A DNA stretch of 39,138 nt, from positions 1-39,138 of the forward strand of contig JABDFZ010000017.1 of assembly GCA_013286325.1 (NCBI GenBank), read 5' to 3'. The notes below the pieces were generated by a model, which saw only the letters and a list, made by a program, of their open reading frames with translations, did no database searches and had not been told where the DNA came from. A program made the translations under genes and the position numbers. Source of the DNA: Bacteroidota bacterium (GTDB taxonomy: Bacteria; Bacteroidota; Bacteroidia; Sphingobacteriales; Sphingobacteriaceae). Of this stretch, positions 1 to 39,138 are shown one piece after another. The first letter of the stretch is position 1, and every line of letters starts with the position of its first letter.

Positions 1-2
1 CT

Positions 3-3000
3 GATATTTTTTATGGCTTCATAAAAAATCACCTCGGATTTTAGGGGGATCTAAGTATTGATATTAATAATGCCACTATTGAACAAGCGCTGAACCTCTG
101 CTTTAAAGACCAGCCCTTAACCTATAGGATTTTTCAGCAAACTATTGTTGTAAAAGCTAAGGATTTAACAAAATCAGTATCAGACGTAGCTCAAAAAGTG
201 CAGGGTACTGTAACCGATGCAAAAGGCCCACTTCCGGGTGTTAACGTTAGAGTAAAAAACACCAGCATTGGTACTGTAACCGACGTAAATGGCAAGTATG
301 CTTTAAATGACATAGATGGTGGCGCAACCCTTGTATTTACATTTGTTGGCTATAACTCACAGGAAGTACCTATAAATAACCGCGAAGTTGTTGATGTTAA
401 ACTGGCTGAAAGCCAGAAAGCACTAAACGAAGTGGTGGTTGTAGGGTACGGTACACAAAAAAGAATTGATCTTACAGGCTCGGTAGGAAGTGTGAACGAG
501 AAACAACTACAGGAACGCCCTGCTATAAATCTGGAAGAGGAGCTTGCCGGAAAGATTGCCGGTGTTAACGTTTCGACAAACTCTGGTGCGCCGGGTGGTG
601 AAACAAAGATCAGGATACGTGGCTATACTTCTATAAATACCAGTACAGATCCGTTATATGTTGTTGATGGCGTTGTTTGGAGAGAAGGTGGTGCTTCCAT
701 TAACCCTAATGATGTAGCATCGATTGATGTTTTAAAAGATGCATCATCTACTGCCATTTACGGTACACTTGGTGCTAACGGTGTTATACTGATAACCACC
801 AAAAGAGGAAACACCAAAAAAGGCGGATCGGTGAATTATGATGCATATGGCAGTATAGGCCTAATGGCCAAGGAATTGAAAGTACTTGACGCTAAACAAT
901 TTTTAGCTGTTGAAGACCAATCATACGCCAATATTAAAAAATATGATCCTGTTGGCTGGGCTGCTGGTAAATATGCAGTTGATGACCCAAAAGTTATCCG
1001 TACTGCCTTGATTGGTAAACTGTTTGATGCCAATTTAAACCCATTATACAACACTGACTGGCAAAAAGCTACTACCCGTACCGCTTTCAGCCAAAATCAT
1101 AACCTCTCGTTTACCGATGGGACTGAAACTTTAAATTATGGTCTGTTTTTAAATTATGGTGATGACGAAGGTATAATACTTAACAGTTATCAGAAGCGTT
1201 ACAACGCCCGCTTAACTATGGACGACCAGATAAAACCCTGGTTAAAAGTTGGCGCAACCCTAAATTATGATTACCGGGAAACCCGGACAGCTGATGATGG
1301 CACAGGCGGTAACAACATACCGCGTATGTTAATAGAAATGCCATCAATCTTTCCTATAACATATCCGGATGGTTCTTATGCAAAAAGAACAGATTACCCG
1401 AACATGGAAGGCGGTGATAACCCGGTGGCCCAGGCAAATGAAATTGTTTCATTACACTATAACCGTGTATTTAATGGTACAGGATACCTTAATATAAACT
1501 TTTTCCCGGGTTTTGATTTCCGTACCACTATTGGCGTAGTAACATCAAGCAATACTGAGCCTCACTCGCAAACAGGGCTTGTTGGCGGTTCAACTGCGAA
1601 CCAAAGCTACAGCTCTGCTTCAATAAACCAGTACAATAACACCGACTGGCAGTGGTCTAATTATTTTACCTACAATAAAAAATTCAACAAGGTCCACTCG
1701 TTAAATGTTGTTTTGGGTACTGAGCGTCAAAATTTCAGCCAGTTAAAATCATATGGGTCAACACAGGATCTTTCCGATAATTATTACGGTTATTATAACC
1801 TTGGCTCTGGTTCAATACCCGGAATACCGTCATCAAATTATGATGCATTTCAAATGCAATCGTTTTTTGGAAGGGTAAATTACGCCTACAACGATAAATA
1901 CCTGCTAACCGTAACCGGACGCGAAGACGGGTCGTCGCGTTTTGGGTCAAAAAGCAAGTATGGCTTTTTCCCATCAGCAGCTATAGCATGGAGAATTTCG
2001 CAGGAAGATTTCATGAAGGATAATAAAACTGTATCCGATTTAAAACTAAGATTAAGCTATGGACTTGTGGGCAACTCCGAACTTGGGGAATACCAATCGC
2101 AGGCGAATATTAATACCAACAATTATCCTTTTGGCGGAGCGCAATCAATCGGAACTAATTTAACAAGCATTGGAAATAACGATCTGCAATGGGAAAAAAC
2201 AACCGAGTATGATTTGGGACTTTCGTTTGGTTTGTTTAACAACAGGATTAATGTGGACGCCGATGCTTATTTAAAAAGGACCCAGAAATTATTGTTAAAC
2301 GCCCCGCTGCCTGAAACCAGTGGTTTTACCAGCGTTTATGAAAACATTGGAAAAATTCAAAATAAAGGAATTGAGCTCACCATAAATTCGGTTAATATAA
2401 AATCGGAGAATTTTAGCTGGAATTCCAGTTTTAATATTTCCTTTTTATCAAACAAGATATTAAACCTTGGTGCATCGAATGATGATATATTCCTCAGCCC
2501 TACATTTCTATCGCAATTTAACTTAATGCGTGTAGGTTTACCGGCGGGGACTTTTTGGGGTTACAAAGTGCTGGGCACCTGGGGAACCGCCGAAGCAGCA
2601 CAAGCAGCTACCTATGGATTATTACCCGGCGATTTGAAAATATGGGATAAAAATGGCGATGGTAAAATAACTGCTGCCGATAAAACCGTATTAGGTAAGT
2701 CGATTCCTGATGGTTATGGTACATTCTTAAATACCTTCCGTTATAAAAACTTTGATTTTGCTGTAGAGTTACAGTTTGATTACGGTAACCAGATAATGAA
2801 TTTAACCCGGCACTCGGGCCAGGACAGAACGGGGCAAGCCAACAGCTACGCCACTGTTTTAAATGCATGGACACCTACTAATCAAAATACCAGCATTGCC
2901 GAAGACAGGCCAGCGTATGTGCGATACCAAACGGAGATCTATTCTACAAAAGTTGAAAATGGATCATTCATTCGCGGTAAGAATGTTACCCTGGGCTACA

Positions 3001-3209
3001 ATTTCGCAAACTCTACCGTTTCAAAACTTAAACTGAGCAGGCTGAGGGTTTACTTACAGGCTCAAAACCTGTTCATAATAACCAAGTATACCGGTTACGA
3101 TCCAGAAACATCGACCTATAACGGCTCAAGTAACTTTACGCAAGGGATCCAGTTTTATGATTATCCAAAACCAAGAACTTACCTGCTTGGTGTAAATGCA
3201 AGTTTTTAA
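3..3209 (+). CDS. SusC/RagA-family TonB-dependent receptor, 5' end outside the window and interrupted
   Basis: Outer-membrane import channel of a SusCD glycan-uptake pair. The frame is open from base 45 to the stop. Translation of about 45-155 gives the end of an STN domain (ATIEQALNLCF, then YRIFQQTIVVK), so this receptor belongs to the STN-containing type usually controlled by an anti-sigma/ECF pair. A carboxypeptidase-D-like regulatory domain follows (VQGTVTDAKGPLPGVNV), then the TonB-box region and plug (VVVVGYGTQK, DPLYVVDGV, ITTKRG), then a long beta-barrel ending in the terminal Phe typical of outer-membrane proteins. The codon at 198 is GTG and sits inside the reading frame after the STN domain. 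A start there would leave no signal peptide, so it is not believable. An in-frame TAG at 42-44 breaks the STN domain. The gene is 22 bp upstream of susD. Receptor identity is certain. Whether this copy is functional is not. Confidence 0.88.
42..44 (+). other. In-frame TAG inside the STN domain of the SusC receptor
   Basis: The receptor frame is codons beginning at positions divisible by 3. Upstream of the TAG it reads D-I-F-Y-G-F-I-K-N, which resembles the FFY-x-x-x-x-(L/I)-K stretch of STN domains. Downstream it reads L-S-I-D-I-N-N-A-T. The other two forward frames are also closed here (TGA at 2-4, TAA at 22-24). A nonsense mutation, a pair of compensating indels (A6 run near 24, G5 run near 44) or a sequence error could explain it. 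Confidence 0.7.
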
Positions 3210-3231
3210 TTCACATTAAAGTAGAAACATC

Positions 3232-4728
3232 ATGAAATTTAATATAAAAAAATACGGGATCGGTTTTATGTTGCTGATCCTTACCATTACGATAAGCAGT
3301 TGCAAAAAATATCTGGAAGAAAAAGATAAAAGCAACTTTGTAAAAAGTAATTACTTTCAAACAGCATCGCAGGCACAAACCTTTGTTAATGGTATATACC
3401 CACAGTTGCACCTGTTTCAAAATGGGGATGCTTATGGCGAAGCTCCTTTTATAACATTGGAATTATTTGCCGGCCATGCTACTTCATTAGGGCAGAGTGT
3501 TAATAATAGCAATGTGATACACCAACGTACCGATGCTGTTAACCCCGGCTTTGAGGATGTTTGGAAAAACAGCTACAATGCTATTGCAAATGCTAACCTC
3601 GCACTGGAACAAATCCCGAATGTTAGTATGGATGATGCTACCAAAAAGAAGCTTTTAGGCGAAACTTATTTTTTAAGGGCTTTCTTTTATTATCATTTGG
3701 TACGGCTTTATGGCGACGTGCCTTTAATAACCAAATCGGTTACTATTGACAGCCCTGACCTTTATCCCTCACGTACCCCATACGCACAGGTATATGATCA
3801 AATCATTAGCGATTTGCAAGCTGCTGAAGCATCTGGTTTACCTGAAACTGATCAAACAGGGCGTGTATCATTAGGCGCTGTAAGGACATTGCTTGCCAGC
3901 GTTTACCTTACAACTGCCGGATATCCTCTGCAAAAAACGGCTAATTATGCTTTAGCAGCAGCAGAGGCTCAAAAAGTACTGGGCGATTATACTTTATTTA
4001 CCGATTATGCCTATCTGCATGATAATGCACATAAAAACCAGGGTGAGTTGATTTTCCAGGGGCAATACCTTGTTGGTGTGGCTACAAATGCTATCCCACA
4101 ATTAACTGTTCCGTTCAATTTGCCAGTAGGTGCCTATGGGGATCATTTAGGTGCGATGATACCAACAAATGAGTTCTTTAACAGCTATGAGGCTGGTGAT
4201 TTGCGTACAGTAGAACGCCAGTTTTATTTTTCAAGTTATCCGCAATATGGCGATGCTACCAAAACTGTGATTTTTGGTGAGCACTGCCTTTATAAGTTTT
4301 TCCATCTGGAAAGCGCTTCGGGCAATGGCCAAAGCGACGAGAACTGGACATTTTTACGTTTACCTGAAGCCATGTTAATATATGCCGAAGCAAGTAATGA
4401 AGTTAACGGCCCTACATCTGACGCCTATACCCAAATAAATAAAATACGTGAACGCGCCCATCTTTCAGACTTGAGTGGTTTATCAAAAGATCAATTCAGG
4501 CAAGCTATTTGGAAAGAACGCTATCACGAACTTGCGTACGAGAATAAAGCCTATTTTGATATTCAGCGCACACACATGGTGTATGATGTGCTAAACAATA
4601 AATTTAGTGATGCATTTAGCACACCAACAGAACAAGGTGTGACCATGAAGCAGCAATATTTATTGTGGCCTATCCCACAACGTGAGATCAGCACCAACAA
4701 AAAACTCACTCAAAATACAGGTTGGTAA
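3232..4728 (+). CDS. RagB/SusD-family nutrient-binding outer-membrane lipoprotein
   Basis: Surface lipoprotein that caps the SusC channel and binds the glycan. The N-terminus has a short basic stretch, a hydrophobic helix and a lipobox (TISSC, Cys24), so signal peptidase II processing is expected. The 498-residue length, the helical TPR-like region (FLRAFFYYHLVRLYGDVPL, a hallmark of the family) and the C-terminal stretch PIPQREISTNKKL fit SusD. It starts 22 bp after the susC stop and is followed by a strong hairpin terminator, so susC and susD form a closed transcription unit, with the GH92 gene reading on beyond. The ligand cannot be read from sequence. The neighbouring GH92 suggests a mannose-containing glycan. 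Confidence 0.95.
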   Translation: MKFNIKKYGIGFMLLILTITISSCKKYLEEKDKSNFVKSNYFQTASQAQTFVNGIYPQLHLFQNGDAYGEAPFITLELFAGHATSLGQSVNNSNVIHQRTDAVNPGFEDVWKNSYNAIANANLALEQIPNVSMDDATKKKLLGETYFLRAFFYYHLVRLYGDVPLITKSVTIDSPDLYPSRTPYAQVYDQIISDLQAAEASGLPETDQTGRVSLGAVRTLLASVYLTTAGYPLQKTANYALAAAEAQKVLGDYTLFTDYAYLHDNAHKNQGELIFQGQYLVGVATNAIPQLTVPFNLPVGAYGDHLGAMIPTNEFFNSYEAGDLRTVERQFYFSSYPQYGDATKTVIFGEHCLYKFFHLESASGNGQSDENWTFLRLPEAMLIYAEASNEVNGPTSDAYTQINKIRERAHLSDLSGLSKDQFRQAIWKERYHELAYENKAYFDIQRTHMVYDVLNNKFSDAFSTPTEQGVTMKQQYLLWPIPQREISTNKKLTQNTGW

Positions 4729-4735
4729 AATTATC

Positions 4736-4774
4736 AATATAAAAGACCGGTTATAACAGCCGGTCTTTTATATT
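4736..4774 (+). terminator. Hairpin terminator after susD
   Basis: A perfect 15-bp stem (4736-4750 with 4760-4774) with a 9-nt loop. The core is AAAAGACCGG pairing with CCGGTCTTTT, so the right arm itself supplies the U-rich tract. It separates susCD from the GH92 gene 25 bp further on. Partial read-through would tune enzyme expression relative to the transporter. Confidence 0.85.
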
Positions 4775-4798
4775 TACAGCTTTTATAAATAACCCCTG

Positions 4799-7075
4799 AT
4801 GAAAAAATTATATTTTCTTTTAGCTTTTCTTTCTCCGTTAATAACCTTAGCACAATCGGGGAAATCAAATTCGCCTGTTGATTATATCAACCCATTAATG
4901 GGCACTGATTCCAAGTATGATCTTTCGAATGGCAACACCTACCCTGCCATAGCATTACCCTGGGGTATGAATTTTTGGACGCCACAAACCGGAAAAATGG
5001 GTGATGGCTGGCAGTATACCTACGATGCCCATAAAATAAACGGTTTCAAGCAAACCCATCAGCCTTCACCATGGATGAATGATTACGGTCAGTTTGCTAT
5101 TATGCCGGTAACCGGGCATTTAAAAGTATCGCAAAATGGCCGAGCAAGCTGGTTTTCGCACAAAGCAGAAACCGCCAAACCATATTATTACAGTGTTTAC
5201 CTGGCTGACCATGATGTATTGGCAGAGCTTACCCCTACCGAGCGCACCGCCCAGTTCAGGTTCACCTATCCAAAAAACGACAGTTCATATATAATTATCG
5301 ATGCTTTCGACAAAGGATCATATATCAAAGTAATTCCGGGAGAAAAGAAGATTGTTGGTTATTCGACAAAATATGCCCGTGGCCCATTAAAAAACTTCAA
5401 GAACTTCTTTGTAATTTATGTTGATAAACCTATAACAATAGCTCAAACCTATAGTGACAGCACTTTAACTGATTCGCTTGGATTGCATGCCAAACATGTA
5501 ATGGCTGTAATCGGCTTTAAAACAAGCCACGATGAGAAAGTACATTTACGAGTATCATCATCATTTATCAGTATTGAACAGGCTGAACTCAACTTAAAAA
5601 GGGAACAAGGCAATGACAGTTTTGATGTTACTGAACAAAAAGCCAAAGACGTTTGGAACAAAACTTTAAACCACCTTACTGTTGAAGGCGGTTCAATTGA
5701 TCAGACTCGTACATTTTATTCATGCTTATACCGCATGCTGTTTTTTCCAAACAAGCTTTATGAAATTGACGCCAACAACCAGGTAATGCATTACAGCCCA
5801 TATACAGGTAAAACAATGCCGGGCTATATGTTTGCCGGTACCGGCTTTTGGGATACTTTCAGGGCGCTATATCCATTCCTTAACCTGGTATACCCATCCA
5901 TCAATAAAGAAATGCAACAAGGGTTGGTTAATGACTACAAAGAAGGTGGTTGGTTGCCTGAATGGTCGAGCCCCGGCTATTCAAATGTGATGATCGGGAA
6001 TAACTCAGCTTCGGTAGTAGCAGATGCTTATTTAAAAGGTGGTCGAGGATATGATATAAACACCCTATATGAGGCTTTGGTACACGGTGCAAACAATGCA
6101 GGCCCAGCCGGAACCGGCCGTGTTGGTGTTGAGTATTATAACAAATTAGGATATGTTCCTTATGACGTTAAAATTAATGAAAACGCAGCCCGGACACTTG
6201 AATATGCCTATGATGATTTTACAATTTACCAATTAGGTAAATCTTTAAATAAACCGGCTTCGGAAATAGAGATCTTTAAAAAACGAAGCATGAATTACCG
6301 CAATCTTTTTGATCCTTCAACTGGTTTAATGCGTGGTAAAAACAAAGATGGTTCATTTGAAACGCCGTTTAATCCGTTTAAATGGGGCGATGCCTTTACC
6401 GAGGGTAACAGCTGGCATTATACCTGGGGCGTTTTTCATGATATACAGGGATTGATAAACCTGATGGGCGGCAAAAAACAGTTTATTGCCAAACTCGATT
6501 CTGTATTTACGCTTCCTCCAATATTTGATGACAGTTATTACGGTGAAGTTATACACGAGATCCGCGAAATGCAGATCGTGAATATGGGTCAATATGCCCA
6601 TGGCAATCAGCCTATTCAGCATATGCTTTATTTGTATGGTTATGCGGGTGAACCCTGGAAAACACAATACCATGTCCGCGATGTAATGAACAAGCTTTAC
6701 CAGGCCACCCCTGATGGTTATTGTGGTGACGAAGATAATGGCCAAACATCAGCATGGTACGTATTTTCGGCAATGGGCTTTTACCCGGTATGCCCTGCAA
6801 GCGACCAATATGTGCTTGGAGCACCATTATTTAAGAAACTGACCATAAACCTGGAAAATGGTAAAAAGGTAATTATAAATGCCGCAAATAACAGTGATAA
6901 CAACCTGTATATCAATACCATGAATGTAAATGGCAAGCCTTACGATTTTAACTGGCTTAGCCATAAAGCATTAATACAGGGTGCTGTTATAAACTATAAT
7001 ATGTCGGCAAAGCCAAACAAACAACGTGGCATTAAAGCGACTGATGTACCTTTCTCTTTATCGAACGAAAAATAA
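4799..7075 (+). CDS. Glycoside hydrolase family 92 alpha-mannosidase, exported
   Basis: Predicted calcium-dependent inverting exo-alpha-mannosidase of the periplasm or cell surface. A Sec signal peptide (hydrophobic helix ending LITLAQS) precedes the N-terminal beta-sandwich with PWGMNFWTPQT and KQTHQPSPWMNDYG. The (alpha/alpha)6 domain shows GFWDTFRALYP, GGWLPEWSSPGY, GDAFTEGNSWHYTWGVFHD, NQPIQHMLYLY and GDEDNGQTSAWYVFSAMGFYP. Glu535 in TEGNSW matches the family's catalytic acid, and the Asp residues of GDEDNGQ (644, 646) include the catalytic base. The 758-residue length is typical. It sits between susCD and a Gfo/Idh/MocA gene and overlaps neither. The family is specific for alpha-mannosides (1,2, 1,3, 1,4 or 1,6). 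The linkage here is not determinable. Confidence 0.95.
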   Translation: MKKLYFLLAFLSPLITLAQSGKSNSPVDYINPLMGTDSKYDLSNGNTYPAIALPWGMNFWTPQTGKMGDGWQYTYDAHKINGFKQTHQPSPWMNDYGQFAIMPVTGHLKVSQNGRASWFSHKAETAKPYYYSVYLADHDVLAELTPTERTAQFRFTYPKNDSSYIIIDAFDKGSYIKVIPGEKKIVGYSTKYARGPLKNFKNFFVIYVDKPITIAQTYSDSTLTDSLGLHAKHVMAVIGFKTSHDEKVHLRVSSSFISIEQAELNLKREQGNDSFDVTEQKAKDVWNKTLNHLTVEGGSIDQTRTFYSCLYRMLFFPNKLYEIDANNQVMHYSPYTGKTMPGYMFAGTGFWDTFRALYPFLNLVYPSINKEMQQGLVNDYKEGGWLPEWSSPGYSNVMIGNNSASVVADAYLKGGRGYDINTLYEALVHGANNAGPAGTGRVGVEYYNKLGYVPYDVKINENAARTLEYAYDDFTIYQLGKSLNKPASEIEIFKKRSMNYRNLFDPSTGLMRGKNKDGSFETPFNPFKWGDAFTEGNSWHYTWGVFHDIQGLINLMGGKKQFIAKLDSVFTLPPIFDDSYYGEVIHEIREMQIVNMGQYAHGNQPIQHMLYLYGYAGEPWKTQYHVRDVMNKLYQATPDGYCGDEDNGQTSAWYVFSAMGFYPVCPASDQYVLGAPLFKKLTINLENGKKVIINAANNSDNNLYINTMNVNGKPYDFNWLSHKALIQGAVINYNMSAKPNKQRGIKATDVPFSLSNEK

Positions 7076-7081
7076 CGGGTT

Positions 7082-8182
7082 ATGAAAAAGCTTGTTCAGT
7101 ATTTTAAAAGATCAGTTTCTTTTAGTTTGTTAAGTATTGCGTTTATTACAGCTGCAAATGCACAAGGCATGCCTAAAGTTGGTGTAGCCGGTTTAAATCA
7201 CGATCACATTTACAATGTTTTAAACGATTATCGCAAAGGCAGGGTAAATATTGTCGGCATAGCTGAACCCAACAGAAAGCTATGGGCAAAATATGGAAAA
7301 CAGTTCCATCTCCCCGACTCCCTGTTTTTTGATGATCTGAAAACAATGGTTGCCAAACGCAAACCTGTAATTGTTTTGGGTTATAATGCAGTTGGCAACC
7401 ATGTTGACATTGTTGAGGTCTGTGCGCCATTAGGTATTCCCGTTATGGTTGAAAAGCCATTGGCGGCCACTTTAACCCAGGCAAAACGTATAGAAGCACT
7501 TGCAAATAAATATCATATAAAGGTGTTAACTAACTATGAAACAACCTGGTATCCATCATTTCAGGGGATATATGATATTGTAAACAGGGATAGTATTGGC
7601 GCCATTCGCAAAATGGTGGCTCATGACGGGCACCAGGGGCCACGTGAAATTGGCTGCAGCGAGGAATTTTTAAGCTGGCTTACTGATCCTGTTTTAAATG
7701 GTGCAGGTGCGCTTAATGATTTTGGTTGCTATGGCGCAGACCTGATGACATGGTTAATGCATGGACAAAGACCGATCGCCGTATTTGCAGTGGCTAAACA
7801 TTATAAGCCTGATGTGTATCCAAAAGTGGAAGATGATGCTACAATAACTGTTGAATATGCAAATGCTACCGGATTGATTGAAGGATCGTGGAACTGGCCG
7901 TTTAGTATTAAAGACCTGGAGGTTTTTGGACAAACAGGTTATTTGCATGCTACTGATAAGGATAACTTGAATATGCGGATGCGTGAAAACAGGAAAAGTG
8001 TGATAGCTCTTACCCCGCTGACCCAACCGAATGATGACCCGGTTACCTATTTTAATGCAGTGCTTTCAAACAAGATCACTGGTGACGATGACCGTTCGTC
8101 CTTAAAATATAATATGATAGTAATGGAGATATTGGATGCCGCCAAACGATCAATAAAAGAGGGGAAAAAGATAATATTATAA
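7082..8182 (+). CDS. Gfo/Idh/MocA-family oxidoreductase with signal peptide
   Basis: NAD(P)-dependent sugar oxidoreductase fold. The mature protein starts with a Rossmann strand and loop (KVGVAGLNHDHIYNVL) that has two of the three classic glycines, a variant shared by a Gfo subfamily with a GLxHxH loop. The family signature EKP (VMVEKPLA) follows at about residue 122, and the C-terminal half carries the open-faced sheet typical of the family. The N-terminal 28 residues look like an export signal ending in TAANAQG. A KR pair precedes the hydrophobic helix, so Sec or a weak Tat signal are both possible. It lies 6 bp after the GH92 stop and is surely co-transcribed. A periplasmic enzyme of this family would need a tightly held cofactor. 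Substrate unknown. Confidence 0.88.
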   Translation: MKKLVQYFKRSVSFSLLSIAFITAANAQGMPKVGVAGLNHDHIYNVLNDYRKGRVNIVGIAEPNRKLWAKYGKQFHLPDSLFFDDLKTMVAKRKPVIVLGYNAVGNHVDIVEVCAPLGIPVMVEKPLAATLTQAKRIEALANKYHIKVLTNYETTWYPSFQGIYDIVNRDSIGAIRKMVAHDGHQGPREIGCSEEFLSWLTDPVLNGAGALNDFGCYGADLMTWLMHGQRPIAVFAVAKHYKPDVYPKVEDDATITVEYANATGLIEGSWNWPFSIKDLEVFGQTGYLHATDKDNLNMRMRENRKSVIALTPLTQPNDDPVTYFNAVLSNKITGDDDRSSLKYNMIVMEILDAAKRSIKEGKKIIL

Positions 8183-8263
8183 GTTGATTGAGTTGACTAA
8201 GTTGGATTGAGTTGATTAGGTTTCTTAATGTTGTTGTTTAATTCAATCTAACTTAAATCCAAC
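8183..8263 (+). repeat. GTTGATTGA-type tandem and inverted repeat
   Basis: Directly after the oxidoreductase stop, near-identical 9-10-nt units (GTTGATTGA, GTTGACTAA, GTTGGATTGA, GTTGATTAG) run in tandem. After about 20 bases an approximate inverted copy follows (ATTCAATCTAACTTAAATCCAAC, spread over 8241-8263). The whole could fold as a long imperfect hairpin. It marks the end of the susCD-GH92-oxidoreductase transcript. Confidence 0.6.
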
Positions 8264-8292
8264 ATAAATAATTAACCAGAAGAAAAATATAT

Positions 8293-8300
8293 TATTTTTG
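8293..8300 (+). promoter_or_regulatory. Bacteroidota -7 promoter element TATTTTTG
   Basis: Exact match to TAnnTTTG, 36 bases before the ATG chosen for the deacetylase. No clear TTTG -33 box is present at the usual distance. The position makes a TTG start at 8298 impossible, because that TTG is part of the promoter itself. Confidence 0.5.
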
Positions 8301-8336
8301 CGACTGATAATTATTAAATACCTCTATCATCCATTT

Positions 8337-9119
8337 ATGATAAAACATTTTTTCACTGCAGCAAGCCTGTGTTTTTTAGGTTTGACTGCTTCTGCGCAAG
8401 GTAATGCTTCGGCTATTATGGCCCGTAAACAAGTTCCGGTAATTTGCTATCATCAGATCCGCGACTGGCGGCCAAAAGATTCAAAAACTGCTAAGGATTA
8501 CATTATCCCGGTACAATCATTTAAAGAGCATATTAAAATGCTGGCTGATAGTGGATATCATACTATACTTCCGGATCAGCTTTATGATTACCTTACTAAA
8601 GGCACTCCACTGCCAAGTAAACCTGTAATGCTTACTTTTGATGATACAGATTTAGACCAGTTTACCATAGCCCGCCCTGAGCTGAAAAAATATGGATTTA
8701 AAGGTGTGTACTTTGTAATGACCGTATCGTTAGGGCGCCCGCATTATATGTCGAAAGAGCAGGTTAAACAGCTTTCGGACGAAGGTAATGTAATTGGCAG
8801 CCATACCTGGGATCATCACCGTGTTGACAGGTATAAGCATGATCCTAATCCTAAAAAGGATGATTGGGTAATACAAATAGACAAGCCAACTCAAAAATTG
8901 GAAGAAATTACAGGCAAAAAGATAAATTATTTTGCTTTCCCATTCGGTGTATGGAAAAAGCCTGTTTTACCTGAATTAAAAAAACGTGGATTTAAACTGG
9001 CCTTCCAACTGGCTGATAAACGTGACGAAAGTGAGCCTTTGCTTACTGTTAGAAGGATATTAGATAGCGGTTACTGGACTACAAAAACATTCAGCAATAG
9101 TGTAAAGCATAGTTTTTAG
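8337..9119 (+). CDS. Polysaccharide deacetylase (NodB homology, CE4), exported
   Basis: Predicted metal-dependent de-N- or de-O-acetylase acting on a polysaccharide outside the cytoplasm. The start is ATG 8337, which gives an ideal signal peptide (MIKHFF..., ending TASAQG) and 260 residues. An upstream TTG at 8298 would add 13 residues and overlap the promoter. NodB motif 1 is TFDDTD (Asp102, Asp103; the usual Gly after the Asp pair is replaced by Thr), and motif 2 is SHTWDHH (His156 and His160, metal ligands). The fold continues with YFAFPFG (motif 3 region) and LAFQLADKRDESEP. It has its own promoter but lies in line with the glycan-use genes and may work on the same glycan. The exact substrate is unknown. 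Confidence 0.88.
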   Translation: MIKHFFTAASLCFLGLTASAQGNASAIMARKQVPVICYHQIRDWRPKDSKTAKDYIIPVQSFKEHIKMLADSGYHTILPDQLYDYLTKGTPLPSKPVMLTFDDTDLDQFTIARPELKKYGFKGVYFVMTVSLGRPHYMSKEQVKQLSDEGNVIGSHTWDHHRVDRYKHDPNPKKDDWVIQIDKPTQKLEEITGKKINYFAFPFGVWKKPVLPELKKRGFKLAFQLADKRDESEPLLTVRRILDSGYWTTKTFSNSVKHSF

Positions 9120-9142
9120 GGCCCCTGCTCCCTTAAAGGGGG
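9120..9142. repeat. Solo degenerate copy of the CCCCCTAAAGGGGG-type palindromic repeat
   Basis: Immediately after the deacetylase stop is a stretch ending CCCTTAAAGGGGG, preceded by GCCCCTG. It aligns, with one or two gaps, with the left terminal repeat of the DUF559 cassette at 36106-36131. It has no associated gene and abuts a strong terminator. It looks like a decayed stand-alone member of the repeat family. Confidence 0.6.
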
Positions 9143-9197
9143 CATACAAAAGAAAAGTCCGCTTTTATAAAATAAGGCGGGCTTTTCTTTTGTATGC
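9142..9197 (+). terminator. Long hairpin terminator after the deacetylase gene
   Basis: A 21-bp stem with a single G-U pair joins 9142-9162 (GCATACAAAAGAAAAG...) and 9177-9197 (...CTTTTCTTTTGTATGC), with a 14-nt loop. The 3' arm is U-rich and the sequence following is CTATTTTG. It works as a terminator for the deacetylase and insulates the next gene. Confidence 0.85.
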
Positions 9198-9215
9198 TAT
9201 TTTGTATATTTAACT

Positions 9216-9707
9216 ATGAAACAGGCACATAAAATATCTTTTATCCTAATGCTTTTGGGATTGTTTACAGGTTTGTGTAATACCGCCTATAGCCAGGCAA
9301 CAAAGCTAATAGACGACCACTTTGCGGCCTTAGCCAAACATGATGTAAAAGCAATTGCAGTCGGATATGCTGATGATGCGCAGGTTTACTCGCCGAACTG
9401 GGAAGGCGTTAAAACAGGGCCAGCAGGCGTTACTGAAGTGTATACAAGATATTTTTTATCAACTCCCGACCTGTCATATAAAATTACCCATACTATTGAT
9501 GCCGGAGAAAACATTATAGTTGAATACACTTGTGGCGGTACACTATCAAACCCGGAAAGCGGTACCCCAGCTTATATGAAGGATAAAAAATACAGCATTA
9601 ATTACTGCGCTATTTTCACTGTTAAAAATGGAAAAATAGTTAGGGAAACAGATTATTTTGACCAGGTCGCTTTTTTAAGGCAGGTAGGTTTCTTTGATCA
9701 AAAATAA
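9216..9707 (+). CDS. Exported NTF2-like / SnoaL-type protein
   Basis: A 163-residue protein with a clear signal peptide (basic start, helix, cut near TAYSQA) followed by one NTF2-like cone: helix LIDDHFAALAKHDVKAIAVGYADDAQVYSP, the usual start of SnoaL-like domains, then TGPAGVTEVYTRYF and a curved sheet ending IVRETDYFDQVAFLRQVGFF. This fold houses enzymes such as isomerases and polyketide cyclases, and also non-catalytic ligand-binding proteins. No set of catalytic residues can be assigned. It stands alone between two terminator-like regions. The name is a fold assignment, not a function. Confidence 0.8.
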   Translation: MKQAHKISFILMLLGLFTGLCNTAYSQATKLIDDHFAALAKHDVKAIAVGYADDAQVYSPNWEGVKTGPAGVTEVYTRYFLSTPDLSYKITHTIDAGENIIVEYTCGGTLSNPESGTPAYMKDKKYSINYCAIFTVKNGKIVRETDYFDQVAFLRQVGFFDQK

Positions 9708-9770
9708 GGCTGTTACAATCACTCCTCATTCTGGTAAAGATCTTCAGTATTACTAAATTTCGTTTTATGT

Positions 9771-9778
9771 TATCTTTG
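9771..9778 (+). promoter_or_regulatory. -7 promoter element TATCTTTG of queG
   Basis: Exact TAnnTTTG match ending only 6 bases before the queG ATG. If transcription starts about 6-8 bases after the element, as in other Bacteroidota promoters, the message would be leaderless. Confidence 0.55.
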
Positions 9779-9784
9779 CATTAA

Positions 9785-10717
9785 ATGCAGCAAAACAGAT
9801 CAGCTTATAGTCAGCTAATTAAAGCCGAAGCTCAAAAGCTTGGATTTATGTTTTGCGGTATTGCCAAAGCTGAGTTTTTAGAAGAAGAAGCCCCACGCCT
9901 TGAAAACTGGCTTAAAAGCAATATGCATGGCGAAATGCAATACATGGAAAACCATTTTGATAAGCGTCTCGATCCGCGTTTATTGGTTGATGGTGCAAAA
10001 TCTGTTATATCGTTAGGGCTTAATTATTACACCAACCAGGAGCAATCAGACCCTTTAAGCCCCAAAATATCAAAATACGCATATGGCACTGATTATCACC
10101 ATGTTATTAAGGATAAATTAAAGTACTTACTTGAAATTATAAACGAACAAATTGGTGAAGTAAACGGTCGTGCTTTTGTTGATTCGGCACCGGTGCTTGA
10201 TAAGGCCTGGGCAAAAAAAGCAGGCTTGGGCTGGATTGGAAAAAACACAAACCTTATCAATCAAAAATCAGGCTCGTTCTTTTTTTTAGCAGAGTTGATT
10301 GTAGATATTGAGCTTGAATATGATATAGCCCCAACAGCCGATCATTGCGGCACCTGCACACGCTGTATAGATGCCTGCCCTACTGAAGCCATAGTTGCAC
10401 CATATATTGTTGATGGCAGCCGTTGCATCTCCTACTTAACCATTGAGCTTAAAAATGAAATCCCGCAAGAGTTTAACAGTAAGATGGATAACTGGATGTT
10501 TGGATGTGACGTTTGCCAGGATGTATGCCCCTGGAATAAATTTTCAGTATTGCATAATGAGCCCGCATTTGCTCCTAATGCAGACTTGCTCAACCTGAAC
10601 AAAAAGGATTGGGAAGAAATAACTGAAGATGTTTTTAAAAAGGTATTTAAAAACTCGGCGGTAAAAAGAACAAAACTTAGCGGACTGCAAAGAAATATAT
10701 TGTTTTTGAGAGATTAG
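9785..10717 (+). CDS. queG: Epoxyqueuosine reductase QueG
   Basis: Cobalamin- and iron-sulfur-dependent enzyme that reduces epoxyqueuosine to queuosine at tRNA position 34, the last step of queuosine synthesis; cytoplasmic. The 310 residues carry the N-terminal DUF1730-like part ([15 protein letters not shown] equivalent: [14 protein letters not shown]), [24 protein letters not shown] with the catalytic Asp133, and two [4Fe-4S] ligand sets ([12 protein letters not shown] at 188-199 and [11 protein letters not shown] at 241-251). The length and full motif set indicate an intact, monofunctional protein. It is alone on its strand with its own promoter. The following gene converges on it across a repeat-rich spacer. 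Confidence 0.96.
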
Positions 10718-10848
10718 ATGGTAATGTAGTGTCATTTATGAATTGACACTTAGCCAGTAGTATTTATACAAAAAGTGTAAACCCATGTTTTTTTTCAAAA
10801 ATCAATATAAATATTTGATTAACAGATATTTACATGTTGGTTAACATT

Positions 10849-10883
10849 AAAAAGTGTAAACCCAATGTAAACCCACTTTTTTT
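10849..10883 (+). terminator. Candidate terminator with GTGTAAACCCA repeats
   Basis: AAAAAGTG (10849-10856) can pair with CACTTTTT (10874-10881), with a 17-nt loop, and the T-run continues to 10883. The loop holds two near-copies of the TGTAAACCCA unit. The stem is A/T-rich and only moderately stable. Confidence 0.45.
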
Positions 10884-10940
10884 GTTATTTGAGTCACTCA
10901 ACACAAGACTATACGTCAATTTGTGATTGAAATAACATTA

Positions 10941-11053
10941 GTTAATTGAAGATTAGAGGGAAAGAAATTTATTGAAAAATACAAAGTCCGAAAATCCTTC
11001 TTTCGGACTTCCGGACTTTACTGACTTCCTGACTGGCCTAATCTCTAATTAAC
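10941..11053. repeat. Nested inverted repeat between convergent genes
   Basis: Outer arms GTTAATTGAAGATTAGAG (10941-10958) and CTAATCTCTAATTAAC (11038-11053) are imperfect inverted copies. Inside is a perfect 10-bp hairpin, AAGTCCGAAA (10984-10993) with TTTCGGACTT (11001-11010), followed by further TCCGGACTT-like units. Similar AGTCCGGAAG units recur at 17826-17876, in opposite orientation, so this is a dispersed intergenic repeat type. Confidence 0.6.
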
Positions 11054-11072
11054 CAGTCGCTTATCACTATAC

Positions 11073-12116
11073 TCAGCCCTTCTTAAACTTATCAGCAAGC
11101 TGTTTTAGCATATCATCGTTTACAGGCAAAGCGGGGCCTTCATCTTTCTTTTTAAAAGGCTTGCTATCCGGCTTTACATAGTTATTGCTTTTTTGATGAT
11201 CGGGCTTGGTGAACTCCCTCCTTACATAGGGTTCAGCTGGTTTCGGTTGCGCTGTCCCCTGCTCTTGCGGCTTTTGGTTTACCAGTTTATTTGCCTGGCG
11301 TTCAGCTGTTTTTTTAGCGTTCCAGCGGGTATAAATCTCTTCTAATTTACGTTTGGTATAAAGCGGAAAATCACCTTGCATCATCCACGAATAATAGCTT
11401 GGTTCAATTCTAAATACCTCTTCAACAGGTTTGCCTTTGTGTTTTCCAAAGTTAAAAGTCTCTTCGCCATTTTCATTGAAAACCATTCGGCCAGCAAAAT
11501 CAACAGGGCGGCTAAGGTTTGTAAAATGATGTAATGCTTCAATATCATTTACAACCGGGGTCGAGCGGTTTCCTTTTTTGTCTTCCCACTCTGTATTTTC
11601 ATAGCGTTCTATCTGGGCAAGCAGCACTTCCATAGTTGCCCTGGTATCTGCTTCGGCCGAGTGGGCGTTTATTATTTGTTTATTACAATAAAACTGGTAG
11701 GCAGCCTTTAAAGTACGCTGCTCCATCTGGTGAAATATGTTTTGTATATCTACAAAGTGACGGTTATCCAAATCAAATAAAACATTGGCACGTAAAAACT
11801 CCTCCATCAGCATCGGGATATCAAACTTATTGGAGTTATAGCCTGCAAGGTCGCTTATATCAATAAATTCAGCTACTGCGCCGGCTATTTCTTTAAAAGC
11901 AGGATCGTCCTTTATGTGTTCATCGTAGATGCCATGCACCAGTGATGATTCCAATGGTATTGGCATTCCCGGGTTTACCCGCCATGTTTTCACCTCTTCG
12001 GTGCCGTCGGGATGAAGTTTGATAACAGATAATTCAACAATACGGTCGATGCCAATATTGGTACCTGTTGATTCAATGTCGAAAAATGCCAAAGGGCGTT
12101 TTAAATTCAGTTTCAT
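11073..12116 (-). CDS. DnaQ-like 3'-5' exonuclease with C-terminal DUF3820-like domain
   Basis: Predicted DEDDh exonuclease of the RNase T/DNA polymerase III epsilon type. Motif I is FFDIESTG (Asp13, Glu15), motif II NSNKFDIPML (Asp99), motif III AHSAEADTRAT (His152, Asp157), so all metal ligands and the general base are present. After about residue 215 comes a second module, FNFGKHKGKPVEEVF...YYSWMMQGDFP, the pattern of DUF3820 domains. The last 70 residues are Lys/Pro/Gln-rich and probably disordered. The protein (347 residues) is a free-standing nuclease, not the polymerase subunit. It converges with queG and diverges from the DUF3857 gene. The biological substrate (RNA or DNA ends) is unknown. 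Confidence 0.9.
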   Translation of the reverse strand: MKLNLKRPLAFFDIESTGTNIGIDRIVELSVIKLHPDGTEEVKTWRVNPGMPIPLESSLVHGIYDEHIKDDPAFKEIAGAVAEFIDISDLAGYNSNKFDIPMLMEEFLRANVLFDLDNRHFVDIQNIFHQMEQRTLKAAYQFYCNKQIINAHSAEADTRATMEVLLAQIERYENTEWEDKKGNRSTPVVNDIEALHHFTNLSRPVDFAGRMVFNENGEETFNFGKHKGKPVEEVFRIEPSYYSWMMQGDFPLYTKRKLEEIYTRWNAKKTAERQANKLVNQKPQEQGTAQPKPAEPYVRREFTKPDHQKSNNYVKPDSKPFKKKDEGPALPVNDDMLKQLADKFKKG

Positions 12117-12382
12117 TTTTTATATAGAAAAAGCAAAGAGCGCAAAGGTCATAAAAAGATTTCAGCGGATTAAATTTTTTATGGTATTTATATTTCCTCT
12201 TAAAAACTTAGTTAAAGCATTGATAAAATATTGGGTGATATGACAATAACACAGAAATTACCGTACCAGTTTTTTAATAATTACAAAACTGATCTGATAA
12301 TCAGCCCGATAAATTAACAATCGATTTAATTTTATATAATAAAAACATTAATTTGTAACCGCCCTTTGCAAATTTATTGATT

Positions 12383-14359
12383 ATGAAAAAAACTTTACTA
12401 ATCCTGATTATTGCCTTATTTACTTTCACTTTAGCGTCGGCTCAGGATTTTCCTTACGGTAACATCACCACCCAGGAAATGAATATGAAATCGTATCCCA
12501 ATGACACTTCCGCCCATGGTGTAGTATTGCAGGAGTTTGGTAAATCGAGTATAAATATTGGCAGTGACGATAATATTAAGCAGATATATGAATACCATGT
12601 TAAAATAAAAATATTTGACAGTAAGGCTTTTGATAAGGGAACTGTAAAAGTGTACCTATATAGGAATGACAAAAACGATTCGTACGAAGAGGTATCAGAT
12701 ATTAAGGGGGTTACCTACTACAAAGATGACAACGGCTTTACTCAAAAAGTTGAGCTTGAAGACAAAAAAGTTTACCCGGTAAAAGAAAATAAATACTGGG
12801 CAAGCTATAAGTTTGCATTACCGGGTTTACGCAATGGCTGCGTAATTGAATATAAATACCGGGTTGAATCGCCACGATGGTATAAGATACGCACCTGGGA
12901 CCTTCAGGATGATATTCCTAAAGTATATTCTGAATATGAGGTGCATATTCCGGGATTTTTCAACTTCAACGCCTCCATAAAAGGGCCTTTAAAATTAACA
13001 AAAGCTACCTCAGCGATAGAGACAAAATGCTTTGAAACTCATGGCGCCAGCTGCGATTGTTCATTATTAAATTATGGCATGAGCAATATCCCGGCTTTTA
13101 TTACCGATGAATACATGACATCGCCAAAGAATTTCCTGTCTTCCATAAATTTTGAACTGGTAGACTGGACAAGTCCGTACGATGGGGTAAAGCATAAAGA
13201 GACAAAAGAATGGAAGGATATTGATTATTTACTAAAAACCGATCCGGAATTTGGCGGACAAATGAAAAGGAAAAGCCTGTTTAAAGATAAGGTAGCCCAG
13301 TTAATAGCCGGTAAGACCGATGATGTTGCAAAAGCTAAGGCTATATATCAATACTGGCAAAAGTGGTTTAAATGGAATGAATTTATAGGGACTGATAGTG
13401 AAAACATTAGTAAGGCGTATGATACACATAGTGGCAGTATAGCCGATATCAATCTGTCATTAATAGCAGCATTATCAGCCGCAGGCTTAAATGCCGAGGC
13501 TGTTTTAATATCAACAAGGGATAATGGCGCTATAAACACTTTGTATCCTGTTATTGGAGATTTTAATTATGTGGTAGCAAAAGTTAATATCGGCGATCAG
13601 AGTTATCTTTTGGATGCCTCCGATCCGTTATTACCTTTTGGTGTACTCCCTTTTAAATGCTTAAATGATAAAGGCAGGGTCTTTAGTTTGGATAAACCCT
13701 CCCATTTTATAGATATGAGCCTGCCTCAAAAAGAGAAAACCACCTATATGCTCGACCTTACTTTGCAGGATGATGGAAAATTAAAGGGCAAGCTCACCAA
13801 ATACTCATTCGGATATGAAGCTTATAAAAAAAGAGTGGCTATCAAAAAGTTTAACAGTATAGATGAATATGTGGAAAGTGTTAATGCTAAACTTCCAAAA
13901 TTAAAGATCCTTAATTCAGAGATCAGGAACATCGACAGCCTGGATATGCCTGTGGCTGAAGAATACCAGGTTGAATTTGATGCTTATAACAAGCTAAATG
14001 ATAAGGTTATGTTTAATCCTTATTTCTGGAACAGAACAGTAACCAATCCATTTAAGCTTGCGGAGCGTTCGTACCCGGTAGATTGGGGCATGCCATCGGA
14101 AGACAGGCTTGCAATAACTGTGCATCTGCCTGCGCAATATGTTGTTGAAACACCTCCTCAGGCTGTGGCGATCTCTCTTCCAAATGGTGGCGGAAGATAC
14201 ATTACAGATTACCAGGTTGGTGATAATTCGTTTACATTCACTTATCTAACACAGTTTACAAAATCAATTTACGGAGCCGAGGAATATCCTTACCTTAAAG
14301 AATTCTACAACAAAATTATACAATCGCAAAAACAGGAGATGAATATTAAAAAGAAATGA
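12383..14359 (+). CDS. Exported DUF3857 / transglutaminase-like protein lacking catalytic Cys and His
   Basis: Start is ATG 12383, not the TTG two codons upstream, because it begins a clean signal peptide (MKKTLLILIIALF...ASAQ). The 658 residues hold an N-terminal DUF3857 domain (YEYHVKIKIFDSKAF, CVIEYKYRVESP), a central transglutaminase-like fold (QYWQKWFKWNE, IADINLSLIAALSAAGLNAEAVLISTRDNG, FNYVVAK, YLLDASDPLLPFG) and a C-terminal DUF3858-like part. At the positions of the catalytic Cys and His of the next gene product there are Ile and Tyr. Only the Asp (LLDASD) is kept, so it is probably a non-enzymatic binding or partner protein. It overlaps the following gene by 4 bp (ATGA) and is surely made with it. 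Confidence 0.88.
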   Translation: MKKTLLILIIALFTFTLASAQDFPYGNITTQEMNMKSYPNDTSAHGVVLQEFGKSSINIGSDDNIKQIYEYHVKIKIFDSKAFDKGTVKVYLYRNDKNDSYEEVSDIKGVTYYKDDNGFTQKVELEDKKVYPVKENKYWASYKFALPGLRNGCVIEYKYRVESPRWYKIRTWDLQDDIPKVYSEYEVHIPGFFNFNASIKGPLKLTKATSAIETKCFETHGASCDCSLLNYGMSNIPAFITDEYMTSPKNFLSSINFELVDWTSPYDGVKHKETKEWKDIDYLLKTDPEFGGQMKRKSLFKDKVAQLIAGKTDDVAKAKAIYQYWQKWFKWNEFIGTDSENISKAYDTHSGSIADINLSLIAALSAAGLNAEAVLISTRDNGAINTLYPVIGDFNYVVAKVNIGDQSYLLDASDPLLPFGVLPFKCLNDKGRVFSLDKPSHFIDMSLPQKEKTTYMLDLTLQDDGKLKGKLTKYSFGYEAYKKRVAIKKFNSIDEYVESVNAKLPKLKILNSEIRNIDSLDMPVAEEYQVEFDAYNKLNDKVMFNPYFWNRTVTNPFKLAERSYPVDWGMPSEDRLAITVHLPAQYVVETPPQAVAISLPNGGGRYITDYQVGDNSFTFTYLTQFTKSIYGAEEYPYLKEFYNKIIQSQKQEMNIKKK

Positions 14360-16269
14360 TGAGGAAAGCTATTTTATTTTTTTGTTTAATCGGATCATTT
14401 ACGGCATCGAAGGCACAGCAAAATTATGATGCAAGCCTGATACCAAAAGAACTTTTACCTTATGCCGGTGCAGTAGTAAGGGATAACGAAGTAAGTATTG
14501 AAGTTAAAGACCTGGATAATGCCGTTTATCATGTTAAGCAGGTTATTACGGTTTTAAATAAAAACGGCGATAATGATGCACATATAGTTGTTTGGCACGA
14601 TAAAGACCGGGTAATAAAAAATATTAAAGGGGTTATATATAACCAATTTGGCCAGCAGACAGGTAAATTCTCGGAAAGTGATTTTGAAGATGAAAGCGCC
14701 TGGGATGGTTTTTCGCTATTTTTGGATACAAGAATAAAGCATTATTTACCATCTATCACCGAATATCCATATACAATTGCTTATGAGTATGAAGAACGCT
14801 CAAAACAAACGCTAAATTTTGATGAATGGATACCTAACCCATATACAGGTGTATCAGTTGAAAAAAGTTCATTTACTTTCATCTGCAAGCCCGATTTTAA
14901 TATACGTTATAAAGAAACCAATATACCAGTAAAGGCAATTATCGGCACAAATGCGCACGGGTTAAAAACTTATTCGTGGCAGTTGAATAATTTAAAGGCT
15001 ATAAAGAACGAGCCCTTAAGTCCATATTTTAAAAGCTACTCGAGCAGTGTAATGATCTCTCCTGAAAAGTTTGTTTATTATGGTATTAGCGGATCGTACA
15101 CAAATTGGAAAGACTTAGGTAAGTGGATCAACGATAAGCTGGTGGCCGACCGGAAACAACTGCCATTTGAAACAATTGAACACATAAAAGATATAACCAG
15201 GGATATTACTGACCCTAAGCTAAAGGCAAAAAAGATATACGAATATATGCAGGCCAAGACGCATTATATAAGCATACAGGTTGGAATAGGCGGATTTCAG
15301 CCATTTTTGGCATCTGATGTTGATCATCAGAATTATGGTGACTGCAAGGCGCTGGTCAACTACACCCAGGCTCTATTAAAAGCGGTTAATATTGATTCGT
15401 ACTATTGCTTTGTTAAATCAGGGCGTAACCATAATGTAAGCTTACTAAGCGATTTTGCCAGTATGAATCAGGCCGACCACATTATATTATGCGTCCCGTT
15501 TAAAAATGATACTACCTGGGCCGATTGCACCAGTCAAACCATACCTTTTGGTTATATGGGCGATTTTACAGATAACCGTACCGTACTTGCCCTAACCCCT
15601 GATGGCGGCAAACTGATGCACACACCCAAATATACTACTGCTAATAACTTAGAAAGCCGCAAAGCGAATTTTACAATAAATGAGGCTGGTGAATTATCGG
15701 GGAATATGGCAACAACTTTTAAGGGAGTTGACTACGAAGATCGTGATTACCTGATAAATGAGCCTAAAACTGAACAGTATAAAATACTGCAAAGAGTATA
15801 TCCCATAAATAATATGGATATTGATAAGCTTGATTTGAAGCAGGACAAAAGCTTTGACCCGGTTACTACTGAAAACATAAAGCTTCATGCCCGGGATTAT
15901 GCTTCGGTTGATGGAAATAAGCTTTACTTTTCTCTTAATTCAGTTGATAGGGAGACTTACATTCCACGACAAGTGCGTAACCGACTAAACGATGTTTATA
16001 TAACCCGGGGCAGCACTGATGAGGATGAAATTATTTATACTATCCCTGCAGGCTATCACCTGGAAAAAAATCCGTTAAATGTTACTTTGAATAAACCTTT
16101 TGGAAATTTTAGGGCGAGTATGGTGTTAGAAGGTAACCATCTGATATACAAACGTAAATTTCAGCTTCATGACGGCACTTATAACAAGCAAGTTTATCCG
16201 GATGTAGTTGATTTTTACCAGGAGGTGGTTGATGCTGATGCCTATAATGTGGTATTGGTGAAGAACTAG
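14356..16269 (+). CDS. Exported DUF3857 / transglutaminase-like protein with intact catalytic triad
   Basis: Paralog of the preceding gene product (637 residues) with the same order: signal peptide (ILFFCLIGSFTASKAQ), DUF3857 (VKQVITVLNKNGDN, ITEYPYTIAYEYEERS), transglutaminase-like core and a C-terminal beta domain. Here the triad is complete: Cys330 in YGDCKALVNY, His375 in QADHIIL, Asp390 in TWADCTSQ. Periplasmic transglutaminase-like folds can act as proteases, amidases or cross-linkers. The real reaction is unknown. Two ATGs stand in tandem at 14356 and 14359; the first gives the ATGA overlap and likely translational coupling. The stop TAG shares a CTAG palindrome with the stop of the small gene on the other strand. 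Confidence 0.9.
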   Translation: MMRKAILFFCLIGSFTASKAQQNYDASLIPKELLPYAGAVVRDNEVSIEVKDLDNAVYHVKQVITVLNKNGDNDAHIVVWHDKDRVIKNIKGVIYNQFGQQTGKFSESDFEDESAWDGFSLFLDTRIKHYLPSITEYPYTIAYEYEERSKQTLNFDEWIPNPYTGVSVEKSSFTFICKPDFNIRYKETNIPVKAIIGTNAHGLKTYSWQLNNLKAIKNEPLSPYFKSYSSSVMISPEKFVYYGISGSYTNWKDLGKWINDKLVADRKQLPFETIEHIKDITRDITDPKLKAKKIYEYMQAKTHYISIQVGIGGFQPFLASDVDHQNYGDCKALVNYTQALLKAVNIDSYYCFVKSGRNHNVSLLSDFASMNQADHIILCVPFKNDTTWADCTSQTIPFGYMGDFTDNRTVLALTPDGGKLMHTPKYTTANNLESRKANFTINEAGELSGNMATTFKGVDYEDRDYLINEPKTEQYKILQRVYPINNMDIDKLDLKQDKSFDPVTTENIKLHARDYASVDGNKLYFSLNSVDRETYIPRQVRNRLNDVYITRGSTDEDEIIYTIPAGYHLEKNPLNVTLNKPFGNFRASMVLEGNHLIYKRKFQLHDGTYNKQVYPDVVDFYQEVVDADAYNVVLVKN

Positions 16270-16388
16270 CTAAAAATAATAATCCCCAGTACGATCCCTA
16301 TTATCATAATAATATAGAGCAAAAGCTCCGTGCTGGCATAACGTTTATATTTAGTCCAGAATGAATAATCTTGCTTCGGGTCTGACAT
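16266..16388 (-). CDS. Small single-pass membrane protein, 40 residues
   Basis: An ORF too short for routine calling: MSDPKQDYSFWTKYKRYAST, then a hydrophobic segment (ELLLYIIMIIGIVLGIIIFS) to the stop. The layout is a charged, aromatic cytoplasmic head and one transmembrane helix at the extreme C-terminus, as in tail-anchored regulators. An exact TAGTTTTG promoter element (16396-16403 on this strand) ends 7 bases before the ATG. Its stop overlaps the stop of the convergent transglutaminase-like gene. I do not recognise a named family. The composition, start, promoter and tight packing argue that it is real. Confidence 0.7.
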   Translation of the reverse strand: MSDPKQDYSFWTKYKRYASTELLLYIIMIIGIVLGIIIFS

Positions 16389-16395
16389 AATGCTG

Positions 16396-16403
16396 CAAAA
16401 CTA
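16396..16403 (-). promoter_or_regulatory. -7 promoter element TAGTTTTG for the 40-residue protein
   Basis: Reads TAGTTTTG on the - strand, an exact TAnnTTTG match, 7 bases upstream of the small gene's ATG. This implies a leaderless or nearly leaderless message. Confidence 0.5.
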
Positions 16404-16428
16404 TCAAATTAAATTTTAATTTAGGTTC

Positions 16429-17187
16429 ATGAACGTAAGTGAAGAAAAGGAGATAAAAAAAGAGTTCCAGCTGGAGCGTGTTGTGCTTTTTAGCGATGCG
16501 GTTTTTGCAATCATTATTACTATTATGGTACTGGACATCCGGGTACCCGAAAGCCTTCGCCATGCAAATGCCGACGAGATCAAACATGCCTTTGGTGAAC
16601 TTATCCCTAAAATATTAGCCTACTGCCTTAGTTTTTTCCTGGTTGCCAGATATTGGCAAGGTCATCTAAAAATGTTCAGTGTATTAAAAGATTATGATAC
16701 CAAATTGCTGGGGCTTAACCTTTTTTATTTGTTTTCGGTAACCTTGTTTCCCTTTGCGGTAACCCTTATTTCGGGTAATATTAATCCTGAAGCCTCAATT
16801 TACGTGTGGGGTATCTATATTTATAGCGGTGTTGTTTTTTTAAGCACAATAAGTCAAGCCTTACTCACTCGTTACCTGATGAAAAACCGGGAAAAGTTAT
16901 GTTTTGACACAGATGATCTTGACTCTGTTTTGAAATATAAAGTTATGAGAGCAAATTTCATTATTGTCCCGGTAGTGATTATTATAATGTTTGCATTAAG
17001 TTACCTTGGCTTTACACAATATTATGCACTGAGTGCTTTAGCAATCTATGGTTTTCTCACATCTGTAATTGAAAAAAATTATTACCCCGAAAGTACCACG
17101 GGGCCTATTATTTTAAAAATATTCAAGCGCAGGAATAGAGGTTTATTAAAAAAGGCGCCCCATAAAAAGGTTATAGTTAAAAAGTAA
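16429..17187 (+). CDS. TMEM175 (DUF1211)-family integral membrane protein
   Basis: Bacterial relatives of TMEM175 are tetrameric potassium-permeable channels in the inner membrane. The signature RxxxFSD of the first helix is present (Arg17...Phe21-Ser22-Asp23 in ERVVLFSDAVFAI), followed by IMVLDIRVP, the pore-proximal part. The 252 residues hold six likely transmembrane helices and end with a strongly basic tail (KKAPHKKVIVKK). The start ATG 16429 gives an acidic/basic cytoplasmic leader of about 15 residues before helix 1, as is usual. It diverges from the 40-residue gene and converges with the NlpC/P60 gene, 5 bp away. Ion selectivity is inferred from family only. Confidence 0.88.
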   Translation: MNVSEEKEIKKEFQLERVVLFSDAVFAIIITIMVLDIRVPESLRHANADEIKHAFGELIPKILAYCLSFFLVARYWQGHLKMFSVLKDYDTKLLGLNLFYLFSVTLFPFAVTLISGNINPEASIYVWGIYIYSGVVFLSTISQALLTRYLMKNREKLCFDTDDLDSVLKYKVMRANFIIVPVVIIIMFALSYLGFTQYYALSALAIYGFLTSVIEKNYYPESTTGPIILKIFKRRNRGLLKKAPHKKVIVKK

Positions 17188-17192
17188 CAAAT

Positions 17193-17759
17193 TTATTTGC
17201 CCGAATCAGTCGTTAATGTGGTAGTATCAATAATGGATCCGCATCTCGAAAAGTACTTATAGGTATAAGGATCGTGCAATTTGGTTATCATTACACCTTT
17301 TGATGAACTTGCATGCACATAGTAACCGTTTTGCAGGTAAACACCCACATGACTGAATTTTTTCCCATCGTAATCAAAAAAGACAAGATCTCCTTCAACC
17401 AGTTCTTCTTCATATTTCCTTTTGATAACATTTATTTGCTGACTGGTTGATCGGGGGATATTTACTCCAAATACCTGCTGTTCCAACAATTGGGCAAGGC
17501 CTGAACAATCTACCCCATCTTTATCCTCTCCACCAAATTTATATGGGGTACCCATCCAATTATCAATAAAAGCATATAAACGCCCGTTTTGGATCTCACT
17601 TTTACTCACACCCAAAATAGTTGAGTACTTATCGGCAATATCCGCCTGCGGTTTCACTACCTCACCCGGTTCGCCCCTAAGCACTGCTTTTTTGCTATGG
17701 CAAGAGGAAAGGACAATAGTTAAAGCCAATAAACAATACAGGTAGTGTATTTTGTTCAT
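17193..17759 (-). CDS. NlpC/P60-family cell-wall hydrolase, lipoprotein
   Basis: Predicted D,L-endopeptidase that cleaves peptidoglycan stem peptides. The lipobox is VLSSC with Cys20 as lipid site, so the mature protein is anchored to a membrane. The catalytic core at the C-terminus shows GTPYKFGGEDKDGVDCSG with nucleophile Cys85, SHVGVYL with His137 and YYVHASS with His149, the full NlpC/P60 triad. The 188-residue length means a short linker of about 40 residues and a single catalytic domain without SH3 or LysM modules. The gene converges with the TMEM175 gene and follows a repeat-rich spacer. Confidence 0.93.
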   Translation of the reverse strand: MNKIHYLYCLLALTIVLSSCHSKKAVLRGEPGEVVKPQADIADKYSTILGVSKSEIQNGRLYAFIDNWMGTPYKFGGEDKDGVDCSGLAQLLEQQVFGVNIPRSTSQQINVIKRKYEEELVEGDLVFFDYDGKKFSHVGVYLQNGYYVHASSSKGVMITKLHDPYTYKYFSRCGSIIDTTTLTTDSGK

Positions 17760-17825
17760 GCTGTAAAAATACGGGGAAACCTGCTTTAAGGTTACGTTGA
17801 TGTTTTTAACATATTAACATATGAG

Positions 17826-17975
17826 GGAGTCCGGAAGTTGGGAAAGTCGGTAAAGTCCGAAAGAGGGACCGGAATTAAGGGATTTGAACGATTACCGTAG
17901 TATACCCATCACCTGATACTTAAAATCTGTTAATCCCGGTCAAAATCCGAAATCGAACCCCCTAAATCCGAAATC
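17826..17975. repeat. Degenerate AGTCCGGAAG tandem units and AAATCCGAAATC direct repeat
   Basis: Between the NlpC/P60 and mutS genes. 17826-17876 consists of about 10-nt units (AGTCCGGAAG, GAAAGTCGGT, AAAGTCCGAA, GGACCGGAAT). AAATCCGAAATC then occurs twice, at 17943-17954 and 17964-17975, separated by GAACCCCCT. The unit matches the one near 10984-11020. No coding sequence is seen here. Confidence 0.6.
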
Positions 17976-17977
17976 AA

Positions 17978-20587
17978 TCAACCTTTTATTACCCGTTGTA
18001 TCTCGTCGAGCTTCATTAAAGCCTCAACCGGGGTAAGTGTATTTACATCAAGGTTATTCAGGGTATCTCGAATTTTTACCAGCACAGGATCGTCGATGCT
18101 GAACATCTGCATTTGTACAGCCTGCTTTTGTACCTTACGGATGCTTTCTTTAATGTGCTCCCCTCCTGTCCGTTCGTTTTCAAGTTTTTTCAGGATTTCG
18201 TTAGCGCGGCTCAGCACTTTCTGAGGCATCCCGGCAAGTTTGGCCACGTGGATCCCAAAGCTATGTTCGCTCCCGCCTGGAACCAGCTTACGCAAAAATA
18301 TAATCTGGTGCCCAACCTCCTTTACAGATACATTGAAATTTTTGATGCGGTTAAAAGAATTACTCAGCTCATTTAGTTCGTGGTAATGGGTAGCAAATAA
18401 TGTTTTAGCCCTTGCTGTGGGCTGATTATGTAAAAATTCGGCAATCGACCAGGCTATAGATATCCCGTCGTAGGTGGATGTGCCCCTGCCTATCTCATCC
18501 AAAAGAATTAAGCTTCTATCTGATAGATTATTGAGGATACTTGCAGTTTCGTTCATTTCCACCATAAAGGTTGATTCGCCCGATGAAAGATTGTCGGATG
18601 CACCTACCCTGGTAAAGATCTTGTCGACCAGGCCTATTGAGGCGGCTTTAGCGGGCACAAAGCATCCCATCTGCGCCATCAGTACAATCAACCCTGTTTG
18701 TCTTAGCAGTGCTGATTTACCTGCCATGTTAGGCCCGGTAATAATAATGATCTGTTGTGTTTCCGAATCGAGGTAAACATCATTGGTAATGTATTCCTCG
18801 CCAAGAGGTAGATTTTTTTCAATCACAGGATGTCTACCACCTTTAATATCAATTACTCTGCTATCGTTAATTTCGGGTTTAACATAATAGTTTTTGATTG
18901 ATATGGTGGCAAAGTTTAGTAACACATCCAAACGGGCAATCAATTGCGCATTTAGCTGGATGGGTTTAATATACTCGGCAAGCGAATACAACAGATCGTT
19001 ATATAAACGTGTTTCAAGCGCTAAAATCTTTTCTTCAGCACCTAAAATTTGTTCTTCGTATTCTTTTAGTTCCGGAGTAATATACCTTTCGGCGTTTACC
19101 AGTGTTTGTTTCCTGATCCACTCTGCAGGCACTTTATCCCGGTGACTGTGGGTAACTTCGAGGTAATAGCCAAAAACATTATTGAATGATACTTTAAGCG
19201 ATGGGATCCCAGTTAGCTCTGCCTCACGTTTCTGGATTTCAAGTAAATAACCTTTCCCTCCAAAGGCTATCTTGCGCAGGTGGTCGAGTTCTTCGTTAAT
19301 GCCATCGCTTATTACACCGCCTTTAACCAACATAACAGGTGGTTCGGCACTGAGCTCTTTATCTATCTTTTCACATATAAGCGTACAGGGGTTTAACTGT
19401 TCGCCAATGGCTTTTAATGGCAGACTTGCTGATGTTTCTGCTATTTTTTTTATGGTATCGATAGCAATAAGCGCTTTTTTTAATTGGCAGACCTCTCTTG
19501 GGTTTGCTTTTTGCAAGCCAATTTTTGATATGAGCCTTTCCAGGTCACCTATAAGGCGGATATTTTGTTTAAAGTCTTCGCGAAGTTCTTCCTGTTCTAT
19601 CAGATATTCAACCACGCCTAAGCGGTCATTGATAGGCTTAATTTCTTTCAATGGCATTACGATCCAGCGGCGTAGTAAACGGGCACCCATTGGAGAGCAG
19701 GTATGATCGAGAACATCAACCAGTGTTAATGCGTTTTCATTTGCCGAGCCGACCAGCTCAAGATTTCGGACACTATAACGATCGAGCCACAAGTAGCGGT
19801 CCTCCTCTATCCTGCTGATGGCAGAGATATGCTGAAGGTTACGATGTTCGGTCTCATTCAGGTAATGCAAAGCAACACCAGCCGCTATAATACCGAGATT
19901 TAACTTATCAACCCCAAAACCTTTGAGTGATTTTACTCCGAAATGTTTTAGCAATACCTCATTAGCATAATCGCCGCTGTATGGCCATTCATCAAGGGTA
20001 TAAGTATAATAGCGGTCGCCGTAGGCATCTTTAAAATCATACTGACGGCTTTTTGGATAAATAACCTCGCTTGGCGAATAACTTTGCAGCAGTTTATCAA
20101 TGTAGTCGCTGTTTCCCTGTGCGGTTAAAAATTCACCTGTTGAAATATCAATAAATGCTATGCCAATGCTGTTCTTTTCAAAATACAGCGAAGCCAGGTA
20201 ATTATTGCTTTTTTGATTAAGGATATTATCGTTGGTAGCCACTCCGGGCGTAACCAATTCAGTAACCCCGCGCTTAACAATGGTTTTGGTGGTTTTAGGA
20301 TCTTCAAGCTGATCGCAAATTGCCACTCGTTGGCCTGCACGGACTAATTTGGGCAGGTAAGTATCCAATGAGTGATGAGGAAACCCTGCCAGCTCTATAT
20401 GGGTAGCTGCACCATTGGCACGGCGGGTAAGCACTATACCTAAAATACCTGCTGCTTTTATCGCATCCTCGCCAAAGGTCTCGTAAAAATCACCTACGCG
20501 AAACAGCAACAACGCACCGGGGTACTTAACCTTTATCTGGTTGTACTGCTGCATTAAAGGTGTTTCCTTCGTATTATCCTTTGCCAA
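17978..20587 (-). CDS. mutS: DNA mismatch repair protein MutS
   Basis: Mismatch recognition ATPase. Domain order is complete: mismatch-binding domain with the Phe-x-Glu pair in [13 protein letters not shown] (about residues 28-40), connector, lever/clamp, then ATPase with Walker A GPNMAGKS (618-625), [14 protein letters not shown] (ABC-like signature) and Walker [13 protein letters not shown] (Asp697, Glu698), plus the trans-acting His in FATHYHEL. The 869 residues match MutS1. The start codon is TTG at 20587, giving (M)[15 protein letters not shown] as in related species. No ATG exists upstream in frame, and the first internal ATG (Met12) would trim the conserved KETPLMQQY leader. A perfect promoter element lies just upstream. 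Confidence 0.97.
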
Positions 20588-20609
20588 TTTTGTTTAAGCT
20601 ATAATTTGG

Positions 20610-20617
20610 CAAAGTTA
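20610..20617 (-). promoter_or_regulatory. -7 promoter element TAACTTTG of mutS
   Basis: On the - strand the bases read TAACTTTG, an exact TAnnTTTG match, 22 bases before the TTG start. This gives a leader of about 15 bases and supports the TTG start. Confidence 0.55.
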
Positions 20618-20706
20618 ATTTACTGCTTTGCTTTTAACCCCTTTGTGGAAAAAAGTTTGTTTGTGGAATAATCTGGTGCTGCGGCTGTTGAAATGCCTGT
20701 AAATTA

Positions 20707-20743
20707 TAAGGGTTGACAACTTTTTATAAGCTATCAACCCTTA
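20707..20743 (-). terminator. Hairpin between the Pro-rich membrane protein gene and mutS
   Basis: Perfect 10-bp stem TAAGGGTTGA (20707-20716) with TCAACCCTTA (20734-20743) and a 17-nt A/T-rich loop. It lies 24 bases past the stop of the upstream - strand gene and so probably ends its transcript. No long U-run follows, so termination strength is uncertain. Confidence 0.5.
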
Positions 20744-20766
20744 ATTATAGATGGTTAAAAAGTTTT

Positions 20767-21585
20767 TTAAGGCTGTGGTGGGCCTGCTGGCTCTGGACCT
20801 GGGCCTGGATCAGGCGCCGGCTGGGGAACTGGTGCTGGTGCAGGCTGTGGGGCTGGTTGAGGTGCCGGAACTGGTGCAGGCACTGGTTGTGGAAGTGGAG
20901 CGGGCACAGGCGCAGGTTGTGGAACCGGAACAGTTGGCAATTGCTGCGGTGCTGGTGGAGGTTGAGGCGCAGGAGAAGAATTCTCGGTTGTTTTAACACC
21001 AAGGTATGCCGATGAACTGATGCCCATAAGCCCAAGCAATGTTGTAGTTATTACTGTTTCGTCAGGCATTATATTGGTATGGCATACATAAAGTATATAA
21101 ACAACCCCAACAATAATAGTCCAGATAACATTTTGCAGACGGTGAACGCTTACTCCGTTTTCATCAGAAATAATATCAGTAAGAAATCCTTCCGACGGGT
21201 AGTTTTGCTGAACGCTTGTAGTTCCACTGGTAGCGCCTGGACTACTTTGCTGACTATTATCAATAACTTTTGCAACAACAGTAGTACCAGCGGCAATGCC
21301 TAACAGAATTAAATTTACATTATTAATAACCGGCACCTTCAGGTCAGAAGATGTGCTCCAATAAATAAGCTGATATATAAATGAGCCCGATATAATTACT
21401 GTCCAATAAGCAAGTTGCGTACGCCCCAAACTAAAGGCAGCTTTCGGGTCTGCATTGTTTTTTAATGTGGCTATTGCGCTAAAATTAGCGGGATTAAAAA
21501 CCACATTGCGGAGCATGTCGGTTTTTACGGCAAGTACAATCACTATCAGCGATAATACTGCGAGGATTACTAAATACAGGAACAT
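20767..21585 (-). CDS. Four-helix membrane protein with Pro/Ala/Gln-rich C-terminal tail
   Basis: No function is known to me. The 272 residues show about four to five hydrophobic segments arranged as two similar units. Unit one has GRTQLAYWTVIISG followed by LILLGIAAGTTVVAKVID; unit two has VHRLQNVIWTIIVG followed by LLGLMGISSSAYLGVK. Each thus has an R-x-Q-x-x-x-W-T helix start and a GI(A/S)(A/S) helix, pointing to an internal duplication. The same paired signature occurs in widespread uncharacterised bacterial membrane proteins. From about residue 202 to the end the chain is almost only Pro, Ala, Gln and Val (PAPxP-type units), likely an extended disordered rod. The tail is encoded by a low-complexity GC-rich tract unlike its AT-rich surroundings. 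Confidence 0.75.
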   Translation of the reverse strand: MFLYLVILAVLSLIVIVLAVKTDMLRNVVFNPANFSAIATLKNNADPKAAFSLGRTQLAYWTVIISGSFIYQLIYWSTSSDLKVPVINNVNLILLGIAAGTTVVAKVIDNSQQSSPGATSGTTSVQQNYPSEGFLTDIISDENGVSVHRLQNVIWTIIVGVVYILYVCHTNIMPDETVITTTLLGLMGISSSAYLGVKTTENSSPAPQPPPAPQQLPTVPVPQPAPVPAPLPQPVPAPVPAPQPAPQPAPAPVPQPAPDPGPGPEPAGPPQP

Positions 21586-21682
21586 AATTAAGGTTTAAGA
21601 GTGTGATTAATTGGTTTTAATAATTATACCAATGTAAAAAATATTTAATTAGCTGTCAAACAATATTTTAGCAGAATCGATA

Positions 21683-22994
21683 TTATTTCAAAGAATCTGC
21701 GCGTAAATAATTCATGTAATTGCTATGATTAATTGTGTACGCGCTATCTATCGGCGTACCCATATTATAGAACCTTATATAATTATTAAGCAATTGCCCG
21801 GTTTTATCAGTTTTGATATCAGATATCAGTTTTGAAAAATTGTTGGCATTAATCTTCCCTAACTTAAGGGATGAAGGTAAACTAAGAGTATCGGCCCATA
21901 TTACCTGTTCTATATTTTTAAATTGAGGAATGGTGTTTAAGTTAAGATAGTGGTTTGTTTCTTTAATTACCTCACCATCATTATTAAATTCAGCAATCTC
22001 AAAGGAAGGATAATTGCCATGATTAGAGCAAATGGAGGGTACTATACGCATAAAGGAAACGGGCTCCATGTTTTTAGATGCATCATAAACTACCCTAAAA
22101 TCATTTAAATGCGTATGGCTTGCTATCATAAACTTAACAACGGCTGAGTATTTTACAATATCGCTCACAAACTGTTGTGTAAAATTGATATTCCACATCG
22201 GTGCATTATTGTATCCGTTCATACCCGGTGGAATATGTGAAACAATCCAAACATTTTTGCCATTTGTAGCAGTCAGGTTTCTTTGCAGCCAGGTAAACAT
22301 TTTTGCTGCCTGCGGATAATTGCTTCCATAGCTCAGCATTGAGCTGTTTATTACAATCAGCTTCAGATTATCTGTTTTGCAGGTATAATAACCATTTGCC
22401 TTTAATGAATCGGCTGATGCTCTGGGAAGATTAGGTTCCCATGCATTGGCAAAATCTTTTAAAAATTTTGGATCCTGCATTGCATAATCGTTTCCATAAG
22501 TATCATTATTCCCCATTTCAGGTATTATAGGCACGCCAGGAAACCTGCTTTTAAACAATCCCGCTATAAACCTGATAGTTTTCTTTTTTAATACAGAATC
22601 AGCAGTTGTTGCATTATGCCAGATAAAGTCGCCTGCAATTATAATAAAAGCAGGGTGAGGCAGTTTTTTCTTCATGTTGATTAAAGCCGATTGCAAGACA
22701 GCATAATTAGCATCTTTGCTTAGCAAGCTTGCATTCAGTGTCATCTGCAAAGGAGAGCTTTCAAAAAGTTTTTGCCATTCATCAACCGGTAACGCGGTTA
22801 ACTTTCTTTTCAGTGCTGTATCATTTAATGCACCAAACATTGGGCTAAAGTGAATATCAGATACGATCAGGCACTTTTTTGTAACTTCTTTTTTATCGCC
22901 TGTTTTGAAGGAAAAGGCGAAGGAAAAGACAGCGCCAAGAAAAATCAGGAAACAGAGTGTAAACCCAATAAATTGTTTTTTTTGTATTAATCAT
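21683..22994 (-). CDS. Calcineurin-like metallophosphoesterase, exported; 5' end frameshifted in an A8 tract
   Basis: Resembles acid sphingomyelinase-like phosphodiesterases. Metal-site motifs: SDIHFSP (Asp-x-His), IIIAGDFIWHNA (GD), MGNNDTYGND (GNxD/E), WIVSHIPPGMN (H) and IASHTHLNDF (GHTH-like). The first motif lies upstream of the only ATG available in the main frame (22840), so that ATG cannot be the true start. Reading back, the frame also contains a hydrophobic export helix (FIGFTLCFLIFLGAVFSF) and then a TGA. The ATG at 22992-22994 leads into the same helix only if the A8 run at 22976-22983 is read as seven. The gene is thus frameshifted near codon 5-7: a real mutation, slippage/phase variation, or a sequencing error. 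Substrate unknown. Confidence 0.8.
22976..22983 (-). other. A8 homopolymer (on the coding strand) causing the frame break
   Basis: Coding strand reads ATG ATT AAT AC, then eight A, then CAATTTATTGGG. Seven A would join the ATG to the signal helix and the DIHF motif. Eight A places the start in a closed frame. Homopolymers right after a start codon are classic sites of replication or transcription slippage. Confidence 0.75.
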
Positions 22995-23317
22995 ATGGCT
23001 TGTCTGTGTTTAGCGTTATGGCTCGTAAATATATTATAAATATATCCACTGGTACAACTAAAACAGAACCAAAATTGCATGTTTATGCGGGTTTGCAAAG
23101 CAAATTGGCTCAATTACTTTTATCACATTTTCACATACTTATGCGATTGTAATTAAGCATTTAAAAATACAATTTTGCTGCGTAGGCAATGGATAAATGT
23201 TGACCGCCTGTTAACAATACAATAAGATAATATTTTGGAGTAATAGATTAGTAAAATTCACGAAAAGTTAGGGTGCAGCTGTAATGGCTGCATCCTTTTT
23301 TATATGTTAATATGAGA
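22995..23317. other. 323-bp gene-poor spacer
   Basis: Between the frameshifted phosphoesterase and the CoA-binding gene, both on the - strand. It is AT-rich. It contains a 44-codon + strand ORF (23018-23152) of no recognisable kind and, near the right end, a textbook + strand terminator. No tRNA or conserved riboswitch is evident. Confidence 0.5.
23271..23301 (+). terminator. Intrinsic terminator reading rightward
   Basis: GGGTGCAGC (23271-23279) pairs with GCTGCATCC (23287-23295), one G-U, 7-nt loop, followed directly by six T. The T-tract is on the + strand, yet no annotated + strand gene lies upstream. On the - strand it could also help end the CoA-binding gene 23 bp away, although the - strand side lacks a long T-run. 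Confidence 0.7.
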
Positions 23318-23740
23318 TTATACTATGCTGGAAATTGCTTTAGCAATAGCCGCAATATCATCACCCTCAATAAAAATCAGGTCATGTTTGCCAGCTATCT
23401 CAGCCGTTTTAGCAGATGTTACAGGCGGATGCAGCCAAATAACTTTGGCCTTTAGTGGTAAAACATGTTCAGCTATAATAGCATCATGTTCTTCTTCGGG
23501 CCTGAAGATATTTACAATATCAACCTTTTCTGGTCGCTTATCTAATTCTTTAAAGGTAAGACCCTCTTTTTCACCAGTCTTCAGTATTGCAATGGAATAC
23601 TTACCTGGTGAGTAGCTAAATACTTTAAAACCGGCTGTTAATAAAGCTTGAGGAACCTCTGTACCTGGCCAATCGACCAATAAAATGGTGTTGGCATTTT
23701 CAAGAATTTCTCTGTGGTTTTCATTATAATTTGCAGACAT
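23318..23740 (-). CDS. CoA-binding domain protein (YccU-type)
   Basis: A single Rossmann-like CoA_binding_2 domain, 140 residues. Seen: ILLVDWPGTEVPQALLTAGFKVFSYSP (first beta-alpha-beta; the usual GAS...R loop is replaced by DWPGTEVP), the family centre VDIVNIFRPEEEHDAII, AKVIWLHPPV and a final IFIEGDDI strand. Family members bind CoA or a related nucleotide, and no catalytic reaction is established. It lies 66 bp downstream of a small basic protein gene in the same direction. Altered glycine loop noted; the overall pattern is still convincing. Confidence 0.82.
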   Translation of the reverse strand: MSANYNENHREILENANTILLVDWPGTEVPQALLTAGFKVFSYSPGKYSIAILKTGEKEGLTFKELDKRPEKVDIVNIFRPEEEHDAIIAEHVLPLKAKVIWLHPPVTSAKTAEIAGKHDLIFIEGDDIAAIAKAISSIV

Positions 23741-23806
23741 GATGAATAGTTAGTTTCTGACTATTTGAATTCACTAATCTACATACTAACAGGGAATTAA
23801 GTATAA

Positions 23807-24007
23807 CTACAATTTGGGTTTGTTATAATTTTCGGGAGGAGTTGATACAATTTCACCAAATTCATTAACATAAGCCAGCATATCATCAAGGTTTCCGCTG
23901 GTAGGATTTTGCTGGCGTTCAAGCTTACGCTGCTCTTTATCTTCTTTTTTCTTCTGCCTGTTTTTTTCAAGTTGCTTCTTCATGAAGGTTGCCTGTGATT
24001 TCGCCAT
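23807..24007 (-). CDS. Small Lys/Arg/Glu-rich protein, 66 residues
   Basis: Starts MAKSQATFMKKQLEKNRQKK, continues as a charged helix or coiled coil (about residues 5-33), then a short loop and LAYVNEFGEIVSTPPENYNK. The MAKSQ-TF-KK...AYV-E-G-I--TPP pattern is a conserved small protein in Bacteroidota, often found near cold-shock protein genes. No function is assigned. The ATG at 24005-24007 is conserved in that pattern. Highly basic N-terminal half suggests RNA or ribosome contact, as an inference only. Confidence 0.8.
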   Translation of the reverse strand: MAKSQATFMKKQLEKNRQKKKEDKEQRKLERQQNPTSGNLDDMLAYVNEFGEIVSTPPENYNKPKL

Positions 24008-24244
24008 AAATGTTTAAAATTAAGAATAGAATTAGCCCGAAACAAAACCACAGTGTGTGGATCAGGAAACGAAAGTGTATATCAAAAACGGGCTGGAATT
24101 GCTGTAAAGGTAGTAAAATTTGGCGGTAATTTCTTTAAATTATAGTCAGGACGATTAATTCAGCTATTGCGGCAGGAAGTAAACGATAAGAAATAACAGT
24201 TTTTTTAATTGACCGGCTTCTTGCGAATATGAGTATTTATTATT

Positions 24245-24263
24245 TACTTTGAAACACAAAGTA
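24245..24263. promoter_or_regulatory. Palindromic operator-like site over the promoter of the DUF2809 operon
   Basis: TACTTTG (24245-24251) and CAAAGTA (24257-24263) form a perfect 7-bp inverted repeat around AAACA, 17 bases before the DUF2809 start. The left arm TACTTTG is itself a near match to the -7 element TAnnTTTG (one base short). A dimeric regulator bound here would cover the promoter. Binding protein unknown. Confidence 0.5.
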
Positions 24264-24279
24264 CTTTTAATATAATTTA

Positions 24280-24660
24280 ATGTTTGGCTTTTATAAATAT
24301 TATTTCTTTCTGGCTCTCCTGCTTTTTATTGCAGAGGTTTTGATAGGCGCTTTTCTGCATGATAGCATTATTCGCCCTTATGGCGGTGATTTTTTGGTAG
24401 TTATACTGATATATTGTTTCGCTAAAAGCTTTTTAAATACCTCTGTTTTGCCGACAGCTTTATGCGTATTAATTTTTTCCTATATGGTTGAGATATCGCA
24501 GTATTTTCATTTGATCAGGTTATTAGGATTAGAGCATTCAAAAACTGCAAGGCTATTGTTGGGCACCTCCTTTTCCTTTACCGATCTGCTGGCTTATACA
24601 CTTGGGATATTGCTCGTACTCATGATTGAAAATATAAAGAGCAGTTTAAAAAACTTTTGA
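24280..24660 (+). CDS. DUF2809-family membrane protein
   Basis: A 126-residue protein with four hydrophobic segments. The family hallmark FIRPYGGDFLVVILIYC is present as SIIRPYGGDFLVVILIYCF near residues 31-47, and the C-terminal helix pair ends SFTDLLAYTLGILLVLMIE. No biochemical role is known for this family. It is the first gene of a tight operon: 4 bp to the DUF2236 gene, then 4 bp to the DUF817 gene. The palindromic site just upstream suggests joint control. Confidence 0.85.
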   Translation: MFGFYKYYFFLALLLFIAEVLIGAFLHDSIIRPYGGDFLVVILIYCFAKSFLNTSVLPTALCVLIFSYMVEISQYFHLIRLLGLEHSKTARLLLGTSFSFTDLLAYTLGILLVLMIENIKSSLKNF

Positions 24661-24664
24661 CCTG

Positions 24665-25438
24665 ATGGAAACCTGGTTTGTAAAGAAAGATTCGATTGTA
24701 AGGCAGATATGGGGCAAAGCAGATACAGTACTGTTCATATTTGCTGGTGCTGCCGCTGAATTCGCTTTAAACAAGGCGGTTGACTGGCTCTATTTTACCG
24801 GCAGGCTCCCCTCCGATCCGCTGGGCAGGCTGTTCTCAACAGTTACTTACTCGCGGAAGATCATTTTTTCGGAAAGGGAAACGGCGTTTAAAGCAATTGA
24901 CCAGATCACTGCCATACACGCGGGCGTTGAAAAAAGCCGCGGGGCACAAATCCCTGACTGGGCTTACAGAGATGTGTTGTTTTTGCTAATAGATTATTCA
25001 ATCCGTTCATTCGAATTACTGGAAAGGAAACTGAGTAATGCAGAAAAAACGGAGGTCTATAATATTTTTCAACAGGTAGGCACAAGAATGCAATTAACAG
25101 GGCTACCATCGGATTATGAAGAATATTGTATTATGAGAGAAAGCCATTTGCAACAAAACCTTATCTGCAGTGAATGCACAACTGATCTATACCGCCAATA
25201 TAAAAAGCATTTAGGTTTAGTTAGATTTAAAATTTTAAAGCAGGTACAACTATTACTCGTTCCCAGCAGTGTAAAAAAGTTACTTCCGCTTGGAAATATT
25301 ACCTGGATAAAAACCCTGCTGATAATTTACAAACTTTTCAGGTTATTAAGAATCGAGGCTCTCTTCAAGAATGCATTGTTACCAATAGCTTATAAAGAGC
25401 AGATCATGCAGATAGGCATTAGTGATTCTACCACCTAA
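24665..25438 (+). CDS. DUF2236 / MpaB-like oxygenase family protein
   Basis: Related to latex-clearing rubber oxygenases and fungal MpaB, b-type heme proteins that cleave isoprenoid chains oxidatively. Seen: ADTVLFIFAGAAAEFALNKAVDW (helix corresponding to the alanine/glycine-rich start), SDPLGRLFSTVTYSRKIIF (family DPxGRL...T), AIHAGVEK (conserved His) and PDWAYRDVLFLLIDYSIRSFELL. 257 residues, no signal peptide. The C-terminal part is more divergent. It is sandwiched between two membrane protein genes of unknown function, so a lipid-like substrate is plausible. Function beyond family membership is inference. Confidence 0.8.
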   Translation: METWFVKKDSIVRQIWGKADTVLFIFAGAAAEFALNKAVDWLYFTGRLPSDPLGRLFSTVTYSRKIIFSERETAFKAIDQITAIHAGVEKSRGAQIPDWAYRDVLFLLIDYSIRSFELLERKLSNAEKTEVYNIFQQVGTRMQLTGLPSDYEEYCIMRESHLQQNLICSECTTDLYRQYKKHLGLVRFKILKQVQLLLVPSSVKKLLPLGNITWIKTLLIIYKLFRLLRIEALFKNALLPIAYKEQIMQIGISDSTT

Positions 25439-25442
25439 CACT

Positions 25443-26198
25443 ATGCGCCCGCTCCTCATCTTCACAAAACAGCAAGCACTTTCATGCCTTTTCCCGGTAC
25501 TGGTTTTTTCCTTATTGGGCATATCTCACCTATTTACCGTTATTATTCCACGGTATGATTTTATGCTGATTGGGTGCATCTCTATCCAAATAATACTGTT
25601 CTGCCTGAAGATAGAAACTAAAGATGAGGTTTTGGTTATCTGTATTTTTCATCTTTTAGGCTTATTTATGGAACTTTTTAAGGTACATTTTGGTTCATGG
25701 ACATATCCCGAACATGCCGTTACAAAGATATTCAGAGTGCCTTTGTACAGTGGTTTTATGTATGCCAGTGTTGCCAGCTATATGTGCCAGGCTTGGCGAC
25801 GGCTTAAATTGCAGCTATACCACTGGCCTAAACACTGGGTAGCCCGAATAATTGGCGCTTTAATATATCTTAATTTTTTCAGCAATCATTTTATACCGGA
25901 TGTCCGTTACTTTATCGGGCTACTGATCCTTTATTTCTTCCGGAAATCTGTTGTAGAATTTCATCTTGAAAATAAAGCATATAGAATGCCTGTTATACTT
26001 TCTTTTTTACTTATCGGCTTTTTTATATGGCTTGCAGAAAATATTGCAACAAGGCTCGGCGCCTGGAAGTATGCTTACCAGCATAAAATATGGGCTATTG
26101 TAGACTGCCAAAAAATAAGCTCGTGGGCTTTTTTGGTAATTGTAAGCTTTATTATAATAAGCGAATTAAAGGTATTGAAGGAGAAGACAGGGAAATAA
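25443..26198 (+). CDS. DUF817-family membrane protein
   Basis: Polytopic membrane protein of 251 residues from ATG 25443. A GTG at 25422 would overlap the previous gene by 17 bp and adds only seven unremarkable residues, so the ATG is preferred. The family core FHLLGLFMELFKVHFGSW, then PLYSGFMYASVASYMCQAWRR, is intact, and about seven transmembrane helices follow, with GAWKYAYQHKIW near the end. The function is unknown. It is third in the DUF2809-DUF2236-DUF817 operon, which ends 43 bp before a long inverted repeat. Confidence 0.85.
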   Translation: MRPLLIFTKQQALSCLFPVLVFSLLGISHLFTVIIPRYDFMLIGCISIQIILFCLKIETKDEVLVICIFHLLGLFMELFKVHFGSWTYPEHAVTKIFRVPLYSGFMYASVASYMCQAWRRLKLQLYHWPKHWVARIIGALIYLNFFSNHFIPDVRYFIGLLILYFFRKSVVEFHLENKAYRMPVILSFLLIGFFIWLAENIATRLGAWKYAYQHKIWAIVDCQKISSWAFLVIVSFIIISELKVLKEKTGK

Positions 26199-26240
26199 CC
26201 CAAGGAGATATTAGTGGGTTAAAAGAAATTGTATTGATTA

Positions 26241-26292
26241 TACCTGGCTTAAGTACAATATACAAATTGCATAAATAAACTTAAGCCAGGTA
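26241..26292. terminator. Long inverted repeat between convergent genes
   Basis: TACCTGGCTTAAGT (26241-26254) pairs perfectly over 14 bp with ACTTAAGCCAGGTA (26279-26292), with a 24-nt loop. It lies between the DUF817 gene (+) and the 69-residue gene (-), so it can act on both transcripts. No U-run follows on the + strand, so Rho-independent function is doubtful. Confidence 0.55.
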
Positions 26293-26337
26293 AAATGGGA
26301 TGATCAGTTTAAGCGAATTAACACTCAAACAAATTGA

Positions 26338-26547
26338 CTACCAGCCAGAGCCTTTTTTTGCGTTGCCGTTTTTAATATGCTCTTCGGCAGTAGCTTTACC
26401 CATAATTGCAGCCATTTTGTTTCCTGCACTGTCTTTTCCTGTTGCTATGTACCTACCAGATTTAATATCAATTACCGGATCGATCATTGGTACATTTTTA
26501 GTTTTTGTTTTTACTGAATAGGCAGTAATTCCACTTGTTGTTGCCAT
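26338..26547 (-). CDS. Small conserved-looking protein, 69 residues
   Basis: Begins MATTSGITAYSVKTKTKNVP and ends ...IKNGNAKKGSGW. The pattern (ITAYSVKTK, PMIDPVIDIKSGRYIATGKD, GNKMAAIMGKATAEEHIK) resembles a small Bacteroidota family of beta-rich proteins with an AYSVKT start. No function is known to me. The opposite strand frame in this place (26300-26521) looks less protein-like. Convergent with the DUF817 operon. Confidence 0.7.
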   Translation of the reverse strand: MATTSGITAYSVKTKTKNVPMIDPVIDIKSGRYIATGKDSAGNKMAAIMGKATAEEHIKNGNAKKGSGW

Positions 26548-26816
26548 GATAAGTTTTTGTTTTTTTAAGGTTAAACCCTTGTTAGGGCATTTTGTTTTTT
26601 AAATTGGTTTTTCTTTTAAATGTTTTCCTTTAGATGTAAAACCGGCTGGCAAGTTATATAATTATGCTTAACAAACAAATTTAACTTAGCGGCAGCTAAT
26701 CAATAGTTATTAACAATATGTAAACTATAAACAATTAAATTTACATAATGAGGCCTAAATAACAACCTGAATTTATTAATATTGAAAAAAATTAACAATT
26801 AATCCGGTTCAATATC

Positions 26817-27014
26817 ATGAAAAGAAGAGATTCAAGTATCCTTTACCTGGTGTTAGGTATATATGCATTAATGGTAAACTGGCACTATAACCATAACCTG
26901 ATATACCTTTTGCTTGCTTATATATTCTGGCCTTTATACCTTATTTACGAATTACTAACCGGTAACCTTTCCCATGGTATGTGGAAGGAGATCCCGCTTT
27001 CTTATTTCAGGTAA
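26817..27014 (+). CDS. Small membrane protein, 65 residues
   Basis: Two hydrophobic segments (ILYLVLGIYALMVNW and LIYLLLAYIFWPLYLIYELL) joined by HYNHN, with a positively charged MKRRD start. This charge and hydrophobicity pattern, an ATG start and absence of a better ORF on either strand support coding. It is not recognised. Similar two-helix proteins are common as single genes in Bacteroidota. Confidence 0.65.
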   Translation: MKRRDSSILYLVLGIYALMVNWHYNHNLIYLLLAYIFWPLYLIYELLTGNLSHGMWKEIPLSYFR

Positions 27015-27158
27015 AATAGCTTAAACATTATAGGGAAATCTGTTTTAGAAATTGTTAATAAAAACGCTCCAGAATGCCTCAATTGTTAAAAAATGTAAAA
27101 AACGAAATACTTTATATTAAATTTAGCTAAAAGTCGTTCCTTTGCTAAATAATCATAT

Positions 27159-27707
27159 ATGAAGAAAATTTCACTTATTGCTATCTTATTCTCGGGGGTT
27201 TTATTTTTAGAAAACTGTAAAAAAGACACAGTTGTAGCCACTGCCACTTCAACATCCTTAATGATCGCTAATATCAGAGATAGTTCTTGGTATACAGATA
27301 CGGTTACTGCATCGCTCAAATATGATGCGGTAAACAAAACCAAAACTTTTACCTGTGTTGGTTCAGCAAATAATAAAAAAATATCTATAAGCCTTATAAC
27401 AGCCTCATCAAGCAATACCAGCGGATTTCCGCTTGGTACTTATAATGTTGATGCTACACCTAATTTACAATTTGCACTTTTAACGCCACAAAAAGCACCA
27501 TCAGGCAATATTGAATATTTACCGGTAGGCACAGTTTACCCCGGCTCAGGTAGTATAATTATTTCAGCTGTAGATTCGGTAAAGAACCAGATTACAGGAA
27601 CTTTTAGTTTTACAACCAGGATAAACAATCCGGATAACTCTGTAACTATAACCCAGGTTTCAATAGGTGGGATTAACAAATTACCTTATACTTTTAGCAG
27701 TAATTGA
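27159..27707 (+). CDS. Putative lipoprotein, DUF6252-like
   Basis: The signal ends in a lipobox-like FLENC (Cys20; Asn before Cys is unusual but tolerated). The rest (182 residues) is a single beta domain: SLMIANIRDSSWYTDTVTAS, KKISISLITASSSNTSGFPLGTYNVD, PGSGSIIISAVDSVKNQITGTFSFTT. The last stretch (IT..D...ITGTFSF) is typical of DUF6252 lipoproteins, which often stand alone in Bacteroidota genomes. No enzymatic motif. Likely periplasm or surface, role unknown. Confidence 0.8.
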   Translation: MKKISLIAILFSGVLFLENCKKDTVVATATSTSLMIANIRDSSWYTDTVTASLKYDAVNKTKTFTCVGSANNKKISISLITASSSNTSGFPLGTYNVDATPNLQFALLTPQKAPSGNIEYLPVGTVYPGSGSIIISAVDSVKNQITGTFSFTTRINNPDNSVTITQVSIGGINKLPYTFSSN

Positions 27708-27834
27708 TTACAGTAAACAGCTACTCAAATTTTCTTTAATATCCACTAATTAGTATGAAGGCGTAAGCTTTTCATGCTTTTTTGTTTTTAGCCCCTCCTC
27801 TTAAACAACAAAAAGCACTTGTTTACGGAATTGT

Positions 27835-27842
27835 TACCTTTG
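27835..27842 (+). promoter_or_regulatory. -7 promoter element TACCTTTG
   Basis: Exact TAnnTTTG, 16 bases before the ATG of the phosphatase gene. It implies a leader of about 10 bases. Confidence 0.5.
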
Positions 27843-27858
27843 CCAAAATTTAATATTA

Positions 27859-28350
27859 ATGCCGCAAAAAAATAAAGCTGTTTTTTTAGATCGTGATGGT
27901 GTGCTTAACCAGGAAATGGGCGATTATGTACGTCATTTTGAAGATTTCCATATCCTGAATAATTTTGATGCCTTAAAAACGCTGCAGGATAAGGGTTATT
28001 TGCTGTTGGTAGCCACAAACCAGGGCGGTCTTGCAAAAGGCTGGTATACTGAAAGTGAGCTTGCAAAAATGCACCAGCACCTGAAAAACATTTACAGCGA
28101 ACATGGTGTTGAAATAATTGATATTTTTTACTGTCCGCATCATCCTGATTTTACCGGTGATTGTGATTGCCGTAAACCAAAACCGGGCTTGTTATTGCAG
28201 GGAATTGAGAAATATAATCTTGATGCGGCGAAATCTTACTTTATTGGCGACCGGGAACGGGATGTTGAAGCCGGAACCGCCGCAGGAGTAAAAGGTATAT
28301 TAATTAACAGCGACCAGCCAATTAGCGAAGTGCTGGATTTGATTGAGTAA
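27859..28350 (+). CDS. gmhB: HAD-IIIA phosphatase, GmhB-type (heptose-1,7-bisphosphate 7-phosphatase)
   Basis: Cytoplasmic HAD enzyme that would remove the 7-phosphate of D-glycero-D-manno-heptose-1,7-bisphosphate for LPS or S-layer precursor synthesis. Motif I is VFLDRDGVLN (nucleophile Asp11, acid Asp13), motif II ATNQGG, motif III KPKPG and motif IV YFIGDRERD. The zinc site of GmhB is complete: Cys92, His94, Cys102, Cys104 (CPHHP...CDCRKP). 163 residues, a single domain. HisB-type histidinol phosphatases share this fold, but the bifunctional hisB is present at 33535, so this copy is more probably the heptose enzyme. Confidence 0.85.
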   Translation: MPQKNKAVFLDRDGVLNQEMGDYVRHFEDFHILNNFDALKTLQDKGYLLLVATNQGGLAKGWYTESELAKMHQHLKNIYSEHGVEIIDIFYCPHHPDFTGDCDCRKPKPGLLLQGIEKYNLDAAKSYFIGDRERDVEAGTAAGVKGILINSDQPISEVLDLIE

Positions 28351-28358
28351 GTTAGAAA

Positions 28359-28390
28359 CCAGAGATTAGAGGCTGGAGATTAGAGATTAG
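28359..28390 (+). repeat. AGAGATTAG tandem repeat
   Basis: Three units of the form (GG/CC)AGAGATTAG, with a GGCTGG variant between the first and second, lie in the 114-bp spacer after the phosphatase gene. The CTAATCTC arm at 11038 is a similar unit in opposite orientation. Confidence 0.55.
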
Positions 28391-28464
28391 TTTTAAAAAT
28401 CAGCACGTTTTTAAATAATCAAAACAACATTATAACTATCCAACGTTACACAATAACCAACTAT

Positions 28465-29967
28465 ATGACCCTAAAACGCTATTTAAATAATCTCGATTCG
28501 TTAATAGCCGCCATTATTGGTTTTTATGTTATTTACCTGTTTACAAAATATAGTGGAGTTGGCATTTCGCCCGACTCCATTATGTATGCCAGTACTGCAA
28601 CCAATATGCAGGCGCATGGCACTATTATAACATTTAATAAGGGGCCATTGGTGTTCTTCCCTGTGTTTTATCCTTTTTTTCTAAGCGTTATCCAGTTTAT
28701 TTCGAGGGTTGACCCTATTGAAGCTGGTGCTATGATCAATGCCGGTCTTTTTGCTGCTGTAATATTTACCAGCGGGTGGATAATGGAAAAGTTCATTTCC
28801 CACTCTCGCATTTACAAGTGGCTGATACTTGTAGCTATTATTCTAAGTCCTGGTTTATTGGAAATTTACACCTACTTGTGGTCGGAAACGTTGTTTATTT
28901 TCGAGATCCTGCTTTTTATAATTGCTTACTGGAAGTACCTGCAAATACATACCACCAAAGCATTAATATTTGTTGCACTTATCACTGCAATTAGCTGTAT
29001 TACACGTTATGCCGGGGTAACTGTTGTAGGCGCCGGAGGACTGATGTTATTGCTGGACAACAAGCTAACGATTAAAAAGAAAATCATTCATATTTTAATG
29101 TTCGGCTTTATTTCAGTTTCACCTTTGGTAGGGAACCTGGTGATGAACAGGGTTAATTCGGGCTTGAGCACCGGCACACGTCTGCCTTCAATTACTCCTT
29201 TTATTGATAATCTGTACTATTTCGGCACCGTAATTTGCGATTGGGGAAGCTTGAGTAAGGCTGCTTATCCCCTGGCGACTGTTATTGCTTCGGTAGTATT
29301 ACTGGCTTTGATAGGTATTTTGTTATGGAAAGCGTTTAAGGGCCGCATTAATAGTTATGAAAACATTGTAATAGCTTTTGCCATTGTTTATGGGCTTTTT
29401 ATAGTGATATCGGCAAGTATATCCAGGTATGAGCGCATTAACAGCCGTTTGTTATCACCTATGTTTATTCCGCTTCTAATCTCTTGTACCAGTTGGGTGC
29501 CTGATGTCTTGAGACTGATAAAATCAAAGGCTAAATATGTGCTGGCTGGGGTAGCAATAATTTTGATGCTGGCCTTTGAATATTCAACTTTTCAAACAGA
29601 TTACCAGCGATATGACGATGAACATGATTACGGGGTACCCGGCTATAGTGATGATGATTGGAATAAGTCGGAATTTATTGTTTACCTAAGGCATCACAAA
29701 AGCATGTTTAAACCTGGCATCCCGATTTATACAGATGCCGATGAAGCGGTTTATCTGTTTACCCGAATGTCATCTACAGTAATACCCCATAAGTTTTTCA
29801 AGGCCGACGTTCAAAAATTTTATGCGCAAAAACGTTTTTACCTTATCTGGTTCACTAACTTATATAATACCGAGCTGATAAGCCTGCCTGATATTATGAA
29901 AAACAAAAAACTGGTTAAAATTGGTGAGGCCAAAGAGGGTATTATTTATTATTGTGATGAGAAATAA
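28465..29967 (+). CDS. Polytopic membrane protein, GT-C (family 39-like) glycosyltransferase-like
   Basis: 500 residues with about 10-11 transmembrane helices and a soluble C-terminal part. The first periplasmic loop carries an Asp in GVGISPDSIMYASTATN, the position of the acidic catalytic residue in GT-C enzymes, and YLWSETLFIFEILLFIIAYW is a typical helix of ArnT/PMT-like proteins. The C-terminal region (about 390-500) contains PIYTDADEAVYLFTRMSS and no extra domain. Such enzymes move sugars from polyprenyl phosphate to lipids or proteins. Substrate unknown. It lies alone before the his operon. Confidence 0.7.
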   Translation: MTLKRYLNNLDSLIAAIIGFYVIYLFTKYSGVGISPDSIMYASTATNMQAHGTIITFNKGPLVFFPVFYPFFLSVIQFISRVDPIEAGAMINAGLFAAVIFTSGWIMEKFISHSRIYKWLILVAIILSPGLLEIYTYLWSETLFIFEILLFIIAYWKYLQIHTTKALIFVALITAISCITRYAGVTVVGAGGLMLLLDNKLTIKKKIIHILMFGFISVSPLVGNLVMNRVNSGLSTGTRLPSITPFIDNLYYFGTVICDWGSLSKAAYPLATVIASVVLLALIGILLWKAFKGRINSYENIVIAFAIVYGLFIVISASISRYERINSRLLSPMFIPLLISCTSWVPDVLRLIKSKAKYVLAGVAIILMLAFEYSTFQTDYQRYDDEHDYGVPGYSDDDWNKSEFIVYLRHHKSMFKPGIPIYTDADEAVYLFTRMSSTVIPHKFFKADVQKFYAQKRFYLIWFTNLYNTELISLPDIMKNKKLVKIGEAKEGIIYYCDEK

Positions 29968-30022
29968 TACCGGAATTTAATTCCGATTACATGATCTCTA
30001 ATCAATCAATTCGAAATTTAAT

Positions 30023-30052
30023 TTTGATTTAACAAACTGTTATTTATATTTG
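30023..30052 (+). promoter_or_regulatory. Promoter of the histidine operon
   Basis: TTTG at 30023-30026 and TATATTTG at 30045-30052 match the Bacteroidota -33 (TTTG) and -7 (TAnnTTTG) boxes, with 18 bases between. This is the best promoter in the window. Transcription should start near 30058-30060, just before a small hairpin (TATAGT/ACTATA, 30064-30078) and the leader ORF. Confidence 0.7.
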
Positions 30053-30085
30053 CACCGCTCATCTATAGTTTTACTATACAAAAAA

Positions 30086-30148
30086 ATGAACGGTTATACA
30101 TTATATCATTTGCACCTGCACCATCACCACCATGTGGTGATTAGATAA
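30086..30148 (+). CDS. hisL: His operon leader peptide, 20 residues with seven His
   Basis: ATG AAC GGT starts a 20-codon ORF, reading MNGYTLYHLHLHHHHHVVIR, then TAA. Seven of nine consecutive codons (residues 8-16) are His, using both CAC and CAT. It lies about 26 bases after the predicted transcription start and 67 bases before hisG, exactly the layout of an amino-acid attenuator. When charged His-tRNA is scarce, ribosomes should stall on this run and change the folding of the leader RNA. The coding region is itself part of nested hairpins. Missed by ORF callers because of its size. Confidence 0.9.
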   Translation: MNGYTLYHLHLHHHHHVVIR

Positions 30149-30153
30149 TGTAT
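30096..30153 (+). promoter_or_regulatory. Nested leader hairpins over the His codons (attenuator)
   Basis: Outer stem ATACATTAT (30096-30104) with ATAATGTAT (30145-30153), 9 bp. Inner stem ATCACCAC (30123-30130) with GTGGTGAT (30134-30141), 8 bp, 3-nt loop. The inner stem pairs the His codons with the two Val codons. A stalled ribosome would open both. A U-rich tract (TATTTTTATTATAG, 30185-30197) follows, but no strong hairpin directly before it could be found by eye, so the terminator half of the switch is unproven. Confidence 0.65.
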
Positions 30154-30215
30154 GTTTCTACGCGAAATAACAACCCTCCGTTTATATTTTTATTATAGTT
30201 CCTTAAAATCATTCA

Positions 30216-31067
30216 GTGAAAACACTTAAAATAGCGATCCAAAAATCGGGTCGGCTCAACGAAAAATCCGTTGAATTATTAAAAAACTGCGGCTTAAGCT
30301 TCGAAAACTACAAAAGCTCGCTTATCTCCCCTGTATCCAACTTTCCGCTCGAAATTCTTTTTCTGCGTGATGATGATATTCCCGAATATGTTCAGGATGG
30401 CATTGCCGACCTGGGTATTGTTGGTGAAAATGTGATACAGGAAACCGAAGTTGAGGTAAGCTACCTGCAACGCCTGGGCTTTGGCAGGTGTTCGCTTAAA
30501 ATAGCAGTACCAAACACAAACGACATTCAAAGTCTTGATGAATTGAATGGTAAATCGATAGCTACCTCGTACCCTGCTATCCTTGGTAAATTCCTGAAAG
30601 AAAAAGGTATACAAGCAGATATCCGCACCATTTCCGGCTCTGTAGAGATCTCTCCTGGTCTTGGGTTAAGTGACGCTATTTGCGACCTTGTATCCACAGG
30701 AGGCACACTTAAAAGCAATGGCTTAAAACCATTTGCTGATGTAATGACATCTGAAGCAGTATTAATAGGCCGCAAAGGAAGTGAAAATGAGGACCTTGTA
30801 AAGGAACTTATCCAACGCATTCAATCAGTATTAAGGGCTAAAGAAACCAAATATGTTGTTTTGAACGTTCATAAAAATAATTTACCGGCAATTACGGCAT
30901 TGCTTCCGGGTGTTAAAAGCCCTTCGGTAGTGCCATTGGCCGAGGAAAACTGGGTAGCTGTACATACTGTTATCCCGGAACGCGATTTCTGGGACAGGAT
31001 TAGTCAACTAAAACAAGCCGGAGCGCAGGGCATTGTAGTAATGCCGATTGAGAAGATTATTTTATAG
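30216..31067 (+). CDS. hisG: ATP phosphoribosyltransferase, long form
   Basis: First step of histidine synthesis: ATP + PRPP to phosphoribosyl-ATP. GTG start at 30216 gives the usual KTLKIAIQKSGRLNEKS. The PRPP-binding region is DAICDLVSTGGTLKSNGL. The 283-residue length and the C-terminal part (VVLNVHKNNLPAITALLPGVKSPSV...) show the long form with its own ACT-like regulatory domain, so no HisZ is needed and feedback by histidine is expected. First gene of the operon, behind the hisL attenuator. Confidence 0.97.
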   Translation: MKTLKIAIQKSGRLNEKSVELLKNCGLSFENYKSSLISPVSNFPLEILFLRDDDIPEYVQDGIADLGIVGENVIQETEVEVSYLQRLGFGRCSLKIAVPNTNDIQSLDELNGKSIATSYPAILGKFLKEKGIQADIRTISGSVEISPGLGLSDAICDLVSTGGTLKSNGLKPFADVMTSEAVLIGRKGSENEDLVKELIQRIQSVLRAKETKYVVLNVHKNNLPAITALLPGVKSPSVVPLAEENWVAVHTVIPERDFWDRISQLKQAGAQGIVVMPIEKIIL

Positions 31068-31133
31068 TTGGCAGTTAGCAGTATCTGTCAACAGCAGAAA
31101 CTGCAAACCGTCCACTGCAAACTGTAAACTGGA
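31068..31133. repeat. TTGGCAGTT/AACTGC intercistronic palindromic repeat, copy 1
   Basis: The hisG-hisD gap consists of TTGGCAGTTAGCAGT followed by ACTGCAAACCGTCC and ACTGCAAACTG units, inverted relative to the first arm. The same family fills the hisB-hisH gap. It can fold as an imperfect hairpin in the his mRNA. Confidence 0.65.
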
Positions 31134-32420
31134 ATGAAACGATATAATTATTCAGATTTAAGTATTGCCGATATCCAAAAACTGGTTCAGCGCAATGTTG
31201 ATCCAGCAAATGAGATCCGTGCCATTGTTGAGGATGTTATTGTGCATGTTCAGCAAAATGGAGATAGCGCTTTACTGGATTATGCTTTAAAATTTGACAA
31301 AGTCGAGTTGGATAAGTTATATCTGGACAAAGAGGAATTAACTGAAATTGCTTCGACAATTACTGATGAGCAAAAGGCAGCTTTAGAAATTGCATATAAC
31401 AATATTTATAAATTCCATGCTGCGCAGCTCAAAGCCGAAGGCAAAGTAGAAACGATGCCCGGTGTAACCTGCTGGCGCGAATTAAGGCCGATTGAAAAGG
31501 TTGGTTTATATATACCTGGCGGCAGCGCTGTATTGCCAAGTACATTTTTAATGCTTGGTATCCCGGCTAAAATAGCAGGGTGCAACGAGGTTATTGTTTG
31601 CTCACCTCCGCAAAAAAATGGAAAAGTAAATGCCTTTATTGCTTATGTTGCCCTTATGCTCGGGATTGATAAAATATACCTGGCAGGTGGATCGCAGGCA
31701 ATAGCAGCAATGGCTTATGGGACCGAAACCATTACTAAAGTTGATAAAATATTCGGCCCCGGAAACCAATTTGTTACCAAAGCAAAAACCATTATCCAAT
31801 CGACCACTACCACAGCCATTGATATGCCGGCAGGGCCGTCGGAAGTATTGGTTATTGCTGATGAAACCGCAAACCCGGTTTATGTTGCTGCTGATCTGTT
31901 GGCGCAGGCAGAGCATGGAATGGATAGTCAGGCTATATTGGTTTGCACATCCACCCAAATAGCCGGGAAAGTTCTGGCCGAGCTTGATAAGCAATTACCT
32001 GTATTGCCCCGTGCCGAAATTGCAAAGGTAGCTATCGAAAGCTCATATGTTGTGATAACAAATAACCTTATTGAAGCAATGAGTTTTAGCAACCAGTACG
32101 CCCCGGAGCACCTAATATTAGCTACTGAAAACTGGCAACAGATAACAAGCAGCATTATTAATGCAGGCTCAGTGTTCGTTGGTAATTTAACACCCGAAAG
32201 TGCAGGAGATTATGCATCAGGCACTAACCATACCTTGCCTACAAGCTCCTACGCGAGGGCTTATTCAGGGGTATCGGTTGATTCGTTTGTTAAAAAGATC
32301 ACGTTTCAGCATATCACACCTGAGGGGATACAAAACATCGGGCCATTTGTCGAAATACTGGCAGAACTGGAGGGATTACACGCGCATAAGAATGCAGTGA
32401 CGGTGAGAATGAAGGAATAA
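31134..32420 (+). CDS. hisD: Histidinol dehydrogenase
   Basis: Zinc-dependent, oxidises L-histidinol to histidine in two NAD steps; cytoplasmic dimer. Seen: YIPGGSAVLPSTFLMLGIPA (nucleotide region), DKIFGPGNQFVTKAK, MPAGPSEVLVIAD, AQAEHGMDSQAILV (metal/substrate His), NQYAPEHLIL (catalytic Glu-His) and GDYASGTNHTLPTS. The length of 428 matches the family. Start ATG 31134 follows the repeat-filled gap. Confidence 0.97.
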   Translation: MKRYNYSDLSIADIQKLVQRNVDPANEIRAIVEDVIVHVQQNGDSALLDYALKFDKVELDKLYLDKEELTEIASTITDEQKAALEIAYNNIYKFHAAQLKAEGKVETMPGVTCWRELRPIEKVGLYIPGGSAVLPSTFLMLGIPAKIAGCNEVIVCSPPQKNGKVNAFIAYVALMLGIDKIYLAGGSQAIAAMAYGTETITKVDKIFGPGNQFVTKAKTIIQSTTTTAIDMPAGPSEVLVIADETANPVYVAADLLAQAEHGMDSQAILVCTSTQIAGKVLAELDKQLPVLPRAEIAKVAIESSYVVITNNLIEAMSFSNQYAPEHLILATENWQQITSSIINAGSVFVGNLTPESAGDYASGTNHTLPTSSYARAYSGVSVDSFVKKITFQHITPEGIQNIGPFVEILAELEGLHAHKNAVTVRMKE

Positions 32421-32430
32421 TTTAAAAAAA

Positions 32431-32464
32431 CTTTGTCATTGCTTCGTGCCTCGCAATGACAAAG
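32431..32464. repeat. GTCATTGC...GCAATGAC hairpin repeat between hisD and hisC
   Basis: Perfect 12-bp stem CTTTGTCATTGC (32431-32442) with GCAATGACAAAG (32453-32464), loop TTCGTGCCTC. This is the sequence type seen as a dispersed repeat in many Bacteroidota genomes. No U-run follows, so it is more likely an mRNA-stability or processing element than a terminator. Confidence 0.75.
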
Positions 32465-32491
32465 TCAATTAAGGTTTTAGAATAAAGAAAA

Positions 32492-33538
32492 ATGTTTAGT
32501 ATAAATAACATATTAAGAGAAAACATAAAACAACTTGTCCCCTATTCCTCTGCACGTGATGAGTACCAGGGAGAGGCAAGCGTGTTTTTAGATGCTAATG
32601 AGAATGCATTCGGCTCACCTATGGAGCAGCAATTTAACCGCTACCCCGATCCGTTACAATTTGAAGTTAAAAAGCGGTTAACCAAGATTAAAGGCGTACC
32701 ACCGCGCAATATATTTGTAGGTAATGGCAGCGATGAAGCTATAGATATACTTTTTCGCAGCTTTTGCAATCCAGGTGCTGACAATGTGATATTGGTGCCT
32801 CCTACTTATGGGATGTACCAGGTTTCGGCTAATATAAATGATGTTGCTGTAAAGAATGTGCCGCTTACTGAAGAATTCCAGCTTAACCTTGAGGGTATAG
32901 CTGAGGCTATTGATAAAAACACCAAGCTTATATTTATCTGCTCTCCAAATAACCCTACAGGTAATTCTATCGACCGCACTGACATTGAAACCCTGCTTGC
33001 AAATTTTAGCGGCATAGTTGTGGTTGATGAAGCTTATATCAACTTTAGCAGGCAAAAGACTTTTATACAGGAGCTGACTGAATATGCAAATTTGGTTGTT
33101 CTGCAAACATTATCAAAAGCATGGGGGCTAGCCGGTTTGCGTATAGGTATGGCCTTTGCCAGTGAAGAAATTATTGAAGTGATGAACAAAGTTAAACCGC
33201 CATATAATGTAAACGAAGCTTCGCAACAACTGGCTTTACAAGCACTGGCTAATATAGAACAGGTAAACAACTGGATTAAGGAAATTTTATTGCAAAGGGA
33301 TAAACTGGTTCTAGGTTTAAAAGACTTCGATTTTGTGGTGGATATTTACCCTTCTGATGCAAATTTTATCCTGGTTAAAACCACTGATGCAAATGGCATT
33401 TATAATTTTTTAGTAGAAAAAGGCATAATTGTCCGCAACCGTTCGAAAGTTGAACTTTGCGAAGGCTGCTTACGCATTACTGTTGGCACACCTGATGAAA
33501 ACAACCTGTTACTCCAAACCTTACAAAACTTTAAATGA
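32492..33538 (+). CDS. hisC: Histidinol-phosphate aminotransferase
   Basis: PLP enzyme that converts imidazole-acetol phosphate and glutamate to histidinol phosphate. The PLP Lys is Lys209 in [50 protein letters not shown] and VVDEAYINF are the other fold-type I landmarks, and the phosphate-binding Arg region is [17 protein letters not shown]. 348 residues. Its stop overlaps the hisB start (ATGA). Confidence 0.97.
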
Positions 33539-34686
33539 GCAAGCTGCAAAAAATACTTTTTATTGACCGCGACGGCACCTTAATTGAAGAAACGCCGGAT
33601 GAGCAAATAGACTCGTTTGCAAAACTGACTTTCTATAAAGGTGCTTTGCAATATCTTCCTAAAATAGCTAAGGAGCTGGATTACGAGCTGGTGATGGTTA
33701 CTAATCAAGATGGTTTAGGTACGGCTTCGTATCCTGAGGATACATTTTGGCCGGTGCAGAACTTTGTACTTAAAACTTTTGAAAACGAAGGTGTTGTATT
33801 TTCAAACATCTGTGTTGACCGTACCTTTCCTGCTGAAAATGCTCCTACGCGTAAACCAGGGATCGGGTTACTGCTTCAATACTTTGATGCTGAAAAGTAT
33901 GATTTGAAAGGTTCGTTTACAATAGGCGACCGAAAGAACGATGTGCTGCTTGGTCATAACTTGGGAGCAAAAGCAATATGGCTGAACGATAATTCGAACT
34001 TAGGGAGTCATGAGTTTAAAAGCCCCGCGGAAGAAGATGCCGTAAAAAGCACTGTTGCTCTTGAAACTACAGACTGGCAAAAAATATATGAGTTTTTAAA
34101 ACTCGGGGAGCGTGTGTTTGAACATCGTAGAAGCACTAAGGAAACAGATATCTATATAAAAATAAACCTTGATGGTACAGGTGAAGCCAAAGTATCAACC
34201 GGTATTCATTTTTTTGACCACATGCTTGACCAGATTGCCCGGCATGGAAGTATTGATCTTGAGGTTGTTGCCAATGGCGATCTGCACATTGATGAGCACC
34301 ATACCATTGAAGATACCGGTATAGCCTTAGGCGAAGTGTTTGCTTTAGCCTTAGGCAATAAAAAGGGAATTGAACGCTATGGTTTTTGCCTGCCAATGGA
34401 TGATTGCCTTGCGCAGGCAGCCATTGATTTTGGCGGCAGGAACTGGATTGTTTGGGATGCGGAATTTAAAAGAGAAAAGATTGGAGAAATGCCAACAGAA
34501 ATGTTCTTCCACTTCTTCAAATCGTTCAGTGATGCAGCGAAAGCCAACCTGAATATAAAAGCCGAAGGTGAAAACGAACACCATAAAATTGAGGCTATAT
34601 TTAAAGCCTTTGCAAAAGCTATAAAAATGGCTGTGAAAAGAGATGTAAATAATATGGTTTTACCGTCTACTAAAGGACTTTTATAG
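33535..34686 (+). CDS. hisB: Bifunctional histidinol-phosphatase / imidazoleglycerol-phosphate dehydratase
   Basis: Two-domain HisB as in enterobacteria. N-terminal HAD phosphatase (1 to about 165): [11 protein letters not shown] with Asp11/Asp13, [36 protein letters not shown]-terminal dehydratase (about 190-383): [46 protein letters not shown] (metal His/Glu), EFFHF equivalent MFFHFFKSF and [17 protein letters not shown]. In the Zn fingerprint of the HAD part the CxH...CxC set is not seen in the usual form, only single cysteines, unlike the GmhB copy. Overlaps hisC by 4 bp, so translation is likely coupled. Confidence 0.96.
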
Positions 34687-34760
34687 TTGGCAGTAGGTAG
34701 TGTGCGGTTGGCAGTAATTGCCACTTTCACTGCAAACTGCAAACCGACAACTGCAAACTT
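34687..34760. repeat. TTGGCAGT/AACTGC intercistronic palindromic repeat, copy 2
   Basis: The hisB-hisH gap holds TTGGCAGTAGGTAGTG, CGGTTGGCAGT and, inverted, ACTGCAAACTGC and CAACTGCAAACT. Same family as the hisG-hisD gap, with the two copies differing in arm number. Foldable as a long imperfect hairpin. Confidence 0.7.
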
Positions 34761-35351
34761 ATGATAGGGATAATACAATACGGTGCCGGGAACATTTTCT
34801 CATTAACTGCTGCTTTGGAGCGGTTAGGGATTGCCTATGGCATGATCAGTAAAGAAGACGATTTTGAACTTTATGACAGATACATTATTCCAGGGGTTGG
34901 GCATGCGGGTGCTGCTATGAATAAGCTGGAGCAAACCGGTTTAGTGTCGAAAATAAAATCGCTTAGCAAACCTACATTGGGTATTTGTGTAGGTATGCAG
35001 TTGTTAACCACACATTCGGAAGAAGGCGACACTAACTTATTGAATATCATCCCTGTAAGAACACTAAAATTTACAAGTAGTCCGTTATATAAGATACCGC
35101 ATACCGGATGGAACAGGGTGTATCCCGAAAAGGAAAGTTTACTTTTTGAAAATATTCCGAACGGATCACACTTTTACTTTGTACATTCATACTTTATTGA
35201 GCATAATATTGCATATACTTTATCGACAACAACTTATAACGAAAAGTTTTCGGCATCAATTATGCATAATAATTTTTATGGTGTACAGTTCCATCCTGAA
35301 AAATCCGGGGCCTATGGTGAAATCTTACTAAAAAACTTCTCAAAAATTTAA
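34761..35351 (+). CDS. hisH: Imidazole glycerol phosphate synthase, glutaminase subunit
   Basis: Class I glutamine amidotransferase that makes ammonia and passes it through the HisF barrel. The triad is Cys76 (GICVGMQLL), His178 and Glu180 (GVQFHPEKSG). The N-terminal IIQYGAGN is the usual start. 196 residues. Four bp separate its stop from hisA. Its partner HisF carries an N-terminal extension (see the fusion entry), on the side where HisH docks. Confidence 0.97.
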   Translation: MIGIIQYGAGNIFSLTAALERLGIAYGMISKEDDFELYDRYIIPGVGHAGAAMNKLEQTGLVSKIKSLSKPTLGICVGMQLLTTHSEEGDTNLLNIIPVRTLKFTSSPLYKIPHTGWNRVYPEKESLLFENIPNGSHFYFVHSYFIEHNIAYTLSTTTYNEKFSASIMHNNFYGVQFHPEKSGAYGEILLKNFSKI

Positions 35352-35355
35352 AGAC

Positions 35356-36105
35356 ATGTACATTATTCCTGCAATTGATATTTTAAATAAAAAAGTAGTA
35401 CGGTTACGTGAGGGCGATTACCAACAGGTAACAGAATATGATGTTTCCCTTGAGGAAATGATAGATAAATATCAATCCAACGGCACTAACTTTATCCATA
35501 TCATCGACCTTAATGGTGCTAAAAACGATTTCTCGAACCAGCAATATCTTTTTGATGTGATCCGCAAAACGGACATGATGGTTCAGTACGGCGGCGGCAT
35601 CCGCAGCATTGACAAGGTTAAGGAACTGATAGACTCAGGCGTACACCGCGTTATTGTAGGCACACAAGCGCTTACAAACCCATCATTTTTACCCGAGCTA
35701 AGCAAGGAGGTTTGCGGTCGGGATAAATGCTCAGACCAGGTGGTTATTGCCATTGATGTATTGGATGAGGTAATTAAATATTCCGGCTGGATGGAAAGCT
35801 CTCCTATTAAATTAATGGATTACGTTGATAAATGCCTGGCTTTAGGTTTTTTCCGTTTTTTATGTACCGATATTAATAAGGATGGCAAACTTGGCGGCGC
35901 AGGGATTGAACTTTATGAAAAACTGCTCGATCATTCACCTTTTATAAAACTTATTGCTTCGGGTGGAGTAAGCTCCATGACTGATGTTGAACAGCTTAGC
36001 AATATTAAGGTTGAATCGTGTGTGGTTGGCAAAGCCATTTATGAGGGACATATTACTATTGAAGAAGTAAAAAACTGGAACCTGGAATCGCTGATATCAA
36101 TATAA
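35356..36105 (+). CDS. hisA: ProFAR isomerase
   Basis: TIM barrel that isomerises ProFAR to PRFAR. Catalytic Asp8 in MYIIPAIDI, phosphate sites GGGIRS and IASGGVSS, and the second acid in VVIAIDVLDEVIKYSGW. 249 residues, normal length. The stop at 36103-36105 is followed after one base-pair-level junction by the left terminal repeat of the DUF559 cassette, so hisA itself is intact. Confidence 0.96.
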   Translation: MYIIPAIDILNKKVVRLREGDYQQVTEYDVSLEEMIDKYQSNGTNFIHIIDLNGAKNDFSNQQYLFDVIRKTDMMVQYGGGIRSIDKVKELIDSGVHRVIVGTQALTNPSFLPELSKEVCGRDKCSDQVVIAIDVLDEVIKYSGWMESSPIKLMDYVDKCLALGFFRFLCTDINKDGKLGGAGIELYEKLLDHSPFIKLIASGGVSSMTDVEQLSNIKVESCVVGKAIYEGHITIEEVKNWNLESLISI

Positions 36106-36131
36106 AAGCCCCCTGGCCCCCTAAAGGGGGA
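36106..36131 (+). repeat. Left terminal repeat of the DUF559 cassette
   Basis: Reads AAGCCCCCTGG followed by CCCCCTAAAGGGGGA. It starts right after the hisA stop, and its inverse at 36501-36531 matches with about one gap and a few changes. A degenerate solo copy is at 9120-9142. Confidence 0.75.
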
Positions 36132-36144
36132 ACAATAGTTTGAT

Positions 36145-37284
36145 ATGAGAAAGAAAATGTTTTTGGGTGCAGGCAGCTTAATATTCAAAAATGCTGAAGC
36201 ACTTAGAAACAATTTGACTCCAGCGGAGATGTTATTATGGGGTCATTTAAAAGGGAACCAGCTTGGGGCAAAATTCAGAAGACAACATCCTTTAGGAATT
36301 TATATTGCAGACTTTTATTGTCATCAACATAAACTTATTATCGAAATTGACGGAAGCATTCATAATCTGCTCAGAGTTATAGCAAACGATTTAGAACGTC
36401 AAATTAGCCTTGAAATGGATGGAATCAAATTTCTCCGTTTTAGGAATGAAGAAATATTTAATCATTTGGAAAAAGTGTTGAATACTATAAAACAAACTTT
36501 AAGCTCCCCCTTTAGGGGGGCGGGGGGCCTTACTAAAAGAATTATCCCCTGCCTTGACGTTAAAGATGGCCGTACTGTAAAGGGGGTTAACTTTGTCGAT
36601 CTGCGAGATGCAGGAGACCCGGTTGAGCTCGCATGGAACTATTCGCAGCAAGGCGCTGATGAATTGGTATTTTTGGACATAACAGCAACTGTTGAGCGAC
36701 GTAAAACCATGGTTGAGCTTGTAAAAGCAGTGGCAAGGCAAATAAACATCCCATTCACCATAGGTGGCGGTATTAATGAAATTGCTGATGCTGACGCGCT
36801 TTTAAATGCCGGAGCCGATAAAATATCCATCAATTCTGCTGCAGTGCGTAATCCGGCTTTGATTGATGAACTGGCTAAAGCCTTTGGAGTTCAGTTTGTA
36901 GTAATAGCTGTAGATACCCGGATTATTGCCAATAAAAACATTGTGCACCTGAATGGCGGCAGGTTGCCAACAGAAAAGGAAACACTGGACTGGATTTTAG
37001 AAGCCGAAAGTCGCGGGGCAGGCGAAATACTGCTAACCTCCATGGATCATGACGGCACAAAAGCTGGCTTTGATAACGGGCTGCTAAAATTGGTAAATGA
37101 TGCGGTGAATATTCCTGTTATTGCTTCTGGAGGTGCAGGTTCAGTACAGCATTTTGTGGATGTATTTGAAAAAAGCAATGTGGATGCAGCTTTGGCAGCA
37201 TCAGTTTTTCATTACGGGGAAATATTGATCCCTGATTTGAAAAAGATTTTGAAAGCGAATAATATAGAGGTTAGAGAAATATAA
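36145..37284 (+). CDS. hisF: DUF559 nuclease-like domain fused to HisF (cyclase subunit of IGP synthase)
   Basis: 379 residues. Residues 1-120 are a complete DUF559 domain (Vsr/PD-(D/E)xK superfamily): [45 protein letters not shown], with acidic/His residues Asp56, Glu67, Asp69 and His73, then [12 protein letters not shown]. Residues about 121-128 (SPFRGAGG) are the translated right repeat. From Leu129 a full HisF follows: [14 protein letters not shown] with Asp138 and Asp257 matching the catalytic Asp11 and Asp130 of Thermotoga HisF. There is no ATG, GTG or TTG at the junction, so HisF must be made as the fusion or from an internal GTG/TTG about 36475-36480. Free-standing HisF has about 251 residues, equal to this C-terminal part. 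Confidence 0.93.
36501..36531 (-). repeat. Right terminal repeat of the DUF559 cassette
   Basis: Inverted copy of the left end: CCCCCTTTAGGGGGG followed by CGGGGGGCCTT. It is translated in the fusion gene as [10 protein letters not shown]. Its last bases CTT also encode the conserved first Leu of HisF. Confidence 0.75.
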
Positions 37285-37305
37285 CTAATAATAGAACAGC
37301 ATGAC

Positions 37306-37392
37306 ATGCTGAACTTGTTTCAGCACCTCATATGCTAAGTCAATATCAGGCAGGCGAATTGTCTTGTGTGATACCGAAACAAGTTCGGCATG
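37306..37392. repeat. ATGCTGAACTTGTTTCAG inverted repeat between hisF and hisIE
   Basis: Left arm ATGCTGAACTTGTTTCAG (37306-37323) and the inverse of the right arm (37374-37392, CCGAAACAAGTTCGGCAT) agree in 16 of 18 places, with a 50-nt middle. This is another common Bacteroidota dispersed repeat type. It fills most of the 145-bp gap. Confidence 0.7.
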
Positions 37393-37429
37393 ATAGGTTG
37401 AGACAGCATGTATAAGAAATAAATACGAG

Positions 37430-38017
37430 ATGAACATCGATTTCAATAAAACAGACGGACTGGTACCGGTAATAATACAGGATGAGCAGACGCTTGAAGT
37501 GCTGATGCTTGGCTATATGAACCAGGAAGCCTATGATAAAACGGTACAGGAAAATATTGTCACTTTTTTTTCGCGCTCAAAAAACAGGCTGTGGACCAAA
37601 GGCGAAACAAGCAATAATTTTCTGCACGTGAAGCATATCAGTATCGACTGCGATAATGATACCCTGCTTATAAAAGTTAAAGCCGATGGCCCAACCTGCC
37701 ATACAGGCGACCGCAGCTGTTTTAAAACAGATTACAATCAAAACTTTATATTACAATTAGAGCAAATTATTGCTGACCGGTATGAGCATCCACAAGAAGG
37801 ATCGTATGTAAATAAATTGCGCACAAAGGGTTTAAATAAGATAGCACAAAAGGTTGGAGAAGAAGGTGTTGAAACAGTTATAGCAGCTTTGGCGGAAACA
37901 GAAACAGATTTGATCAATGAATCGTCTGATCTGATTTTTCACCTGCTTGTGCTGCTTCGGGAAAAGGGACTAAGCCTTGAACAGATAGCCAGAAATTTAG
38001 AAGAAAGACATAAATAA
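37430..38017 (+). CDS. hisIE: Bifunctional phosphoribosyl-AMP cyclohydrolase / phosphoribosyl-ATP pyrophosphatase
   Basis: Steps two and three of histidine synthesis in one protein (195 residues). HisI part: EVLMLGYMNQEAYDKT, VTFFSRSKNRLWTKGETSNN, and the metal-binding DCDNDTLLIKV, GPTCHTGDRSCF. HisE part from about residue 108: LEQIIADRYEHPQEGSYVNKL, KIAQKVGEEGVETVIAAL with the acidic pyrophosphatase residues, and FHLLVLLREKGLSLEQI. Both domains are complete. Last biosynthetic gene of the operon. Confidence 0.97.
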   Translation: MNIDFNKTDGLVPVIIQDEQTLEVLMLGYMNQEAYDKTVQENIVTFFSRSKNRLWTKGETSNNFLHVKHISIDCDNDTLLIKVKADGPTCHTGDRSCFKTDYNQNFILQLEQIIADRYEHPQEGSYVNKLRTKGLNKIAQKVGEEGVETVIAALAETETDLINESSDLIFHLLVLLREKGLSLEQIARNLEERHK

Positions 38018-38018
38018 G

Positions 38019-38088
38019 TCCATAGTTGATAGTCCATGGTCCGTAGTAATTTATGGTGGCTATGGACTATGGTCTATGGTCTATCGAC
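38019..38088. repeat. TCCATAG...CTATGGA palindromic repeat after hisIE
   Basis: Units TCCATAGTTGATAGTCCATGG and, inverted, CTATGGACTATGG and TCTATGGTCTAT face each other around a short centre. An ATG at 38036 lies inside this repeat and belongs to it, not to a gene. Confidence 0.65.
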
Positions 38089-38095
38089 CAAAAAA

Positions 38096-39004
38096 ATGAC
38101 TGTACAAAAAGCAGCGGAACTAACCGGACATGGTAACCCTATATTTACGCTTGAGCTTTCGCAAAAGCCGGGGATATTGTTTACAGGTGGTAATGATAAA
38201 GGATTAGTAGAATGGAGCTTAAAGGATAATGCCTTTATTAAGGTGATGTTTCCTGTTACTGCATCAATATACGCCATTCATGGCCCCGTTGGGTTTCCAT
38301 TATTGTTCGCTGGTTTGCGTAACGGGGATGTGATGGTATTCGATTTTTTAAAGCAACAACTCCTCCCAACTCTTAAACACCATCAAAAGCCAATATTCGA
38401 TATCAAATCGGTAAATAGTAAAGGTGAATTACTGATAGCATCAGAAGATGGAACAGTGTCTATCTGGAGCCTTAAAACATTAGCATTATTGCATACTATT
38501 AAAGTTTCAGCTGATACCATACGCTGCATTAGCATTTCGCCTGATGAAAAGCAGGTCGCTTTTGGATGCCGTGATAATCAAATTCATATTTATAACCTGG
38601 AAGATTATACTTTGCTCAAAACATTACACGGTCATACCATGTCTGTATTTGCTTTACAGTACGCGCCTTCAGGCAGTTATTTAATATCTGGTGCGCGCGA
38701 TGCGCAAGTAAAAATATGGGATTTCGCCTCCTACAGCTTACTACATAATATTCCTGCGCATTTATTTGCTGTAAACAGCATTGCCTTTCATCAGTTCCTT
38801 CCCTATTTTGCAACTGGGAGCATGGACAAGGGCATAAAGATATGGGGAGCTGATGATTTTAAACTATACAAGAGCATCAGCCGCGAAAAGGGTCATGCAA
38901 GTCATCAATTATCAGTAAATAAGGTGATATGGAATGGCAACCAGTTAATATCAGTAAGTGACGATAAAAAGGTAATTGTTTGGGATATTGGGTTTGATAA
39001 TTAA
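38096..39004 (+). CDS. WD40 repeat protein, seven-blade propeller
   Basis: 302 residues starting at ATG 38096. A longer version from 38036 would translate the preceding repeat (MVRSNLWWLWTMVYG...) and is rejected. Repeats are visible as LTGHGNPIFTLELS, VEWSLKD, KHHQKPIFDIKS, VSIWSLKTL, IRCISISPDE, IHIYNLED, LHGHTMSVFALQYAPSG, VKIWDFASY, IPAHLFAVNSIAFH, IKIWGADD and VIVWDIGFDN, matching seven blades with GH and WD-like ends. No signal peptide or enzymatic domain, so a cytoplasmic protein-binding platform. It follows hisIE in the same direction behind a repeat and may be carried on the his transcript; a role in histidine synthesis is not known. Confidence 0.88.
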   Translation: MTVQKAAELTGHGNPIFTLELSQKPGILFTGGNDKGLVEWSLKDNAFIKVMFPVTASIYAIHGPVGFPLLFAGLRNGDVMVFDFLKQQLLPTLKHHQKPIFDIKSVNSKGELLIASEDGTVSIWSLKTLALLHTIKVSADTIRCISISPDEKQVAFGCRDNQIHIYNLEDYTLLKTLHGHTMSVFALQYAPSGSYLISGARDAQVKIWDFASYSLLHNIPAHLFAVNSIAFHQFLPYFATGSMDKGIKIWGADDFKLYKSISREKGHASHQLSVNKVIWNGNQLISVSDDKKVIVWDIGFDN

Positions 39005-39138
39005 AAAAACCTTTTAATTATGGTTAATTTATGGGTATAACGTTTTTGCTCTTCAGAGTAAATGCCTTTTTCGTCAATGCTATCTATTTTAACCTTTCCC
39101 GATGCATGAATAATTTTCTCGTTATTAAGCATAATGCC
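39001..39138 (-). CDS. C-terminal end of an unrecognised protein (cut by the window edge)
   Basis: 45 codons plus stop are readable to the right edge: GIMLNNEKIIHASGKVKIDS, then IDEKGIYSEEQKRYTHKLTI, then IKRFF. The frame stays open to the edge and the composition is protein-like, with alternating beta pattern. I do not recognise the family. Its stop TAA (39001-39003) overlaps the stop of the WD40 gene (39002-39004) in a TTAA, a convergent overlap. Confidence 0.75.
   Translation of the reverse strand, partial: GIMLNNEKIIHASGKVKIDSIDEKGIYSEEQKRYTHKLTIIKRFF

Follow-up and report, generated by a model that had tools for sequence, protein, structure and literature searches.

In the Sphingobacteriaceae, a histidine-rich leader peptide ahead of the his operon probably controls the translation of hisG instead of terminating transcription, a histidine-controlled translational attenuation deduced here from sequence comparisons. 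The switching appears to be done by a long-range helix, P1, that joins two translation start sites, the leader's and that of hisG. As a sensor, the leader belongs to a known type; the novelty lies in the output, a variant of that type.

The window, the whole stretch of 39,138 nt that was analysed, belongs to a Mucilaginibacter assembly (G000) that is 61 % complete, and the closest named relatives of its HisG are from Mucilaginibacter (95 % identity). The his operon extends from 30216 to 38017 in the order hisG, hisD, hisC, hisB, hisH, hisA, hisF, hisIE; hisC, hisH and the distinction between hisA and hisF are presumptive assignments made from protein family and gene order. The region 36145–37284 is a single open frame with a DUF559 domain (residues 15–119) followed by HisF (residues 132–360), which could be a fused gene or, alternatively, a neighbouring frame in phase with hisF, whose own start would then be internal. 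Upstream of the operon, 28465–29967 encodes a 500 aa protein, hydrophobic by eye, that has no Pfam match at E values up to 0.001. The features of the leader region are as follows.

30023–30052, + strand: promoter of the Bacteroidota kind by sequence, TTTG at 30023–30026 and TATATTTG at 30045–30052.
30064–30078, + strand: H0, 5′ hairpin TATAGT-TTT-ACTATA, the right arm of which is also part of P1.
30073–30093, + strand: P1 5′ strand, ACTATA and AAAAAATGAACGG, comprising the stretch upstream of the leader ATG and the opening codons of the leader.
30086–30148, + strand: leader ORF MNGYTLYHLHLHHHHHVVIR, ATG start, 20 codons, 7 His, TAA stop.
30123–30141, + strand: H2, last His codons paired with the following codons, ATCACCAC-CAT-GTGGTGAT.
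30154–30168, + strand: H3, hairpin after the stop, GUUUC-UACGC-GAAAU.
30178–30199, + strand: P1 3′ strand, CCGTTTATATTTTTATTATAGT, closely preceding the start region of hisG.
30216–31067, + strand: hisG, with GTG as start codon and at the head of hisGDCBHAF(IE), operon to 38017; Pfam HisG, 177 bits.

TTTG and TATATTTG fit the Bacteroidota promoter consensus, and the TTTG within TATATTTG was at least 90 % conserved in an alignment of 70 sequences of relatives. The 5′ end of the RNA is predicted to lie near 30058, i.e. about 25–30 nt upstream of the leader ATG.

The leader ORF, separated from hisG by 67 nt, stands out within the window. When 1923 start-to-stop ORFs of 8–50 codons (ATG, GTG or TTG, both strands) were scanned, four had at least 5 His in 12 residues, namely the leader, its two in-frame TTG variants and an unrelated minus-strand TTG ORF at 327. 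Base-shuffled upstream regions gave an ATG ORF with at least 4 His in 12 residues in 15 of 4940 cases, and with at least 5 in none. For the comparison of relatives, hisG upstream regions were taken from 80 named genome loci, from the best-match loci of 151 family, 61 order and 148 phylum genomes (overlapping sets) and from 100 further stretches. A leader was recorded where a short ORF with at least 4 His in 12 residues lay no more than 300 nt from hisG. L046, which is at a contig end, and regions identical across the last 120 nt were excluded, and outside the Sphingobacteriaceae 64 of 122 hisG loci were taken in, distant HisG (~30 % identity) being left out. A His-rich leader precedes hisG at 154 of the 158 distinct Sphingobacteriaceae (f1) loci and at 51 of the 64 loci from other Bacteroidota families (f14, 12/12; f21, 12/12; f4, probably the Flavobacteriaceae, 10/14; f8, 4/4; f2, 3/4; f19, 3/4; f3, 2/2; f5, 2/2; f9, 1/1; f22, 1/1; f27, 1/2; f16, 0/3; f12, 0/2; f23, 0/1). 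Two of the four Sphingobacteriaceae loci that were missed, L164 and L190, carry the leader further upstream, where the covariance model described below matches (in G068 and G028), and no leader was found at the other two, L174 and L185.

Set against 15 in 4940 shuffles, these counts are not due to chance, and because most loci across the Bacteroidota families have the leader, the sensor is widespread and ordinary. The leader very probably senses histidine shortage. The sequence-only reading had described the ORF at 30086–30148, with 20 codons and 7 His, as a leader peptide, rich in His, that belongs to a his operon of the Bacteroidota, and had named its absence from relatives as grounds for giving that up; the ORF is as described, and the counts from the family bear the description out.

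Not all of the loci share one leader architecture. At four loci of family genus g5 (L183, L186, L193 and L195), the leader is different and longer, with 9 His in 12 residues (e.g. MITKQHIALHHHTHLHHGHHHHCA), the gap is 117–122 nt and hisG starts with ATG. At L177 and L184, from family genus g4, a second small ORF lies between the leader and hisG, entering or overlapping the hisG ATG, and the gap exceeds 150 nt; by eye, this is likely to be a translational coupling variant. Nine f21 loci (L232, L235–L237, L240, L241, L243, L247 and L248) have GTG-started His-rich leaders with 7–8 His in 12 residues.

A covariance model of the leader, H2 and H3 (R1) matched one place in the window genome, with 84.5 bits. 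Matches were found in 119 of 151 family genomes, among which the sequences used to build the model match by construction, and hisG itself was found in 133 of the 151. Among 148 phylum genomes, all six from the family matched (68.5–84.5 bits), as did 4 of the 142 others, weakly (34.9–40.8 bits); these four are all from one f4 genus, which has a his leader of its own, and the model matches where that leader begins. Searches at the scale of genome sets used stricter filters, by which weak matches are lost. Three of the g5 genomes with the long leader had no R1 match among those listed. A second match in G098 is at the extreme end of a contig, and the gene there is unreadable because the contig ends.

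A 221 nt RNA from the window folds with a z score of −2.65 (2 of 200 shuffles fold at least as well). In H2, an 8 bp hairpin in the window, His codons pair with two Val codons, and the inner six pairs are conserved and covary in relatives, the arms ATCACC/GGTGAT alternating with ATCGCC/GGCGAT. In H3, all five pairs are changed on both sides somewhere and 98.5 % of cells are paired; stems include GUUUC/GAAAC and GUUUUG/CAAAAC, and the loop is UACGU or UACUU in most of those seen. For the two hairpins together, 96.2 % of cells were paired in 66 sequences, with 47 doubly changed cells compared with 11.1 in shuffles, and none of 500 shuffles reached the score. Sliding the hairpins as a control gave 34–63 % paired. 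The 66 exclude four loci of odd architecture (L070, L077, L105 and L197) from a set of 70; with all 70 included, 92.8 % of cells were paired and 45 were doubly changed, compared with 13.5. The His/Val-codon hairpin had been noted from the sequence alone, with covariation across relatives proposed as a check, and both H2 and H3 came through it. An outer stem of 9 bp that was noted with it, 30096–30104 with 30145–30153, is present in the window and spans the stop; however, it was rejected as a functional helix, as its nine pairs form in only 14–46 of 70 family sequences and 4–28 of 28 Mucilaginibacter sequences. Allowing up to one mismatch, the H3 sequence TGTTTCTACGYGAAA has a single match in the window genome. 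The idea that the GTTTCTACGYGAAA hairpin is a common chassis of several operons was also dropped, since the assembly, at 61 % completeness, contains it once.

P1 lies mostly outside 30086–30153, the segment singled out in the earlier reading. It was examined by partner exchange, in which the pairing of each leader with its own hisG upstream region is compared with that of strands exchanged between loci, in 70 non-redundant loci with a leader–hisG gap of 45–95 nt. Own partners paired at −12.53 kcal/mol and exchanged partners at −8.47 kcal/mol (z −11.8, 0 of 500, from permutations that ignore descent), and two control regions gave z scores of −1.0 and 0.08. The signal survived when each genus was represented by a single locus (n=21, z −5.9), and it held for Mucilaginibacter on its own (n=28, z −4.0) as well as for the set from which Mucilaginibacter had been removed (n=42, z −9.4). 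An earlier run on 82 genus-labelled loci, with no gap filter, gave −12.75 for own partners versus −8.26 between genera; the loci that ranked poorly in it came from g15, g16 and g17 (several each) and from g2, g3, g5 and g22 (one each). The arms vary by genus, as illustrated by ACTATACAAAAAAATGAACGG/CCGTTTATATTTTTATTATAGT in the window, TTTAATCAGG/TCTGATTAAA in L155 and AAATTATTAAAAAAGAC/GTCTTTTATTAATAATT in L163. In three other families, the same windows gave no such signal (f21, z 0.31, n=12; f4, z −0.18, n=10; f14, z −0.30, n=12), and wider windows gave a weak one in f21 (z −1.71, 32 of 500).

The P1 strands were located to about −30 to +10 of the leader ATG and −35 to −5 of hisG, with medians of −18 to +4 on the leader side and −36 to −13 on the hisG side. 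The 5′ strand contains the leader ATG in 56 of the 70 loci, and in 61 the 3′ strand ends no more than 20 nt from where hisG starts. The median distance from the end of P1 to hisG is 13 nt, so that the upstream part of the 30S site is covered and the start codon is not; to that extent, P1 is a helix over the initiation region of the regulated gene. Pairing of the His codons themselves with the hisG upstream region showed no excess for leader windows of +15 to +35 and +20 to +40, where, or just beyond which, most of the His codons lie. A local 5′ hairpin corresponding to H0 is found in 58 of the 70 loci, and in 51 of those 58 its 3′ arm overlaps the P1 strand. The partner-exchange signal for H0 (z −3.79, 0 of 500; z −2.25, 8 of 500 in narrower windows) is weaker than that for P1.

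The start codon of hisG was surveyed in a second set, made up of 158 distinct loci of the family at which the leader begins with ATG. At the 146 with a gap of up to 90 nt, hisG starts with GTG at 74, TTG at 68 and ATG at one; the remaining three are unreadable because the protein match begins later. An in-frame ATG, either before the upstream stop or in codons 2–20 of hisG, was found at none of these 146 loci, the window included. At the long-gap loci, the start is ATG in 11 of 12, with one unreadable, and in other families, with the start taken as the farthest in-frame ATG or the start of the match, it is ATG at 37 of 37 (f4, 10; f14, 12; f21, 12; f2, 3). An A at −3 is present in 54 of 70 leaders versus 25 of 70 hisG genes. 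According to the available parts of a study of Flavobacterium johnsoniae, a species of the Bacteroidetes, A at −3 favours initiation and mRNA structure in the start region tunes it (PMC6847099). With GTG or TTG at short gaps, ATG elsewhere and few A at −3, hisG has the look of a gene meant to start weakly, chiefly at loci where P1 adjoins it. Control of hisG translation via the GTG start had been offered earlier as an alternative to termination, and the 142 of 146 short-gap loci with GTG or TTG support it.

Terminators, defined as a terminator-like hairpin with a T-run in the last 170 nt upstream of hisG, were found at 2 of the 158 Sphingobacteriaceae loci, which is the shuffled rate (0.01). 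In the window, there are none on the + strand between 29700 and 30700, as was to be expected from the sequence-only reading, which saw no classical terminator before hisG. In other families they are present at 12/12 loci of f14, 13/14 of f4, 4/4 of f2, 2/2 of f3, 2/2 of f5, 2/4 of f8, 1/3 of f16, 1/1 of f22 and 1/2 of f27, and none was found in f21 (0/12), f19 (0/4), f12 (0/2), f9 (0/1) or f23 (0/1). Antiterminator-type pairing, in which the end of the ORF would bind the region downstream, is not found in the Sphingobacteriaceae (own −8.00 versus −8.83 exchanged, z +3.78). In f4 and f14, pairing between the ORF end and the terminator region is possible, with −16.4 and −15.9 kcal/mol, respectively; owing to the similarity of the sequences, it is no better within loci than between them. 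In f21, the ORF end pairs with the downstream sequence (z −3.13, 1 of 500), and as f21 has no terminators and no P1 of the kind described, it may have a third platform.

Terminator-type leaders are found at trp in the same genus. In the window genome, the trp leader MIKINHNNSWWHQLILAAG (L250, G000:C16) lies ~200 to 60 nt upstream of a trpE homologue, and the complete relative G101 (L249) has MIKINHKNSWWHQLILAAG; trpE homologues were called with TIGR00564 at scores below the curated cut-off. By eye, both consist of a short ORF in which two Trp codons are adjacent, then a GC-rich hairpin with a T-run, before the trpE homologue. Hence, these cells appear to use terminator-type leaders, but not at his. 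The Bacteroid-trp motif is a Trp leader. At the gathering score, Rfam gave no match at the two Mucilaginibacter trpE loci, that motif (RF01692) included. A second leader lacking a terminator was sought at ilvB and not obtained: TIGR00118 has no match in the window genome and three in G101, and the region upstream of the best of these has no visible Ile/Val/Leu-rich leader.

The conserved His ORF, H2 and H3, P1, the missing terminator, the weak GTG/TTG start of hisG and the bases shared by H0 and P1 together underlie the translational reading, which would work as follows. With enough histidine, ribosomes would clear the leader, and H2 and H3 would fold and bring the P1 strands together; P1 would then close the hisG initiation site and also the leader's own. 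When histidine is lacking, one ribosome would stall at the His codons, and together with another loading behind it would keep H2 and the P1 5′ strand open, and with P1 open the hisG start would be free and the operon translated. H0, which shares bases with P1, would compete for the same strand, and poor translation of hisG may additionally lower the amount of distal mRNA.

The cost of opening the hisG start was modelled by RNA folding with ribosome-blocked bases (n=70). It is 6.99 kcal/mol for free RNA, 6.91 when a ribosome occupies the stop, 6.15 with a ribosome stalled alone at the first His, 6.50 with one stalled mid-run, 4.59 with an initiating ribosome alone and 4.63–5.23 with a stalled plus an initiating ribosome; in the window itself, the modelled range is only 5.85 to 4.66. 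The models agree with the translational reading in part: blocking the leader start lowers the cost to about 4.6, which a ribosome at the stop does not. A ribosome that is stalled alone makes little difference, however, and an initiating ribosome alone is as effective as a stalled one plus an initiating one, so that static folding does not explain the histidine dependence of P1 opening, and the step tying P1 to histidine is one that we infer. It is an almost evenly balanced question, on which we lean slightly towards no, whether the output has changed family-wide under a kept sensor, with, in place of the terminator, a reciprocal lock in which the leader and hisG initiation regions hide each other via P1, with H0 competing and the hisG start weakened to GTG or TTG. 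If this is true, sensor and lock form a single device held together by base pairs, and this in a phylum where translation does not depend on Shine–Dalgarno pairing.

Other explanations give P1 a different role or none. Rho-dependent attenuation, already named as a possibility from the sequence alone, would have Rho load on the C-rich, G-poor His-codon stretch once the leader ribosome leaves and terminate transcription before or in hisG, a stalled ribosome masking the site and the hairpins and P1 tuning the process. It fits the absence of an intrinsic terminator (2/158, the shuffled rate), the C-richness of the His-codon stretch and the untranslated gap of 67 nt. However, it leaves both the position of the P1 strand at the hisG start and the GTG/TTG starts unexplained, and we consider it unlikely. 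P1 might also mainly close the leader and set how often the leader is translated, with hisG controlled elsewhere. The leader start is indeed the costlier to open in the models (11.85 versus 6.99 kcal/mol for the hisG start) and the leader ATG is inside the P1 strand in 56/70, but this is improbable, since the other strand is within 20 nt of hisG in 61/70 although the gap allows other places.

A classical transcription attenuator, with an unusual terminator formed by P1 and its U-rich 3′ strand, is suggested by the window, where this strand combines a high U content with a GC clamp (CCGTTTATATTTTTATT), might look like a terminator of the A-tract/U-tract type and is paired as P1 in the lowest-energy fold. 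Beyond the window the resemblance fades: at least 6 T in the 8 nt after P1 were found in 0/70, the mean T fraction there is 0.33 versus 0.40 in the region, and several other genera have the U-run on the loop side or mid-helix, which makes this explanation quite improbable. That the repeated arms are DNA operator sites for a repressor, and not RNA, is hardly credible. The H0 palindrome directly downstream of the promoter speaks for it, but the arm sequences vary between genera while complementarity stays, as in RNA pairing, and the leader ORF would be left unexplained.

Under the preferred reading, control of hisG translation, the his leaders offer a natural experiment, with one gene and one kind of sensor but different outputs in related families, and with a terminator-type leader still at trp in the same genome. 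Amino-acid control in Bacteroidota becomes directly testable. The comparison suggests how terminator-based and translational attenuators may replace each other, and makes a case for asking how structure, not Shine–Dalgarno pairing, controls translation starts in Bacteroidota.

Among the open-licence papers covered by the literature search, none was recognised as describing a his leader of the Sphingobacteriaceae. Candidate attenuators in Bacteroidetes/Chlorobi are reportedly mentioned by Vitreschak et al. 2004 (FEMS), and part of the phylum-wide picture may therefore already be in print. The available parts of PMC2965389, PMC3766115, PMC7366714, PMC4833913 and PMC2864571 describe no Bacteroidota his leader, and those of PMC7366714 report short ORFs reminiscent of leader peptides in 5′ UTRs of B. 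thetaiotaomicron. For Flavobacterium psychrophilum, the accessible text presents strong clues that amino-acid operons are subject to leader-peptide attenuation, and describes a hisG 5′ element that is conserved in other Flavobacteriaceae and has no Rfam match (PMC9723704). That report, the terminators common at his in other families and the one at trp in the window genome contradict the sequence-only reading on one point, namely that Rho-independent attenuators are poorly described in this phylum.

HisL-type attenuators are textbook knowledge. Rfam gave no match in the window at the gathering score (RF00514 and RF01692 included), and at E values up to 10 only chance-level matches at four loci, RF00514 not among them. 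As far as the available excerpts of the papers cited here go, HisL (RF00514) and the his attenuators of Firmicutes (PMC9413887) resemble the present family in two respects: ahead of the his operon lies a short leader ORF containing consecutive His codons, and there are alternative RNA structures. They differ in their terminator hairpin, the present family being without a terminator, antiterminator-type pairing or Rfam match. The Flavobacteriaceae hisG 5′ element (PMC9723704, excerpted text) shares the phylum, the gene and leader-peptide attenuation at amino-acid operons; unlike the Sphingobacteriaceae, the probable Flavobacteriaceae loci (f4) have a terminator in 13/14, an ATG start for hisG and no P1. 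The Bacteroid-trp motif (RF01692; PMC2864571, in part) is likewise a candidate cis-regulatory RNA of Bacteroidetes, but RF01692 is unmatched in the window and at the two Mucilaginibacter trpE loci.

The available part of PMC1262725 describes the LEU element of Actinobacteria, which also has a leader ORF, a base stem to the initiation site of a biosynthetic gene and no obvious terminator. However, its Leu codons pair with the leuA Shine–Dalgarno sequence, whereas here it is the leader-ATG region that pairs upstream of hisG, and the His codons pair locally, in H2. In some attenuators, a structure hiding the ribosome site replaces the terminator (PMC9413887, in the text available). Such ribosome-site-sequestering attenuators, together with erm-type translation attenuation (PMC9413887 and PMC2965389, both in part), are the best match in principle, with a leader ORF, stalling and a helix that hides the initiation site of the gene. 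The present family differs from them in that the hiding strand is the leader's own initiation region, the signal would be an amino acid, and no Shine–Dalgarno sequence is in play, a trait of the phylum according to the available parts of PMC6847099.
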